Source: Eubacterium plexicaudatum ASF492
GTDB lineage: Bacteria; Bacillota; Clostridia; Lachnospirales; Lachnospiraceae
Direction: 5' to 3'
Length of the DNA: 64,000 nucleotides
Assembly: GCF_000364225.2 (NCBI RefSeq)
Contig: NZ_AQFT02000001.1
Coordinates: forward strand, 1,054,001 to 1,118,000
Part shown: positions 1 through 64,000 of the stretch, in pieces
How positions within the stretch are numbered: position 1 is the stretch's first letter
Layout of the letters: each line of letters begins with the position of its first letter
The notes under the pieces: model-generated
Told to the model about the DNA's origin: nothing
The model's input: the letters and a program-made list of their open reading frames with translations, nothing else
Databases searched by the model: none
Position numbers and translations under genes: made by a program

Positions 1-748
1 CAGCGACCGAAAAAACAATCAATGCGATTAAGCATACGCTTGAGCAGAGAAAATCTGCGGCTATGATGGCAGAAAAAAGGAAGAATGACCTGGTAGTGTA
101 TCTTGCCCATGATTTAAAAACACCGCTTACGTCTGTGATTGGATATTTGACGTTACTCAGGGATGAGGACCAACTATCGGATGCATTAAGAGAAAAGTAT
201 GCGTCAATCGCATTGGCAAAGGCAGAACGGCTGGAGGGCCTGATCAGCGAATTTTTTGAGATTACACGCTTTAACCTTTCCGATATTACACTGGAATATC
301 GTGTGGTAAATTTAACCCGCATGCTGGAACAGCTGGTTTTTGAATTTAAACCGATATTTGCGGAAAAAATCTGAATTGTGAACTTATGATCGAGCCGAAT
401 AAAATGATTCGCTGCGACGTAAATAAAATGCAGCGGGTATTTGATAACCTGTTGCGAAATGCGGTAAATTACAGCTTTGAAAATACGGAGATTTTGATTG
501 CTGTCACGCAAAAGGAAGATAGGGTTCATATTAAAGTTACAAATCATGGAGCTACGATTCCAAAAGATAAACTGGAACATATTTTTGAACGGTTCTATCG
601 TCCGGATTCTTCCCGGAGCACGGGAAATGGCGGTGCGGGCCTGGGGCTTGCCATTGCAAAGGAAATTGTGACGCTGCACGGCGGAGCTATTACCGCCCAC
701 AGTGAAAATGAAACAATTACATTTGAAGTGACGATTGTTTCATCGTAG
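1..748 (+). CDS. VanS-like sensor histidine kinase, 5' partial, one frameshift
   Basis: This is the cytoplasmic half of a membrane sensor kinase of the VanS/PhoR group. The open frame enters from the left edge (from base 3), so the sensor and membrane segments lie outside. The H-box motif AHDLKTPLTSVIGY follows a HAMP-like helix. The ATP domain shows an N-box (DNLLRNAVNYS), an F-box region (IFERFYRPDSSR) and a G-box (GGAGLGLAIAKEIV). The frame breaks at the A run 364-369. One more A would give a continuous 248-residue segment, so I read the break as a sequencing error. A carboxypeptidase follows about 160 bases downstream, an arrangement often seen with VanS-like kinases that sense cell-wall stress. 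No vanH, vanA or vanX is present, so vancomycin resistance is not implied. Confidence 0.85.
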
Positions 749-807
749 GAAAATCGTAAGAAATTTCATATGAAAATTGAGATGTTCGTTGGATGGAACG
801 AAAGAAC

Positions 808-857
808 AGCACTCTTGTTTTTGATACAATCGTTGTATCAGAGCAAGAGTGCTTTTA
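808..857 (+). terminator. Rho-independent terminator after the kinase gene
   Basis: The arms AGCACTCTTG (808-817) and CAAGAGTGCT (844-853) are perfectly complementary and are followed by TTTT. A second small dyad, GATACAA/TTGTATC, lies inside the loop. The hairpin separates the kinase from the carboxypeptidase gene. Confidence 0.8.
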
Positions 858-912
858 TGTAGGTACGGATGCTGCTGTGCAAATTTCTCAGAAAGGTTAA
901 GAGGTGATGATT

Positions 913-2148
913 ATGAAACGAAAGAACAATAAAGCACGGAAAAAGATTTTCCGGATGAATCTATCCACGATTTTATGTTTGACTATGGTGGCTGTATTTG
1001 CTGCAGGGTGCGGTTTCAGGAAGCAGGGCAGCGGCAACGTTATTGATTCCGATGCGCAAAGCAGTGTGCAGCCTGACGAAACGGAGAAAATCGAGCGTAA
1101 TACGGATTTTATCGAAACAGGTGAAGAGCGTGACGAAACCGCATTTATTTCCGATCGGAGCGATTCTTTTTCCGTGGATATTACGGCGGCAAATGTCATT
1201 GTGGTGGAGGCTGATACGAATCTTGTGTTGTACCGGAAAAACAGCAGCGACAGGATTGCTCCGGCCAGTACGGCGAAGATAATTATGGCTTTGACGGCAC
1301 TGGATGTTTGTTCCGCAGAAGATTGTGTGACGGTTGGTTCGGAAATTATGATGATGCATGATGATTCGTCGAGAGCATGGCTGAACCAGGGGGATACCCC
1401 ATATGCATTAACTTAACTGAAAGCAGCTTATAGCGGGCGTTTGTCAGGAATCTTCTTAATGCAGAAATCATTTTTATCTATTGATTGGCATTGTTTTTGC
1501 AATATCCAGGCAAAAGGAAAAGCTCAAAGCCCTTAATTTACCAGCATTCCAGGAAAGTTAGTGCAAATGGGGGATACCCTGACAATCCGTCAGCTCCTGA
1601 TTGCGTTATTGCTTCCTTCCGGAAATGATGCGGCTTATGCACTTGCGGTTCATACAGGCAGAAAGATAGCAGGGGATAATCATTTGTCAAATGAACAGGC
1701 CGTGGAGGTATTTATGGATGCGGTCAATGAAAAGGCAAAAGAGCTTGGCGCCGAACATTCAAACTTTGTCGTTCCGGACGGGTATGATGCCGAGGGGCAA
1801 TATACAACAGCCTGTGATCTGGCTATTATTGCAAAAGCATGTCTGGACAACCCAGATATTGCCAGGATTGTGGCGAAAGAAAAATCATATGAAAGATGGA
1901 CAGGCGGCAGGGAGGTTACTTACCAAAATACAAACAAACTTCTGGATTCGGGCAGTCCGTATTATTATCCGGAGGCAATCGGAATGAAGACGGGAACCAG
2001 CAGTCTTGCGGGAGCCGGTCTGGTTTCGGCGGCAGTGATAAATGAAAAAACGTATGTCAGTATAGTTATGGGAGCAGCTACCAAAGATTCCTTATTTCAG
2101 GACAGCATCATCATTTATGATGCCATTAAGGAGTTACGGAAAAGGTAA
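913..2148 (+). pseudogene. D-alanyl-D-alanine carboxypeptidase (S11) lipoprotein, interrupted by an insertion
   Basis: Before interruption this encoded a peptidoglycan D,D-carboxypeptidase of the S11 (DacA-like) family, about 351 residues. It begins with a lipoprotein signal (lipobox FAAGC) at the ATG at 913, with GAGGTG just upstream. All three active-site motifs are visible: SxxK as STAK in APASTAKI, SxN as SGN in LPSGNDAA, and KTG in GMKTGTSS. A 180-base segment (about 1389-1579) lies between residues corresponding to WLNQGDT and LTIRQLL. The insertion keeps the frame but brings a stop at 1414-1416, so only a signal peptide plus the SxxK segment can be made. The gene sits downstream of the VanS-like kinase and probably trimmed pentapeptides under its control. 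Whether any strain copy is intact is unknown. Confidence 0.85.
1389..1579. mobile_element. 180-bp MITE-like insertion in the carboxypeptidase gene
   Basis: The 11-base sequence GGGGGATACCC occurs at 1389-1399 and again at 1569-1579, exactly 180 bases apart. Just inside lie imperfect inverted ends: CCCCATATGCATTAACTT on the left and, on the complement of the right end, CCCCATTTGCACTAACTT. Removing one repeat unit restores a continuous S11 reading frame. No coding capacity is present. Direct flanking repeats plus terminal inverted repeats and a small size fit a MITE. The exact boundary between target duplication and terminal repeat is ambiguous because the two share G/C runs. Confidence 0.75.
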
Positions 2149-2243
2149 ACGGAACGGTACAATAATAAGGTGAAAAATAAATTAAAGTTTATTTTATATT
2201 GCAATAAAGTTTCGTTGCAGGTAGAATGGAACCATGAAAAATC

Positions 2244-3462
2244 ATGAAAAATAAAGAAGAATTCCGATTATTTGTTAGAGCGGCTATGCTGTTTTTCAGG
2301 AGTGGATATTCTTTGCTTTTGTATGGACAAGTACTTTCATTATCAGGAATATGTAAATTTTAACCCTTTTAAAGAAAATGTGGAATTCAGGGACAGTCTT
2401 ATGAAAGCTGCAGATGAACAGAATGTTCCATTGATTTTCCTTGATTCCCATGACATAGTGTTCGCATGTATTCGCCAGGATGTTGGCATGAAATCGGATG
2501 CATATGTTATGGTTGGGCCAGTTGCGTTAAAATATAAGTCCAGGGTTGAGCTGCATTACTATTATCGTGATTATGGAATGAAAAAAGGTACGGAAAGGCC
2601 GCTGCCGGTACTTCATTTTACCAAGATCATCGAACTGGTGGCGCTTGTCGCGGGAATTTTGACAGAGACGCATTATACATATGATCAGCTGATCAAAGGA
2701 AATCATTTCGATAGTTACCTTGAACAGATATTGGAAGAAGAACAAAAAAGGTTTGCAATAGATCAGGACTGTTTTGCACATCATACTTACGAAGAGGAAC
2801 GAAAGCTTTTAAATGCCGTAAGAGAGGGGCGGACAGAAGAAGCGGTGAAGCTTAGTATGGTGATAGACAGCAGTGTCGGGCATATGTCAAAAAAGGTGGA
2901 ACTGCAGTGGAGCAAGACAGCTACGGTAGCGATTGCTCTTTGTACCCGTGCGGCAATCGAAGGCGGGCTTTCTCCAACAGAGGCATATCAGGTCAGTGAC
3001 TTTTATGAGCAGAAATGTGATGAGTGCAAAAATGCAGGGGAGCTCGTGGATTGCAGAAACCGTGCCGTATATGATCTTGCCCAACGTGTTCGAAAAAGAC
3101 GGGAAATCAGTGCAAAATCGAACTATGTGGAAAGATGCTGTGATTATATTCAAAAGCATTACCGGGAAAAAATCCATCCGGGCGATCTGGCAGACAGTCT
3201 GGAACTGAATCCCAGTTATCTTTCACGGATATTTTCAAAAGAAATGGGAATGAGCATGCAGGAATATATTGTGAAAGAGCGTGTTCGGCGTGCGGCCAAT
3301 ATGCTGATGTATTCCGACCTGGAAATAGCAAAGATCGGAGATTATGTAAATTTTCCATCGCAAAGCTATTTTGGAAAGATGTTTAAGAAATATATGCACA
3401 TGACGCCGGGAAAGTACCGGAATTTATATAAACCAAAAGAATTTACGGATAATAACAAATAA
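2244..3462 (+). CDS. AraC-family transcriptional regulator
   Basis: The last 100 residues form the two helix-turn-helix motifs of AraC/XylS proteins (PSYLSRIFSKEMGMSMQEY and the conserved FPSQSYFGKMFKKYMHMTPGKY region). The first 270 residues are an alpha/beta sensor-like domain that I cannot assign to a named family. The open frame begins only at a TTG at 2272. An ATG at 2244 reads MKNKEEF and joins the same frame if one C near 2263-2265 is removed, giving 405 residues and the more natural N-terminus. It precedes the transporter and glucosidase genes and probably activates them. This is the only likely single-base insertion seen in the window; the other shifts look like lost bases. Confidence 0.85.
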
Positions 3463-3470
3463 ATGTCCTT

Positions 3471-3507
3471 AGCAGAGTGGAAAGTCAAATCTCCACTCTG
3501 CTTTTGC
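3471..3507 (+). terminator. Terminator after the AraC gene
   Basis: AGCAGAGTGGA (3471-3481) pairs with TCCACTCTGCT (3492-3502) around a 10-base loop and is followed by TTT. It lies just after the regulator stop codon. Confidence 0.85.
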
Positions 3508-3942
3508 AGTTTTATATAAAAAATAAAAACAGGTAATAAAAGGTACAAAAAAGTAAATAGCGTTACAAAGTGGAAAATAAAAATCGGATATAATCAGTCT
3601 AACAAGAAAAATATAAGAATTGGCCGGCAAAAATAAGTAATGAATGCTGTCTGCCTGACCGGTATGCTGGTTCCATATTATTCTATGGTGTCTCTGCTAA
3701 CTGCAAATCCGTATGAACGTGGGTTATTAGGCAATATTCAGCAGATTTTTCAGACACTTGGCAATGTAGTTGTAAATGCTACATTTATTACGTTGCTGAG
3801 CAAATTTACGAGCAGCACGAAAACGGTATATACACAGCGTGCATTTACGATTGCAATGCTTATATACTGTTTGCTGATGGTTGTGATTTCGCTGTTTTGT
3901 GTATATAATATACCACTTTACAACTTTTTGAAGAATAAAATA

Positions 3943-4028
3943 ACGTACAAGGCACTTTCTGGTGTATAATAAGTTTGCGAACAAATCTACACGAAAGAGA
4001 GTGACCTTGTACGTCAAACTTATTATAC
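3943..4028. repeat. Two interlocked perfect inverted repeats (possible pseudoknot) in the IS leader
   Basis: ACGTACAAGG (3943-3952) is complementary to CCTTGTACGT (4005-4014). GTATAATAAGTTTG (3964-3977) is complementary to CAAACTTATTATAC (4015-4028). The order is A, B, A', B', which cannot form nested hairpins at once but matches an H-type pseudoknot in RNA, or two alternative stems. It lies between the IS left end and the transposase reading frame. Confidence 0.7.
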
Positions 4029-4120
4029 AACGAAAATAATCTAATTGGTAGACTGTACCGTTATTTTATATTTATTTTAAAACTTTTTCCGCACCAACCA
4101 TTGAGACCCTGTTTTTACTT

Positions 4121-5361
4121 GTGTTATCCATTCTGGCTATGGAATCGGCAGATTCCATCCGTTCCCTGTACAGGCATTTTTTATCAAGGATTACAAAGAA
4201 ATCCCTGAATGCATTTTACTATGCATGTTCCTATGCAAAGGCTGATTATTCCAGGTTTATGAACGTCACTGCAGGACTGTCTTTGAAGCTTATACCGGAA
4301 AAACTCCAGTCACAGCCTGTTTTTCTTTGTATTGATGACACGATGGTTCCGAAATTCGGCAAAAAATTTGAGGATATTTCAAAACTTTTTGACCACGCAG
4401 CGCATAACGGCTCCAATTATCTGAACGGACACTGTTTTGTAAGCGTAATGGTCTGTGTCCCAGTATGGAATAAAGGCAGGATCCACTATCTTTCCGTTCC
4501 GCTTGGATACCGCATGTGGCAGAAAAAGGAGTCAAAGCTGGAGCTTGCCGCGTCCATGATCCGTCAGGTGATGCCGGAATTCAGTGGCAGGAAAAATGTT
4601 ATCATTCTCTGTGACAGCTGGTATGTAAAGAAAAACCTTGTTTCCATCATAGACGAATACGAAAACCTTGACATTATAGGAAATGCCAGGTCTGATTCTG
4701 TCATTTATGACCTGCCGCCACAGCGGACGGGGAAAAGGGGACGGCCAGCATCGCATGGAAAAAGGCTTTCTATCCATGATGATTTTACTCTGTCTGATGA
4801 AAAATCGGTGATTACTATATGGCTGCACGCCATGTCCTTACTAACATCTTTGGCAGAAGGACAGTCCTGGCCTATGTGACATCTGCGGACAAGAAAAATG
4901 GCAGCAGGCGCCTGTTTTTCAGCACAGTCTTCCCGGAACAGCTTCAGATATTCTGCGCATGGCAGGAGAAATCCCCGCTGAACCAGACAGGGAGCGGCCG
5001 GATGCCGTTTATCCCCCTGATGCTGTATGCATTTCGATGGCCGATAGAAGTTAGTTATTACGAACAGAAAACTTTCTGGTCATTGTGCAGTTACATGGTC
5101 CGCAGCCGCAAAGGGATTGAAATGCTGGTCAATCTGATTAACATTTCATACTGTGCAATGAAGCTGCTGCCATATCAGCACGAGGCGCTTTTTAAATATC
5201 AGACAGAAAGCGTGCAGGAGTTTCGGTTTGCGCTAAGCGAACAAATTCGCCAGCAGGTATTTTATGCCATTTTCGTAGAAAAAGTCGAAACCAGCATAAA
5301 ATCAAAAGCCTTAATAAATGCCTTAAAACAGCTAATTCAGAAACAGGGGCATCATTTATAA
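4121..5361 (+). CDS. DDE transposase (IS701/DDE_5-like), one frameshift
   Basis: The enzyme cuts and joins the ends of its own IS. The catalytic acidic residues are probably those in LCIDDTMVPKFGKKF, in IILCDSWYVKKN and in RWPIEVSYYEQKTFW. The frame changes at the A run 4800-4804; one more A joins the two parts into about 413 residues. The start is uncertain. The GTG at 4121 opens the annotated frame, but the same frame continues upstream as far as 4052 with typical N-terminal sequence (FSAPTIETLFLLVLS), so a non-ATG start or a second lost base upstream is possible. The last codons lie just inside the right inverted end. Confidence 0.85.
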
Positions 5362-5842
5362 AGTTGTAAAGTAGTGTATATAATACGAAAGAGCGTGTAA
5401 AAGATGCCGAAATATCAAAAGCAGAAACAGTGAAAAGAAAAATGATGAAAATGTAATGGCGGCCGGATTTGCACTGACAGGTCTTTCCGGTGGGAATGCT
5501 GTCATGATGACCATCAGTAATGTGTTGAAAGGCTGTGGTGTCGGTATGGCTGGCAGCATGGCGCTGGGCATGGTAGGAGATACGATTACATATGGAAAAT
5601 TAAAGAGCGGTATTGATACGGTCGGTATGGGAAATGCGGGTATTTCTGCGACGCAGAAAATCGGTCTTGGCCTTGGGCAGGCGGTGTTCGGATGGGGCCT
5701 TACGGCAGCAGGAATGGACGGGACACCGGATGCGCAGGGAATTGCCCAGCCGGAGAGTGTTACAGCGGCTATCAATTTTATGTATGGCTGGCTGCCGGCA
5801 GTTATGGCAGGCGTTATGTTTATTTTGTTCCTTTTGTTTTAG

Positions 5843-7279
<1,437 letters not shown>

Positions 7280-7401
7280 ATGCCGCTGGCAGGATGGCAA
7301 TGAAAAATGGAGATTTGGAGGTAGTGGTATGATATCGGATCATTTTTATACGAGCGATAAAATTACGGACCATATGGATGCGGTCAAAAGCAGGACGGGG
7401 G

Positions 7402-7647
7402 AAATTATGTATCTGATCAAGGGATCGGTGGGCGGGACATTTACAAAGTACGCCGTTATGGATGAAAATTCGAATTTTTACGGAAAAGATAAAGTACCGA
7501 CAGCGACAGGTTCTTTGGAAGAATTTGTTGATATGCTGGTGGCGATCTATGAAAATTACAGGGATACGGTATGTGGGTAAGTTTTTTAACGACTCCAATC
7601 TGATAGGGGCGCTGTATGTGTATCTGCGGGAAATGTTGATGAAATAG
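7402..7647 (+). pseudogene. ROK-family sugar kinase remnant with internal deletion
   Basis: The first part reads as the N-terminal nucleotide-binding edge of ROK proteins (MYLI..VGGTFTKYAVMDEN, LEEFVDMLVAIYENY). About 60 codons later a different frame reads GKFFNDSNLIGALYVYL, which is the typical C-terminus of the same family. Everything between, roughly 200 residues expected for a protein near 300, is missing. It cannot be a functional kinase. It directly follows the 6-phospho-beta-glucosidase and would have phosphorylated the released sugar or its analogue. Confidence 0.7.
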
Positions 7648-7661
7648 GAAGGAGAGATTTC

Positions 7662-7920
7662 ATGTATAAGGAAAAAATCAGGATTTGGGAGGAAAATGAA
7701 TACAACTATTCGATGGCGTTAGGATTCGTGCCACACTTTATGACATATCTGCATGAAGACAGTTTAAAAGCATGTAACGCAGGACACACCGCCCTGTTTT
7801 TTGTGGCACACAGCGACAGATGAAACGGTTCCGGTAGAAAATACCGTTCTGTTTGCAGAGGCATGTAAAAAGCACAATGTAAAGTATGCATACCATATGA
7901 GTGATTTCGGAAACTCTTGA
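7662..7920 (+). pseudogene. Acetyl-esterase-like alpha/beta hydrolase remnant
   Basis: A good ribosome site (GGAGAG) precedes the ATG at 7662. The start MYKEKIRIWEENEY and FVPHFMTYLHED match the N-terminus of cytoplasmic xylan/acetyl-esterase-like hydrolases. After a junction near 7770-7790 another frame reads CFLWHTATDETVPVEN, the region carrying the catalytic aspartate near the C-terminus. The middle with the nucleophile serine is gone. Like the ROK remnant beside it, both ends are preserved and the centre lost. Confidence 0.6.
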
Positions 7921-8086
7921 ATAATGGATTGAAATTTATGCCAAAAAGAATATTGGGATGTATCTGCTGTAAATATGAATAAGAATCGTTCGCTTATAAT
8001 TATAGTTGTTTATTTTAGGCGCACTTCACCCTTGCTCTATTGGACGTCATAAAATCACGTGTGTAATTGAAATGTTTGGATGCCGT
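7921..8086. other. Intergenic segment between the esterase remnant and the IS cluster
   Basis: I see no gene or clear signal in these 166 bases. They probably contain the right end of the adjacent transposon, but I could not find a matching inverted end. Confidence 0.4.
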
Positions 8087-9696
8087 TTAGTCGATGATGT
8101 TTTTGCTTTGTTTTTTCATCCATGCGTCTGCATGGATGTTTATGCCGGCAATTACTGCAAAAAAGTATATCTTTTTCTTCGGTGGATGCCCATGGCATGC
8201 AGATGGTAATCGTTTAGGATGCGGTTATTTACCCGTTCGCAGGATGTGCGGTTTTTATAAATTTTTTTGTATTCCTGCGTGCCTCTGGCAACGGGCGGAT
8301 AAAGGCGCGCATCCCAGTCAGGTTTTGTATAGACGCACCGCCCATAGGAGGATTTCGAGCATTTATCCCGGCACGGGCAGGCATCCACTTTGTTACAGGC
8401 CAGCGGGCAGCGCCATTTGCACCGGCTGCGGCCGGAACAATAGCCCCAGTATACCATCCGGTATCCGGCCTGGCAGACAGGCGTGCCATCTTTATCAACT
8501 TTGATTTCATCCGGGATGGATTTTGGCATGCCACGGTTAGCGTTTAGGTCAATAAAAGGCCGGATGCCCCATGTTTTGCAAAGGTTATAGGTCGGATAGT
8601 TGTCATTCGCGGAATCAAAGCAGAGGTTTTGGACCGTTATGTCGGGGTTCAAAACGCGAAATTCTTTGAGCGTGACAATGCCGCTGACACTGTCATGGCG
8701 TCTGGCATCCAGGAGACGGATGTGTAAAGGAAGATCCACGCTAAGCCGGCTGTCATGGTAAGACAGCATATACAGCGTATAGCCAAAATAGTAAGTTCCA
8801 AGGTCACTGTCCCATCCCCAGTGTGCATCCGGATCGGAAAAATGCCGCGGACAGTTACAGCGTTTTTCTTTATGAGCGGGGCAGCTGCATACTTTATGCC
8901 CGTAAGGGCTGGCATGGGTATGGACGCAGGTCCCGTCACCGGAAAGTGTAATGCCGTCCTTATTTATAAGGCCGCGCCGTATGGATGGAAGGATGGCGGC
9001 AACGCGGAATGCCTCATGGAGAAGCTTTTCATAATAAAAAGGGAATGTATCCCTGGAAACAGCGGCGTTTGCCATAATTTTAGTGATTTCAGGATGTCTG
9101 TTTGGAAGTTTCTTTCCTTTGCCAGGTTTCATGGCAGGCTTCCTGTTTTTATGGGCGGGAAAGCATTCTTTCCTGCCGGACTTGTAGAACTGCTTATCCT
9201 GAAGCCAGAGACGGTCAATAAAATCATAATAAGAGCCGAGCGGTGGCAGGGAATGCGGCGTACATCCAATTAAAAACGCCGGAAGGCTGTCTGACTTGAG
9301 TTTTTCCACCCAGGCGGCAATGCTGACATAGCCTTGATGCAGCATAAGGATTAGAGAACGCAGAATCTGGGTCTGGTTTATGGCCGGACGGCCAAGGGGC
9401 GGGTAGCAAGGCTGCAAAAGTTTCATGACAGGGTCAAGATTCAGGAGCCTAAGTTTTTCCCTTGAGGCAGCGAATTCACCGGTTAGCCTGGAACGCTGAG
9501 AATGATCAAAATGAACTTTAGCCTCATGCAGGAAATGACAGTATTCCTGATGGGACTGCCAATTTAATCTCTCAGGGTCTAATTCCCCGCAGCTCTGCTG
9601 CGTAACAAACTTTTTCAAATAGTAGAGGCTGTGATATACTAAAGGAAAAAGGAAGGGGAATTGTGGGGTGAGTGAGTACATACACAAATCGCACAA
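8087..9696 (-). CDS. IS1182-like DDE transposase, one frameshift
   Basis: This resembles IS1182/DDE_Tnp_1 transposases, about 536 residues if repaired. Recognisable parts are the N-terminal region (LGRPAINQTQILRSLILM), the first catalytic aspartate in LSGDGTCVHTHASPYG, the second in LCFDSANDNYPTY, and a Cys-rich insert (about ten cysteines, including CPCRDKC) before the glutamate region. The uninterrupted frame stops at 8152, but adding one base to the A run 8159-8164 (plus strand) extends it to a natural C-terminus ending in NIID at 8087. The first 35 or so codons run into the left end of the neighbouring IS200 element, so the true start may have been replaced when that element inserted. Confidence 0.75.
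9585..9602. repeat. Likely left-end hairpin of the IS200-like element
   Basis: CGCAG and CTGCG flank CTCTG within CCCCGCAGCTCTGCTGCG. The same core recurs at the right end (10157-10172 continued at 11633), as expected for the subterminal hairpins of IS200/IS605 elements. The spacing to the transposase start is about 65 bases. Confidence 0.5.
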
Positions 9697-10138
9697 TGTA
9701 TCAGTGCTTATGTATCATTTTGTGTGTCCAGCGAAATATCGGCGAGTAGTAATAGATGATGAAGTAGACCAGGTGATCAGAGAAACATGTGAAGAGATAG
9801 AAAAGCGGTATGAGATAAAGTTTATAGAGGTAGGAACAGATAAAGACCATGTACATTTTCTGATACAATCCGTGCCAACATACAGCCCACAAAAAATAAT
9901 ACAAAGAGTGAAAAGCATAATAGCCAAAGAAGTATTTGCCAAATGTCCCCAGGTGAAGAAAAAATTATGGGGAGGGGAATTTTGGACAGACGGATATTAT
10001 GTTGCCACAGTAGGGGAACATGGAAATGAAGCGGTGATATCAAAATATGTAAGAGAACAAGGGCAAGAAAAAGAGTATAAGAAGCTTTATCAAAGCGCAC
10101 TGGAGCCAAAACAGTTGAGCTTATGGGATTATATGTAG
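9668..10138 (+). CDS. tnpA: IS200/IS605-family Y1 transposase TnpA
   Basis: This small single-strand transposase (156 residues) nicks and joins DNA through a tyrosine. The HUH metal site is DHVHFLI and the catalytic tyrosine lies in TDGYYVATVGEHGNE. The full family length is present and the start is a GTG at 9668 after a purine-rich site. There is no TnpB gene next to it, so it is of the IS200 type. It overlaps the antisense start of the IS1182-like transposase by 29 bases, which is consistent with IS200 having inserted into that element. Its right-end hairpin has been split by the next IS. Confidence 0.92.
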   Translation: MSEYIHKSHNVSVLMYHFVCPAKYRRVVIDDEVDQVIRETCEEIEKRYEIKFIEVGTDKDHVHFLIQSVPTYSPQKIIQRVKSIIAKEVFAKCPQVKKKLWGGEFWTDGYYVATVGEHGNEAVISKYVREQGQEKEYKKLYQSALEPKQLSLWDYM

Positions 10139-10156
10139 TGAAGCCACCCTTCAGAT

Positions 10157-10172
10157 ACCCCGCAGCTCTGCT
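10157..10172. repeat. Right-end hairpin of the IS200 element, split by another IS
   Basis: ACCCCGCAGCTCTGCT here continues as GCGGGGT at 11633-11639 on the far side of the inserted IS. Joined, the sequence forms a nine-base stem ACCCCGCAG/CTGCGGGGT around CTCTG. Confidence 0.6.
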
Positions 10173-11632
10173 CTTAACTTGACCCACAATTATAACATAT
10201 ATTTTCGATAAGCAAGTAATGAGCAAAGAACCTCTAAGCCCTGACAAATAGAACGTGCTCCGGGCATACCATCGCTCGGAGCACCTTTTATTCCACTCAG
10301 AATCCCTAAATCATAAATCGCCTCTTTCAGTGTATATGTTTCAGGAATTTCTTTTGTTTTTCTTGCACAGCAGTATAATATTTTCCATTCTTCTTTATCA
10401 AACACAATTTCACTCGAGATTTCCGGACATATTTTTCCTAAATAAGTCAAATTTAGTATCTGCAGTGCGATAACCGAATATAGTAATGTTAAAAATTTTA
10501 ATCTCTCATATTCCCTCGCCTGATTTTTCTCTATTTTGCATCCACTTTTTAAGATGAAATGAAAACGTTCTATTTTCCATCTGTGTGCATAACATTGTAT
10601 CAGCTTTTCTATATCTTTTTCGTTTTTTACTCTTACCGTTGTTAGCAGAAACCATTCGGTTCCTTTTTTTCCGGATTCATGTACATAAATTGCTGTTAGT
10701 ACAAGTTTTTCTCGTATATGTTTTTCTGTTCTCCTTTTGGACAGTGAACCACAACCTCTTTATAATGATAATCCATTTTTACATTTCTGGCTGGAATGTG
10801 TTCTTTGGGATTCCTGCCCATCCTGACAACCATACTTCCAGCCACAGGAGACTGGTGGAGTTCATGAAAAATCTTTTTTCCGTCATCCACCATGCGGTTT
10901 TGCACTAGCCGAATCAGAAAATTTTCTCCCAAATCTGCAGCGTTCGAAAAAATTCATAAAAATCTCCTTCACGGTCACATACTGTCAATACCGGAATATC
11001 TTCTGCAACCCTCTGATGAATTTCGTTCATTGTATGAATCCATCGGTAGCTCTCTTTTTCTTCTATTGGCCTGGAACGTTTTTCATCTTTTGTTCCAGAG
11101 TCATCCCTGCGTACATCCCTCGTATGTATTTCCTGATAAAGAAGGCCCAGGGGAATTCCCTGGTCTGTGGCCGCTATACAAGAATGTACAAGCATTCCCC
11201 TCTGTTCCGTACTGCAATGGTATCCCATTCCTTTGATTGCTTTCCGGTTTCCAAATCCAACAGATGTGGTATCCTGAATGGCAAGTATCCAATCTGCATC
11301 CGCATGTTTCATTTTTTCTACAGTTGCCCTAGATACACTATCCAACAGTTCATCCCTGGATACATCCTTATTACTAAAGAAGCGATACGCTGCTTTTGCA
11401 GAACTTCTGGATCCGGCTGCAGCCCAGGTGGATTTATCTGGCGCTGCAGCAAATGCATCCATAATTTTAAAAAAACGTGATTTCAAACGCTGATCAACAA
11501 ATTTTACATCTACAAATTCCGTTTCCCAATTCGTATATTCTGCCGTCATACGGATCACCTCTTTTTCTTTAGTATAGCATAGAAACAAGAGGATATCCAT
11601 ATAAACTTGTGGGTCAAGTTAAGAGCTCTGCT
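10164..11632. mobile_element. IS4-family (IS50-like) insertion sequence with 9-bp target duplication
   Basis: AGCTCTGCT is duplicated at 10164-10172 and 11624-11632. The element between (10173-11623, 1451 bases) has inverted ends CTTAACTTGACCCACAA (10173-10189) and its complement ending at 11623. It carries one transposase on the minus strand. A 9-base duplication is usual for IS50/Tn5-type elements. The target was the right-end hairpin of the IS200 element. Confidence 0.9.
10190..11549 (-). CDS. Tn5/IS50-like DDE transposase, two frameshifts
   Basis: The N-terminal DNA-binding domain typical of Tn5 transposase is visible (WETEFVDVKFVDQRLKSR, SRSSAKAAYRFFSNKD). Catalytic residues are in AIQDTTSVGFG and LTVCDREGDFYEFF, and the glutamate is in HRWKIERFHFILKSGCKIE, matching the Y-x2-R-x3-E-x6-K signature. 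Two shifts, at the runs 10947-10952 and 10706-10710 (plus strand), are each cured by one extra base and give 453 residues, close to the 476 of IS50. I chose the ATG at 11549 because AGAGGTGAT lies upstream and it begins MTAEYTNWE. Confidence 0.88.
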
Positions 11633-11663
11633 GCGGGGTCGTTCATTAACATATGTGTGTCCT

Positions 11664-11740
11664 CCTTCGATTATGGATAAAGGTGATGTTTTTTATAATC
11701 GAAGGGCCGTCTTAATTGTCCATGGACAATTAAGACGGCC
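11664..11740. repeat. Hairpin followed by a 36-bp perfect palindrome
   Basis: CCTTCGATTAT (11664-11674) pairs with ATAATCGAAGG (11695-11705). Immediately after, 11705-11740 is a perfect palindrome with half-site GGCCGTCTTAATTGTCCA and no loop. No gene overlaps it. It could be a transposon remnant, a strong bidirectional terminator or a protein-binding site; the sequence alone does not decide. Confidence 0.75.
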
Positions 11741-11850
11741 GCACAAATTGGCAGGTATGTCAATAGGGAAATGAACATTTTCTGATAAAAATAGAGAAAA
11801 AAAGAAAAAACTCCATTGAGGAGTGGAGGTAAAGAAAAGATGGAGTACTT

Positions 11851-12165
11851 TTGGACTACAGTGTTTTCATGGGCTGTGAGTTTCCGAAAGAACTCCATAT
11901 ATTTTCGGAGGGGCAGCATGGTTTGTCTCTGGCGGATGCCGAATGGGCATCGGGAGAATATGGCGAACCATATACAATGGAGCAATCATTTGCGGTAATT
12001 GATGCGGTTAAGAATAAAAGTATACCTGTGCATGAAGAGATCAAAGTGGAATTACTGAAACAATTTGATTTTACAAAAGAACAAAATATGGAAATAAAAG
12101 CAAATAAAGAAGTTGAAATCTGGCTGAAACTTGCTGAATATTGGCTGCAAAAAATTTGGGGTTGA
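11851..12165 (+). pseudogene. C-terminal fragment of a second acetyl-esterase-like hydrolase
   Basis: LHIFSEGQHGLSLAD is the catalytic-histidine region of the same esterase family as the remnant at 7662, and EIWLKLAEYWLQKIW is its usual C-terminus. The N-terminal two thirds are absent. Because the histidine region is equivalent to the end of the first remnant, this is a different gene rather than its continuation. The segment between the two motifs (VIDAVKNKSIPVHEEIK onward) does not match the family as I know it. Confidence 0.55.
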
Positions 12166-12198
12166 TTATAAGTCAATCTAAACCAAAAAGAACATATG

Positions 12199-12242
12199 GC
12201 ATTCCCCCGTGAGCAACAAAATGTGCTTTCATGGGGAATACT
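12199..12242. terminator. Bidirectional terminator between convergent genes
   Basis: GCATTCCCCCGTGAG and CTTTCATGGGGAATACTG form an imperfect stem around AACAAAATGTG, between the esterase remnant and the convergent gene at 12257. Confidence 0.6.
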
Positions 12243-12256
12243 GTTTTGGATTTCAG

Positions 12257-12757
12257 CTAAAATCCTCCAAAAAAATGCTGTATCTTTTCTGCCAGAGAAA
12301 TGGCAGTGTTGAAAATTCTATTTGTCATAAGGGTTTTGTTGTTAAAGTCAATTGTATTTTCCAGGCACACCTCTAGCACGGAATATTGCGGCATGGTCAT
12401 TACGTTTTTGTTCCAATCCGTATTTTTCAATCGTTCCCAGTAGGTTTTCTGCACAGATGCGTTTTGTCCCATCAGCCATAATTCAAACTGCATCTGCGGA
12501 TGATTCAGCACAATGCCAAACCGCAGTTTATGTTGTCTCAGATACGCGTTAAAAAAGGGAAAATATGTGTAATCCAAATATCCTAACGAAATATTTCCGG
12601 TTGCATACTGTTGAGGAAATTGTGCCTTTAATTCTCCCATGTACTTCATCAATCGTACATATGCATATCTTATGTTTCCCTGAATCAATTGTTCTTTGTA
12701 AATTTCAATACATTTTGAAATATCTTTTTCAGTAGTAGATTCCTCTAATACTGCCAT
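12257..12757 (-). CDS. DUF7000-like protein of unknown function
   Basis: This is a 166-residue soluble protein. Aromatic and charged motifs such as CIEIYKEQLIQGNIRYAY, LGYLDYTYFPFFN, FGIVLNHPQMQFELWLMG and YWERLKNTDWNKN resemble the family I know as DUF7000, common in clostridia and of unknown function. I chose the ATG at 12757 because AAAGGAGGATGAGAAT precedes it; an upstream in-frame start lacks a ribosome site. It lies downstream of a small HTH gene on the same strand, about 100 bases away. Confidence 0.6.
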   Translation of the reverse strand: MAVLEESTTEKDISKCIEIYKEQLIQGNIRYAYVRLMKYMGELKAQFPQQYATGNISLGYLDYTYFPFFNAYLRQHKLRFGIVLNHPQMQFELWLMGQNASVQKTYWERLKNTDWNKNVMTMPQYSVLEVCLENTIDFNNKTLMTNRIFNTAISLAEKIQHFFGGF

Positions 12758-12864
12758 ATTCTCATCCTCCTTTGTGAATGATTTTGTTGTTATCCTTACA
12801 ATGATCAAGCGTATGAGCCTGAGCGTGTACGGTTTATTTGTTGCCAATTTTTGTGTGTTTTCGA

Positions 12865-13107
12865 TCAGGAATCGTGGGTATCCTGCGGCGGAATGTATTC
12901 GATAAGATCGTTAAGGTCACATTCCAGAGCATAACACAGCCTTGCCAGCACTGCCAAATCCACTCGTTGGATATCGTTGTGAATGTAGGACTTTAATTGT
13001 GTGCGCTGAGTTTCCGAACGAAAAGCCAGTTTGCTGATGCTGATATTTTGTTTATTCATAAGTTCGGCTAATTTAATGTTGATATGTCCAAAGTTTATGT
13101 CAGTCAT
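12865..13107 (-). CDS. XRE-family helix-turn-helix protein
   Basis: This 80-residue protein is essentially one Cro/C1-type HTH domain: NIKLAELMNKQNISISKLA, then QLKSYIHNDIQRVDL, then LARLCYALECDLNDLIEY. The family represses or activates nearby promoters. The ATG at 13107 follows ATAGGAGGTACTATC. It probably controls the DUF7000 gene downstream, or itself. Confidence 0.88.
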   Translation of the reverse strand: MTDINFGHINIKLAELMNKQNISISKLAFRSETQRTQLKSYIHNDIQRVDLAVLARLCYALECDLNDLIEYIPPQDTHDS

Positions 13108-13371
13108 GATAGTACCTCCTATAGCTATCATAGTTTTTAAACATTATTATTGCCATGGGTGGATATTTATAATGTTATTATATGAGTATATAAATACTCA
13201 TATGTAAAATTGACTTTAACTCTTGAAATGTATAAATATATATGGTATATTTTAGTGAGTAGATATCTGCTCATAAATATTTTTCAAAAGATAATTTTTC
13301 AAACAAAAAACATAAAGTTAATTCATATCATTTATTTGGTTGACCGTCTACCAGGGAGAGGAGAAGTTAAA

Positions 13372-13827
13372 ATGAAGAAAATAGTAAAAAAGTTATTTCT
13401 GCTGCAGATGATTTGCATCCTTGCAGTTACATTTGGGAAGGTGACAGAGGCTGAGGCAGCGGCAAAAAGTGTACGGGACGGCGTATACAGGGCAGTGGCG
13501 ACGGACAGTCTGGGAGACAAGTTTGCATGGGAAATGCTGGTAGAGCATCATGAATTTGATGTGGACTGGTATGTTGAAGGGGCAAATAAGAATTACAAAA
13601 AAGATGCATATTTTGGAGTGATTTTGTATCAGACAGACGTGATATCTGGAAACAGACATGCACATGCAATGTGTGAATTTGAAACATGTTTTGTGGTTTC
13701 TTCCGATAAGGGAAAATATACGTCCATATCAAATGATAACGTATATCAGATTGATATAAAGTATGTGGGAAAAAATAAGCTTAAGGTGAAACTTTGTACC
13801 GACGGGGGAACCGATATTAAAATGTAG
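13372..13827 (+). CDS. Small secreted protein of unknown function
   Basis: A signal peptide is clear: a basic start (MKKIVKKL), a hydrophobic core (FLLQMICILAVTF) and a likely AEA/AAA cleavage site. The mature part is about 120 residues with alternating beta-strand character (DGVYRAVATDS, DKFAWEMLVEHH, VYQIDIKYVGKNKLKVK) and four histidines. The ATG at 13372 is preceded by GGGAGAGGAGAAG. I do not recognise the family. A second exported protein gene follows about 110 bases downstream. Confidence 0.7.
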   Translation: MKKIVKKLFLLQMICILAVTFGKVTEAEAAAKSVRDGVYRAVATDSLGDKFAWEMLVEHHEFDVDWYVEGANKNYKKDAYFGVILYQTDVISGNRHAHAMCEFETCFVVSSDKGKYTSISNDNVYQIDIKYVGKNKLKVKLCTDGGTDIKM

Positions 13828-13938
13828 TATTTAAACTTGTTAAAGGAAGTTCCTCTCATCCGATTTCAGACTGGAATTAATGAGATGTCATACGGTAGAA
13901 GACAAAACCATTGATATGCAAAAGAAAGGGCAGGCAGT

Positions 13939-15411
13939 ATGAATAAAAAAAAGAAACTGGTAAAGATTTTATTAATATTCGCACTGGCAGTGTTTGTGTG
14001 CGGATGTTCCAAATCTACAGATGAAAAAGTTGAAACACAAAAAGAACAAAAAGCAGATTTTTCGGAAAAGGAAAAATCAAAAGAAGCCGATACGGAGACA
14101 AAAGAGGATTCCATCGAGGAGAGCATAGTTTCGGAAGAAAATATAGATGCTTATCAAAACAGCTCATCTGAAAATGATACGGATCTTGGACTAAAAAATA
14201 TGAAGGTTGATTATGCGCAGGGAGAATTATCGGAAGAACAGAAGCAGATTATAGAATATTTTTCAAGAGACTATATGTTTGTGAATTCCGGTGAGGCTCT
14301 GCAAAGGTATAATAACATTTTTGATCATGCCTTGATTCGGTGTTATGTGAATGTAATAAAAGTGATTTCTTACGAAGGCAATGATTATGAGCTGCTTGTA
14401 TCCATAATGGAAAATTCAAATGAAACCGATGATCAGCTTTTGAATGAGAGCCGTTATATGATTATAAAAGGTGCAACGCAAGAAAGCAGATTTATACAGG
14501 GAGATTTTCTTTTAATTGAAGGGCGCTATAATGGTGTTGTGCAGGAGACCGTAGACGGAATAAGTCTTACCGTACCTGAAATAGCGGTTCATGGAGGGTA
14601 TGTGCTGCAGGAAGACGACGGATGGTATTTTTATCCGTCCCGTTTTTCCATGCTAGAGGTAAAAAACATTGCCAAGTCTGTTTTTGGGGAGGACATCACC
14701 ATCAGTGAACCGGACCCGAATGTTGACCCGGTAGACAGCGAAATGCCATATTACGTATGTACGCTTGACAACCAGTCAAATGCAAAGTTCTCCAGGTATT
14801 ATTTCAATGAGAGGGAAGGTTCCATTACAGATGCGGAACATGGATATCAGATTGAGTTTGCGGCAGATTTTCAGCATTTCTTTCTGGTTATGTATGACTA
14901 TAGCCTTGAGACGCTGACGCTGGAATACTATGATAATAACCTGAACAAAATATGGAAAAGGGAATTTGAGGCGACGACCAGTGCATCTTATGATTTTACG
15001 AAAAACAATGTATACTTATGTGCGAACAATGAGCTGTATATTTTAAACATCGAAAACGGCGAAGATACATATGACAGCAGCTATGTTGGGAATAAGTTGG
15101 ATATCCGTAAATTTAACGATGGAATCCTGCTTGTTTCCGCTGAAAAATCAGATGCGTTTCTATACACGGATTTAAGCGGGCAGATTGTATGGAAAGTGGA
15201 TGCAAAAGAAAAGATATCTTTGATCAGCACGATACAGGAAGTGGACGGAAAACTTATAATACAGGTTGTAAATAATGAAAACATGGAATACAATGAATTT
15301 GAGGGAGAACTGACAGGCAGTAATGAATACTATTATGTAATCGACAGACAAGACGGAACGTTAATTCACGAGGGAACGGTAGATTCCGTAGAATTTCATC
15401 AATATAGCTGA
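13939..15411 (+). CDS. Lipoprotein with C-terminal propeller-like region, unknown function
   Basis: The N-terminus is a lipoprotein signal with lipobox VCGCS. A Lys/Glu-rich linker of about 70 residues follows, then a globular region, and from about residue 270 repeated beta-rich stretches of PQQ/propeller type (YFNEREGSITDAEHGY, YDNNLNKIWKREFEA, YTDLSGQIVWKVDAKEK, YVIDRQDGTLIHEGTV). Such proteins are anchored outside the membrane. I cannot name a substrate. A strong hairpin terminator follows the stop. Confidence 0.75.
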   Translation: MNKKKKLVKILLIFALAVFVCGCSKSTDEKVETQKEQKADFSEKEKSKEADTETKEDSIEESIVSEENIDAYQNSSSENDTDLGLKNMKVDYAQGELSEEQKQIIEYFSRDYMFVNSGEALQRYNNIFDHALIRCYVNVIKVISYEGNDYELLVSIMENSNETDDQLLNESRYMIIKGATQESRFIQGDFLLIEGRYNGVVQETVDGISLTVPEIAVHGGYVLQEDDGWYFYPSRFSMLEVKNIAKSVFGEDITISEPDPNVDPVDSEMPYYVCTLDNQSNAKFSRYYFNEREGSITDAEHGYQIEFAADFQHFFLVMYDYSLETLTLEYYDNNLNKIWKREFEATTSASYDFTKNNVYLCANNELYILNIENGEDTYDSSYVGNKLDIRKFNDGILLVSAEKSDAFLYTDLSGQIVWKVDAKEKISLISTIQEVDGKLIIQVVNNENMEYNEFEGELTGSNEYYYVIDRQDGTLIHEGTVDSVEFHQYS

Positions 15412-15433
15412 CGGAACCGTCGGTCGAAAGTAA

Positions 15434-15481
15434 GCCGCATAAAATCCCTGTCATCAGATGATGGCAGGGATTTTGTGCGGC
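15434..15481 (+). terminator. Strong terminator hairpin after the lipoprotein gene
   Basis: GCCGCATAAAATCCCTG with CATC pairs with GATG and CAGGGATTTTGTGCGGC around AGAT, a stem of about 22 pairs with two mismatches. It lies between the lipoprotein stop and the WYL gene. Confidence 0.75.
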
Positions 15482-15514
15482 CTGTTTGGGAAGATGGAAG
15501 ATCAGGAGGATCAT

Positions 15515-16521
15515 ATGGACAAACAGTCAAAAATTTCAGAGTTCTTGATATTTATGTCAGGCTTTGTGAAGGGAAAATTATAAATAAGGCAGAGGAGGCA
15601 AAAAAATTTGGTGTGGATGCACGTTCGATTCAAAGAGATATTGATGATATAAGGGCATTTTTAGATGAACGCTTTGCAAATGCTTTGGATGTAAGAAAAA
15701 TTACGTACAGCCATCTCCAAAAAGGATTCGTAATTACCGGCGTGGAAAGTTCCGTTATGAGCAACAGTGAAATATTCGCTGTCAGCAAAATACTGTTAGG
15801 GAGCAGAGCTTTTGCGAAAAAAGACATGTATAACATGATTGACAAAATGATTGCAGGCTGTGTACCGCAGAAAAATGTAAAACTGGTATCGGAGCTGGTT
15901 GCTAATGAAAAATTCCACTATGTGGAATTGCGCCATAAAGCGGATATTGTGGACAGGTTATGGGAGATCGGTATGGAAATACAGGAACAGAATTTGCTGG
16001 AGATCACTTATGAGAAGCAGATTGATGCAAAAGAAACGGTAAGCCGTATTGTTCAGCCCGTAGCGTTGCTGTTTTCAGAATACTATTTTTATCTGAACGC
16101 TTATATTATGAAAAAAGATCAAACGAATACATATGCGCATGCATTTGATTATCCGACGATTTTCCGCCTGGATCGGATTCATTCATATAAAAGAACCGGA
16201 CAGAAATTCAAAATTCCTTATGCAGGCAGATTTGAAGAAGGAGAATACCGCAAACGCCTGCAGTTTATGTTTGCCGGAAATCTGATCCGGCTGCAGTTCC
16301 GATTTACAGGAAACAGTGTGGATGCGATATTGGACAGGCTGCCAACTGCAGAAGTGATCTCCAAGGACGCAGAAGGATGTGTGATCAAGGCGGAAGTATA
16401 CGGGAGAGGAATACTGATGTGGCTTTTGAGTCAGGGGACCATGGTAGAAGTATTAAAACCTGAAGCATTTAGGGAAGACATGAAACGTACGCTTCGGGAA
16501 ATGCTTGCAAAGTATGATTAA
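15515..16521 (+). CDS. WYL-domain transcriptional regulator, one frameshift
   Basis: The N-terminal winged helix (VLDIYVRLCEGK, SIQRDIDDIRAFL) is followed by a WYL ligand-sensing domain (VQPVALLFSEYYFYLNAY, FRLDRIHSYKRTG) and a C-terminal WCX extension. WYL regulators bind DNA as dimers and many sense nucleic-acid ligands. The ATG at 15515 with AGGAGG upstream is the natural start (MDKQSK). The A run 15529-15533 needs one more A to enter the main frame, giving 335 residues. Immediately downstream, on the same strand, come a dyad and the ATPase/TOPRIM genes, so it probably represses that operon. Confidence 0.85.
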
Positions 16522-16580
16522 CTACACGCTGCCGGGCGAGGTAGCAGACAGGAATTTAACTTATCGTTTTTCTTTTTTGG

Positions 16581-16597
16581 ATGACACATTTTGTCAT
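16581..16597. promoter_or_regulatory. Dyad ATGACA-N5-TGTCAT, candidate WYL operator
   Basis: ATGACA and TGTCAT are perfect inverted half-sites spaced by CATTT, 60 bases after the WYL stop codon and upstream of the next operon. Palindromic operators near the controlled operon are known for WYL repressors such as CapW and BrxR. The assignment is inference from position. Confidence 0.4.
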
Positions 16598-16700
16598 AGG
16601 AAACTTGTATGCTGTTGGGGAAACAGCTATCGGACAGATCGCAGACAGATGGAAAAGATAGAAAAAAACAAAAAGAGAAAAGAAAGAAGGTTTCGTAAGA

Positions 16701-17006
16701 ATGGATCGAATATTCGAGAAAATCTATCGGGAAATTATCTGTAATGAAGCAGAAATGTATGAATTCGGCAGAAAAATGGAAAATGAAGTGAGTGAAATCA
16801 TGGCAGCGTACAGGGACAAAATGAGTGAGGAAGAATTGGAGCGGATGACGGAACGGATAGATGACATAGTATCGTCTGCCAGGCAGGATGGTTTTTATTT
16901 TGGAATGCGATTTGCGGTCAGAGCGTTGGTATGGTTGAAATATGATAAATGGAATAAAAAATGCAAATCGGGAAAAATAATTGAAATCGGGAACGGTTTG
17001 TGCTAA
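16701..17006 (+). CDS. Small helical protein (DUF6809-like)
   Basis: This is a 101-residue, mostly helical, acidic protein. The order of features, a short helix (IFEKIYREII), a coiled central part (MSEEELERMTERIDDIV) and a terminal motif ending in QDGFYFGMRFAVRALV, resembles small clostridial proteins called DUF6809, often near phage or mobile genes. AGAAGG lies 14 bases before the ATG. It opens the gene set leading to the ATPase, 27 bases before that gene. Confidence 0.55.
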   Translation: MDRIFEKIYREIICNEAEMYEFGRKMENEVSEIMAAYRDKMSEEELERMTERIDDIVSSARQDGFYFGMRFAVRALVWLKYDKWNKKCKSGKIIEIGNGLC

Positions 17007-17032
17007 AATGAAGTCTGCGGAGGAAGAAGGTT

Positions 17033-18424
17033 ATGGAGAGTGTTATAAGGTTATCTTCATTGAAGATTTCTAATATAAAAAATGTTAGAAACGGGCAGAT
17101 TATTATGCCGAATACCTGTCGGAAGCAGCTGACATATCAAACTGCGGAAGTGTTAGGATTGTATGGACAGAATGGTTCCGGAAAAACGGCGGTTATTGAC
17201 ACACTGTACTATTTGCAAAAAATTATGATTGGCAGAAGTCTTGAGGAGGAAATTGCAGATTATCTTGATGCAGGCAGTAATCAGGCAGAGATTATAGCTG
17301 ATTTTCATATTTTCACGGAAGCAGCTATTTATGAGGTTAGTTATAAAATTATATTGCAGAGAAGCGTAAATGGTGTGGATATTATTAGGGAAACATTAAG
17401 CTGTGCCATAAATAAAGATAATGTTAGAAGTAATAAAACGGTGTTTATGGATTATCAACGTTCGGATCGGGAATCTGTGTTTACCCCAAAAAAAAGATTG
17501 GATGAATTGATAGAAGTTGATATGGAAAATAAAACAGATCTGATTGTGGCTAGAAAGATGGCGGAGAAGAGCAATTGCTCCTATATTTTTGGTGAGAACA
17601 GCAGGGAAATTTTCTGCCGTAATTATGAGAATCATTTTAAGGATTATTCGGAAGTCATAAAGGCGTTATTCAAGTTTGCTTTAAAAGATTTGTTCGTAAT
17701 ACGTAATACTCATTCCGGTGTGATTTCTGCAAATTTTTTATTGCCTATGGCATTTAAAATTGAACGGAATGAAATCGGGATGAAAGGGGATTTTGCAGTT
17801 CCATTAACCGAACCGGTTGTGTTAAACGAAGAAAGAAAAAAAATTTTAGAAACCATCATAGAACAGATTAATATGGTATTGTTTACCATTATTCCGGGGA
17901 TGAAGATTGATATCCATGACGATGGAATGCAGTTAACAGACTCCGGCGAGAATGGGTATAAGATAGAACTTGTTTCTATTCGTGAAAGTATGCCGCCTAT
18001 TCCAATCCGAATGGAATCGGAAGGAATTATCAAAATAATTTCTATTTTAAATGCTTTGATACAAGCATTTGGTAATCCATCCATCTGCCTTGTGATTGAT
18101 GAATTTGATGCCGGTATTTTTGAGTATATGCTTGGAGAGCTGCTTGATATTTTCAATAAAAGCGCGAAAGGGCAATTGATATTTACATCGCATAATTTAC
18201 GTGCTCTGGAAATGTTGGATAAAGATAGTATCATGTTTTCTACGGTTAATCCGGATAGAAGATATATTCGAATGAAAAATATAAAACCATCAAATAATTT
18301 ACGGGATACGTATCTCAGAGGGATAACCCTTGGCGGGCAGGATGAAGTAATTTATGAGGAGACGGATAGCTTAAGAATTGCTCGTGCATTTAGAAAAGCA
18401 GGGAGAATGATACGCCATGAGTGA
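17033..18424 (+). CDS. AAA/ABC-type ATPase, candidate defence protein
   Basis: This 463-residue protein belongs to the SMC/OLD-like AAA ATPases (AAA_15/AAA_21 type). The Walker A motif is GLYGQNGSGKTAVIDTL near residue 45 and the Walker B is ICLVIDEFDAG near residue 350, followed by the switch-like histidine in FTSHNLRALE. The middle region shows no nuclease motif. It overlaps the next gene by eight bases, so the two are translationally coupled. ATPases of this type pair with TOPRIM or RloB-like partners in AbiL, PARIS and related phage-defence systems. The upstream WYL regulator supports that reading. Confidence 0.75.
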   Translation: MESVIRLSSLKISNIKNVRNGQIIMPNTCRKQLTYQTAEVLGLYGQNGSGKTAVIDTLYYLQKIMIGRSLEEEIADYLDAGSNQAEIIADFHIFTEAAIYEVSYKIILQRSVNGVDIIRETLSCAINKDNVRSNKTVFMDYQRSDRESVFTPKKRLDELIEVDMENKTDLIVARKMAEKSNCSYIFGENSREIFCRNYENHFKDYSEVIKALFKFALKDLFVIRNTHSGVISANFLLPMAFKIERNEIGMKGDFAVPLTEPVVLNEERKKILETIIEQINMVLFTIIPGMKIDIHDDGMQLTDSGENGYKIELVSIRESMPPIPIRMESEGIIKIISILNALIQAFGNPSICLVIDEFDAGIFEYMLGELLDIFNKSAKGQLIFTSHNLRALEMLDKDSIMFSTVNPDRRYIRMKNIKPSNNLRDTYLRGITLGGQDEVIYEETDSLRIARAFRKAGRMIRHE

Positions 18425-19094
18425 AAAAAAAGTGGTTGTATTTATAGTGGAAGGACCCAGTGATGAAGCTGCACTTGGTTCGATAATGAAGGGGTATTTT
18501 TCAAATGATGAGGTGCAATTTGTTGTTACGCATGGTGATATTACATTGAAAGATTACGTTTCCGATGACAACATATTGAAAAAAATAAATGAACAGATTG
18601 ATAGTGTAAAGAGGAAATATCGGTATGGTCACGATGATTTTTTAAAAATTATTCATATTGCAGATACGGATGGGGTATATATTCCTAAGACAGATGTGAA
18701 AGAAGCAGATGTGAAGGAAATTCAATACTTTGAGGAATATATCTGTGCGAAGGATGCGGGTACAATTATTCAACGCAATAAGCGAAAAGGAGATATACTT
18801 TATAAACTTAGAAAAACAGGAAAAGTGAATGGAATACCTTATCGGATTTATTTTAATTCTTGTAATTTGGAACATGTATTGTATGGAAAGCTGCATAACT
18901 ATTCCGATGAAGAAAAGCAGATATTATCGGATGATTTTGCTGATCGGTATGATGGAAGAACAGATGCGTTTATAAAATTTATATCGGATTCACTTATTGC
19001 TGTTCCAGGTACTTATCAGAAGACTTGGGATTATATCGAAAAGAATAGAAATTCTTTAAATCGACATACGAATATGCATTTGATATTTAACTAA
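18417..19094 (+). CDS. TOPRIM/RloB-like partner of the ATPase
   Basis: The 225-residue protein starts with a strand followed by VVVFIVEGPSDEAALGS, the glutamate-glycine motif seen in TOPRIM and OLD-type nucleases, and later has LKIIHIADTDGVYI, where the DTDG aspartates fit the second acidic motif. The rest resembles no family I can name firmly; AbiLii and RloB are the closest ideas. It overlaps the ATPase gene by eight bases. If the motifs are catalytic it would be the nuclease effector, with the ATPase as sensor or switch. Confidence 0.65.
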   Translation: MSEKKVVVFIVEGPSDEAALGSIMKGYFSNDEVQFVVTHGDITLKDYVSDDNILKKINEQIDSVKRKYRYGHDDFLKIIHIADTDGVYIPKTDVKEADVKEIQYFEEYICAKDAGTIIQRNKRKGDILYKLRKTGKVNGIPYRIYFNSCNLEHVLYGKLHNYSDEEKQILSDDFADRYDGRTDAFIKFISDSLIAVPGTYQKTWDYIEKNRNSLNRHTNMHLIFN

Positions 19095-19113
19095 TACAAA
19101 ATTACATCATCAG

Positions 19114-19153
19114 AAGCGTTTCTTATCAATCATTTTGGTAAGAAACGCTTTTG
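19114..19153. terminator. Bidirectional terminator between the defence pair and asnA
   Basis: AAGCGTTTCTTA (19114-19125) pairs with TAAGAAACGCTT (19139-19150), then TTT. The genes on both sides converge here. Confidence 0.85.
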
Positions 19154-19190
19154 AAATTCACTGCTGCAAATAAAAATCTTTTCTTTTTAT

Positions 19191-20216
19191 TTACAGCAGC
19201 TGAATGCCATGGTCGGCACATACCTGTGCCATATCCGGGTTCCAGATGGAGCACTGTACTTCTCCAATGTGTGCCTTACGCAGGAAAAACATACAGATTC
19301 GTGATTGCCCGATACCGCCGCCAATCGTATATGGCAGTTCTTTGTTCAGAATTGCCGCCTGGAACGGAAGATTTGCACGCTGCGGACAGCCGGCTTTTTT
19401 TAGCTGCTCGGTTAATGCTTTTTCATCTACGCGAATGCCCATAGAGGATAGTTCCAGGGCGATATCAAGAACCGGATAATAGACTAAAATATCTGCGTTT
19501 AATGCCCAGTCGTCATAATCCGGAGCGCGGCCGTCATGTTTTTCTCCCGATGCAAGTTTATCACCGATCTGCATCAGGCAGACAGCGCCTTTTTCTTTTG
19601 TAATATGGTATTCACGTTCTTTTGGCGTCTGATCTGGATACATGTCTTCCAGCTGCTGGGTAGTGAGAAAATAAATATCGTGAGGCAGTATTTCATGAAT
19701 ATAATCATACTGAACGGCCATATATTTTTCGGTTTTACGCAGCACTTTGTAAACCATTTTTACGGTGTCTTTCAGATAATCAATCGTGCGGTCTTCTTTT
19801 GTAATGACCTTCTCCCAGTCCCACTGGTCTACAAAAATGGAGTGAATATTGTCTGTTTCTTCATCGCGGCGGATGGCGTTCATATCGGTGTACAGACCTT
19901 CTCCGGCGCAAAAGCCGTATTTATGCAGTGCAAACCGTTTCCATTTGGCAAGTGAATGTACGACTTCGGCGTTTTGTCCGTTCATTTCTTTGATATCAAA
20001 AGAAACCGGCCGTTCCACACCGTTTAAGTTGTCGTTGAGTCCGGATTCCGGAGTGACGAATAACGGGGCGGATACACGGGACAGATTCAGCGTCAGTGAC
20101 AGCAGGTTTTGAAAAAAATCTTTGACTGTTTTAATCGCAATCTGTGTATCGTGCAGATTGAGTTTGGATTGATATTGATCCGGGATTAACAAATGTTCCA
20201 TAAGTAAATGCCTCAT
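19191..20216 (-). CDS. asnA: Aspartate--ammonia ligase
   Basis: AsnA makes asparagine from aspartate, ammonia and ATP and is structurally a class II tRNA-synthetase-like enzyme. Conserved segments are VVHSLAKWKRFAL, GEGLYTDMNAIR, SIFVDQWDWEKV, KHDGRAPDYDDW, ELSSMGIRVD and the class II motif 3-like TIGGGIGQSRICM. The length of 341 residues agrees with the family (about 330). A second ATG at 20201 (MEHLLIPDQYQ) with GAGG upstream is an equally good start. It stands alone, convergent with the defence pair. Confidence 0.96.
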   Translation of the reverse strand: MRHLLMEHLLIPDQYQSKLNLHDTQIAIKTVKDFFQNLLSLTLNLSRVSAPLFVTPESGLNDNLNGVERPVSFDIKEMNGQNAEVVHSLAKWKRFALHKYGFCAGEGLYTDMNAIRRDEETDNIHSIFVDQWDWEKVITKEDRTIDYLKDTVKMVYKVLRKTEKYMAVQYDYIHEILPHDIYFLTTQQLEDMYPDQTPKEREYHITKEKGAVCLMQIGDKLASGEKHDGRAPDYDDWALNADILVYYPVLDIALELSSMGIRVDEKALTEQLKKAGCPQRANLPFQAAILNKELPYTIGGGIGQSRICMFFLRKAHIGEVQCSIWNPDMAQVCADHGIQLL

Positions 20217-20245
20217 TTCTTTCTGTAAAGTTTTAAAAAACCGTT

Positions 20246-20902
20246 TTATTCCATAAAATCTTGGATGTATGGATATAATTTATCGCTGTGAATAATGTAG
20301 CTCCCATGATCTTCTCCGGGAATGATTGCAAGCTGTGCGTTCGGAAGCTTTGCAGCGATCAGTTTGGTATGTGCGGACTTGATAATATCATATTCTCCGG
20401 CAAGCACAAGTACGGGAATCCGAATTTGTGCGAGTGCGGATGGTTTGATATCAGGTTCTTCCAGCATCATGCGTTCCAACGGATTACCGCTTTTTTTGTA
20501 ATGCTGTTTTACTTTATGCAGGAATGTCAGTTTCATGCCGCGGGGATTTAAATTGGCTCCGCTGATGATCAGCCGGCTGATCAGGCCGGGATGATGCAGG
20601 GCGAGCAGCAGGCCGATAATGCCGCCATCGCTAAAGCCATATAAAACCGGGGCGTGAATTTCCAAAGACGTGATCAGCTGTGCAATGTCTTCGGCCATGT
20701 CGATGTAACTGTATTCCTCCGTAGGATTACTTGCTCCGTGTCCGCGGCTGTCGATGGCGTAGACGGTGTACGTCTGCGAAAGGAGAGGCGTAAGCGCATC
20801 AAAAATCGTATGATCCTCCCCGTTGCCATGCAGCAGAAGCAAAGGCGGTCCTTCGCCTGTTTTTTCATAAAATAATATTTGCCGGTTGATATGAATATAC
20901 AT
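20246..20902 (-). CDS. Alpha/beta hydrolase
   Basis: The 218-residue protein has the fold motifs in order: the oxyanion region LLLLHGNGEDH, the strand IDSRGHGAS, the nucleophile elbow GFSDGG, the acid in LVLAGEYDIIK and the histidine in PGEDHGSYI. The substrate is not predictable from this. I chose the ATG at 20902 because AGAAAGGATCTTTCA precedes it. It is about 30 bases upstream of asnA on the same strand and could be co-transcribed with it. Confidence 0.88.
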   Translation of the reverse strand: MYIHINRQILFYEKTGEGPPLLLLHGNGEDHTIFDALTPLLSQTYTVYAIDSRGHGASNPTEEYSYIDMAEDIAQLITSLEIHAPVLYGFSDGGIIGLLLALHHPGLISRLIISGANLNPRGMKLTFLHKVKQHYKKSGNPLERMMLEEPDIKPSALAQIRIPVLVLAGEYDIIKSAHTKLIAAKLPNAQLAIIPGEDHGSYIIHSDKLYPYIQDFME

Positions 20903-21124
20903 TGAAAGATCCTTTCTGAAACAACGGTAAGGCAAGCTGATCTGTTACACGTAATTTACTTTATCACAATATATCGTTCATTTCAATCGGAAAAGAAAAA
21001 AACAAAAGAAAGAAAAGAAATATGTTTGAAAAATATCACTTGAGCATTTGCGGCAGTTTATGTTATCATAAAACAAAGGGCACAAGACAAAAGCATATAA
21101 GAGTATGGGAGTGAAAACAATTCT

Positions 21125-22237
21125 ATGGAGAGGAATATCATTTTAATTGCAGACGATCAGGAAATTAACCGGGAAATATTAAAGGTCATCTTTGAAGAAC
21201 AGTACGAAATTATAGAGGCAGCAGACGGTATCCGGACGATTGATCTGATTGAAGCACGTCATGACGAATTGGTCCTTGTTTTCCTGGATCTGCTGATGCC
21301 TGGCAAGTCCGGATTGGATGTATTGGCGTATATGACAGACAAGGGATTGATGGATGTCATTCCGGTTATTATGATAACGGGAGAATCTACGGCTGATACG
21401 GATGAGAAAGCATATGAATATGGGGTGTCCGATATTATATACAAACCATTTGCACCAAAGGTCGTTATGCGCCGTACGATGAATCTGATCGAGCTGTTTG
21501 CGCACAGAATTGATATTGAGCGGAAACTGGAAATGCGTACGAAACAGCTCAGAGAGAGTAAGAAAAAGTTGGAAAAGAGCAACGAGTTTTTGGTAAATGC
21601 GTTAAGTTCCGTAGTGGAATTTCGAAGTCTGGAGTCCGGAGAACATATCCAGAGAGTAAAATATCTGACAAAGATTATGTTAAAATATGTCAGAAATTAT
21701 TATCCGTGTTATCAGCTTACACAAGAGAAGGTCGGCCAGATTGTAAATGCTTCCGCACTGCATGATCTTGGGAAAGTGGCGATTCCTGACAGTATTTTGT
21801 TAAAACCGGGCAGGCTTACGGACGAAGAATTTGAAGAGATGAAAAAGCATACGGTTTATGGATGCGAGCTGTTGGAGCAGTTTAAGCAGGAAGAGACGGA
21901 ATTCTACCGGTATTGTTATGATATCTGTCGGTATCATCACGAGCGTTTTGACGGCAGAGGATATCCGGATCATTTATCCGGGGAAGACATTCCGATTTGG
22001 GCACAGGTTGTATCCATAGTGGATGTCTTTGATGCACTTGTCAGTAAGCGTGTGTACAAAGAGCCTTATGCGGTGGAAGAGGCGATTCGCATGATCAATA
22101 ATGGGGAATGCGGTATCTTTTCTCCGGTTATACTGGATTGTTTCAAACTGGCAAAATATGAGCTGATGGAAGCGACAGAAGAAAAATTTTCTTTTGCTGA
22201 CGGCGAAATGGAGGAAGAAAAAGGAAAAGATAAGTAA
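21125..22237 (+). CDS. Response regulator with HD-GYP-type phosphodiesterase domain
   Basis: Residues 1-125 are a receiver domain with the acidic pair in IADDQEIN, the phosphorylated aspartate in VFLDLLMPGKSG and the lysine in IIYKPFAP. A coiled linker follows. Residues 150-350 form an HD-GYP-like domain: SGEHIQRVKYLT, the metal-binding ALHDLGKVAIPD, HHERFDGRGYP and VDVFDALVS. Such proteins hydrolyse cyclic di-GMP or related dinucleotides, but the GYP loop reads GRGYP and activity is not certain. No partner kinase is adjacent. Confidence 0.9.
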   Translation: MERNIILIADDQEINREILKVIFEEQYEIIEAADGIRTIDLIEARHDELVLVFLDLLMPGKSGLDVLAYMTDKGLMDVIPVIMITGESTADTDEKAYEYGVSDIIYKPFAPKVVMRRTMNLIELFAHRIDIERKLEMRTKQLRESKKKLEKSNEFLVNALSSVVEFRSLESGEHIQRVKYLTKIMLKYVRNYYPCYQLTQEKVGQIVNASALHDLGKVAIPDSILLKPGRLTDEEFEEMKKHTVYGCELLEQFKQEETEFYRYCYDICRYHHERFDGRGYPDHLSGEDIPIWAQVVSIVDVFDALVSKRVYKEPYAVEEAIRMINNGECGIFSPVILDCFKLAKYELMEATEEKFSFADGEMEEEKGKDK

Positions 22238-22271
22238 AAGTAAAAGGATAAAAAAGGATCATAAATCAGAG

Positions 22272-22310
22272 GCCCGCCGGAATACGGTATCGGTATTCCC
22301 GGGTTTTTTT
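22272..22310 (+). terminator. Terminator upstream of gatCAB
   Basis: GGAATAC and GTATTCC with flanking CCCG and CGGG form a hairpin followed by seven T residues. Confidence 0.8.
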
Positions 22311-22365
22311 GTGATACGGTGAAGCGCATGGTCTGATTACAGAAGGTAAAAGAAAGGAATTTTTT

Positions 22366-22662
22366 ATGGCTGATAAAATTACGGACGAAACATTAGAGGA
22401 TATAGCAATTCTGGCAAAGCTGGAACTCTCGCCGGAAGAAAAAGAAACGGTCGGAGCGGATATGGAGCGAACGCTGCGTTATATGGACCGGTTAAACGAG
22501 CTGGATACGGAACAGGTTGAGCCGATGCCGCATCTTTTTCCGATCGTGAATGTATTTCGGGAAGATATCGTAACAAATGGAGATGGACATGAAGATACGC
22601 TTCGGAACGCACCGGATAAAAAAGAGCGCAGCTTCACGGTACCTAAGACAATCCTATCATAA
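22366..22662 (+). CDS. gatC: Glutamyl-tRNA(Gln)/aspartyl-tRNA(Asn) amidotransferase subunit C
   Basis: GatC is the small bridging subunit of the amidotransferase that converts Glu-tRNA(Gln) or Asp-tRNA(Asn) to the amide form. The 98 residues carry the family pattern: LEDIAILAKLELSPEE, then the helix MERTLRYMDRLNELDTE, the VEPMPH motif, FREDIV and the C-terminal FTVPKTI. AGAAAGGA precedes the ATG. gatA follows after 17 bases and gatB overlaps gatA, so the three form one operon. AsnA elsewhere in the window could supply asparagine independently. Confidence 0.96.
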   Translation: MADKITDETLEDIAILAKLELSPEEKETVGADMERTLRYMDRLNELDTEQVEPMPHLFPIVNVFREDIVTNGDGHEDTLRNAPDKKERSFTVPKTILS

Positions 22663-22679
22663 CGAAACAGGAGGTATTT

Positions 22680-24160
22680 ATGAGTCTGACAAGTTATACT
22701 GCGCTTGCACTGGGAAAAAAATCCGGTCCGGACAGGTATCCGTAGAGGAAGCTGTAAAGGACGCGCTTGCGCAGATACGGAAAAAAGAACCGGACATTCA
22801 CAGTTTTATAACGGTAGATGAAGAAGGCGCCATGCGTCAGGCGCGAAACGTGCAGCAGAATATAAAGGACGGTATTTGTACGGGGCCTCTGGCAGGAGTT
22901 CCGGTAGCGATCAAAGATAATATGTGTACGAAAGGGCTGCTTACAACGTGTGGTTCGAAAATGCTGTCCGATTTTGTTCCGACTTATACGGCGCAAGCCG
23001 TAGAACGGCTGCGGCAGGCAGGAGCGGTTATTCTGGGCAAGACAAATATGGATGAATTTGCAATGGGTTCTACGACGGAAACTTCTTTTTACGGGCCTAC
23101 GAAAAACCCATGGAATACGGCGCATGTGCCGGGTGGTTCTTCCGGCGGTTCCTGTGCGGCAGTTGCCGCGGAGCAGTGTACGTATGCACTGGGCTCGGAT
23201 ACCGGCGGTTCGATTCGCCAGCCGAGTGCTTTCTGCGGGGTTACAGGAATCAAGCCCACGTATGGTACGGTATCCCGGTATGGTCTGATTGCATATGCTT
23301 CGTCGCTGGACCAGATCGGACCGATTGCAAAAGATGTGTCCGACTGTGCGGCCATACTGGAAGTGCTTGCAGCGCACGATCCAAAAGATGCGACCTCTGT
23401 TGCAAGAGACAAAGACACGGACTTTACGTCTGCGCTTGTAGACGATGTGAAAGGCATGAAAATCGGTATTCCAAGAGATTATTTTGGAAAAGGTTTGGAC
23501 CCGCAGGTAGAAGCGGCCATTTTCAAAGCAGCGGAAGTATACAGGGAAAAAGGCGCGATTGTGCAGGAATTTGATTTAAGTCTTGTGCCATATGCGGTTC
23601 CGGCTTATTATGTGATCGCATGTGCGCAGGCGAGCTCCAATCTGGAACGGTTTGACGGTGTCAAATACGGCTGGCGCGCAAAACGATATGAAGGGCTTCA
23701 TGAGATGTATAAAAAGTCCCGTTCCGAAGCGTTTGGCACGGAAGTCAAACGCAGAATTATGCTTGGCTCATTTGTATTAAGCTCCGGTTATTATGATGCT
23801 TATTATTTGAAGGCGCTGCGTACAAAAGCGTTGATTCGACAGGCATTTGACCGGGCATTTGCTTCGTTTGACGTTATACTGGGACCGGCCGCACCTGCGA
23901 CGGCACCGCAGATCGGAACGAGTTTGCAGGATCCGATGCAGATGTATTTGGGCGATATTTATACGGTGGCGGCAAATCTGGCAGGTCTTCCCGGTATTTC
24001 CATTCCGGTCGGAACGGATGCAGGCGGACTGCCGATCGGTATGCAGCTGCTTGCCGGCTGTTTTCAGGAAAAAGCGATCATTCGTGCGGCTTATGCATAT
24101 GAGCAGACAAGACCTTATATGCCATGTCCGTATGCGAAGGAGAAAGGAGCGGCACAATGA
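22680..24160 (+). CDS. gatA: Amidotransferase subunit A, one frameshift
   Basis: GatA is the amidase subunit that releases ammonia from glutamine. The amidase signature is clear: the Lys-Ser-Ser triad in VAIKDNMC and PGGSSGGSCAA with LGSDTGGSIRQP. The natural start is the ATG at 22680 after AACAGGAGG, reading MSLTSYTALALGKK. The A run 22715-22721 needs one more A to continue as IRSGQVSVEEAV, giving 493 residues, the normal length. As the gene is essential in organisms lacking GlnRS, the shift is very probably a sequence error. Confidence 0.95.
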
Positions 24161-25596
24161 AAAAATATGAAACGGTCATCGGTCTGGAAGTGCATGTGGA
24201 ATTAGCGACGAAGACAAAAATTTTTTGCGGCTGTTCGACGGCATTCGGCGCCAGACCGAATGCACATACGTGTCCGGTCTGCACCGGTATGCCGGGGGCG
24301 CTGCCGGTTCTGAACAGACAGGTCGTAGAATATGCGGCGGCGGTCGGCCTTGCGACCGGATGTGCAATCGGCTCTTACAGCATGTTTGACCGGAAAAACT
24401 ATTTTTATCCGGATAATCCCCAAAATTATCAGATATCACAGCTGTATCAGCCGCTTTGTAGAAACGGAAGCGTGGAGATAGAGACGCAGCAGGGTTTAAA
24501 AGTGATAGGAATTCATGAGATTCATATGGAAGAGGATGCGGGAAAGCTGATTCATGATGAAAGCAAAGAGGTATCGTATGTCGATTATAACCGCGCCGGC
24601 GTGCCGCTCATTGAAATTGTATCGGAACCGGACATGCGTTCGGCGCAGGAAGTGATTGCTTATCTGGAAAAGCTGCGTATGATCATTCGGTATCTGGGGG
24701 CATCCGACTGCAAGCTGCAGGAAGGGTCCATGCGTGCGGATGTGAATCTGTCCGTGCGGGAAGTCGGCACGGCAGCGTATGGTACGCGTACGGAAATGAA
24801 AAACCTGAATTCCTTTAAGGCCATTACAAGGGCGATTGATCATGAGAGAAATCGTCAGATTGAACTGCTGGAATCCGGTAGGAAGGTAGTTCAGGAAACA
24901 AGACGCTGGGATGATGGAAAAGGGGATTCCTATGCGATGCGCTCAAAAGAAGACGCGCAGGATTACCGTTATTTTCCGGAACCGGATCTCGTGCCGATTG
25001 CGGTCAGCGCACAATGGCTGGATGCGATTCGTGCCGGGCAGCCGGAGCTTCGGGATGAGAGGAAGCAGCGTTATAAAAAGCAGTACGGACTGTCGGATTA
25101 TGATGCGGACATCATTACGGGTTCCAAACGGGTGGCCGATATTTTTGAAGCCGCATCGGACATCTGTCAACAGCCGAAAAAAGTGTCAAACTGGCTGATG
25201 GGTGAGACAATGCGCCTGCTGAAAGAAAGCGGACAAGATCCGGATACGCTGACTCTGGATCCGGAAAAACTGGCAAAAATAGTACGGCTGGCAGATTCCG
25301 GTGCGCTGACGAATACGGCGGCAAAAGAAGTGTTTGCGCAGGTGTTTCAAAACGACACGGATCCGGAACAATATATGGAAGAAAAAGGATTGAAAACGGT
25401 CAGCGACGAAGGAACGTTAAAACGTGTGATTGAGCAGGTTATCAAAGACAATCCGCAGTCTGTGGAAGACTATCGCAGCGGGAAGCAAAAAGCGATTGGA
25501 TTTTTAGTCGGACAGACGATGAAAGCGACGCAGGGAAAGGCAAATCCGGGTCTGGTCAATCGGATTTTAAAAGAATTGATTGGAATTGTGCATTGA
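24157..25596 (+). CDS. gatB: Amidotransferase subunit B
   Basis: GatB phosphorylates the mischarged tRNA and binds it. The 479 residues match the family, from YETVIGLEVHVELATKTK and CPVCTGMPGALPVLN through GRKNYFYPDNP-like DRKNYFYPDNP, HMEEDAGK, NRAGVPLIEIVSEPD and the C-terminal YqeY-like tail domain (KATQGKANPGLVN). The ATG at 24157 overlaps the gatA stop as ATGA; in-frame starts further upstream lie inside gatA and are not needed. Confidence 0.97.
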   Translation: MKKYETVIGLEVHVELATKTKIFCGCSTAFGARPNAHTCPVCTGMPGALPVLNRQVVEYAAAVGLATGCAIGSYSMFDRKNYFYPDNPQNYQISQLYQPLCRNGSVEIETQQGLKVIGIHEIHMEEDAGKLIHDESKEVSYVDYNRAGVPLIEIVSEPDMRSAQEVIAYLEKLRMIIRYLGASDCKLQEGSMRADVNLSVREVGTAAYGTRTEMKNLNSFKAITRAIDHERNRQIELLESGRKVVQETRRWDDGKGDSYAMRSKEDAQDYRYFPEPDLVPIAVSAQWLDAIRAGQPELRDERKQRYKKQYGLSDYDADIITGSKRVADIFEAASDICQQPKKVSNWLMGETMRLLKESGQDPDTLTLDPEKLAKIVRLADSGALTNTAAKEVFAQVFQNDTDPEQYMEEKGLKTVSDEGTLKRVIEQVIKDNPQSVEDYRSGKQKAIGFLVGQTMKATQGKANPGLVNRILKELIGIVH

Positions 25597-25621
25597 CACA
25601 TTCTGCGAATTCTCCTATACT
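25593..25621 (+). promoter_or_regulatory. Sigma-A promoter for the glucokinase gene
   Basis: TTGACA (25593-25598) and TATACT (25616-25621) are separated by 17 bases, just after the gatB stop and 50 bases before the glucokinase ATG. Confidence 0.75.
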
Positions 25622-25673
25622 TAAATACAAAGAACATACGGTTCGAAATAATCTACAAAAAGGAGAATAAGGC

Positions 25674-26618
25674 ATGAAAAAGTATGGATTCGGCGTAGAC
25701 ATCGGCGGTACGACAATTAAAATGAGCCTGTTTGAGATGACAGGCCATATGGTAGACAAATGGGAGATTCCGACCAATACACAAAACAACGGGAGCTCGA
25801 TTTTAAGCGATGTTGCTGCGGTTATTGAAGGCCGGTTAGTACAGGATGGTATTTCCAAGGAAGATGTGGAAGGCATTGGCATCGGCGTGCCGGGGCCGGT
25901 TGTGCAGGATTCGGTTGTTACGGTATGTGTGAATCTGGGCTGGGGACGTGTAGACGTCGCAAAAGAGCTCGCAGAGAAGACCGGGCTGAAAGTCAGGGTC
26001 GGCAATGATGCAAACGTAGCTGCGCTTGGTGAAATGTGGCAGGGCGGCGGCAAAGGTTATAAAAATGTCATTATGATTACGCTTGGAACAGGTGTCGGCG
26101 GCGGCATTATTATTAACGGTCATGTAATTAACGGTTCAAACGGCGCCGGCGGAGAGATCGGACACGTATTTGTGGATGAAACGGAAGAAGAGACATGCGG
26201 CTGTGGAAAACGGGGCTGTCTGGAACAGTATGCTTCTGCAACCGGCATTGTACGTATGGCAAAACGTGCGCTGGCTGCCGATAACAGAGAAAGTACACTG
26301 CGCAGCGTTGAAGATCTTTCTGCAAAAGCCGTGCTGGATGCGGCAAAAGCAGGAGATGAAATGGCTTTGGAAGTCGTGGAACAGATGGGAAAGAGGCTTG
26401 GAACGGTGCTTGCACAGGCTGCCTGCATCGTAGATCCGGAAGTATTCGTGATTGGCGGCGGCGTATCCAAAGCAGGCACGATTATTACGGAAGTCATTCG
26501 TAAATACTACATAGAGCGGGCTTTTAACTCCTGCAGAAATGCAGATTTTGCGCTGGCGGAGCTTGGAAACGACGCAGGCGTTTATGGCTGTGTCTACCTG
26601 CTGTTAAGCAGTAACTGA
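25674..26618 (+). CDS. glcK: ROK-family glucokinase
   Basis: The enzyme phosphorylates glucose with ATP in the cytoplasm. The 314 residues contain the phosphate-binding VDIGGTTIKMSL, GIGVPGPV, the catalytic aspartate in VGNDANVAALGE, the ROK signature with GAGGEIGHV, and the zinc site CGCGKRGCLEQY. AAAAAGGAG precedes the ATG. It has its own promoter and is followed after four bases by a glycosyltransferase gene, so a glycan operon may be read from it. Confidence 0.94.
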   Translation: MKKYGFGVDIGGTTIKMSLFEMTGHMVDKWEIPTNTQNNGSSILSDVAAVIEGRLVQDGISKEDVEGIGIGVPGPVVQDSVVTVCVNLGWGRVDVAKELAEKTGLKVRVGNDANVAALGEMWQGGGKGYKNVIMITLGTGVGGGIIINGHVINGSNGAGGEIGHVFVDETEEETCGCGKRGCLEQYASATGIVRMAKRALAADNRESTLRSVEDLSAKAVLDAAKAGDEMALEVVEQMGKRLGTVLAQAACIVDPEVFVIGGGVSKAGTIITEVIRKYYIERAFNSCRNADFALAELGNDAGVYGCVYLLLSSN

Positions 26619-26622
26619 ATCT

Positions 26623-27603
26623 ATGATGAAGCTGATTATTCAGATTCCCTGTTATAATGAAGCGCAGACGCTGGAAATGGCTTTGGACGCGCTGCCGAAA
26701 CAGATCGACGGCATTGATCGGATCGAATATCTGATTATTAACGACGGAAGCGTAGATGATACGGTACAAACCGCTTTAAAGTGGGGCGTAAATTACGTGG
26801 TGAATTTTCGCTCCAATCGGGGACTTGCCAAAGGATTTATGGCCGGTCTGGATGCATGTCTGCGTAACGGAGCGGATATAATTGTCAATACGGATGCAGA
26901 TAATCAGTACGAAGGGGCGGATATTGAAAAGCTTGTCCGCCCGATTTTGGATGGAAAGTCCGATATTGTCATCGGGGCGCGCCCGATTGATGATATTTCG
27001 GACTTTTCTCCGCTGAAAAAAAAGCTGCAGCATCTGGGAAGCTTTATTGTCCGCAAGGCAGGAAAAACAGACATTCCGGATGCGCCAAGCGGATTTCGCG
27101 CCTACAGCAGAGAAGCCGCGATGCGTCTGAATGTGACGAATGAATATACGTATACGCTGGAAACGATTGTGCAGGCGGGCAGGACGAAAATGGCCATGGA
27201 TTCGGTGCCGATACGTACCAATAAGGAACTGCGTCCGTCCAGATTAATGAAAAGCATGACCGGTTATATAAAAAAATCAATTTTTACAATTGGGCATGTG
27301 TTTATGATGTATAAGCCGCTTCAGTTTTTTGTAACGATCGGGAGCATTATTTTCCTGTGCGGTGCAGCCGTTGGCGTACGATTTTTAAATTTTTATTTTC
27401 ATGGAGTCGGATCCGGACATATTCAGTCTCTGATATTGGCGGCTGTTCTGCTGCTGCTTGGATTTCAGACAATTATAACGGGGCTATTGGCAGATGTAAT
27501 AGCTTCCAATCGAAAGATTTTGGAAGATGTCCAGTATCATGTACGCAGAATGGACTATGACGGAGTGAAAATCACAAAAGAGCAGGAGTGCATACGGGAT
27601 TGA
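26623..27603 (+). CDS. Glycosyltransferase family 2, membrane-anchored
   Basis: This is a DPM1/GtrB-like GT2 enzyme of 326 residues that probably moves a sugar from a nucleotide to a polyprenyl phosphate. The GT-A core shows IPCYNEAQTLEMAL, YLIINDGSVDDT and the metal-binding motif in NTDADNQY. Two membrane helices close the protein (LQFFVTIGSIIFLCGAAVGV, then a Leu-rich stretch with LLLLGFQTII). The gene starts four bases after glcK and its end overlaps the next frame. With the flippase and pyruvyltransferase genes it suggests a surface-glycan pathway. Confidence 0.9.
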   Translation: MMKLIIQIPCYNEAQTLEMALDALPKQIDGIDRIEYLIINDGSVDDTVQTALKWGVNYVVNFRSNRGLAKGFMAGLDACLRNGADIIVNTDADNQYEGADIEKLVRPILDGKSDIVIGARPIDDISDFSPLKKKLQHLGSFIVRKAGKTDIPDAPSGFRAYSREAAMRLNVTNEYTYTLETIVQAGRTKMAMDSVPIRTNKELRPSRLMKSMTGYIKKSIFTIGHVFMMYKPLQFFVTIGSIIFLCGAAVGVRFLNFYFHGVGSGHIQSLILAAVLLLLGFQTIITGLLADVIASNRKILEDVQYHVRRMDYDGVKITKEQECIRD

Positions 27604-28562
27604 AAGAAAAAATAAAAAAATTTGGCAAACCGGTTGGAAATGTCATTTGCATTCTGTCTGTGTTCTTTCTTTTTACGGCGCTTGTACGGACAGATTTTGA
27701 CGTTTCGCAAATCACGGACTGGCGCTCGTTTTTATTTGTATTTGCCGTTAGTACGGGATTAAAGACAGCAACCGTATTTATGTCTGCCAGTGCGTGGTGC
27801 CTGTGGCTGGAATTTTTTGCAAAAAGGCGGTGTGACCGGAGGGAAGCGCTCCGCGTCTATGCAAAGGCAAATATTGGAAAGTATCTGCCTGGCAATGTGA
27901 TGCATTATGTAGAACGAAATTTGTTTGCCGGCAAATTAAAACTGTCACAAAAGCAGGTCGCGGCAGCAAGCATATGTGAAATTGTCAGTCTCGTATCGGC
28001 GGCATTTTTTACGGGAATGCTGTTGGCTTTTTCCAAAGTGCGGGATACATTGGCGGTCATATGGCAGGCAGGCGGTGTTTTTAATAAATGGGCCGTATGG
28101 CTGGCAGCAGTGGTGATACCGGCAGTTTTGGCGGCTTTGTATTTCGCAGGGAGAAAAAAAGTCAGATCGCGGGCGGCAGAAAAAAAGATATCCGCGGCTG
28201 ATTTTTTTTCGTTTTTCCATACATTTGCAGCCGCTTTTTTGCTGTATGCAGCGGTGCTTATCGTTCTGGGACTGATACTGGCAGTCATTTATTTTTATTT
28301 GGGAGGCCGGCCGACCATTCGCCAGGCGCTTGAGATGACGGCGGCATATATGATTGCCTGGGTGCTTGGATTTATTATTCCGGGCGCGCCGGGTGGGATT
28401 GGCGTACGGGAGACAGCGTTAACGCTGCTGCTGACACCGGTTACCGGAAGAGACATGATTGTCGTATTAAGCGTTTTGCATCGTCTGGTCACGGTTGCAG
28501 GAGATTTTACGTCATATTTGCTGAGAAAAAAGCTATGGAGAATAAAGGAAAATCCAAGATGA
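27588..28562 (+). CDS. Flippase-like integral membrane protein (LPG synthase/UPF0104 family)
   Basis: About eight hydrophobic helices span 324 residues. The family marks are GKYLPGNVMHYVERN near residue 105 and FIIPGAPGGIGVRETAL near residue 265, typical of lysylphosphatidylglycerol-synthase transmembrane domains and flippase-like proteins in glycan clusters. The catalytic aminoacyl-transfer domain is absent. The start is uncertain: a GTG at 27588 overlaps the upstream gene and a TTG at 27600 fits the AGGAG site slightly better. The stop overlaps the next ATG as ATGA. Confidence 0.82.
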   Translation: MHTGLKEKIKKFGKPVGNVICILSVFFLFTALVRTDFDVSQITDWRSFLFVFAVSTGLKTATVFMSASAWCLWLEFFAKRRCDRREALRVYAKANIGKYLPGNVMHYVERNLFAGKLKLSQKQVAAASICEIVSLVSAAFFTGMLLAFSKVRDTLAVIWQAGGVFNKWAVWLAAVVIPAVLAALYFAGRKKVRSRAAEKKISAADFFSFFHTFAAAFLLYAAVLIVLGLILAVIYFYLGGRPTIRQALEMTAAYMIAWVLGFIIPGAPGGIGVRETALTLLLTPVTGRDMIVVLSVLHRLVTVAGDFTSYLLRKKLWRIKENPR

Positions 28563-30877
28563 AAGAAAAAGTAAACATTGCAATTACCGCGGCAAGTTAC
28601 AGCGGAAATAAAGGTGCGGCCGCCATGCTGCAAAGCTCGATCGGCCAGCTGAAAGAACGGTACGGCGAATTTCTGCATGTGGATTTGATGAGCGTCTATC
28701 CGGCGCAGGACCGCGTACAGTGTCCGCACAAATTTGTGGCAATCGTTCCGGCACAGCCGCAAAGACTGCTGTTTGCTGCGTTTCCGTGTGCGGTATTGTA
28801 TCGGATGTGCGGCTGGTGTCCGCCGCTTCGGGCAGCGCTTTTAAAAAATAAAATTTTAAACACTTACAATCACACGGATCTGGTCATAGATGAGGCAGGC
28901 ATTGCATTTTCAGACAGCCGCGGATGGATTTTGAATACGTATGCGTTTGTATGCGCGGCGGTTCCCATGCTGATGGGAGTGCCGGTTGTGAAATATTCCC
29001 AGGCGCTCGGACCGTTTCATAATCGGTATAACCGGTTGCTGGCAAGCCTGATTTTGCCGAAAATGAAGCTGGTTGTGGCACGTGGACGGGATACGTACCG
29101 GCATTTGCATGCGATTGGCATTCGAAACAATGTGGTATTGTATGCTGACGGCGCTTTTACCATGCCGCCTGCGCAGGAAGCGGAAGCATCGGCCGATGCG
29201 TTTATGCAAACCGTGTGTAAAAAAGAGAGACCCGGCCGTATGGTAGCGCTGTCCGTCAGTTCCGTAGTAGAACGAAAATGCAAAAAAGCAGGTACGGATT
29301 ACTGTCAGATTATCGCCGCATTTATTGCTCATTTAACCGGGCAGGGTTATCAGGTGTATATGTTTGCCAATGCGGCACGGATGGATTCCGGTCGACCGCG
29401 CAACAATGATCTGATGACGGGAGATACGATTGCACGGATTTATAATCGGCTGCAAAGCGGCAGGCAGCACGCGCACAATGGGCTGATCTGGGAACACAGG
29501 GAAATGGATGCGGAAGAAATCCGTGCGAAAATCGGACGGTGTGATCTGCTGATTGCATCCCGGTTCCACGCAATGGTATTTGCTTTGCAGCAGCAGGTGC
29601 CGGTTATGCTGATTGGCTGGAGCCACAAATATCAGGAAGTGATGGAGCAGTTTGGGCTGTCAGATTATGCTGCGGATTATTCCGACCTTAGTTTGGACGG
29701 ATTAATACGTAGTTTCGGGACATTTTTACAGGATGAGGAAATGATACGCAGAAAAATCAGGAAACATCTGCCTGCCGTGCAAAAAAGTTCCGGAAAAAAT
29801 ATCAGGCATATTGCTAAAATATTGGACACAATACTTTTGGAGCAGGAGCCTAAGTCATATATGAATCATGTCATAGATTTGAAGCAACCGGACCGGTATA
29901 TGGGCAGCCATCTGCTTTGCCGGATGGGATATGCGTCTGACGCAGCCATACGTAATAATGCGGCGTCCGGCGGTATGGTTACGGCGCTTTTGTGTCATCT
30001 GCTGAAAAATCATGAAATTGACGGTGCCTGGGTCGTAAAAACAGCTTTTACGGCGCAGGGGGAACTGACGTATAAAACGGGTATTGCCACATCTGTCCGT
30101 GAGATTTGCGAGGCGTCTTCGAGTGTTTATATGAAAATACCGATGCTGTCAAAGCCGAATCTGGAACAGCTGCGTGCATTTGACGGCAGGCTGGCCGTTG
30201 TGCTGACGCCCTGTATGATGCGTGCTTTTTGCAGTATACTGGAAAAAGACGATGAACTGTGCAGGAAAACCGTATTAAAAATAGGGCTGTTTTGCAGCGG
30301 TACGCATGATAAAAAAGCAACGGAATACGCGCTTGACAAATGCGGCATTGCACGTGCGGGAGCAAAGCGCCTGTATTACCGAAAAGGGCACTGGCGCGGG
30401 ATTTCCAGCGTAGAATATGAAGACGGCGCCACGCAGGAATTTTCTTATACAAAATCTGTCTGTGCTTATAAAAATGCATACTTTTTTACGGAACGCAGCT
30501 GCCTGGGGTGCAAAGATCAGTTTGCAGCCTGTGCGGATATCAGTTTTGGAGACGTGTGGCTGGCGCAGATGAAAAAGGAAAAGATCAAATATACCGGTTG
30601 CATTATACGTACAAAAGAGGCGCTTCGGATGGTAAAGCGTGCGCAGCGGCAGGGAGATTTGTACACACGGCCGATGACAGACGAGCAGATGCTGCGCAGT
30701 CAGATGCGGGCGCTGACGTTTAAATACCGGGAAAATCGCTGGAATCACAGACTGGCAGGACTTCTGGCGGAAACAAACAGGGCGTTTTCCTTCCGGCATC
30801 CGCGGCTGTTAAAAAAGATTCCATTGCGGGCGGTTTATATTTACATGTGTGCGATACGGGCGCTGCTCAGCTGGTAA
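28559..30877 (+). CDS. Polysaccharide pyruvyltransferase fused to an FrhB/FdhB-like domain
   Basis: Residues about 5-390 resemble polysaccharide pyruvyltransferases (WcaK/CsaB type): start NIAITAASYSGNKGAAAML, VKYSQALGPFHN, and CDLLIASRFHAMVFALQQ near the end of the domain. Residues about 430-700 resemble the coenzyme F420 hydrogenase beta-subunit family: NNAASGGMVTALLCHLL, VVLTPCMMRAF, CSGTHDKKATEYAL, and the Cys cluster CLGCKDQFAACADISFGD. The two are usually separate neighbours in clostridial glycan clusters; here one 772-residue chain holds both. The FrhB part may supply redox chemistry to a sugar modification. The ATG at 28559 overlaps the flippase stop. Confidence 0.85.
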   Translation: MKEKVNIAITAASYSGNKGAAAMLQSSIGQLKERYGEFLHVDLMSVYPAQDRVQCPHKFVAIVPAQPQRLLFAAFPCAVLYRMCGWCPPLRAALLKNKILNTYNHTDLVIDEAGIAFSDSRGWILNTYAFVCAAVPMLMGVPVVKYSQALGPFHNRYNRLLASLILPKMKLVVARGRDTYRHLHAIGIRNNVVLYADGAFTMPPAQEAEASADAFMQTVCKKERPGRMVALSVSSVVERKCKKAGTDYCQIIAAFIAHLTGQGYQVYMFANAARMDSGRPRNNDLMTGDTIARIYNRLQSGRQHAHNGLIWEHREMDAEEIRAKIGRCDLLIASRFHAMVFALQQQVPVMLIGWSHKYQEVMEQFGLSDYAADYSDLSLDGLIRSFGTFLQDEEMIRRKIRKHLPAVQKSSGKNIRHIAKILDTILLEQEPKSYMNHVIDLKQPDRYMGSHLLCRMGYASDAAIRNNAASGGMVTALLCHLLKNHEIDGAWVVKTAFTAQGELTYKTGIATSVREICEASSSVYMKIPMLSKPNLEQLRAFDGRLAVVLTPCMMRAFCSILEKDDELCRKTVLKIGLFCSGTHDKKATEYALDKCGIARAGAKRLYYRKGHWRGISSVEYEDGATQEFSYTKSVCAYKNAYFFTERSCLGCKDQFAACADISFGDVWLAQMKKEKIKYTGCIIRTKEALRMVKRAQRQGDLYTRPMTDEQMLRSQMRALTFKYRENRWNHRLAGLLAETNRAFSFRHPRLLKKIPLRAVYIYMCAIRALLSW

Positions 30878-30914
30878 AACCGGTAAAAGACAGAGAAGGA
30901 GATTGGCAGAGCAA

Positions 30915-31211
30915 ATGGATGGTAAAAGATATGAGTATGATACAAAAATCTGCGAGGCGGAGAGAAAGGGCGGCGCTTATGTGGCATTTCCCTATAATGT
31001 GCGGGAAGAATTTCATGCGGGACGTGCCAAAGTGCATGTGGAATTTGACGGAGAACCCTATGATGGAAGCGTTGTAAATATGGGAGTTAAAAATCCGGAC
31101 GGTTCCATCTGTTATATTATTGGGATTCGTAAGGATATTCGGCAAAAAATCGGAAAGCAGCCGGGGGATTTGGTACACGTTGTGGTAACGCCTGCCATAA
31201 ACACGCCGTAA
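30915..31211 (+). CDS. DUF1905 family protein
   Basis: The 98-residue protein is a small beta-rich domain with the DUF1905 pattern: YEYDTKICEAERKGGAYVAFP, then VEFDGEPYDGSV, KNPDGSICYIIGIRKDIR and KQPGDLVHVVVTP. Function is unknown. The ATG at 30915 follows AGAAGGAG; a longer frame in the same phase overlaps the end of the previous gene and is unlikely. It lies 37 bases after the pyruvyltransferase fusion, on the same strand. Confidence 0.8.
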   Translation: MDGKRYEYDTKICEAERKGGAYVAFPYNVREEFHAGRAKVHVEFDGEPYDGSVVNMGVKNPDGSICYIIGIRKDIRQKIGKQPGDLVHVVVTPAINTP

Positions 31212-31216
31212 AGCAA

Positions 31217-31257
31217 ACATACCTCTGTCAAAACGGACGGACAGAGGTATGTTATCG
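31217..31257. terminator. Bidirectional terminator between DUF1905 and pyrI
   Basis: ACATACCTCTGTC (31217-31229) pairs with GACAGAGGTATGT (31240-31252) between converging genes. Confidence 0.85.
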
Positions 31258-31707
31258 TTATTTTAATTTTATAATTTTGCTTCTGCCTTTAAATTTTGTT
31301 TCGCAGTATTTACAGCGATATACCTGTTTTTGTTCATCGGTCAGTACAAAAATCTGGTCCAGTTCCTGTTCGATGGAAGTAATGCAGCGTGGATTTTTGC
31401 ACCGGATGACATTTTTGATTTCTTTTGGAAGCGTCAGTTCGCGCTTTTGCACAATTTTTTCATTTTTAATTATATTTACCGTAATATTACGATCAATAAA
31501 TCCGAGAATGTCCAGATCCAAAGCGTCGATCGGACATTCGACTTTAATAATGTCTTTTTTTCCCATTTTGTTGCTGCGGGCGTTTTTGATAATTGCAACG
31601 CAGCAGTCAAGACGATCTAATTTCAGATCGTGATAGATCTGAAAACTCATGCCTGCCTGAATATGATCTAATACAAAGCCTTCGTGGATTCCGCTGATAT
31701 TAAGCAT
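31258..31707 (-). CDS. pyrI: Aspartate carbamoyltransferase regulatory subunit
   Basis: PyrI binds nucleotides and transmits allosteric control to the PyrB catalytic subunit. The 149 residues contain the nucleotide-binding N-domain (GFVLDHIQAGMSFQIY) and the C-terminal zinc site formed by CKNPRC and CKYC. It lies 11 bases after pyrB, in the same operon. TAGGAGGACAAACT precedes the ATG. Confidence 0.95.
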   Translation of the reverse strand: MLNISGIHEGFVLDHIQAGMSFQIYHDLKLDRLDCCVAIIKNARSNKMGKKDIIKVECPIDALDLDILGFIDRNITVNIIKNEKIVQKRELTLPKEIKNVIRCKNPRCITSIEQELDQIFVLTDEQKQVYRCKYCETKFKGRSKIIKLK

Positions 31708-31718
31708 AGTTTGTCCTC

Positions 31719-32639
31719 CTAATTCACCTGAATTTCAAGTAGTGTTAAAATAAGGGCCATACGGACATAGACGCCGTATTGTGCCTGTTTAAAGTAGACG
31801 GCTCTCGGGTCGTCATCAACTTCTACGGATATTTCGTTTACACGCGGGAGCGGGTGAAGTACAAGCATATTTTCAGGCGCAAGCTTCATTTTGGCTTTAT
31901 CCAGTATATAAAAATCTTTCATGCGTATGTAGTCTTCTTCATTGAAAAAGCGTTCTTTCTGCACACGTGTCATATAAAGAAGATCCAGGTCTGCCATGGC
32001 GTCTTCCAGACGTTCCACTTCTTTGTAAGGAATATGGCCGGCATCCAGTATATCTTCACGGATATAGCCCGGAACGCGCAGTTCTTCCGGTGAAATCAAT
32101 ACAAATTCAACAGCAGGATAGCGAATCAGGGCATTAATCAGAGAATGTACGGTACGGCCAAATTTCAAATCGCCGCAAAGACCAACTTTTAAATGGTCCA
32201 AATGACCTTTGAGAGAGTAGATAGTTAATAAATCGGTAAGTGTCTGCGTCGGGTGCTGGTGGCCGCCGTCGCCTGCGTTAATGACCGGTATGGAGGAGCG
32301 GCTGCTGGCAACAAGGGCAGCGCCTTCTTTTGGATGGCGGATGGCACAGATATCCGCATAACAGGAAATGACACGTATCGTATCGGATACGCTTTCTCCT
32401 TTTGCGGCAGAGCTGTTATCGCTGCTGGCAAAGCCAATCACACTTCCGCCAAGATTTAACATGGCAGCTTCGAAGCTCAGTCTTGTTCGGGTGCTTGGTT
32501 CATAAAAACAGGTTGCAAGCTTTTTTCCATCACATGCATGCGCATATTTCTGCGGATTTGCTTCAATTTCATTAGCCAGACGCAGCAGGTCGTCCAGTTC
32601 GGCCACGGAAAAATCCAATGGATTGAGTAAGTGCTTCAT
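31719..32639 (-). CDS. pyrB: Aspartate carbamoyltransferase catalytic subunit
   Basis: PyrB joins carbamoyl phosphate and aspartate in pyrimidine synthesis. Recognition points are the carbamoyl-phosphate motif [29 protein letters not shown], the catalytic lysine loop [11 protein letters not shown], and [11 protein letters not shown]. At 306 residues it has the usual length. I chose the ATG at 32639 ([10 protein letters not shown]) because CAAGGAGGACAACTT precedes it. pyrI follows directly. Confidence 0.96.
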
Positions 32640-32752
32640 AAGTTGTCCTCCTTGCATTTGCAATGTCAATACGTGAGCATTTTTACAATCATATAATAAA
32701 GAAGGGAAAAATTCAAGACTGAATAATCGGAGTTTTTGGAGGAATTGTCAGA

Positions 32753-32866
32753 ATGTTGCACGCGTATTTTGAGAGAGGGCTGTGGCAGGACATTTTTTCA
32801 CGCAGGATGGTGGAAGAAAAGGCACAGATGTGGTATAATCGGGGTAAAAAGGAGCATAAATCGTGA
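32753..32866 (+). CDS. Possible 37-residue leader peptide before the response regulator
   Basis: An ATG with GGAGG ten bases upstream opens a 37-codon frame (starting MLHAYFERGLWQD) whose TGA overlaps the GTG start of the response regulator gene. The overlap could couple translation. However, the -10 element of a likely promoter lies inside the frame, so it may simply be promoter DNA. I do not recognise the peptide. Confidence 0.3.
   Translation: MLHAYFERGLWQDIFSRRMVEEKAQMWYNRGKKEHKS
32831..32839 (+). promoter_or_regulatory. Extended -10 promoter element of the two-component operon
   Basis: TGGTATAAT matches an extended -10 (TG-N-TATAAT) 24 bases before the GTG of the response regulator. 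No convincing -35 is visible. Confidence 0.5.
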
Positions 32867-34500
32867 TAAAAATATTTTTGGTGGAAGATGAAATTATCAT
32901 CCGGGAAGCCATTCATAAAATGATTCCATGGGAAAGCTACGGATTTGAGTTTGCGGGAGAGGCCAAAGACGGAGAAATGGCGCTTCCTGCAATTCGCAGC
33001 ATTCGGCCGGACGTGCTGATTACAGATATTAAAATGCCGTTTATGGATGGGCTGACGTTAAGCAGGCTTGTGCTAAAAGAGCTGCCGGATACGAAAATAG
33101 TGATCGTCAGCGGATATGATGAGTTTGAATATGCCAGGCAGGCAATTTCGCTCGGAGTGGAACAGTATCTGCTCAAGCCGGTTTCCAAATCCGCTTTTAT
33201 TGAAGTGCTGGAAAAAATCCGTGAGAAATATGAAAAGGAAGTAGAACAGAAAGATTACATGGAAAAATTCCGGAAAGATATCCGCGAGTATGAAAAAAAT
33301 ACACGCAGAGATTTTTTTGAAATGCTGGTATCCGGCAAGACCGGACTGACCGGTATTTATGAAAAGGCAGAGCAGCTTCAGATTGATATATTGGCGGAGT
33401 GCTATAATCTCGTTCTGTTTTCCGTGGCGTCCGGGGAGAAGCAGAAAGAAATTGTGGATGTGTATACGCCGGAACTTGGAAATCTGCTCACAAACGTTGA
33501 TATGTGCATACGGGAGGATGAGCATTATCTGCTGTTTCGGAATCAGATGTTCAGCTACGCGGTGCTTGTAAAAGCGTTAAAAAGTGAAATAACACAGCGT
33601 ACGGAGAACTGTGTGGAATTGCTGACGCAGATGTTTGAACAGGAAAAGAACGGAATGGAATGGTTTATCTGTCATGCATCGCCGGTAGACCGTCTCAGCC
33701 TTTTGCCGAGCTGTTATAAAGAAGCGATGAAGACGTTTGCTCTGCGGTATCTTGGTTATTCTCATGTCATTTCCTGTGAACAGCCGAACAGGCAGAAGCA
33801 TACGAACGTAGATTTGCGTACGATTGATACGGATGTGGTCAACCCGGATATGATTCGCAACTTTTTATGTCAGGCGCTGCCGGAAGAGGTAGAGAGCTTT
33901 GTCAGCAATTATTTTCATCTGATAGGAGACGATGTGTCCAAATCGCAGCTGTTTTGTCAGTATATTTTGCTGAACGTTTATTTTAGTGTTATTTCGTTTA
34001 TCGAGGGACTTGGAATTGATAAAACACGGTTTCAGGAGAAAATACCGGATATTCAGGTAGAAAATCCGGGCAGTCCGGAGCAGATGCGGAAGAATTTTAC
34101 AAAGATTCTTTCATGTGCGATTGAAATGCGTGATGAAAGCACAAGAGGAAAGTATCAGTCCATGATTCGAACGGCAGTTCGGTTTATGGAGGAAAACTAC
34201 GCGGATGAATCGTTGAATCTGAATAAAGTGGCCTGTGCGGTGAATGTGAGTGCGAATCATTTCAGTGCATTGTTTTTACAGGAGATGAAGCAGACGTTTA
34301 TTGAATATCTGACCGGACTTCGGATGCGCAAAGCAAAGGAGCTGCTGCGTTGTACGGATATGCGTTCGGGTGAGATTGCGCTGGAAGTCGGCTATAAGGA
34401 TGCACATTATTTCAGTTTTTTATTTAAGAAAACACAGGGCTGCACGCCAAGTGCATATCGAAGCCGGAGCAGGCAGTCGGAAAAGACGGTCGGAAATTAA
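32863..34500 (+). CDS. YesN-type response regulator with AraC output
   Basis: The receiver domain (residues 1-125) has IFLVEDEIIIREA, the phosphoacceptor in VLITDIKMPFMDG and the lysine in QYLLKPVSKS. A long middle region of about 300 residues is typical of YesN regulators. The C-terminus is a double-HTH AraC domain (VNVSANHFSALFLQEMKQTF, SYFSFLFKK-like HYFSFLFKKTQGCTPSAYR). The start is a GTG at 32863. The partner kinase follows 19 bases later and a sugar ABC importer comes next, so it very probably activates that importer in response to a sugar. Confidence 0.93.
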   Translation: MIKIFLVEDEIIIREAIHKMIPWESYGFEFAGEAKDGEMALPAIRSIRPDVLITDIKMPFMDGLTLSRLVLKELPDTKIVIVSGYDEFEYARQAISLGVEQYLLKPVSKSAFIEVLEKIREKYEKEVEQKDYMEKFRKDIREYEKNTRRDFFEMLVSGKTGLTGIYEKAEQLQIDILAECYNLVLFSVASGEKQKEIVDVYTPELGNLLTNVDMCIREDEHYLLFRNQMFSYAVLVKALKSEITQRTENCVELLTQMFEQEKNGMEWFICHASPVDRLSLLPSCYKEAMKTFALRYLGYSHVISCEQPNRQKHTNVDLRTIDTDVVNPDMIRNFLCQALPEEVESFVSNYFHLIGDDVSKSQLFCQYILLNVYFSVISFIEGLGIDKTRFQEKIPDIQVENPGSPEQMRKNFTKILSCAIEMRDESTRGKYQSMIRTAVRFMEENYADESLNLNKVACAVNVSANHFSALFLQEMKQTFIEYLTGLRMRKAKELLRCTDMRSGEIALEVGYKDAHYFSFLFKKTQGCTPSAYRSRSRQSEKTVGN

Positions 34501-34519
34501 AAGGGATTGGGAGACGGAT

Positions 34520-35956
34520 ATGAAGAAACGGTTTTTGAAAAGATATCGGAATATGAGTCTGCATCAGAAACTGCGATACATTATGCTGAGTCTGGCGCTG
34601 CCGCTGGTGCTGTGCATGTTTGCGGCGCTTGGGGTGTTTGTCTGTTATGCCGGACAGTATCGGAAAGTGACGCATAATGTTACGATTGGCAGCAGTTTTA
34701 ATCTGAATTTTAAGGAAACGATTGATCTGAAAATGTATCACTATTCCGTAGGCAGTACGCAGCAGAAAGAGCTTCCGATCGAAGATGTGGAAGAAGCGGT
34801 GCGGATTGCACGGTCTTTAAAAGCAACAACACGTTATAAAAACAGCCGGCAGGCGCTTTTGAATGTCATTAACTACTGTGAAAACTTAAAATCCCGCATG
34901 TATATGCTGGAACAGACGAAAGATTACGACAGCCGTCAGCTGCAGCTGGAAAATAATATTTATGTTCTGACCGGCCTGATTCGTGGAAAGATGTTGGATT
35001 ATATTTATTATGAAGCGGCGTATTTATCGGATATCGGAAATGAAATGACACGCAGCATTACGACTACGATTGTATGTATCGGGGGTATTATGCTGCTTGT
35101 GGTTATTACCGTGCTGAGGCGTTCGCTTTATTTTTCAAAAGATATTACACAGCCGATTGGCAGCTTATGTGAAAATGTCAGACTGATCGGCGAAGGAAAA
35201 TTTCAGGTTAATCCGGTTGAAATTCATGACTATGAGATTGCAGAACTGGATACCGGTATCCGGAATATGGCACAGCGCATCAGCGTTCTTTTAAAAAATG
35301 TCAAACAGGAAGAAATGCTGCATCACAAAATGGAACTTCAGCTGCTGCAGGCACAGATTAATCCGCATTTTCTGTACAATACGCTCGATACGATCGTCTG
35401 GCTGGTAGAATGCGGTATGAACGAAGAGGCCGTTAAAATGCTCGGCGATCTGTCTGTTTTTTTTCGAACGATGCTTTCCGGTGGGGAGGATATTATTTCT
35501 CTGGAGGAAGAGGTCATACATACACGCAGTTATCTGGACATTCAGCAGGTGCGTTATCGGGATATTCTGGACTTTGAGATTTCACTGCCCGCAGAGCTTG
35601 AAAAGGTCTGTCTGCCGAAGCTGACGCTGCAGCCGCTTGCTGAGAACGCACTGTATCATGGGGTGAAAGAAAAACGAGGGAAGAGTACGATCTGGATTGA
35701 TTGTCATCTTGAGGAAGAAACGGTCGTGATTCAGGTACGGGATAATGGCATCGGCATGTCATCGGAACGACTGCAGCGGCTTCGGACGGCTCTGAACGAC
35801 AGACAGAGAATTGGATTTGGAATATCTGCCGTGCAGGAGCGTTTGCAGCTGTTTTTTGGAGAGGCATACGGGATTACCGTTTTTTCTACATATGGAAAAG
35901 GAACCTGTGTGGAAGTACGCATTCCGATATCGGAAAAAATCAAACCAAAATCGTAA
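34520..35956 (+). CDS. YesM/LytS-type sensor histidine kinase
   Basis: The protein of 478 residues has an N-terminal membrane helix (about residues 20-45), an extracellular segment of about 140 residues, a second helix (IVCIGGIMLLVVITVL), a HAMP-like linker, and a His_kinase domain with QAQINPHFLYNTLDTIVWL, in which the histidine before FLYN is the phosphoacceptor. The ATPase part shows LQPLAENALYHGV, DNGIGM and GFGISAVQERL. The ATG at 34520 is preceded by GGGAGACGG. It is the cognate kinase of the preceding regulator. Confidence 0.93.
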   Translation: MKKRFLKRYRNMSLHQKLRYIMLSLALPLVLCMFAALGVFVCYAGQYRKVTHNVTIGSSFNLNFKETIDLKMYHYSVGSTQQKELPIEDVEEAVRIARSLKATTRYKNSRQALLNVINYCENLKSRMYMLEQTKDYDSRQLQLENNIYVLTGLIRGKMLDYIYYEAAYLSDIGNEMTRSITTTIVCIGGIMLLVVITVLRRSLYFSKDITQPIGSLCENVRLIGEGKFQVNPVEIHDYEIAELDTGIRNMAQRISVLLKNVKQEEMLHHKMELQLLQAQINPHFLYNTLDTIVWLVECGMNEEAVKMLGDLSVFFRTMLSGGEDIISLEEEVIHTRSYLDIQQVRYRDILDFEISLPAELEKVCLPKLTLQPLAENALYHGVKEKRGKSTIWIDCHLEEETVVIQVRDNGIGMSSERLQRLRTALNDRQRIGFGISAVQERLQLFFGEAYGITVFSTYGKGTCVEVRIPISEKIKPKS

Positions 35957-36093
35957 AAAAACAAACTTATTATAAAAAAGCGTAAAAAAATAAACAAAAC
36001 AATGAAGATTCTTTATGGTATTTTTAGAAAAATATCTATAATAAATTATATTAACAAAACAAGTTAATGGCTTGAAAAAGGAGGAACTAAAAT

Positions 36094-37257
36094 ATGAAAA
36101 GGAAAGTGGTAGCATTATTTTTGGCAACTTGTATGGCAGCAACTTTAACAGCATGCGGCGGTAACGACACATCGGCAGATAAAACAGCAAATAATGATGC
36201 GGCAGATGATGCCGACGGTGCGGATGACGCTGCAGGGGATGATGCCGAAGGCGCAGATGACGCTGCAGGGGATGATGCCGAAGGCGGAGACGACGCTGCA
36301 GACGGTATGCTTACGATTGGCTTTTCACAGGTAGGCGCAGAATCCGACTGGAGAACCGCAAACTCTGCTTCTATGAAAGAAACGTTCTCAGAAGCAAACG
36401 GTTATAACCTGATTTTTGACGATGCACAGCAGAAACAGGAAAATCAGATTGCGGCAATCCGTAATTTCATTCAGCAGGAAGTAGACTATATTGTACTTGC
36501 ACCGGTTACGGAGACAGGATGGGATACCGTATTACAGGAAGCATATGATGCAGGCATTCCGGTTGTGATTGTAGACCGTATGGTAAATATTTCCAATGAC
36601 GATCTGTATACCGCATGGGTAGGTTCCAACTTCCAGCTGGAAGGTGAAAAAGCATGTGCATGGCTGGATGCTTATGCGCAGGCAACCGGTAAAGGCGACG
36701 AACAGCTTAATATTATAGATATTCAGGGTACGATTGGTGCATCCGCACAGATCGGACGTACCGCAGGCCTGGAAGCAGCAATCGAAGCACATGACAACTG
36801 GACGCTGTTAGAAGCACAAAGCGGTGAGTTTACACAGGCAAAAGGACAGGAAGTTATGGAATCCCTGTTAAAACAGTATGATGATATTGATGTAGTATAC
36901 TGTGAAAATGATAACGAAGCATTTGGTGCAATTGATGCGATTGAGCAGGCAGGTAAGACCGTTGGTAAGGAAATCGGCAAAGATATCCTTGTAATGTCCT
37001 TTGACTCTACAAATGCTGGTCTGACAGATGTATTAAGCGGCAAGATTATCTGCAATACGGAATGTAATCCGCTGCATGGACCGCGTGTAGAAGAGATCAT
37101 TAAGAAGCTGGAAGCAGGCGAAGAAGTAGAAAAACAGCAGTTCGTAGATGAAGAAATCTTTGCAGGCACAGAAGATGTACCTTCTATCAAAGTTGCTGAT
37201 GAAGAATATGCGGTTACAACCGTTACACAGGAAGTGATTGACGGACGCGCATATTAA
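36094..37257 (+). CDS. Sugar-binding lipoprotein of an ABC importer (YtfQ-like)
   Basis: This periplasmic-binding-type lipoprotein delivers a sugar to the downstream ATPase and permeases. The lipobox is LTACG. Residues about 25-70 are an acidic linker built of a 10-residue unit resembling ADDAAGDDAE repeated. The binding domain begins TIGFSQVGAESDWRTANSAS, and NNDEAFGAIDAIEQAG-like ENDNEAFGAIDAIEQAG plus FVDEEIFAG resemble the galactofuranose-binding YtfQ and related ribose/galactose proteins. AAAGGAGGAACTAAAAT precedes the ATG. It is the first gene of the importer, directly downstream of the YesMN-type pair. Confidence 0.9.
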   Translation: MKRKVVALFLATCMAATLTACGGNDTSADKTANNDAADDADGADDAAGDDAEGADDAAGDDAEGGDDAADGMLTIGFSQVGAESDWRTANSASMKETFSEANGYNLIFDDAQQKQENQIAAIRNFIQQEVDYIVLAPVTETGWDTVLQEAYDAGIPVVIVDRMVNISNDDLYTAWVGSNFQLEGEKACAWLDAYAQATGKGDEQLNIIDIQGTIGASAQIGRTAGLEAAIEAHDNWTLLEAQSGEFTQAKGQEVMESLLKQYDDIDVVYCENDNEAFGAIDAIEQAGKTVGKEIGKDILVMSFDSTNAGLTDVLSGKIICNTECNPLHGPRVEEIIKKLEAGEEVEKQQFVDEEIFAGTEDVPSIKVADEEYAVTTVTQEVIDGRAY

Positions 37258-37283
37258 TCGCTATTACATAAAGCAGGAAGGAG

Positions 37284-37325
37284 CACGCGGTATGGAAAAA
37301 CAGCAAGACCGTATCGCGTGTTTTC
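37284..37325 (+). terminator. Hairpin between binding protein and ATPase genes (attenuator)
   Basis: CACGCGGTATGG and CCGTATCGCGTG form an imperfect stem followed by TTTTCT, 27 bases after the binding-protein stop. Such hairpins reduce read-through so that the binding protein is made in excess. Confidence 0.55.
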
Positions 37326-37410
37326 TGCGCTCTAAAACAAAGAACGTGTGAAGAAAAGTCCGGATATGCCCGCATGCATGCCGGAGCAGGCGTATCCGGG
37401 AGGCTGTAAA

Positions 37411-38949
37411 ATGTTCGGAAAGCAGGTGGAAAATATGGATCAAAATGTAGTATTGACAATGAAGGACATCAGCAAGACGTTTCCAGGCGTCAAGGCATTG
37501 TCACATGTGGATTTTACACTGCGCAAAGGCGAGGTTCATGCACTGATGGGTGAGAATGGAGCGGGAAAATCAACATTAATCAAAGTACTTACCGGAGTGC
37601 ATGAATTTGAAACAGGAGAGATCCGCATGGATGGAAAAGATGCGGCAGTTATTAACCATTCGCCGCAGGAAGCACAGGAGAACGGGATCAGCACCGTATA
37701 TCAGGAGGTCAATCTGTGTCCGAACCTTACAGTTGCCGAAAATCTGTATATCGGGCGTGAACCAAGAAAATTCGGCATGATCGACTGGAAGACCATGAAC
37801 AAAAAATCACAGGAACTGTTAAAAAATCTGGATATTGCCGTATCACCTACAACAATGCTGGATGAGTGCTCCATTGCAATACAGCAGATGATTGCAATTG
37901 CACGTGCGGTTGATATGAAATGTAAAGTACTGATTCTGGATGAGCCGACTTCCTCTCTGGATGACGGTGAAGTGGAAAAATTATTTGTACTTATGCGCCG
38001 GCTGAAAAGTGAAGGCGTCGGTATTATCTTCGTAACGCATTTCTTAGAGCAGGTCTATGAAATCTGTGATCGGATTACCGTATTTCGAAATGGAGAACTG
38101 GTCGGTGAATTTGAGACGGAAAAACTGCCGCGTGTAATGCTTGTGGCAAAAATGATGGGCAAAGACTTTGACGATCTGGCCGATATCAAAGGCGACCGCA
38201 AGACGCAGGCGAAAAAATCCGAACCGGTTATTGAAGCAAAAGGCATCGGACATCAGGGTACGATCAGACCGTTTGATATGACGTTCCATGCGGGTGAAGT
38301 AGTCGGATTGACCGGACTGTTAGGCTCCGGACGTTCCGAGCTCGTACGTGCGGTATATGGCGCGGATAAGGCGGATTCGGGTACGCTTAAAGTCAAAGGA
38401 AAAGAAATAAAAATCAATACGCCGTTAGATGCAATGCAGGCCGGCATGGCATACTTGCCGGAAGATCGGAAAAAAGAAGGAATTTTGGCAGATTTGTCCG
38501 TACGGGAAAATATTATTATCGCGCTGCAGGCAAAACGAGGCATGTTTAAGCCGATGAGCCGTAAGGAAATGGAAGATTTTGCAGATCGGTATATTAAAGT
38601 ACTGCAGGTGAAGACAGCCAGCAGAGAAACGCCAATCAAGAGTCTGTCCGGCGGCAATCAGCAGAAAGTAATTATCGGACGGTGGCTGTTAACAAATCCG
38701 GATTTTCTGATTTTAGATGAACCGACCAGAGGAATTGATATCGGAACAAAGACGGAAATTCAAAAACTTGTACTCCAGCTGGCAGACGAGGGAAAATCGG
38801 TTACGTTTATTTCCTCGGAAGTCGAAGAAATGCTGCGTACCTGTTCCAGAATGGCAGTCCTGCGTGACGGCAGGAAGGTCGGAGAGATCGAGGGTGAAGA
38901 TTTAACGCAGGAGAAAATCATGCAGACGATTGCCGGAGGTGAAAAATAA
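37411..38949 (+). CDS. Sugar ABC importer ATPase with two ATP-binding domains (YtfR-like)
   Basis: The 512-residue protein has two ABC domains, as in RbsA, MglA and YtfR. Domain one: Walker A MGENGAGKST, Walker B VLILDEPTSSLD. Domain two: LLGSGRSELVRAV in place of a full Walker A, signature SLSGGNQQKV, and ILDEPTRGIDIGTK. The signature of domain one is degenerate (CSIAIQQMIAIARA), which is normal for this group. I chose the ATG at 37411 with GGGAGGCTGTAAA upstream; ATGs at 37435 or further upstream are possible. The two permease genes follow. Confidence 0.93.
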   Translation: MFGKQVENMDQNVVLTMKDISKTFPGVKALSHVDFTLRKGEVHALMGENGAGKSTLIKVLTGVHEFETGEIRMDGKDAAVINHSPQEAQENGISTVYQEVNLCPNLTVAENLYIGREPRKFGMIDWKTMNKKSQELLKNLDIAVSPTTMLDECSIAIQQMIAIARAVDMKCKVLILDEPTSSLDDGEVEKLFVLMRRLKSEGVGIIFVTHFLEQVYEICDRITVFRNGELVGEFETEKLPRVMLVAKMMGKDFDDLADIKGDRKTQAKKSEPVIEAKGIGHQGTIRPFDMTFHAGEVVGLTGLLGSGRSELVRAVYGADKADSGTLKVKGKEIKINTPLDAMQAGMAYLPEDRKKEGILADLSVRENIIIALQAKRGMFKPMSRKEMEDFADRYIKVLQVKTASRETPIKSLSGGNQQKVIIGRWLLTNPDFLILDEPTRGIDIGTKTEIQKLVLQLADEGKSVTFISSEVEEMLRTCSRMAVLRDGRKVGEIEGEDLTQEKIMQTIAGGEK

Positions 38950-38951
38950 GT

Positions 38952-40010
38952 ATGGCTAGTGAAAATACAAAAACAGGATTTGATTTCAAACAGCTGACAA
39001 AAAAACGTTTGTTTTTGCCGATTGTATGCCTGATTGTGGTACTTTTGACAAATTTGGTGAAAACACCGGACTTTTTCAAAGTGTCTCTTACGAACGGTGT
39101 ATTAAACGGATATGTTATTGACGTTATCAACCGTGCATCGGAACTTGTCATTCTGGCAATCGGAATGACGCTCGTAACGGCAGCCTCCGGCGGGCAGGAT
39201 ATCAGTGTCGGCGCGGTGATGGCGGTCGCAGCTGCAGCATGCTGCCAGATTTTAACAGGCGGCGAAGTATCGGCAAATGCATTTGCCAACCCATTCATTC
39301 TGGCGGTACTCGCAGCCATTGGCGCAGCTGCATTATGCGGCATTTTCAATGGATTTTTGGTAGCAAAGCTGGGCATTCAGCCGATGGTCGCAACGCTTAT
39401 ATTATTTACGGCAGGCCGCGGTATTGCACAGTTGATTACAAAAGGCCAGACGACTTATGTACGTGTGGATGCTTATAAAATTATGGGTGGTTATATCGGC
39501 AGCTGTCCGATACCAACGCCGATCTTTTTCGCAATTATTATGGTTATTATCGTAAATTTAATTTTGAAAAAGACAGCGCTTGGCTTATATATCGAGAGTG
39601 TTGGCATTAACGGCGCCGCTTCCAGACTGGTCGGCTTAAATTCTACGATGATCAAATTTTTAACGTATGTGATCTGCGGCGTACTCGCTGGTGTAGCCGG
39701 TATTGTAGCTTCCAGCCGTATTTATTCGGCAGATGCCAATAACATCGGCCTGAATCTGGAAATGGATGCAATCCTTGCGGTAGCGCTTGGAGGCAATGCG
39801 CTGGGCGGCGGTAAATTCAGCCTGATGGGTTCTGTAATCGGTGCTTATACGATTCAGGCGCTGACTACCACATTGTATGCCATGAGCGTATCTTCCGACA
39901 GACTTCCGGTTTACAAGGCAGTCGTCGTTGTTATTATCGTCGTACTCCAGAGCCCTGTATTCAAAAAATATCTTGCCAATGCAAAAGCAAGACGGGCGTC
40001 AACAATATAA
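38952..40010 (+). CDS. Sugar ABC importer permease (YtfT-like)
   Basis: This 352-residue membrane protein has about nine or ten helices of the branched-chain/ribose permease type. The BPD motifs are GMTLVTAASGGQDISVGAVM near the N-terminus, NGFLVAKLGIQPMVATLIL, and the C-terminal MDAILAVALGGNALGGGK. It begins three bases after the ATPase stop with GGAGGTGAAAAATAAGT upstream. It should form the channel together with the next gene's product. Confidence 0.92.
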   Translation: MASENTKTGFDFKQLTKKRLFLPIVCLIVVLLTNLVKTPDFFKVSLTNGVLNGYVIDVINRASELVILAIGMTLVTAASGGQDISVGAVMAVAAAACCQILTGGEVSANAFANPFILAVLAAIGAAALCGIFNGFLVAKLGIQPMVATLILFTAGRGIAQLITKGQTTYVRVDAYKIMGGYIGSCPIPTPIFFAIIMVIIVNLILKKTALGLYIESVGINGAASRLVGLNSTMIKFLTYVICGVLAGVAGIVASSRIYSADANNIGLNLEMDAILAVALGGNALGGGKFSLMGSVIGAYTIQALTTTLYAMSVSSDRLPVYKAVVVVIIVVLQSPVFKKYLANAKARRASTI

Positions 40011-40030
40011 GCGGAAGGTGGTCGTTAAGC

Positions 40031-41044
40031 ATGGAAAAGAAAAAGATAAACAGCAATACGTTTTGCTGATCATTACAATTGTATTATTTGTGGTTATGTA
40101 CGTTGCCGGAATGATCCTGTTTAATGAGCAGGGATTTGCGAAACCACAGATGTTTTTAAATCTGTTTATTTCCAACGCCGGACTGATTGTGATTGGCTGC
40201 GGCATGACACTCGTTATGATCACCGGAGGCATTGACATCTCCGTTGGTTCGGTAACGGCGCTTGTCTGTATGGTATCTGCTTATATCATGGAAAACAAAG
40301 GCATGAGCGCATGGATGGCCGTATTTTCTCTCTGGTCATCGGCATCTGCTTTGGTATCGTACAGGGATATCTCGTTACTTATCTGGAGATTCAGCCTTTT
40401 ATCGTAACACTGGCCGGAATGTTTTTGGACGTGGTATGACAGCGATGGTCAGCACGGAAATGATTTCCATTAAAAACGAACTGTTTTTAAAGTGGGCCAA
40501 TTACAGAATTAATATGCCGTTTGGATCCGTCAATAAAAAGGGCAGATTTATAGCGGCATACATATATCCTACGGTTATTATTGCACTGATCGTTGTGGTA
40601 ATTATATCCGTTATGCTCAAATACTCCAAATTCGGACGCAAGCTGTATGCCATCGGCGGCAATCAGCAGAGCGCTGTTATGATGGGCCTGAATGTAAAAC
40701 GGACAAAAATGCAGGCTTATGTACTGGATGGTTTTTTAGCAGGACTTGGGGGATTTTTATTCTGCTTAAACAGCTGTGCCGGATTCGTAGAACAGGCAAA
40801 AGGACTGGAAATGGACGCGATATCTTCTGCCGTAATCGGCGGTACGCTCTTAAGCGGCGGTGTCGGTACGGTAATCGGTACGTTGTTTGGCGTATTAATC
40901 AAAGGAACCATTACAAGTCTGATCACGACCCAGGGCACATTGTCCAGCTGGTGGGTAAGAATTACACTGTCAGCGCTTCTTTGCTTCTTTATTGTACTGC
41001 AGGCGGTATTTGCGGCAGCGAAAAAGAAAAATAAAAATAAGTGA
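40031..41044 (+). CDS. Second sugar ABC importer permease (YjfF-like), three frameshifts
   Basis: The product is a RbsC-type permease of about 338 residues once repaired. Visible parts are GCGMTLVMITGGIDISVGSVT, YLVTYLEIQPFIVTLAGMF, FGRKLYAIGGNQQSAVMMG and GLEMDAISSAVIGGTLLSGG. One base appears lost at each of 40040-40044 (A run), 40326-40334 (TC repeat) and 40422-40426 (T run). The natural start is the ATG at 40031 (MEKKK). The pairing of two permeases with a YtfQ-like binding protein and YtfR-like ATPase matches the YtfQRT-YjfF galactofuranose importer, though the sugar here is unproven. A terminator follows. Confidence 0.88.
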
Positions 41045-41048
41045 GTTT

Positions 41049-41084
41049 AAAAAGCCGGTATACAAATGTTTACCGGCTTTTTAT
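41049..41084. terminator. Terminator after the ABC importer operon
   Basis: AAAAGCCGGTA and TACCGGCTTTTT form a perfect stem around TACAAATGTT. Confidence 0.88.
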
Positions 41085-41090
41085 TCTAAA

Positions 41091-41642
41091 TTATAAAAGA
41101 CAAATGGACAGATCGGCAAAGATTCCGACACAAATCTCTTCACCAAAAGCATACTGTTCCATTGTTTCTTTTTCAAACCCATATACTGTCACCTGTCTTT
41201 TTTCAGGGTCTACAATCCAATATTCCCGCACTCCCGCCGTTCCATATTTAAGCATCTTTTTCATATAATCTCTGCTCCTGCTGCTGGGAGATACGATCTC
41301 AATAATCCAGTCCGGTGCTCCATGACAACCTTGTTCGTCCAGTTTGGAAGTATCACAGATCACCGAAATATCCGGTTCCAAATAATTTTTTTCGTCATTG
41401 TTTAAAAATACGGCAAACGGGGCTGCCAGTACCTCACAGTTCCCTCCATTCTTTTTTATATAACTGACAATATGAAAAAACAGTTCACGGCTGATTTTCT
41501 GATGCGTAAAGCTAGGCGGAGACATCGCATAAATCTGTCCGTCTATCAGCTCTGCATGTTCACCGTCTGCCATGGCATATATATCTGCAATCGTATAGCT
41601 TTTTTCTTCTGTCAAAACCGTTTCTTTTAATGAACGTCCCAT
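41091..41642 (-). CDS. Uma2 family restriction-endonuclease-like protein (DUF820)
   Basis: This 183-residue protein has the PD-(D/E)XK fold pattern of Uma2 proteins: YTIADIYAMADGEHAELIDG, the HQKISRELFFHI helix, LEPDISVICDTSK and the active-site region APDWIIEIVSPSSRSRDY, then KMLKYGTAGVREYWIVDP. The biological role of the family is unclear. I chose the ATG at 41642 (MGRSLKE). The gene stands alone, convergent with the importer operon. Confidence 0.9.
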   Translation of the reverse strand: MGRSLKETVLTEEKSYTIADIYAMADGEHAELIDGQIYAMSPPSFTHQKISRELFFHIVSYIKKNGGNCEVLAAPFAVFLNNDEKNYLEPDISVICDTSKLDEQGCHGAPDWIIEIVSPSSRSRDYMKKMLKYGTAGVREYWIVDPEKRQVTVYGFEKETMEQYAFGEEICVGIFADLSICLL

Positions 41643-41713
41643 ATCATCACAACCTTTGTTTTTCAACATCTCATTTTTTGTATTATAAACAATGGAAATG
41701 AAAAAGCAATCCT

Positions 41714-42157
41714 TTACAACTGCGAATCCGCAATTGTAAGAATCTTTTCAAAGGCCAGTCCTGCGAACATCCAAAGCGGGGCATAATCGAGCCGTATAAT
41801 TCCATGAATATTTGCTTTTGCCTTGCTGTAATCCCAGGGACACATTTTGTGTTTTTTTAAAAAGCTGCCGCTTACGTATTCTCCGGTAAAAATGCCGAGA
41901 CTGTAGATGGCTCCGCGCAGCAGTGTGGGACAGCTTGTAAGATGGCGGGATACCGGGGCGATGACAGATGCCATGCCGTAGATTGGGAACATCCAAAGGG
42001 AAGTCTGCCCCATCAGCCGTTTATCCCGTTTCCATATGCTTTCTGTTGAAGTAAATAAAATTTCCATACACCAGCCTGTAAGACCGCAAATCATAAAATT
42101 TTGTAAATTTTTCATATGGATAGCATGCACAGCATTTTGAAATTTATTCGGCATCAT
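41714..42157 (-). CDS. Putative ABC-transporter type IV membrane protein (CmpB-like)
   Basis: The protein has 147 residues and about four hydrophobic segments. The sequence FMICGLTGWCMEILFTSTES, SLWMFPIYGMAS and GIFTGEYVSGSFLKKHKMCPWDYS resembles the family annotated as putative ABC-transporter type IV in clostridia, of unknown function. It is divergent from the next gene with 62 bases between. Confidence 0.7.
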   Translation of the reverse strand: MMPNKFQNAVHAIHMKNLQNFMICGLTGWCMEILFTSTESIWKRDKRLMGQTSLWMFPIYGMASVIAPVSRHLTSCPTLLRGAIYSLGIFTGEYVSGSFLKKHKMCPWDYSKAKANIHGIIRLDYAPLWMFAGLAFEKILTIADSQL

Positions 42158-42219
42158 GCGAAAAATAGGATACGGAATGTGCCAAACAGGTTCTTAAAGT
42201 TTTTGCCTGTTATATTATA

Positions 42220-42606
42220 ATGTCTGCATATGGGAAGCCGAAACTGTCCGGATGGAGCAGTACGGCTATTTATGAAACAGGACAGGGGGATATGCAATGG
42301 TTTGGATTCGAAAAGATTGTTGCTTATCGAAAAACAGGTGATGATTCGGACAGTGAAGGTTTGACCGGTGATCGTACCGGTGGTGATATGGGGGATTATT
42401 TAGGTACGGAAAATGACGGTACGAATCAAGGTAGCATCGCCGGCAATGGGAAAAATGACGAAAAGGATTGGTATGCCGATTCGGATATACCAAAAACCGG
42501 AAATGCAATTCCGCTGCTGCTTTGGAGTTTTCTTCTGACCGGGGCGATGCTGATCGTGATGACCTGTTACCGGTTCCGAATGGCAGTAAAACATGAAAAC
42601 CAATAA
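42220..42606 (+). CDS. Short cell-wall sorting-signal protein, probably the C-terminal part of a surface protein
   Basis: The 128-residue frame ends with a sorting signal: the motif IPKTG, a hydrophobic helix (AIPLLLWSFLLTGAMLIVM) and a basic tail (YRFRMAVKHENQ). The part before is Gly/Asp/Asn-rich and looks like a linker. No signal peptide is present, so this is either the end of a truncated surface protein or has its start elsewhere. A sortase gene overlaps its last 14 bases, which suggests a dedicated enzyme-substrate pair. Confidence 0.6.
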   Translation: MSAYGKPKLSGWSSTAIYETGQGDMQWFGFEKIVAYRKTGDDSDSEGLTGDRTGGDMGDYLGTENDGTNQGSIAGNGKNDEKDWYADSDIPKTGNAIPLLLWSFLLTGAMLIVMTCYRFRMAVKHENQ

Positions 42607-43357
42607 AGTATTCCGCTGCATTTATAGTATGGTTCTGGTGCTGTTTCTTGCTTTGGGAGTAGCATTGGCCGTACAGCTGGCAATGGTGTCCGATGCGGAG
42701 GAGTTTTATAGCCGGATTGCAGAACCTGACTGCGGACATCTCGGTCAAAAGACGGACATGACGCAAAGTCGTGTACCGGCAGATGAAAAGAAAAAGGACG
42801 AAGGGCTTTCTCAGCTGTCGAGGCGGGTTGCTGCGCTTGGCAAAAAGTATCCGGAGGTGGTTGCATGGATTCGGATTCCAGGTACGGATTTGGACTATCC
42901 GGTTATGCTTGGTGAAGATAATCGGTTTTATTTGGATCATTTGCCGGATGGGAGCAAAAATTCACTTGGAAGTCTGTTTTTGGATGTCCGCTGCCGCAAA
43001 AGCAGTTCCAATGTGATCATTTACGGACACAATGCTTCCGGCGGCAGAATGTTTGGTATGCTGAAAAGATATGAGGAGCAGGAGTTTTATTCGTCACATT
43101 CAAGTATTTTGCTGGCTGTGGCGGATGCACAGTATCGCTGCCGGATATTTGCCGTGCGCCGTGTGGAGGCGGGCAGCGATGCCTATACGATGCAGTTTGA
43201 AACCGGAGAGGCATTTGCACGGTATGTCAGACAGGCGAAGTCGGATGCGGTCTGCTCAACAGATCTTCGATATCCTGACAAAGCGCGGATATTGACGTTA
43301 TCTACCTGCACCGGATGGGGGAATGAGCGGTTACTTGTGCAGGCATTCATATGGTAG
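42593..43357 (+). CDS. srtB: Class B sortase
   Basis: Sortases cut a sorting motif and attach the protein to the cell wall. This 254-residue protein has an N-terminal signal anchor (MVLVLFLALGVALAVQLA), the class B region WIRIPGTDLDYPVMLGEDN, the catalytic histidine in VIIYGHNASGGRMFGML, the cysteine in LTLSTCTGWG and the arginine in NERLLVQAF. It overlaps the gene for an IPKTG-bearing protein. A terminator follows. Confidence 0.92.
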   Translation: MKTNKVFRCIYSMVLVLFLALGVALAVQLAMVSDAEEFYSRIAEPDCGHLGQKTDMTQSRVPADEKKKDEGLSQLSRRVAALGKKYPEVVAWIRIPGTDLDYPVMLGEDNRFYLDHLPDGSKNSLGSLFLDVRCRKSSSNVIIYGHNASGGRMFGMLKRYEEQEFYSSHSSILLAVADAQYRCRIFAVRRVEAGSDAYTMQFETGEAFARYVRQAKSDAVCSTDLRYPDKARILTLSTCTGWGNERLLVQAFIW

Positions 43358-43417
43358 AGCGTGGCGCAAAGGCAGACGGAGTTGTGTCAGCATGTATTTG
43401 AAATAAGGCAAAAAAGT

Positions 43418-43464
43418 GTGTACGATCATTTGCCCGAACAGGACAGATGATCGTACACATTTTT
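43418..43464. terminator. Terminator between sortase and flavodiiron genes
   Basis: GTGTACGATCA (43418-43428) pairs with TGATCGTACAC (43448-43458), then ATTTTT. Confidence 0.85.
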
Positions 43465-43510
43465 ATATTACGCTTTTTTTCATCAGGATGCTTTTATTAA
43501 GATTCTATTA

Positions 43511-44728
43511 TCAGGATTCTTTCATAGAGTCAATAATTGCATTTGCCAGGGAATCCAGTTCGATTGTTTTATCTGCGCCCATAGAGGAAGCAATGCTCAG
43601 CCGTTCATTTAAAACAGTCATATTTTTTAATTCCACATCTATAAACTTCTGCATCAGATCACCGGATTTGCATGCCCAGGAGCCGTTTTCAATCAAAGCA
43701 AATGTGCGGTTTTGCATATTCAGCGCTTTCATATCCATTAAGAAATTGTGCATAACCGGATAAATGCCGAGATTATATGTCACGGACGCCAGTACGATAT
43801 GGCTGTATTTAAATGCGTCGGAAATCAGGTATGATACATGGGTATTGGATACGTCATGTACTTTTACATTTGTGCAGCCTTTTTCACATAATTTGCATGC
43901 CAGTGCCTGCGCAGCAGCTTCCGTATTGCCATACATGGAAGCATAGGCAATCATAACGCCTTTTTCTTCCGGTTCGTAGCGGCTCCATTTGTCGTACTTC
44001 TCAATAAAATATCCGAAATTTTCACGCCATACCGGGCCGTGAAGCGGACAGATATATTTGATCTGATCTACAATACCACCGGCTTTTTTCAGCAGCAGCT
44101 GAATATGCGGGCCGTATTTTCCTACGATATTGACAAGGTAGCGGCGTGCTTCGTCGAGCCAGTCGCGGTCAAAATCCACTTCATCTGCAAACAGTTTTCC
44201 ATCTAATGCGATAAAGGAGCCAAATGCATCTGCAGAGAAGAGTACGCCGTTTGTTGTATCAAAGGTAACCATAGCTTCCGGCCAGTGTACCATTGGTGCG
44301 GCTACAAATGTAACGGTGTGTTTTCCAAAACAGTGGGTGTCGCCTTCTGCGACCGTGACGCATTCATGATCATCCGGATGGAAATGGAACTGACGCATCA
44401 GCATAAATGCCTTTTCCGTGGAAATAACTTTTACGTGTGGATAGCGCAGCAGAATCTGTTCCACGCAGGCGCCGTGGTCCGGTTCCATGTGGTTTACAAC
44501 GAGCCAGTCAAGCGGGCGGCCGTCCAGCAGATAGTCCAGATTTTCCAGAAGCTGACGGCAGGCAGACCAGTCTACGGTGTCAAACAGTACGGTTTCTTTA
44601 TCTAAAAGCAAATATGCGTTGTAGCTTACACCATATGGAATCGGGTGTATATTTTCAAATAAGTGGAGCCGATGGTCGTTCGCGCCGACCCAGTACAGAT
44701 CCTCTGTTATATTACGTACACAATACAT
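43511..44728 (-). CDS. Flavodiiron protein (FprA-type A flavoprotein)
   Basis: The enzyme reduces O2 (or NO) to water (or N2O) using electrons from rubredoxin or a similar donor. Residues 1-250 are the metallo-beta-lactamase-like diiron domain with ligands in VNHMEPDHGACVEQ, a histidine in AAPMVHWPEAM, the aspartate in FSADAFGSF and CPLHGPVW. Residues 255-400 are a flavodoxin domain that binds FMN (IAYASMYGNTEAAAQ, ALIENGSWACKSGD). The length of 405 residues is typical. It lies 85 bases downstream of a dehydrogenase that ends in a rubredoxin domain, so that protein is a plausible electron donor. Confidence 0.96.
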   Translation of the reverse strand: MYCVRNITEDLYWVGANDHRLHLFENIHPIPYGVSYNAYLLLDKETVLFDTVDWSACRQLLENLDYLLDGRPLDWLVVNHMEPDHGACVEQILLRYPHVKVISTEKAFMLMRQFHFHPDDHECVTVAEGDTHCFGKHTVTFVAAPMVHWPEAMVTFDTTNGVLFSADAFGSFIALDGKLFADEVDFDRDWLDEARRYLVNIVGKYGPHIQLLLKKAGGIVDQIKYICPLHGPVWRENFGYFIEKYDKWSRYEPEEKGVMIAYASMYGNTEAAAQALACKLCEKGCTNVKVHDVSNTHVSYLISDAFKYSHIVLASVTYNLGIYPVMHNFLMDMKALNMQNRTFALIENGSWACKSGDLMQKFIDVELKNMTVLNERLSIASSMGADKTIELDSLANAIIDSMKES

Positions 44729-44813
44729 GAGATGTCCTGCTACTTAACATCTAAATAGCTTTTCCTTTCCTAAATTTTCGGTTTTATGTAAAATAACGCA
44801 AGGCAGTCGGTTG

Positions 44814-46726
44814 CTATGCTTCAATAAACTGCTCTTTTCCTTCCGCACATTCCGGACATACCCAGTCCTGCGGCAATTTTTCAAATAACGTGCCCGGAGC
44901 AACTTCGGCATCCTCGTCACCGATTTCCGGAATATATTCATATCCGCATCCGCCGCATACGTAGCGTTTGCCAATTGGCGTCGGCTTTGGTGCCGGTGGG
45001 CGTTTCATTTTAACCATAGGCGGAGCAGGCTGTTTTTCTCCGGTACCCAAAGCTTCGGTTAAGAGCGGCAATATTTCGTTCACATCACCGACGATACCGT
45101 AGTCACAGTTTTTAAAGATCGGAGCATTGCCGTTTTTGTTAATGGCTACAATGGTAGAAGCATCCTTGATGCCTTTCAAATGCTGGGTAGCTCCGGAAAT
45201 ACCACAGGCAATATACAGGTTTCCGGTAAATTTCTGTCCGGACATGCCGACATAGCGGCTTAACGGTACATATTTTAACGTTTCGGCAACCGGACGAGAG
45301 GAGCCAATTGCAGCGCCGGCAGCCTTGGCCAGATTTTCAATCAGCTTCATGTTTTCTTTGGAACCGATGCCTTTTCCTGCGGAAACGACACGCTCTGCCT
45401 GCGCAATCGGCGTATCGGTTGCAATGCCTACGGTAAAATCATGGCCGTCCTTTTTCAGCGCGTCCACCAAAGCGGTTACTTTGTCGCCTGCGGCGCCGTC
45501 ACGGAAAATATGCCCTTTGCGCACACCTGTGATGGGAGCCGGTTTTTTTGCAGCGGAACGACTGCCGCCGCCGGAATCTTTCGGCATTTTTCCAATTAAA
45601 TTTGCTGCGATTACGACACGCTGGATCTCATTTGTACCTTCATAAATCGTTGTAATTTTGGCATCCCGGTACATTCTTTCAACATCCATACCTTTTAGGA
45701 ATCCGGTACCGCCAAAAATCTGCAGAGCGCTGTTTGTTACTTCCAAAGCGATATCGGAGGCATACATTTTTGCCATGGCAGCTTCCATCGCATACGGATC
45801 GTGATGTTCTTTTAATTCTGCGGCGGAATAAACTAAAAATCGAGCACAGCGCAGCTTTGTCGCCATATCTGCAAGCTTAAAAGAAATGCCCTGCTGAGCG
45901 GCAATCGGTTTGCCGAACTGGATTCGTTCTTTCGCATAGTCAAGCGCCTGTTCAAAAGCACCCTGTGCAATACCAAGCGCCTGAGCGGCAATACCGATGC
46001 GTCCGCCATCCAGTGTTGCCATAGCGATTTTAAACCCGTCGCCTTCTTTGCCAAGCAGATTTTCCTTCGGTACTTTGACATCGTTGAAAATCAGTTCGGC
46101 AGTCGTAGAAGAGCGGATGCCCATCTTGTCATAGTGATCGCCGAATTCAAAGCCGTCCCAGCCTTTTTCTACGATAAAAGCGGAAATACCGCGGGTGCCG
46201 ATATCCGGTGTCGTTACGGCGAATACGACGTATGTATCGGCTTTCGGAGCGTTAGTAATAAAATCTTGCCGCCGTTTAACAGATAGTAATCACCTTTATC
46301 CAGCGCGGTTGTTTCCGTACCACCGGCATCGGAACCGGCATTAGGTTCGGTCAGGCCAAAAGCGCCGATTTTTTCTCCTTTTGCAAGCGGAACAAGGTAT
46401 TTTTTCTTCTGCGCTTCATTTCCGAAAGCGAAAATCGGGAATGAGCCTAAGGATACATGGGCAGATAAAATAACGCCGGAACCGCCGTCAACTCTGGATA
46501 ATTCTTCTACGGCAATTGCATAGCTGTTAATGTCAAGTCCTGCACCCCCATATTCCTTCGGATATGGAATCCCCATAAGACCCATTTCTCCAAGTTTTTT
46601 TACGGCTTCGTCAGGAAAACGGTTTTCCTGATCTAAGGAAAAGGCGATCGGCTTGATCTCTTCTTCGGCAAAGGCACGGATCTTTGCGCGCAGCTGTTCT
46701 TGTTCTGGTGTTGTCTGGAATAACAT
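44814..46726 (-). CDS. Acyl-CoA dehydrogenase-EtfA-rubredoxin fusion, one frameshift
   Basis: One chain of about 637 residues holds three redox modules. Residues 1-380 are a butyryl/acyl-CoA dehydrogenase (LTEPNAGSDAGGTE, GRIGIAAQALGIAQGAFEQA, QIFGGTGFLKG, TTIYEGTNEIQRVV). After a Lys/Pro/Gly linker, residues 420-570 are the FAD-binding domain of electron-transfer flavoprotein alpha (AGKGIGSKENMKLIENLA, LYIACGISGATQHLKG, IVAINKNGNAPIFK). The last 50 residues are a rubredoxin with its four cysteines in YVCGGCGYEY and WVCPECAEG. The frame breaks at the A run 46260-46263 (plus strand) and one added base restores FITNAPKAD. AAAGGAGGCAATGCC precedes the ATG. The next gene encodes a flavodiiron protein. 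Confidence 0.93.
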
Positions 46727-46883
46727 GGCATTGCCTCCTTTATGTTGGATTTTTTGTGCAAAATCGTTAAAAATAACTGATTTGTATTTTTAAAACCAAA
46801 AATTATCTGTAAATTTTAACTAAATTTACTATAACAAATTGCTGTATTTTTGTCAAGTTGATGTTCGATTTTATGTGCAAATG

Positions 46884-48434
46884 TTATATATGTGGTAAAA
46901 TGGTTGTGTCCGCTTGCTTTTTTATCCAAATCATCATAATATATGTGAGGAACAATAAAATCATGCATATGAGTATGGTTTCTGATATCAGTCTGTCCGG
47001 AAAGTATTTCAGGAGCAGATAGGCTGCGCCGCAGGTGGAACAGGAGAAAACCAAAGCGTTGCCGATTGCCGGAAGGCTTTGGTTGGTGATGTGGTGTCAT
47101 GTTAGCCCATGCAAAATCGGAGAAAAGCAGATTCAGGATATATCCGGCCATACCGGTAAAAACGGTAAAGGACAAAGGCATCATATATCCGATCAGCGTC
47201 TTGTACCAGGATAAATGTAAAAAGTATGAAAGCATCGTATTTAAAATGAAAATGAACGGACAGTGATAAATGAAATTGTATTTTTGCTTCGAATAAATCG
47301 TGTGTGCTTACGGGCAATGACTTTAACAGTTCCATTTGTTTTCCTTCTATTTGAAATACCGACATAGGTTGTGCAGGATAAGGAAACGAGTATGGTAAAC
47401 GCATAAATATACGGCAAATCTGCCTCGGTATGTGCAATGTTGAAACAGTTGCCAAGCAAGTTCATAAACGGAACGATTTTTCATTTGCCGTTCCGATAAA
47501 AATGACATAAATGGCTGCAAATAAAAATCCATATATTAGTCGGATAAACGGGAGTGGAAAAATATCTGCGGCGTTCTCTTTTAAATAAAGCGGAAGTTCT
47601 TCGTTGTGGAAGGAAACTGTCGGAGCTGATTTTTGAAAACAGTCGTCTGCGGGGTTCGGCGTTATCATACCAGTTTTGACAGATGACTGTCAGGACATGC
47701 AGCATCGCAAGAGCCATAAGTAAGAAAACTGCCGTGTATATGGCTGTTGTAAAAAGTTAAGGCGGGGCAAGTATGGTACCTGTACCGAAAATTTCCAAAA
47801 TATAAACAGCATAATGTAAACAAGAATGCTCCTGCAAACATGGTTTTTAGTCGTGAAACGAATACGGGCGGATTTCTTAATGTGTAATACATACCGTTTC
47901 CGATGATGGTTCCTGACAGGAAAGGAATGGTTGGCAGCAACAGGACAGATACGGCGGCTGCTGTCAGATAAAATAAAATTCCCGGTACGACTGTTGCTCC
48001 AAATAAGAGGATGAAAGGAAACACCAATATCATGTGAATGAAAATTAAGAGCAGATATGGAACAAGCAGCTTTGAAACGATTAATATGAATGCAAGGATT
48101 GGCAGCGCAAACTGAGCGATTATGCTTTGATCGGAAAGAAGTATCCCGCTTCCATGAAAAATACCGATCATCAGATGCAAAATCAGACATATCTTTGTCG
48201 TTGGGATTATGAGATCGTTTCGTATCTCTTTTTTCAGAGAGAGTAAAAAATATGGTTAAGTTCATGAATAAATGGAACAAACCATATGATTGTGATGGTA
48301 AAGATTGTAAAACAGAGCAGTATGGTTTGTAGTTTTTGTTTATGAGCATAGCGTATTCGATTGATTTTACTCAATCGCAGCAGTTCATTTTCCGAAAGAT
48401 CAGTAATGGTTTTATAGTTTTGATTCATCTCCAT
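46884..48434 (-). pseudogene. ABC-2-type exporter permease, many frameshifts
   Basis: The reading frame changes at least five times, so no intact protein is made as written. Consecutive pieces read as a membrane permease: MNQNYKTITDLSENELLRLS at the start, hydrophobic stretches such as LPILAFILIVSKLLVPYLLL and VVPGILFYLTAAAVSVLLL, the cytosolic LLKSLPVSTHDLFEAKIQ seen in ABC-2 permeases, and a last helix ending at 46884. More defects accumulate here than in neighbouring genes, so real decay is likely on top of sequencing error. Its ATPase partner upstream is 5'-truncated. Confidence 0.65.
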
Positions 48435-49125
48435 AAAAGTTTTTTTTAGTTCTTTTGTTCCGGCTATTTCCGTGGTCGGATCTGTATACAGAAGCGTACC
48501 GTCTTTCATAAAAGATATTTTACTGCATATTTTCTCTACAATATCAAGAATATGGCTGGAAAATAAAACGGAATTGCCATCATTACACAGTAAATGCATT
48601 TCATTTTTGAGAATTACAAACGATTCTGGGTCCAGACCAACAAAGGGTTTGTCCAAAATTAACAATTTTGGTGTATGTGTAAAAGCGGCAATCAGTGTAA
48701 GTTTTTGTTTCATCCCATGCGAATAAGAAGAAATCAGATAGTCTAAAGACGTTTCCATCTGAAATGCACGGCATAATCGTTCCAGGGACACTTTCCTTTC
48801 TCTATAAGGAGTTTCGTATACGTCGCAAATGAAATCAAGATATTGTAAGCCGGTTATATAAGAGTCAGGATGCGGTTGGTCGGGTACACAGGCCATTTTC
48901 TTTTTACAGGCTATCGGATGTTCGTTTATGGAAACACCATCCAGAAGTATTTCACCGTTGTCCTGTTTGATAATACCAAGACATGATTTTAAAGTAGGTG
49001 TTTTGCCGGCTCCGTTTTTACCGATAAATTTCATGATGTCACCATCTTCCACCGTTAAGTTAAGGCAGCTGACGGCTGTATTTGTACCAAAAGTTTTTGT
49101 AATATTTTTATTGTCTGTATAATGA
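48412..49125 (-). pseudogene. ABC exporter ATPase, 5' end missing
   Basis: The ATPase shows Walker A (IGKNGAGKTPTLK), signature-like YSHGMKQKLTLIAAF and Walker B KLLILDKPFVGLD, in which the usual glutamate after aspartate is lysine. The frame can be followed up to about 49125 (NITKTFGTNTAV) but no start codon or ribosome site precedes; a repeat-rich segment begins there. As printed the frame runs into the permease. One more base in the T run 48440-48447 would end the ATPase properly at 48412 after KNFYGDESKL. The truncated start and the altered Walker B suggest a dead gene. Confidence 0.7.
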
Positions 49126-49204
49126 GGTTAAAACCTTCGCCTTAAAGCGGAACCTTTAGGTAAACTCGATGGCTTCCGGTTTAGATTAAAGATAAAATAG
49201 GAAT

Positions 49205-49372
49205 ACTAGTGTATTGTATCATTGATATCTGTCAAAACTCCGCTGAACAGAGTTTCAGCGGCAAGGCGCCTGAACGAGTCGATGCGGTGGCATCGTTGAG
49301 TGAAGGTAACGCAATCCGATGGAAGCCTGGGCAAGGAGGTTTGGCTGAGTATCAATGATACAGTACACTAGT
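49205..49372. mobile_element. MITE-like element of 168 bp with RNA-like interior
   Basis: ACTAGTGTATTGTATCATTG (from 49205, arm to 49227) and the complement of 49350-49372 agree at 22 of 23 positions. The interior has no reading frame but folds readily: CCGCTGAA/TTCAGCGG (49240-49247 with 49254-49261) and CGATGC/GCATCG (49280-49285 with 49290-49295), inside a possible AGGC/GCCT outer stem. It is GC-richer than the DNA around it. Confidence 0.65.
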
Positions 49373-49518
49373 ACTACAGCGAACTTTTCAAATTTGTTTG
49401 TCTACTATAAACAAAAATCAACTATATGACATAACAGATTCTCAGTTGTTTTACATGAAAAACCTGCCCCAAATAGTTCCTTGGGAAAAGTAAATCAAAG
49501 AAAGTTCGCTGTAGTACT
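49370..49518. mobile_element. Second MITE-like element of 149 bp
   Basis: AGTACTACAGCGAACTTT (49370-49387) and its exact complement at 49501-49518 bound an AT-rich interior without a gene. Its left end overlaps the right end of the preceding element, and its right end provides the CTAG target of the next one. Confidence 0.7.
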
Positions 49519-50080
49519 AGAGCGTGTCTTAAAATTACCAATTGCTTGTGATTATGCTGAAAAGCAATGTAAAAATCAGCATTGAATCATATTCCAATGT
49601 ACGAAATGAGGTGTTGAATACTTTTATACAAAAGAATTTTTGTTCAGTTTTCCCTAAATTAATTTACACATGTTGTGTAATTTATAATTTTAAGACACAC
49701 TCTAAGTTCTTTGAAGATTTCTTTCAAAATGCCGCAGTCCAGCCATTTACGAAACCGGCTGTAGACACTTTTCCATGGACCGTAATATTCTGGCAGATCT
49801 CTCCATGGTGCGCCGCTTTTTACCATCCATACCATGGCGTTAAACATAATCCTGTTGCTTTTTCGTAGCCGGCCTGGTTTATTTGTTTGTTCAGGTGGAA
49901 GCAGCGGAGAAATTTTTTTCCATTCCTGGTTTGTTAATTCGTACCGTTTCAACATAATTAACACCGACACTTTCTTTTATCATAACACAGAAAAGGGAAT
50001 AGGAATATATGATTTGTGCAATTTATACATACACAAATTTATATAGTTTATGTAGTTTTTAATTTTAAGACACACTCTAG
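49517..50080. mobile_element. IS5-family deletion derivative containing a nested MITE
   Basis: CTAG is duplicated at 49517-49520 and 50077-50080, matching the YTAR target of IS5-type elements. The outer inverted ends are AGCGTGTCTTAAAATTA (49521-49537) and the near-complement TAATTTTAAGACACACT (50060-50076). A further copy of the right end lies at 49685-49701 followed by CTAA, so 49521-49701 is itself a small element of 181 bases. The remaining part holds only an N-terminal transposase fragment. Confidence 0.7.
49706..49949 (-). pseudogene. N-terminal fragment of an IS5-family transposase
   Basis: The minus-strand frame reads the typical IS5 N-terminus: YELTNQEWKKISPLLPPE, IMFNAMVWMVKSGAPWRDLP and YGPWKSVYSRFRKWLDCGI. 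It breaks off at KEIFKEL where the nested element begins, before any catalytic residue. It could only act, if at all, as a DNA-binding fragment. Confidence 0.85.
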
Positions 50081-50172
50081 ATAAAATTAATTGTCAGATT
50101 GTACAAACCGACAACTTATGAATGAGTATGGTTGAACTGTTACATAAATTGAAGAAGAATTTTATAAATATA

Positions 50173-50200
50173 TTGACTTTTGTCGATTTTTTGGTATTAT
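50173..50200 (+). promoter_or_regulatory. Promoter of the RiPP cluster
   Basis: TTGACT (50173-50178) and TATTAT (50195-50200) are 16 bases apart, 62 bases before the precursor ATG. Confidence 0.6.
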
Positions 50201-50262
50201 ATATTTTCAGTTATGAGAAATAGCAAACGAAAAATTGTATTTTTAATAAGGAGGGTGTCTTA

Positions 50263-50361
50263 ATGGAGTATACTAAACCTACTGTTATTACCACTGAGAA
50301 GGTAAACTCTGCTAAGTGTGGAGATGGTCCTTGCGGAAGACCTTGTGACCAAAAAGCGTAA
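50263..50361 (+). CDS. Cys-rich RiPP precursor peptide (32 residues)
   Basis: A strong ribosome site (AAGGAGGGTG) precedes an ATG opening a 32-codon frame. The first half, MEYTKPTVITTEKVNSA, looks like a leader; YTKPTV fits the Y-x-x-P pattern that PqqD-like domains recognise in several RiPP classes. The second half, KCGDGPCGRPCDQKA, is a short Cys/Gly/Pro core with C-x4-C-x3-C spacing. The gene lies between its own promoter and a hairpin, and is followed by a radical SAM maturase with an N-terminal PqqD-like domain. Nothing in the peptide resembles a signal peptide. I do not recognise the family; thioether or other radical-made crosslinks at the cysteines are the likely product. Confidence 0.8.
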   Translation: MEYTKPTVITTEKVNSAKCGDGPCGRPCDQKA

Positions 50362-50382
50362 TATACAGGATTATGTAGAACG

Positions 50383-50418
50383 AGGATGCAGAGTGACTTA
50401 TCACTGCGTCCTTTTTTT
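50383..50418 (+). terminator. Hairpin between precursor and maturase genes
   Basis: AGGATGCAGAGTGA and TCACTGCGTCCT form an imperfect stem followed by seven T residues. Placed directly after the precursor, it likely lets the peptide be made in excess over the enzymes. Confidence 0.75.
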
Positions 50419-50453
50419 CTGAAGAAATTCTACTGATGAGAGGTAAGAGAGTA

Positions 50454-51907
50454 ATGTATTATAAAATAAGACAAGATGTATTGTTTAGACAATATGACGA
50501 ATATGGATTAATAACAGATAACTCCGAATATGGATATAGAATGATAAATGATACAAGACGTTTACGCGGTGAGAAATATGTTTCGAAAAGTGGAGCTGTA
50601 ATGTTGGCAGCACTTGATAGAAATCCTAAAAATATTGATGATATAGTTGATGAATTGGTCCATATTTTTGTAGGTGTTGATTTAGAAACATTAAAAAAGG
50701 ATACTGTTGAGTTTTTGCAATATTTTGTTGATGAAGGGTTTTTGTGTATTGGAGAGAACGAAGATAGTTGCCAAAATTATGAAAACAAGAAATTAAATGA
50801 AAATGATAATTCGGAAAATACTACAATTGCATTTAATTCGGATGATTGTGAAAAAAGCATATTTAAGACAAACGAATTTCTTAGAAGTATTCATATTGAA
50901 ATTGCAAATGCATGTAATGAACGGTGTGTTCATTGTTATATTCCACATAAGTATAAAACAAATGTTATAGACTCTGACCTTTTTTACAGAATTATTGAAG
51001 AAGGGAGACAAATGAATATTATACACGTTACTTTATCTGGAGGTGAACCACTTTTACACAAAGATATTGTTGAATTTTTAATAAAATGTAGAAAATTGGA
51101 TTTGTCAGTTAATGTTTTATCTAATTTAACATTGTTAACAGATGAAATAGTAGACGAAATGAAGCAAAATCCATTATTATCAGTTCAGACATCAATATAT
51201 GCAATGAATCCTGACGTCCACGATGAGATAACAAAATTACAGGGAAGTTTAGAAAAGACAATTTGTGGGTTAAAAAACTGATGAAAGCCAAGATACCTGT
51301 ACAGATTTCCTGTCCAGTTATGAAACAAAATAAAGATGATTTTATAAATGTTATTAGATGGGGGTATGATAATAATATTTATGTCGCAGTTGAACCAGTT
51401 ATTTTTGCATCATATGATCATACAGGTGAAAATTTGTCAAATCGCTTATCTTTAGAGGAAATTGGCAAAGTTTTTGATTATGAGTTAACAGAGGGTTATG
51501 CTGAAACAATTAGCAATTTTGCTAAAGAAAAAGAAGCATTGAAGGATGATGATCCTATATGTTCAATATGCAGATATAGTTTTTGTATATCAGTAACAGG
51601 AGAGGTCTATCCTTGCGTAGGATGGCAATCAAATGTTATTGGGACTTTAGATAACCAAAATTTGAGTGAGATATGGAAAAACTCTGATAAAATAAAGTGT
51701 TTACGAAAGATAAAACGAAAAGATTTTGTGAAATGTGTTGATTGCAAAGATAAAGGTTATTGTACTGTATGCATGATGAGCAATTCAAATGAAAATCAAG
51801 ATGGTGATGCATTTAGAATTAATGAACTATATTGTAATGTAGCTAAATTGAAACATGAAAAATTAACTATTTACAGGAACAAAAGTTCGGGTGGAGGGAA
51901 GAACTAA
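50454..51907 (+). CDS. Radical SAM/SPASM peptide maturase with PqqD-like domain, one frameshift
   Basis: The 484-residue protein starts with a PqqD-like leader-binding domain (about residues 1-100: MYYKIRQDVLFRQYDE, LDRNPKNIDDIVDEL). The radical SAM core has the 4Fe-4S motif CNERCVHC and the SAM-binding LSGGEPLLH. The C-terminal SPASM region holds many cysteines (CSICRYSFC, YPCVGWQ, CVDCKDKGYCTVC), which usually bind two extra clusters. Such enzymes install thioether or C-C bonds in peptides. The frame breaks in the A run 51272-51277; one more A joins both parts. I chose the ATG at 50454, but 50436 is possible. Codon use is AT-rich, unlike the flanks. Confidence 0.9.
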
Positions 51908-53203
51908 ATGTTATGGAAAAAATAATCATAAAAGATGCTTATGAGAATAATTTAAAGCATTTGGACATTCAGATACCATTAGATGCTTTTACTTGTGTCA
52001 CCGGATGTTCTGGGTGTGGCAAATCTTCACTGGTTTTTGATACGTTGTATGCAGAGAGTCAACGTGGATTTCTTGAGGGAATGACAGGCAACATTTATAG
52101 TCAGAAATTAATGAATAAACCAAAAGTAATGTCCATAGAGAATCTTAGACCGGCACTGAATATTTCTCAGAACTATTATAATGTTAATCCCAGATCTACA
52201 ATTGGAACTATTACTGAAATATCCTATTATCTTAGGACACTATTCTCTTTAGTAAATAGCGATGCTAAAATTGGAATTTCTGAAAATATTTTTTCGTCGA
52301 ATAATCCAAAAACATTTTGCCCTAATTGTAATGGGCTAGGGGTTGAGATGGTTGTTTCTCCAGAACTTTTGATTCCAGATCCTGATAAAACCTTAAGAGA
52401 TGGTGCTATTCTTTATTTTAAAGGATCAGCAGAAAGCAAAGAACAAAAATGTCTTGAAGCCATATGTGACCATTATGGTATTGATATAGACAAAAAATAT
52501 TCTGATTTAACAAAGAATGAAATAAATATGCTTTTATATACAGAAGAAGTATTAAAAGTAAAAATTTCTTATAAAGACGGGAAACGTAAAAAGCAGCATT
52601 TTGTTTCTATTCAAGGGGTTATCCCACTATTGAAAAAAAATTTTTCAAGTGCCGATTCTAAGGCACAAGCAGCACCTTATTCTAAGTATGTAGAGACTAC
52701 TGCATGTCATGTATGTAATGGAGCAAAACTTGGTCAGAAAGCCCTTGCATATACTTTAGGTGGATTGAACTATCATGAAATTGAAAGTTTAGAAATAACT
52801 TCATTGAAATCTTGGCTAGAAAATCTTAAAGATAAGAGAATAACGGAAGAAAAAAAGGTATTAGTAGAACAATTAAAAGATAGCATTCTTCAAAAGGTAA
52901 AGGCGTTAATAGAACTAAATGTGGGATATTTATGCTTAAATAGATCGGTGCCATCGCTTTCAGGTGGCGAAAGGCAACGTGTGAGGATTGCTAAACAGTT
53001 AACATGTCCATTAAAAGGTTTGATATATATATTGGATGAACCTTGTAAAGGCTTACATCATAGAGATATTGTACACATTATAGATGCAACAAGAAATCTC
53101 ATTCAAAAGGGGAATACTGTTATAGCAATTGAACATGATAAGCAATATATATCAAAGGCTGATTATAGGATTGAATTGGGGCCTGTTGGCGGACCAGAGG
53201 GTG

Positions 53204-54897
53204 GATATCTAATCAGCTCTGACGATTAAATTATGGATTTATCAGTGCCAATTACATATATCTTTCAATATATTGCAACTTTTGATGATAGTATTTTAAA
53301 ACAAAAAACTCCCCCTGCTGTAATTTTGAAAACGCTTTTAGGTTATTGTGCCATATCCGGGCATCCCCCCTTTCCAGTGCATTCCATTACCGGAACCTTA
53401 TCTGAAAGCGCTTTCCTGTTTCATGCCTGTGTTCTGATAACTTTATATTCTGGAATGATTCAAATATCCGGCTGTGCTTTTCCGACAGGGACAGCGCTGT
53501 GCTTTTCCAGAGTTTTTCCCACGCCTCCATTATCTGGGATATCATATGCCCGATCTGTATCAGGTAATAATGGTTTTTCAATGCCTGATAGTTCCTGCTG
53601 AATAAATGTTCCAGATAATATCCGTGTTTTTTCTGCGCGTTAAAGCCTTCGTTTTCTATTTTCCACCGCCTCCTTCCGGCTTCCACCAGTGCAGCCACAT
53701 TTTTCTGATTAACGGGAAGGTCCGTCAGAAACAGGAACCCTGCCTTTATGTTTTCTGTCTCCCCTTTCCTGCTTCCCTTTTTTATCAGCACATCCCGCTC
53801 CTCCCTGTATTCTGCAATGTTTACCTTATGACCGTTATAATCAATGTCCGTAACGAAATCATGCCAGCATGTTCCGTTAATGAGTTCCTGTTTCCGGCAG
53901 TTTTTCTCTGTTTTTTCAGCCTGCCGTATTCATCTGAAACCGTCGGAATGCTGCCTTCCTTATACCGCAGAATATAGCGCCATCCGCTGTCGCGGCATTT
54001 TATGAAAAAATTCTCACATGCATAAAGGCTGTCTGCGCAAAGGCAGACAGGAAGCTTTGGAAATTCTTTCTTAAGCCGTTCCATCAGTCTGTAGCATGCT
54101 TTCAGCTCACAGTCCTGTTTTTCTGCTTCTTCCCCGCCGGTATTTTCTACAAATTCTGTCATAATGCTTACAATAATGTCCGGATGGAGAACAATTTTTG
54201 CTTCCAGTATATAATAGTAATATTCCGTATACTCCCTGCCAGTCCCCTTATTATGAACCCTGTACAGGCTTTTTGCATCCAGTTTTCTGCGGCTGCTGTG
54301 AATCTGCGTCCCGTCTGCAATCACCTGCCAGTATCTGTTCCGGATTCGTGCACCTGCAAATGCGCGGCTGCGCACCAGCCTGTATACAAGCCGGCAGACA
54401 GTATCCTGCAGTTCTTCCGGATCCAGCCTTTCAAGGTATTTATTTATCGTTTCCCAGTAAGGAATTTCATCTGCGGATGCGCTTTCCCCGCACATTTCCC
54501 AGATATTCTGTATAACTGTATCAGAATTAAATTTCTGGCTTGTTTTTCTCATGCTGCTGATATAGAATATAGAAGAAAGGATACGGGTCATGAGAAGTAT
54601 GACATTGGGATAGGTAATGTAACTCTGATTTCTGGGATCTTCTGTCTGTTTTAACAGGCGGGCCAGGTCAGGGAAAAAATGTTTTATAACCTTAACAAGT
54701 TCTACTGCAAGATGAAACTGTTCCAGATGTTTACGTGCCTCTTTCCGTGTCACTTTTGTTTTCATAAAAAAGCCTCCCTTCTTTACGTGGATAATGCGAA
54801 AAAATAATTTTGGGTTAATTATATTATCGCTTATTTTCCCGCAAAATGGGAGGTTTTTTTGCGAAAAATTTTTAATCGTCAGAGCTGGATATCTAAT
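53204..54897. mobile_element. IS (1674 bp) inserted in the UvrA-like gene
   Basis: GATATCTAAT is duplicated at 53204-53213 and 54888-54897. The element 53214-54887 has perfect 17-base inverted ends, CAGCTCTGACGATTAAA and its complement. It carries one transposase on the minus strand. Joining the flanks restores GGYLMSAGAKK in the UvrA-like frame. Its base composition is higher in GC than the island around it. Confidence 0.92.
53387..54765 (-). CDS. DDE transposase of the IS in the UvrA-like gene, one frameshift
   Basis: About 459 residues after repair at the T run 53911-53916 (plus strand). Probable catalytic residues are the aspartates in VIADGTQIHSSRRK and LCADSLYACENFF and the glutamate in RRRWKIENEGFNAQKKHGY. 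The DGT and W-x-I-E-x-x-F pattern places it near the IS4 superfamily, but I cannot name the subgroup. The ATG at 54765 (MKTKVTRKEA) follows GGGAGGC. Confidence 0.85.
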
Positions 54898-55969
54898 GAG
54901 TGCAGGTGCGAAAAAATATAATCAGAAAATGATGTTTGATTTTAAGGAATCAACAGTGTTAAAAGATTTTTTGAAGTTTGAAAATATAAGTTTTAGAAAT
55001 ATTTCACAGCAAAACGCTATGTTTCCAATTGGAGGAATTACATGTATTACAGGTGTTTCAGGTTCTGGTAAATCCACACTAGCGACTGCTGTTGCAGAAA
55101 GTTTTGATAAGAATAGAGCCAAAAAATATGGTGAGATTTATGGCGGAGAATCAATTAAACGGATAATCAAAGTGACTCAATCTCCTATTGGTAAAACACC
55201 GCGTTCAACTGTTGCGTCTTATTTGGAAATTTTTGATGAAATAAGGACATTGTTTTCAAAAATAAGTGCTGCAAAAAAACTTAAATTGTCACCTTCCATG
55301 TTTAGTATGAATGTTAAAGGCGGACGATGTGAATGTTGTCAGGGAACAGGTCTTCAAAAAATAGAACTTAATTTTCTTCCTAGTACATATATTACTTGCC
55401 CCGAATGTAACGGTCAAAGGTACAGTGATGAAATTCTTTCAGTTACTTATCAAGGAAAAACTATACTGGATGTGTTAGAAACACCTATATCTGAAATTAT
55501 TGAGATCTTTAGGGATACAAAAAAGTATATTCGGTTTTGAATAGTATGATTGAATTAGGATTAGGATATTTGACTTTGGGACAAATGTCTATGAATCTGT
55601 CTGGAGGTGAAGCACAACGTATAAAATTGGCTAAAGCACTAGGTGTACTGTCAGGCGGGCAAAGTTTATATATTCTCGATGAGCCTACATCTGGGTTGAA
55701 TGAAATTGATATTGCAAAATTTCAGAACGTACTTTTTTCATTACAGAAAAAAGGAGAAACAATTTTAATTATAGAACATAATCTTGAATTTGTAGCTAAG
55801 GTTGCAGATTATATCATAGATTTTGGAGTATATGGTGGCAATTCAGGTGGAAAGATTGTTGCTCAAGGAGATCCCAAAGACGTTTTTGCGTCAAAAACTT
55901 CTTCGTTATACAAGTTAGACAAATAAATATCAATAATATGAGAATAAAAATATTGCGGAGAGAATTTTT

Positions 55970-57025
55970 ATGGTGGATGAAAATACAATTAATCAATGCT
56001 CTGTTGTTTTAACAAGAAATTGTAATTTACGATGTAATTTTTGCTATGTAAAAGATGCAGGGTATTATGAAAATGAAATGGTGAGCTTTGAAAACCTAAA
56101 AAAAATAGTTGATTTCTGTTGTGATGCAAAAGTAAAGTATGTGTTTTTTACTGGGGGTGAACCTTTATTATATCCCTATCTTAATGATATTTTGGTATAC
56201 ATAAAAGAAAAGGAACATCCAATAACAACTGCAATTGCAACAAATGGAATTCTTCTTGAAGATTTTCAGTTTAGCAAAAGATTGATGGATAGTGGTTTGG
56301 ATTATATTGATGTTTCCATGAAAGGAAGAAATTCACAGGAATGGATGAATACTACTGGAAGTGATGGGTATATTAAACAACAAAAAGCAATCAAAAATCT
56401 ATCTTTGCTGCAAATGGAATTTACTTGCTCTATGGTTGTAACTTTAAAAAATGTATACTCGTTATGTGATTCGATTAAAACAGCACTTGAGAATGGAGCG
56501 AAACAATTTTCGTTTACATTTGTTATAGATAATGATAAAAACATTGATACAAATGTGCCGTATATAAAAAATCATAATCCTTTTAAACTTATTGAATCAT
56601 TCATATCACAAATGGGAAAATTGAACAATATAACAAACGAATGGTGGATTGAATATAGCTTCCCACTATGTGTGTATACAGAAAAGCAATTACATTTGTT
56701 AAAAGGAAAATTGGCAACTCCCTGTCAAATTCACAAGAAAAATGCTGTCACATTTGATACTCAATTAAATCTACTGCCTTGTGATATGTATTTCGACAGG
56801 AAGATTGGAAAGTTAGGTGAAGATTTTGTTAGTATTAATGAATTTTTAGAATTAAGAAAAAATAATCCATATAAGAACACAATAGAAGATATTAGTCGTT
56901 TACCTTCTGAAAAGTGTGTAAATTGTCAATATTTTGACAAGTGCTATGGTGGGTGTCCTGTTTTATGGAATAATTATTCATTTGATGAGCTAAGTGCATA
57001 TAAAGAAAGATTAATTAACCAGTGA
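55970..57025 (+). CDS. Second radical SAM/SPASM peptide maturase
   Basis: The 351-residue enzyme has the cluster motif CNLRCNFC, the SAM motif FTGGEPLLY and a C-terminal SPASM-like set of cysteines (LATPCQIHKK, LLPCDMYF, CVNCQYFDKCYGGCPV). Unlike the first maturase it lacks a PqqD-like domain, so it may rely on the first enzyme or on a pre-modified substrate. GGAGAG lies seven bases before the ATG at 55970. It ends the RiPP operon, 43 bases after the UvrA-like gene. The frame is intact and AT-rich. Confidence 0.9.
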   Translation: MVDENTINQCSVVLTRNCNLRCNFCYVKDAGYYENEMVSFENLKKIVDFCCDAKVKYVFFTGGEPLLYPYLNDILVYIKEKEHPITTAIATNGILLEDFQFSKRLMDSGLDYIDVSMKGRNSQEWMNTTGSDGYIKQQKAIKNLSLLQMEFTCSMVVTLKNVYSLCDSIKTALENGAKQFSFTFVIDNDKNIDTNVPYIKNHNPFKLIESFISQMGKLNNITNEWWIEYSFPLCVYTEKQLHLLKGKLATPCQIHKKNAVTFDTQLNLLPCDMYFDRKIGKLGEDFVSINEFLELRKNNPYKNTIEDISRLPSEKCVNCQYFDKCYGGCPVLWNNYSFDELSAYKERLINQ

Positions 57026-57078
57026 AGTTAATGATGTGATAATTTTAAATTTGTGGAGAAAACGCTTCTGTTTACAAG

Positions 57079-57201
57079 CAATGTCATTTACTTAAGCTTA
57101 TCATAGTCAGACTTTGCACCTGTCGGAATGGTTTTATCGTCCGGCAAAACCATTCCGACAGGTGCAGAGTCATTCGGGAATCCGTTAAGTAAATGACATT
57201 G
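57079..57201. mobile_element. Palindromic MITE-like element of 123 bp with a 21-bp hairpin
   Basis: CAATGTCATTTACTTAA (57079-57095) and its exact complement at 57185-57201 form the ends. Inside, 57115-57135 and 57146-57166 are perfect 21-base complements around a 10-base loop (arm begins TGCACCTGTCGG). There is no reading frame. It lies between the RiPP operon and an Rpn nuclease gene and could also act as a terminator. Confidence 0.75.
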
Positions 57202-57346
57202 GATATGCACAGTGATTCCTGCGTCTGTCATACGCCAGAATGGGAAGCAGCAAAATCAGCAGCGTATCCATTTATGTTATTCATTGAATGAAAACAGATT
57301 CCGGCATATCCCTCTGAACGTTATCGAAGAAGCGGCTCAGACACGC

Positions 57347-57375
57347 TTGAAAAAAAGCGATTCCTTTAGTATAAT
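57347..57375 (+). promoter_or_regulatory. Sigma-A promoter of the Rpn nuclease gene
   Basis: TTGAAA (57347-57352) and TATAAT (57370-57375) are separated by exactly 17 bases, 60 bases before the ATG at 57435. The 145 bases upstream of it, after the palindromic element, show no gene. Confidence 0.75.
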
Positions 57376-57434
57376 GAAACCGTGGCAGGGATTTGATAAT
57401 TTCATTACCATACATTCATGCAGAAAGGTGGTGG

Positions 57435-58424
57435 ATGCCGCTGAAAGCAGATACAGTTACAAAGGATTATGTAAAAGATGCTGGTGTATTTGCCGACATT
57501 TTTAATTACTATATTTACGGCGGGCGGCAGGTGATCCTGCCGGAGCAGCTTACGGAGCGTGACCCTACTAAAATTGCGCTGCCATACGGTGCGGACGGTG
57601 CAGTGGTTCCCGTCCAGAAATTCCGTGACGTGCAGAAGCTGTATGCGGCAATGACGGATGGGAAAATGGCGTATGTCCTTTATGGTGCGGAGAACCAGGC
57701 AGAAATTCATTATGCTATGGCTGTGAAGAACAATCTCTATGATGCACTGGAGTACGCAGGGCAGGTGGAAGAAGCGGCAAAGTCACACCGGAAGGAAATG
57801 AAACGGAAAAAGGAGCAGGGGGAAGTTTATGCTGAAGAATGTAGGAAAATTCTAAACAAAGGTGAATTCTTAAGCGGTTTTTGGGCAGAAGACAGACTGA
57901 TACCATCCATCACGGTGACTATATTTTTCGGCTCGGAAGAATGGGATGGGCCGTTAAGCTTATTAGATATGATGGATGTGTCAGACCCGGAAGTGCTTGC
58001 CTGTATGGATAATTATCATGTGCGTCTGATTGCTCCGGCGCAGATGACGGATGAGGAGATCATGAAATTCCAGTCTAGCCTGCGGGAGGTTATGCTGTTT
58101 ATTAAGTATTCGAAGGACAAGGAAAACTTAAGCAGGGTATTAGCGGCAAATGAAAGGCGTTTTCGGGAAGTGGAACGCAGGGCGGCAGATGTGATTGAAG
58201 CAATTACTAATTCGGGCATAAAATATGATGAAGAAGACGAGGTGGTAAATGTGTGTCAGGCGATTCAGGAAATGAGAAAAGAATCTGAACGGGATGGAGA
58301 ATTAAAGAAAGCCAGGGAAGCTGCTGGAAAATTGTATGAAATGGGACTTGACACAGAGAAGATAGTCCAGGTGGTTGGCTACACTGTGGAAACAGTAAAG
58401 GGCTGGATTGGCCTTGAATCATAA
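57435..58424 (+). CDS. Rpn family recombination-promoting nuclease / PD-(D/E)XK protein
   Basis: The 329-residue protein resembles Rpn/transposase_31-type nucleases common in clostridial genomes. The N-terminal third has the phosphodiesterase fold pattern: DVFADIFNYYIYGG-like AGVFADIFNYYIYGGRQ, DGAVVPVQKFRDVQ, and YVLYGAENQAEIHYAMAVK, where the acidic and Gln-containing motif is the likely active site. The C-terminal helix region ends in MGLDTEKIVQVVGYTVETVK, a short helical motif also usual in the family. I chose the ATG at 57435 because AGAAAGGTGGTGG precedes it. Such genes move between genomes and fit this mobile region. Confidence 0.8.
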   Translation: MPLKADTVTKDYVKDAGVFADIFNYYIYGGRQVILPEQLTERDPTKIALPYGADGAVVPVQKFRDVQKLYAAMTDGKMAYVLYGAENQAEIHYAMAVKNNLYDALEYAGQVEEAAKSHRKEMKRKKEQGEVYAEECRKILNKGEFLSGFWAEDRLIPSITVTIFFGSEEWDGPLSLLDMMDVSDPEVLACMDNYHVRLIAPAQMTDEEIMKFQSSLREVMLFIKYSKDKENLSRVLAANERRFREVERRAADVIEAITNSGIKYDEEDEVVNVCQAIQEMRKESERDGELKKAREAAGKLYEMGLDTEKIVQVVGYTVETVKGWIGLES

Positions 58425-58904
58425 TACAACGTTATGTGTTGATACCTTTAAAAAATATATAACAGCGGTCCGGGCGGCTATCCAAACTTGATATCATAAA
58501 GATTTAAGTACGAACAGGCAAAAGTATAAAGAAATGGCTTAAAATGAAGAGTTTTAAGGCTTGATGGGGTTCATCACAGTGTGTGGTGGGCCCCTGTTTT
58601 TACAATAAGCTTGCTCAGTCCACCGCCATATGTCCTGCGGTCCCCGCGCTTTGCAGAAAGCGAATGGCCAAGTATTTCATTACTGGGGTTAACTGGTTTT
58701 TATACCGGTTATGACAAAGTGATTTTAGAGTTCAGGTTTGTCAATATTTTCATTGAATCGTTTCATTTGTATGTGTATAATATTCGTAACGGTTTCACGG
58801 ATTATCCGAACGGTTGCGGATATGATACGGGAAGTACGCATAAGCGGTTGCCGGCTCATTCGGTTTTCTGAGTTTATGAATTATATTTTAATGGAGGTCT
58901 ACAC
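58425..58904. other. Region between Rpn and murE: possible transposase tail and murE promoter
   Basis: No full gene is visible. On the minus strand about 58580-58680 a short frame reads LGHSLSAKRGDRRTYGGG and ends TGAHHTL with two stops, possibly the tail of a lost gene; I cannot name it. A plus-strand frame (58581-58871) has no ribosome site and unlikely composition. TTGAAT (58753-58758) and TATAAT (58776-58781), 17 bases apart, form a likely promoter 124 bases before murE. Its leader includes the weak dyad AACGGTTTC/CCGAACGGTT. Confidence 0.5.
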
Positions 58905-60363
58905 ATGACTATTGAAAAATTAACGGAACAAATGGACTATCGGCTTTTGACAGGAAGTTGCAGTCAGGAAATTTCAGCGCTTGTTTATGATTCTCGAAAG
59001 ATTGTACCAGGATGTATGTTTGTATGCATCAAAGGAGCAGTTTTTGACGGGCATACGTGTATTGACGAAGCCGCACAAAAACAGGCTGCAGCAGTCGTTG
59101 TCGAGCAGGATGTGCAGGTTCCGGCCGGAATGGCGGTATTAAAAGTGCCGGATACGAGACGGGCGCTGGCCGAGCTGTCTGCAGCGTGGTTTCACCATCC
59201 GGCAAAGCAGCTGAAAACAATCGGCATTACCGGAACAAAAGGCAAAACGACGACGACGTATATGATAAAATCAATTTTGGAAAGCACCGGAAGGAAAGTG
59301 GGACTGATCGGCACGATTGAGGTTGTGATCGGGGATGAGCATATACCGGCAGCAAATACGACGCCGGAATCTTACCTGATTCAGCAGTATTTTCGTAAAA
59401 TGGTTGATGCAGGCTGCGATGCCTGTGTCATGGAAGTGTCTTCCCAGGGGCTTATGATGCACCGCGTGGGTGGATTTACCTTTGACATCGGTATTTTACC
59501 AATATTGAGCCGGATCATATCGGCCCGAACGAGCATGCTTCATTTGAAGATTATCTGGACTGTAAAAGAAAGCTGTTTCAGCAGTGTAAAACAGGTATTG
59601 TGAATGCGGACGATGCACATGTAAATGATATGATCAAAGGGCACACATGTGAGATCGAAACCTATGGATTTTCCGATCAGGCGGATCTTCGGGCGCAGGA
59701 CATACGGCTGATACACAGACCGGGATACCTTGGGGTTGCATACCATGCCGCAGGCATTTGTGATTTTGATGTGGAAATTGACGTACCAGGCAAATTCAGT
59801 GTATACAATTCTCTGACGGCAGTCGCCGTATGCAGACATTTTCAGGTGCCGGTGGAAAATATGAAACAGGCGTTGAGACAGGCAAAGGTGAAAGGCCGGA
59901 TTGAAATGGTGAAAGTATCCGACGAGTTTACCCTGATGATTGACTATGCGCACAATGCAATGAGCCTTAAGAGTCTGCTGACGACTTTGCGTGAATATGA
60001 GCCAGGAAGACTTGTCTGCCTGTTTGGGTGCGGCGGGAACCGCAGTAAAATCCGCCGTTATGAAATGGGAGAGGTGTCCGGCAGACTGGCCGACCTTACC
60101 ATTGTTACCTCAGACAATCCAAGGTACGAGGAACCTCAGGCGATTATAGACGATATTAAACAGGGAATCGCAAAGACGGATGGGCAATATGTAGAGATTG
60201 CCGACCGGAAAGAAGCGATTCGTTATGCGATTCAAAACGGCAGAGCAGGCGATGTCATTGTACTGGCCGGAAAGGGTCATGAAGATTATCAGGAAATCTG
60301 CGGAAAAAATATCCGATGGATGAGCGGGAAATCATCGCAGACATTTTGGCGGACAGATCATAA
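58905..60363 (+). CDS. murE: UDP-MurNAc-tripeptide synthetase (meso-DAP adding), two frameshifts
   Basis: MurE adds meso-diaminopimelate to UDP-MurNAc-L-Ala-D-Glu in the cytoplasm. Conserved segments are the ATP loop GITGTKGKTTTTYM, NTTPESYLIQQYF, VMEVSSQGL, DYAHNAMSL and SDNPRYEEP, whose DNPR motif indicates diaminopimelate rather than lysine. The frame breaks at the T run 59494-59497 (one more T gives IGIFTNIEPDHIG) and again near 60313-60317 (one more base gives IRMDEREIIADIL), and the repaired protein is 486 residues. AATGGAGG precedes the ATG. priA follows 42 bases later. As an essential gene the shifts must be sequence errors or the copy is not the functional one. Confidence 0.94.
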
Positions 60364-60405
60364 GTGATAAAACGGCTTATGAGGTAAAATGATAGGGAAC
60401 AGACT

Positions 60406-62645
60406 ATGTATGCAGATATCATTGTAGATATTTCACATGAAAAACTGGATAAAATATTTCAATATGCCGTACCGGTGCGGTTAGAGCAGGACATTTCGGA
60501 AGGCATGCGCGTAGAGGTGCCGTTTGGAAACCGCACCATTACCGGCTATGTGGTGGGGCTTACCGATGTGCCGTCTTATGATACGGCAAAAATAAAACCT
60601 GTTTCTTCCATATTAAAGGAGTCGGCCGTGATCGAGTCGCAGATGATTGCACTGGCGGCCCGGATTCGTAAAATTATGGCGGAACGATGAATCAGGCATT
60701 GAAAACCGTGCTTCCGGTAAAACGCAAAGAACGGCAGAAGGAAAAAAAACAGGTAAGGCTGCTTATCTCTTCTGCCGAAGCGGCAAGTCTGCATGCGGAG
60801 TGTGAACGCAGGCATTATACGGCACAGACAAAGCTTCTGGCGGAACTGATGGAATGTTCGCCGCAATCGTTTGTTCACCTGACGAAAGATCTGGGAATTG
60901 CATCATCCGTAATTCGTAATTTTGAAGAAAAAGGCGTACTGCGGTTGGAACGGGAATTTTACTACCGCAATCCGGTATCGCATATTACGCAAAAGAAATA
61001 TGAGATACGGTTAAACGAAATGCAGAAAAATCTGACAAAGTTGATTCTGACGGAGTGGGATGCGGGCAGAGCACATACGTATCTGCTGCATGGAGTAACG
61101 GGTAGCGGAAAGACGGAAGTATATATGGAGCTGATTGCGCATGCGGCCGCAAAAGGAAAGCAGTCGATTATGCTGATTCCTGAAATCGCGCTGACATTTC
61201 AGACGGTGCGGCGGTTTTACGAGCGGTTTGGCGATCGTGTTTCGATCCTGCATTCCAGGCTTTCACCTGCCGAACGCTGGGATCAGCTGGAGAGGGCGAA
61301 AAACGGGGAGATAGACATTATGATCGGGCCAAGGTCGGCCCTATTCACACCGTTTTCAAATTTAGGATTTATTATGATTGATGAAGAGCATGAAAGCAGC
61401 TATAAAAGTGAGACCGTTCCCAAATATCATGCCAAAGAGGTGGCTATTGAACGGGCGCAGATGGCGGGAGCGAGTGTTGTGCTTGGCTCAGCGACGCCTT
61501 CGGTGGACAGTTATTATCGGGCGCTGGCAGGTGAATATCAGCTGCTTGAAATGGACCACCGCGTGCAGCACAAGATGCTGCCGGAATGTGAAATTGCAGA
61601 TCTGCGGGCCGAAATGCGGGCGGGCAACCGTTCGATCCTAAGCCGCAGACTGCAGGAGCTGATCGAAGATCGTCTGGCCAAAAAGCAGCAGGTGATGTTG
61701 TTTTTAAATCGCCGTGGTATGGCAGGGTTTGTATCCTGCCGTGCCTGCGGCAGTGTAATGCGGTGCCCGCATTGTGATGTGTCGCTCAGCCAGCACAAAC
61801 ATGGCAGACTCCTTTGTCACTACTGCGGTTATGAAATACCGATGGTAGACAAGTGTCCTTCCTGCGGTTCCGCTTATATCGGAGGATTTAAAGCCGGTAC
61901 ACAAAAAATTCAGGAACTGACGGCGCAGAGGTTTCCACAGGCGCGCATTTTACGGATGGATTATGATACTACGCGTTCAAAAGATTCCTATGAGCAGATT
62001 TTAACGGCATTTTCCAGGCATGAAGCGGATATTTTAATCGGAACGCAGATGATTGTAAAAGGGCATGATTTTGCAAATGTAACACTGGTCGGTGTGCTTG
62101 CAGCGGATATGTCTTTAAATGTCAGTGATTATCGTGCGGCAGAACGAACGTTTCAGCTTGTAACACAGGCGGCCGGACGGGCCGGACGGGGAACGGAGCC
62201 AGGGAAGGTGGTCATTCAGACCTACCAGCCGGATCATTTCAGCATTCGGGCAGCTCAAACGCAGGATTATCGTGCATTCTATCAGGAAGAGATTCTATAC
62301 CGCAAGCTGATGCATTATCCTCCGGTCTGGAACATGCTTCATATTTTAACAGCCTGTGAAAGGCAGGAGGACGCAGCTGCCTGTATGGAACAGATTGCGG
62401 CATGGGTACAAAAAGAGCTGCAAAAGGCAGGAGCATCCGGGACATGGAAGCAGCTGCAGGTTATCGGTCCGTCGGATGCGCCGGTGGCGAAGATTCAGGA
62501 TGTATACCGCAAAGTGTTATATATGAAGCATCCCGATTATCTGGTTTTGGTAAAAGTGAAAGATTTTTTGGAAAAAAAACTGCGGGATTTGACAGAATGG
62601 AAAAAAGTCAGTATACAGTTTGACTTTAATCCCATGAACGGTTAA
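60406..62645 (+). CDS. priA: Primosomal replication-restart helicase PriA, one frameshift
   Basis: PriA restarts stalled replication forks. The N-terminal DNA-binding domain (YADIIVDISHEKLDKIFQY, VEVPFGNRTITGYV) is in a short frame that must gain one base near 60674-60675 to join the main frame. The helicase has Walker A LLHGVTGSGKTEVY, the DEAH-type MIDEEHESSYKS, VLGSATPSVDS, the zinc-binding cysteines in SCRACGSVMRCPHC and CHYCG...CPSCGS, and motif VI QAAGRAGRG. Repaired length is 746 residues, normal for PriA. It belongs to the priA-def-fmt cluster usual in Gram-positive bacteria. Confidence 0.95.
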
Positions 62646-62715
62646 TATATTGAGTGAGTTTATATATACGGAAAAAGATTGATTGAATAAAATTTTGAGG
62701 AGGAACGGACAGGAG

Positions 62716-63186
62716 ATGGCAATCAGACAGATCAGAGTGGCTGGAGACCCGATATTAAACAAAGTATGTAAGGAAGTAAAAGAACTGACACCGAAAATGC
62801 AGACCCTGATTGAGGATATGCTGGATACGATGTATGAAGCAAATGGCGTCGGACTGGCAGCGCCGCAGGTTGGTATTTTAAGAAGGATTGCGGTGATTGA
62901 CATTGGGGAAGGGCCGATTGTGCTGGTGAATCCGCAGATTATTGCACAGGACGGTGAACAGACCGGCGATGAGGCATGCTTAAGCCTTCCGGGCAAGGCA
63001 GGAGAAGTCAGCCGGCCGAATCATGTGATTGTACGGGCGTTTAATGACGAAATGGAAGAGTACGAGATCGAAGGCGAAGAGCTGCTGGCACGTGCATTGT
63101 GTCATGAAATCGAACATCTGGACGGTCATATGTATATGGAACACGTAATTGGCGAGATTCATGATGCAGTCATGGATGATGAATAA
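62716..63186 (+). CDS. def: Peptide deformylase
   Basis: The enzyme removes the formyl group from nascent proteins. The three signature motifs are present: NGVGLAAPQVG, GDEACLSLPG with the metal-binding cysteine, and CHEIEHLDGHMY with two metal-binding histidines. At 156 residues it has the usual length. I chose the ATG at 62716 (MAIRQIRVAGDP), after GGACAGG; an earlier in-frame start adds only basic residues. fmt follows 66 bases downstream. Confidence 0.95.
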   Translation: MAIRQIRVAGDPILNKVCKEVKELTPKMQTLIEDMLDTMYEANGVGLAAPQVGILRRIAVIDIGEGPIVLVNPQIIAQDGEQTGDEACLSLPGKAGEVSRPNHVIVRAFNDEMEEYEIEGEELLARALCHEIEHLDGHMYMEHVIGEIHDAVMDDE

Positions 63187-63252
63187 AACGGATGCGGATG
63201 AGGACAATAAAAGGGAACACAACCGGATATACAAAAGGGTGAAGGTGGTAAA

Positions 63253-64000
63253 ATGAAGATCATATTTATGGGGACGCCGGATTTTTCGGTGCCGATATTA
63301 AAAGCGCTGATACAGGCAGGACATGAGGTTGTGCTGGCAGTTACGCAGCCGGATCAGCCAAAAGGCAGGGGGAAATCCGTATCGTTTTCCGCGGTAAAGA
63401 CGGCAGCGCTGGAATGTCAGATTCCGGTATATCAGCCAAAACGGATCCGCGAGCCGGAATGCGTATCGCATTTACGGACGTTTGAAGCGGATATTATGGT
63501 AGTGGCAGCGTTCGGACAGATACTTTCCGAAGAAATTCTGACAATGCCGAAATATGGCTGCGTGAACGTTCATGCGTCGCTGCTGCCAAAATACAGAGGC
63601 GCTTCGCCGATTCAATGGGCGGTGCTCAACGGAGAAAAGACGACCGGTGTAACGACAATGCAGATGGATGTCGGAATCGACACCGGAGACATTCTGGAAA
63701 AGACGGAAATTGCGCTGGCAGAAGACGAAACGGGCGGAAGTTTATTTGACAAGCTTTCCGAGGCAGGCGCAGAACTGTGTGTACGGACACTTGCACACAT
63801 ACAGGACGGCACGGTTACACGCACAAAGCAGGAGGAGGCACAGGCAACCCATGTGGGCATGATCACAAAGCAGATGGGGGAAGTTGACTGGACAAAGTCC
63901 GCCGTGCAAATCGAACGTCAGATTCGTGGCCTGAATCCGTGGCCGGGTACGTATACGTCGCTGCATGGCCGGTTATTAAAATTATGGAAAGCTGCGGCGC
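63253..64000 (+). CDS. fmt: Methionyl-tRNA formyltransferase, 3' partial
   Basis: Fmt formylates the initiator Met-tRNA. The frame opens at the ATG at 63253 after GAAGGTGG and runs off the right edge with 249 codons. Visible motifs are MGTPDFSVPILKAL, TQPDQPKGRGK, VVAAFGQILSEEIL, the active-site segment NVHASLLPKYRGASPI with the catalytic Asn-His, and QMDVGIDTGDIL with the catalytic aspartate. The start of the C-terminal tRNA-binding domain is present (NPWPGTYT). It is the natural partner of def just upstream. Confidence 0.96.
   Translation, partial: MKIIFMGTPDFSVPILKALIQAGHEVVLAVTQPDQPKGRGKSVSFSAVKTAALECQIPVYQPKRIREPECVSHLRTFEADIMVVAAFGQILSEEILTMPKYGCVNVHASLLPKYRGASPIQWAVLNGEKTTGVTTMQMDVGIDTGDILEKTEIALAEDETGGSLFDKLSEAGAELCVRTLAHIQDGTVTRTKQEEAQATHVGMITKQMGEVDWTKSAVQIERQIRGLNPWPGTYTSLHGRLLKLWKAAA

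What the first reader, a model, noticed from the sequence alone, without database searches (positions are those of the whole stretch)
50173..57025. Radical-SAM RiPP island with a 32-residue Cys-rich precursor, two maturases and a UvrA-like ATPase
Seen: promoter, a tiny gene with a strong ribosome site encoding a peptide with core KCGDGPCGRPCDQKA, a hairpin, then a PqqD-domain radical SAM/SPASM enzyme, a UvrA2/DrrC-like ATPase and a second radical SAM/SPASM enzyme without PqqD domain. All genes are collinear, closely spaced and markedly AT-richer than the flanks, and mobile elements border the island on both sides. Known: PqqD-like domains bind leaders and SPASM enzymes crosslink Cys-containing peptides. 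Inferred: a new RiPP in which two radical enzymes act in turn on three cysteines. The combination with a UvrA-type protein and no obvious protease or exporter in the island is unlike the sactipeptide, ranthipeptide or CXXX-repeat clusters I know.
Basis: partly seen in the sequence, partly recalled or inferred. Interest (0 to 1): 0.88.

Follow-up and report, generated by a model that had tools for sequence, protein, structure and literature searches.

The report
UvrA-guarded radical-SAM peptide cluster
A four-gene cassette, scattered among distantly related anaerobic bacteria, appears to make a tiny modified peptide with two radical enzymes and carries a DNA-guarding type of protein between them, which suggests a peptide that acts on DNA; the copy in this window is interrupted and probably no longer works.

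Summary
The RiPP locus is real, but the window copy is damaged. A transposon (53214-54887) splits the UvrA-like gene, and frame changes cut rSAM1 and the UvrA-like 3' part; the frame changes may be assembly errors, since murE is split too.

Eleven relatives in other genomes carry precursor - rSAM1 (PqqD/SPASM) - UvrA-like - rSAM2 in that order (L033 keeps only a UvrA-like remnant); 9 of 11 have all four open. Precursors share a leader (MxYxKPxV) and a core near KCGxGP[C/S]GRP[C/S] under strong purifying selection (pS 0.69, pN 0.05). Cys1 and PxGRP are kept in 12 of 12; Cys2 and Cys3 each fail in 2 of 12, so three cysteines are not the common substrate.

[quoted passage not shown] Best reading: a DNA-acting radical-SAM RiPP with UvrA-type self-resistance. 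That function is inferred, not shown. Neither maturase reaches any NCBIfam family cut-off listed, and my paper searches found no such system.

The parts
50173..50200 (+). promoter-like site (TTGACT, 16, TATTAT, with TG before the second hexamer)
   Evidence: 10 of 12; 4 sites found against 1.8 expected in the stretch
50263..50361 (+). precursor peptide gene, MEYTKPTVITTEKVNSAKCGDGPCGRPCDQKA
   Evidence: homologous ORF at the same place in 11 of 11 relatives
50382..50416 (+). hairpin followed by a T run between precursor and rSAM1, possible attenuator
   Evidence: a like hairpin by eye in 9 of the 10 loci folded, not L033; not called by the terminator scan
50454..51281 (+). rSAM1, 5' piece: PqqD-like domain and radical SAM core; frame ends here
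51263..51907 (+). rSAM1, 3' piece in another frame: SPASM domain
51913..53213 (+). UvrA-like ATPase, 5' piece, with UvrA insertion (DNA-binding) domain PF17755
53214..54887 (-). insertion sequence inside the UvrA-like gene: 17-bp inverted ends, 10-bp target duplication (up to 12 bp if the ends are drawn inward); transposase itself in two frames
54888..55540 (+). UvrA-like ATPase, middle piece, second Walker A; frame ends here
55537..55926 (+). UvrA-like ATPase, 3' piece in another frame, second signature and Walker B
55970..57025 (+). rSAM2, radical SAM enzyme without PqqD domain, SPASM-like cysteine pattern; open

Best explanation
A minimal radical-SAM RiPP system whose product acts on DNA and whose producer protects itself with a UvrA2-type ATPase. 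Steps: (1) a 32-33 aa precursor is made; its MxYxKPxV leader is bound by the PqqD-like domain of rSAM1 (inferred from domains). (2) rSAM1 and rSAM2, which has no such domain of its own, modify the Cys1/PxGRP core, probably by thioether or other crosslinks; Cys2 and Cys3 are used where present (inferred). (3) The compact basic product binds DNA (inferred). (4) The UvrA-like protein, lacking the UvrB-binding domain, clears the product from DNA with ATP and without UvrBC, as reported for Ecm16 (inferred from architecture). Leader removal and export use enzymes outside the cassette, or do not occur. Shown here: the four-gene unit and its conservation, selection on the core, the UvrA2-type architecture, and the interruption of the window copy.
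For: Same four genes in the same order in 11 relatives, 9 of 11 with all four open, while flanking genes change. Core pS 0.69 against pN 0.05 in 36 pairs of 9 loci. UvrA-like: 94-95 + 43 residues with 2 + 2 cysteines, the place of the UvrB-binding domain and zinc module, are missing against 4 of 5 housekeeping UvrA reading frames (the fifth is cut off in its locus); insertion domain kept, 79.6 and 72.3 bits; Walker, signature and remaining zinc residues invariant in 9 of 9; D. radiodurans UvrA2 (2vf7) matched in one stretch, residues 5-763. A separate full-length UvrA exists in 7 of 7 cassette genomes searched, so this is not the housekeeping copy. Ecm16 lacks the same domain and protects E. 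coli without UvrABCD (PMC10192343, abstract and passages). The cassette travels as a unit: its tree does not follow the families and it is AT-richer than its flanks in 10 of 11 loci measured. In both loci with a broken UvrA-like gene another part is also damaged (window rSAM1; L033 precursor).
Against: No product, modification or DNA binding is shown. No protease or exporter is shared, odd for a secreted toxin. By score the UvrA-like protein is closer to housekeeping UvrA structures (572 bits) than to UvrA2 (483) or Ecm16 (335). L032 has a broken precursor with open enzymes and UvrA-like gene. The coupled damage rests on two loci, and the window frame changes may be sequence errors.
Confidence: 0.52

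Rival explanations
1. The modified peptide stays in the cell and works with the UvrA-like ATPase, for instance as a ligand or cofactor in genome or mobile-element defence; the UvrA-like protein is the effector, not an immunity protein.
For: No shared exporter or protease. One cassette (L029) lies next to BREX-type genes, PglZ 235 bits and BrxA 185 bits. The UvrA-like protein is the best conserved of the three enzymes.
Against: Defence genes beside the cassette were seen in one locus only. The match of the UvrA-like protein to the PADLOC model mad3 (219 bits) is general: two housekeeping UvrAs score higher (378 and 358 bits). The pVip matches of both maturases cover the radical SAM core only.
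Confidence: 0.2
2. An ordinary sactipeptide or ranthipeptide bacteriocin acting on membrane or other targets; the UvrA-like gene serves something unrelated.
For: rSAM2's best NCBIfam match in the window is the PapB ranthipeptide maturase model (78.8 bits); rSAM1's predicted fold is nearest to SuiB and to a sactipeptide thioether enzyme, 5why.
Against: PapB score far under its cut-off of 340; the UvrA-like gene sits between the two maturases in 10 of 11 relatives and as a remnant in the other; Cys2 and Cys3 are not invariant while PxGRP is.
Confidence: 0.17
3. The enzymes oxidise Cys or Ser to formylglycine-like aldehydes, as sulfatase-maturing SPASM enzymes do, giving a DNA-reactive aldehyde peptide.
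For: Cys-to-Ser swaps at positions 2 and 3; sulfatase-maturing enzyme structures among the fold matches of both maturases. That such enzymes accept Cys or Ser is recalled.
Against: Three swaps only, and Cys to Ser is a common change; those fold matches rank below other SPASM enzymes; Cys1 never swaps.
Confidence: 0.06
4. The window locus is merely a decayed remnant without present function.
For: Insertion sequence in the UvrA-like gene and two frame changes.
Against: This describes the window copy, not the system, which is open in 9 of 11 relatives; precursor and rSAM2 are open here; murE in the same window is also split, so frame changes may be errors. Against that, the housekeeping UvrA of the same genome is one open frame of 985 codons.
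Confidence: 0.75

Closest known systems
UvrA2-class self-resistance proteins (Ecm16 of echinomycin; DrrC of daunorubicin; D. radiodurans UvrA2)
   Same: No UvrB-binding domain or its zinc module, insertion domain and two ATPase sites kept, gene within a peptide cluster (PMC10192343 passages)
   Different: Those clusters are non-ribosomal peptides or polyketides of actinomycetes (partly recalled); here a radical-SAM RiPP, mostly in Bacillota. Resistance is untested.
Sactipeptides and ranthipeptides with SPASM maturases (SkfB, CteB, PapB)
   Same: PqqD-type domain plus SPASM radical SAM enzyme, Cys-containing short core
   Different: Under the listed family cut-offs; Cys2 and Cys3 replaceable; no CX3D/E motif (motif recalled); UvrA-like gene in the unit; no shared exporter
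Two-maturase radical SAM RiPPs (thuricin CD, ruminococcin C; abstracts seen in listings)
   Same: Two radical SAM enzymes in one cluster
   Different: Here one enzyme lacks the PqqD domain and a UvrA-like gene lies between them
Microcin B17
   Same: A RiPP whose target is DNA metabolism (gyrase; PMC8183687 passages)
   Different: Azole chemistry, no radical SAM enzyme, no UvrA-like immunity (recalled)

Membership tests
RiPP biosynthetic cluster | short precursor ORF beside modifying enzymes, under purifying selection | tested here: met
   11 of 11 relatives, one with a broken frame; core pN 0.05 against pS 0.69
RiPP biosynthetic cluster | leader-binding domain (RRE) | tested here: met
   PqqD 31.1 bits in the window copy, cut-off 23.4; 21.8 bits, just under, in L034; rSAM2 has none in 3 of 3 scanned
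RiPP biosynthetic cluster | enzymatic modification of the peptide | not testable with these tools
   needs mass spectrometry
PapB-type ranthipeptide maturase (NF047865) | score at or above the curated cut-off of 340 bits | tested here: not met
   78.8, 80.6 and 72.5 bits
PapB-type ranthipeptide | CX3D/E motif in the core (recalled) | tested here: not met
   by reading the 12 precursors: no D or E four residues after a Cys
Sactipeptide | Cys to alpha-carbon thioethers | not testable with these tools
   needs mass spectrometry or NMR
UvrA2/Ecm16 class | UvrB-binding domain and its zinc module absent | tested here: met
   94-95 + 43 residues, 2 + 2 Cys, missing against 4 of 5 housekeeping frames, fifth cut off
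UvrA2/Ecm16 class | insertion domain and both ATPase sites kept | tested here: met
   PF17755 79.6 and 72.3 bits; motifs invariant in 9 of 9
UvrA2/Ecm16 class | protects against the cluster's DNA-binding product | not testable with these tools
   needs product and bench test
Housekeeping UvrA (TIGR00630, NF001503) | score at or above the curated cut-off | tested here: not met
   L034: 697 against 729.8 and 723 against 1147 bits
AT-hook peptide | profile match to AT-hook | tested here: not met
   no AT-hook match in 6 of the 12 precursors at E up to 10; short peptides may fall under the filters

The most novel reading that the evidence does not exclude
The core P[C/S]GRP is a ribosomal, radical-crosslinked analogue of the AT-hook (PRGRP, recalled): a tiny constrained minor-groove binder, kept off the producer's own DNA by a dedicated UvrA-type ATPase. 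It would be a radical-SAM RiPP that targets DNA directly.
Probability: 0.15. Interest if true: 0.9.

Novelty: new variant of a known kind. Interest (0 to 1): 0.72.

Why it matters
It joins two known parts that I did not find together in the papers searched: radical-SAM peptide maturation and a UvrA-type protein of the self-resistance class. If the link holds, it points to a small, genetically encoded DNA-acting scaffold made by four genes, gives a search handle (a UvrA2-type gene between radical SAM enzymes) for genotoxic RiPPs in anaerobes, and offers a simple system to ask how UvrA-type ATPases clear ligands from DNA.

Tried and rejected
Second-tier rSAM1 relatives (G1098, G998, G919; E 8e-47 to 8e-31) were opened. 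By reading, the stretches taken show no UvrA-like gene, rSAM2 or like precursor beside them (G998 carries other large genes), so I did not count them as members.

Phage or plasmid origin: no tblastn match of rSAM2 in 50,697 phage or 72,556 plasmid records at 1e-20. One viral-contig scan gave only a 24% match. No tRNA in the window, L022 or L025.

A defence system: PADLOC matches of the UvrA-like protein are general, since two housekeeping UvrAs score higher.

AT-hook by profile: none in 6 precursors, so that resemblance rests on reading alone and is post hoc.

Reading chemistry from folds: models are moderate (pLDDT 77.8 and 72.0) and matches are general radical SAM/SPASM relatives; no reaction was inferred.

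I added the PADLOC control, the promoter scan and a second Pfam scan. Best-explanation odds were set at 0.52.
Full report
What is in the window. A 32-aa ORF (50263-50361) with a good ribosome site is followed by a hairpin with a T run (the terminator scan did not call it). Then come a PqqD + radical SAM + SPASM enzyme (50454-51907, in two frames), a UvrA-like ATPase (51913-55926, in pieces) and a second radical SAM enzyme (55970-57025). The stretch is 34% GC against 44% in its flanks.

The window copy is damaged. An insertion sequence of 1674 bp with 17-bp inverted ends and a 10-bp target duplication lies inside the UvrA-like gene. rSAM1 changes frame at about 51263-51281 and the UvrA-like gene at about 55537. 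Both frame changes may be sequence errors: murE in the same window is likewise split in two frames, and an acyl-CoA dehydrogenase too, and the assembly is rated 92.9% complete with 7.1% contamination. On the other side, the housekeeping UvrA of this genome is one open frame of 985 codons. The insertion sequence, with its clean duplication, looks real. So this copy is probably inactive, though precursor and rSAM2 are open.

Relatives. With the window's own genome counted, rSAM2 relatives at strong scores were found in 3 of 392 genomes of the order (E 1e-35), 1 of 398 of the phylum and 2 of 397 of the family (E 1e-50); in the first search, 1 of 60 other genomes. L029 is G046 and L034 is G329, seen before. 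MAG names may reflect misbinning.

Order and state. In 9 of 11 (L026-L031, L034, L035, L142) all four genes are open and in the same order. L032 has open enzymes but a precursor broken in frame. L033 has a precursor ending before the third Cys and, at this place, only a remnant of the UvrA-like gene, with both radical SAM genes open. Among 446 flank ORFs of 11 loci (window included, L142 not), the only similarities at E 1e-8 are four between L027 and L035 and one weak 28% match between L027 and L028. So no protease or exporter belongs to the unit.

The peptide. In 10 precursors aligned without gaps (L030, with one extra residue, and L032, broken, left out), M1, Y3, K5, P6, A17, K18, C19, G20, G22, P23, G25, R26 and P27 are invariant; position 24 is Cys in 9 and Ser in 1; position 28 is Cys in 8, Ser in 1, Arg in 1. 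L030 has Val for K18 and an extra Thr before the first Pro of the core. Over all 12, Cys1 and PxGRP are kept; Cys2 is Ser in 2 (L031, L032) and Cys3 is Ser or absent in 2 (L028, L033). In 9 loci (36 pairs; L033, L032, L142 left out, the extra codon of L030 dropped) the core shows pS 0.69 and pN 0.05, the leader pS 0.68 and pN 0.32: a translated peptide with strong purifying selection on the core.

The UvrA-like protein. Against 4 of 5 housekeeping UvrA frames from carrier genomes it lacks 94-95 + 43 residues with 2 + 2 cysteines; the fifth frame is cut off in its locus. [quoted passage not shown] It keeps the insertion domain (79.6 bits in the window, 72.3 in L034) and invariant Walker, signature and other zinc residues in 9 of 9. 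D. radiodurans UvrA2 (2vf7) is matched in one stretch (5-763, 483 bits) and Ecm16 (7sh1) at 335 bits, but housekeeping UvrA structures score higher, up to 572 bits. Among 196 genomes of the order only the two cassette carriers reach 1e-150, and 7 of 7 carrier genomes have a separate full-length UvrA. The insertion-domain region is less conserved (0.57) than ATP-binding domain I (0.80). The Ecm16 paper (PMC10192343, abstract and passages) reports that Ecm16 lacks the same domain, needs its insertion domain to bind DNA, needs its ATPase, and protects E. coli K12 without UvrABCD.

The maturases. Both are under the cut-off of every NCBIfam family model listed (the window lists are capped at 25; the L034 and L030 lists stop at 1e-15); only the general SPASM domain model is just reached, 28 against 27 bits, by the rSAM1 3' piece. 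rSAM2 shows invariant cysteines in SPASM-like spacing but no Pfam SPASM match in 3 of 3 scanned. Predicted folds resemble SuiB, 5why and SkfB for rSAM1 and BlsE, DesII and SkfB for rSAM2.

Interpretation. The constancy of the unit with changing neighbours, the UvrA2-type architecture and the known use of such proteins argue for self-resistance against a DNA-acting peptide. Both loci with a broken UvrA-like gene have another lesion, as expected if the guard can be lost only when the product is not made, but two loci prove little and one lesion may be a sequence error. The lack of an exporter speaks for borrowed export or an intracellular role. PxGRP recalls the AT-hook core PRGRP (recalled); this is post hoc and no profile supports it.

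Spread. The tree of three strung enzymes from 9 loci groups L. saburreum with an Oscillospiraceae MAG and Butyrivibrio with a Eubacterium MAG, each fully supported; pairwise distances of the three enzymes correlate at 0.65 to 0.82. The cassette is AT-richer than its flanks in 10 of 11 loci measured, not in L030. A phage-type integrase gene lies near the cassette in L142. Transfer as a unit is likely. No rSAM2 match at 1e-20 in the phage and plasmid collections.

Literature. Searches: radical SAM + UvrA + RiPP + precursor peptide, 0 papers; core letters, 0; radical SAM + excinuclease + RiPP, 1, a proteomics paper seen as a listing; UvrA + RiPP + self-resistance, 3, of which PMC10413001 was searched for passages and only names RiPPs among cluster classes and two were seen as listings. 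PMC9062424 and PMC4289311 were searched for UvrA and excinuclease: no occurrence. Most subscription papers and all preprints are outside this library, so 'not described' is limited to these searches.

Noticed in passing
window 58905-60367: murE lies in two overlapping frames, the halves matching positions 1-200 and 235-471 of one 486-position model: sequence error or a broken essential gene.
   Followed up: partly
window 44814-46726 (- strand): An acyl-CoA dehydrogenase is split; its C-terminal half is fused in one frame to the end of an electron transfer flavoprotein alpha subunit.
   Followed up: no
window 49517-50080: A small element with 21-nt inverted ends around a transposase fragment (PF13340); a second perfect 20-nt inverted pair lies at 49368-49520.
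   Followed up: no
L025 3580-3643 and 8852-8915: The cassette of Butyrivibrio NC3005 lies between two 64-nt direct repeats, 94% alike: a possible trace of its insertion.
   Followed up: no
L029 1416-3577: PglZ and BrxA genes (BREX type) lie upstream of the cassette.
   Followed up: partly
L028 11338-11949; window 57393-58424: YhgA-like (Transposase_31) genes lie directly downstream of the cassette in both, the window one under the Pfam cut-off, with no mutual match at 1e-8.
   Followed up: no
L027 and L035 flanks: These two loci share further flank ORFs (50-77% identity), probably one mobile-element type.
   Followed up: no
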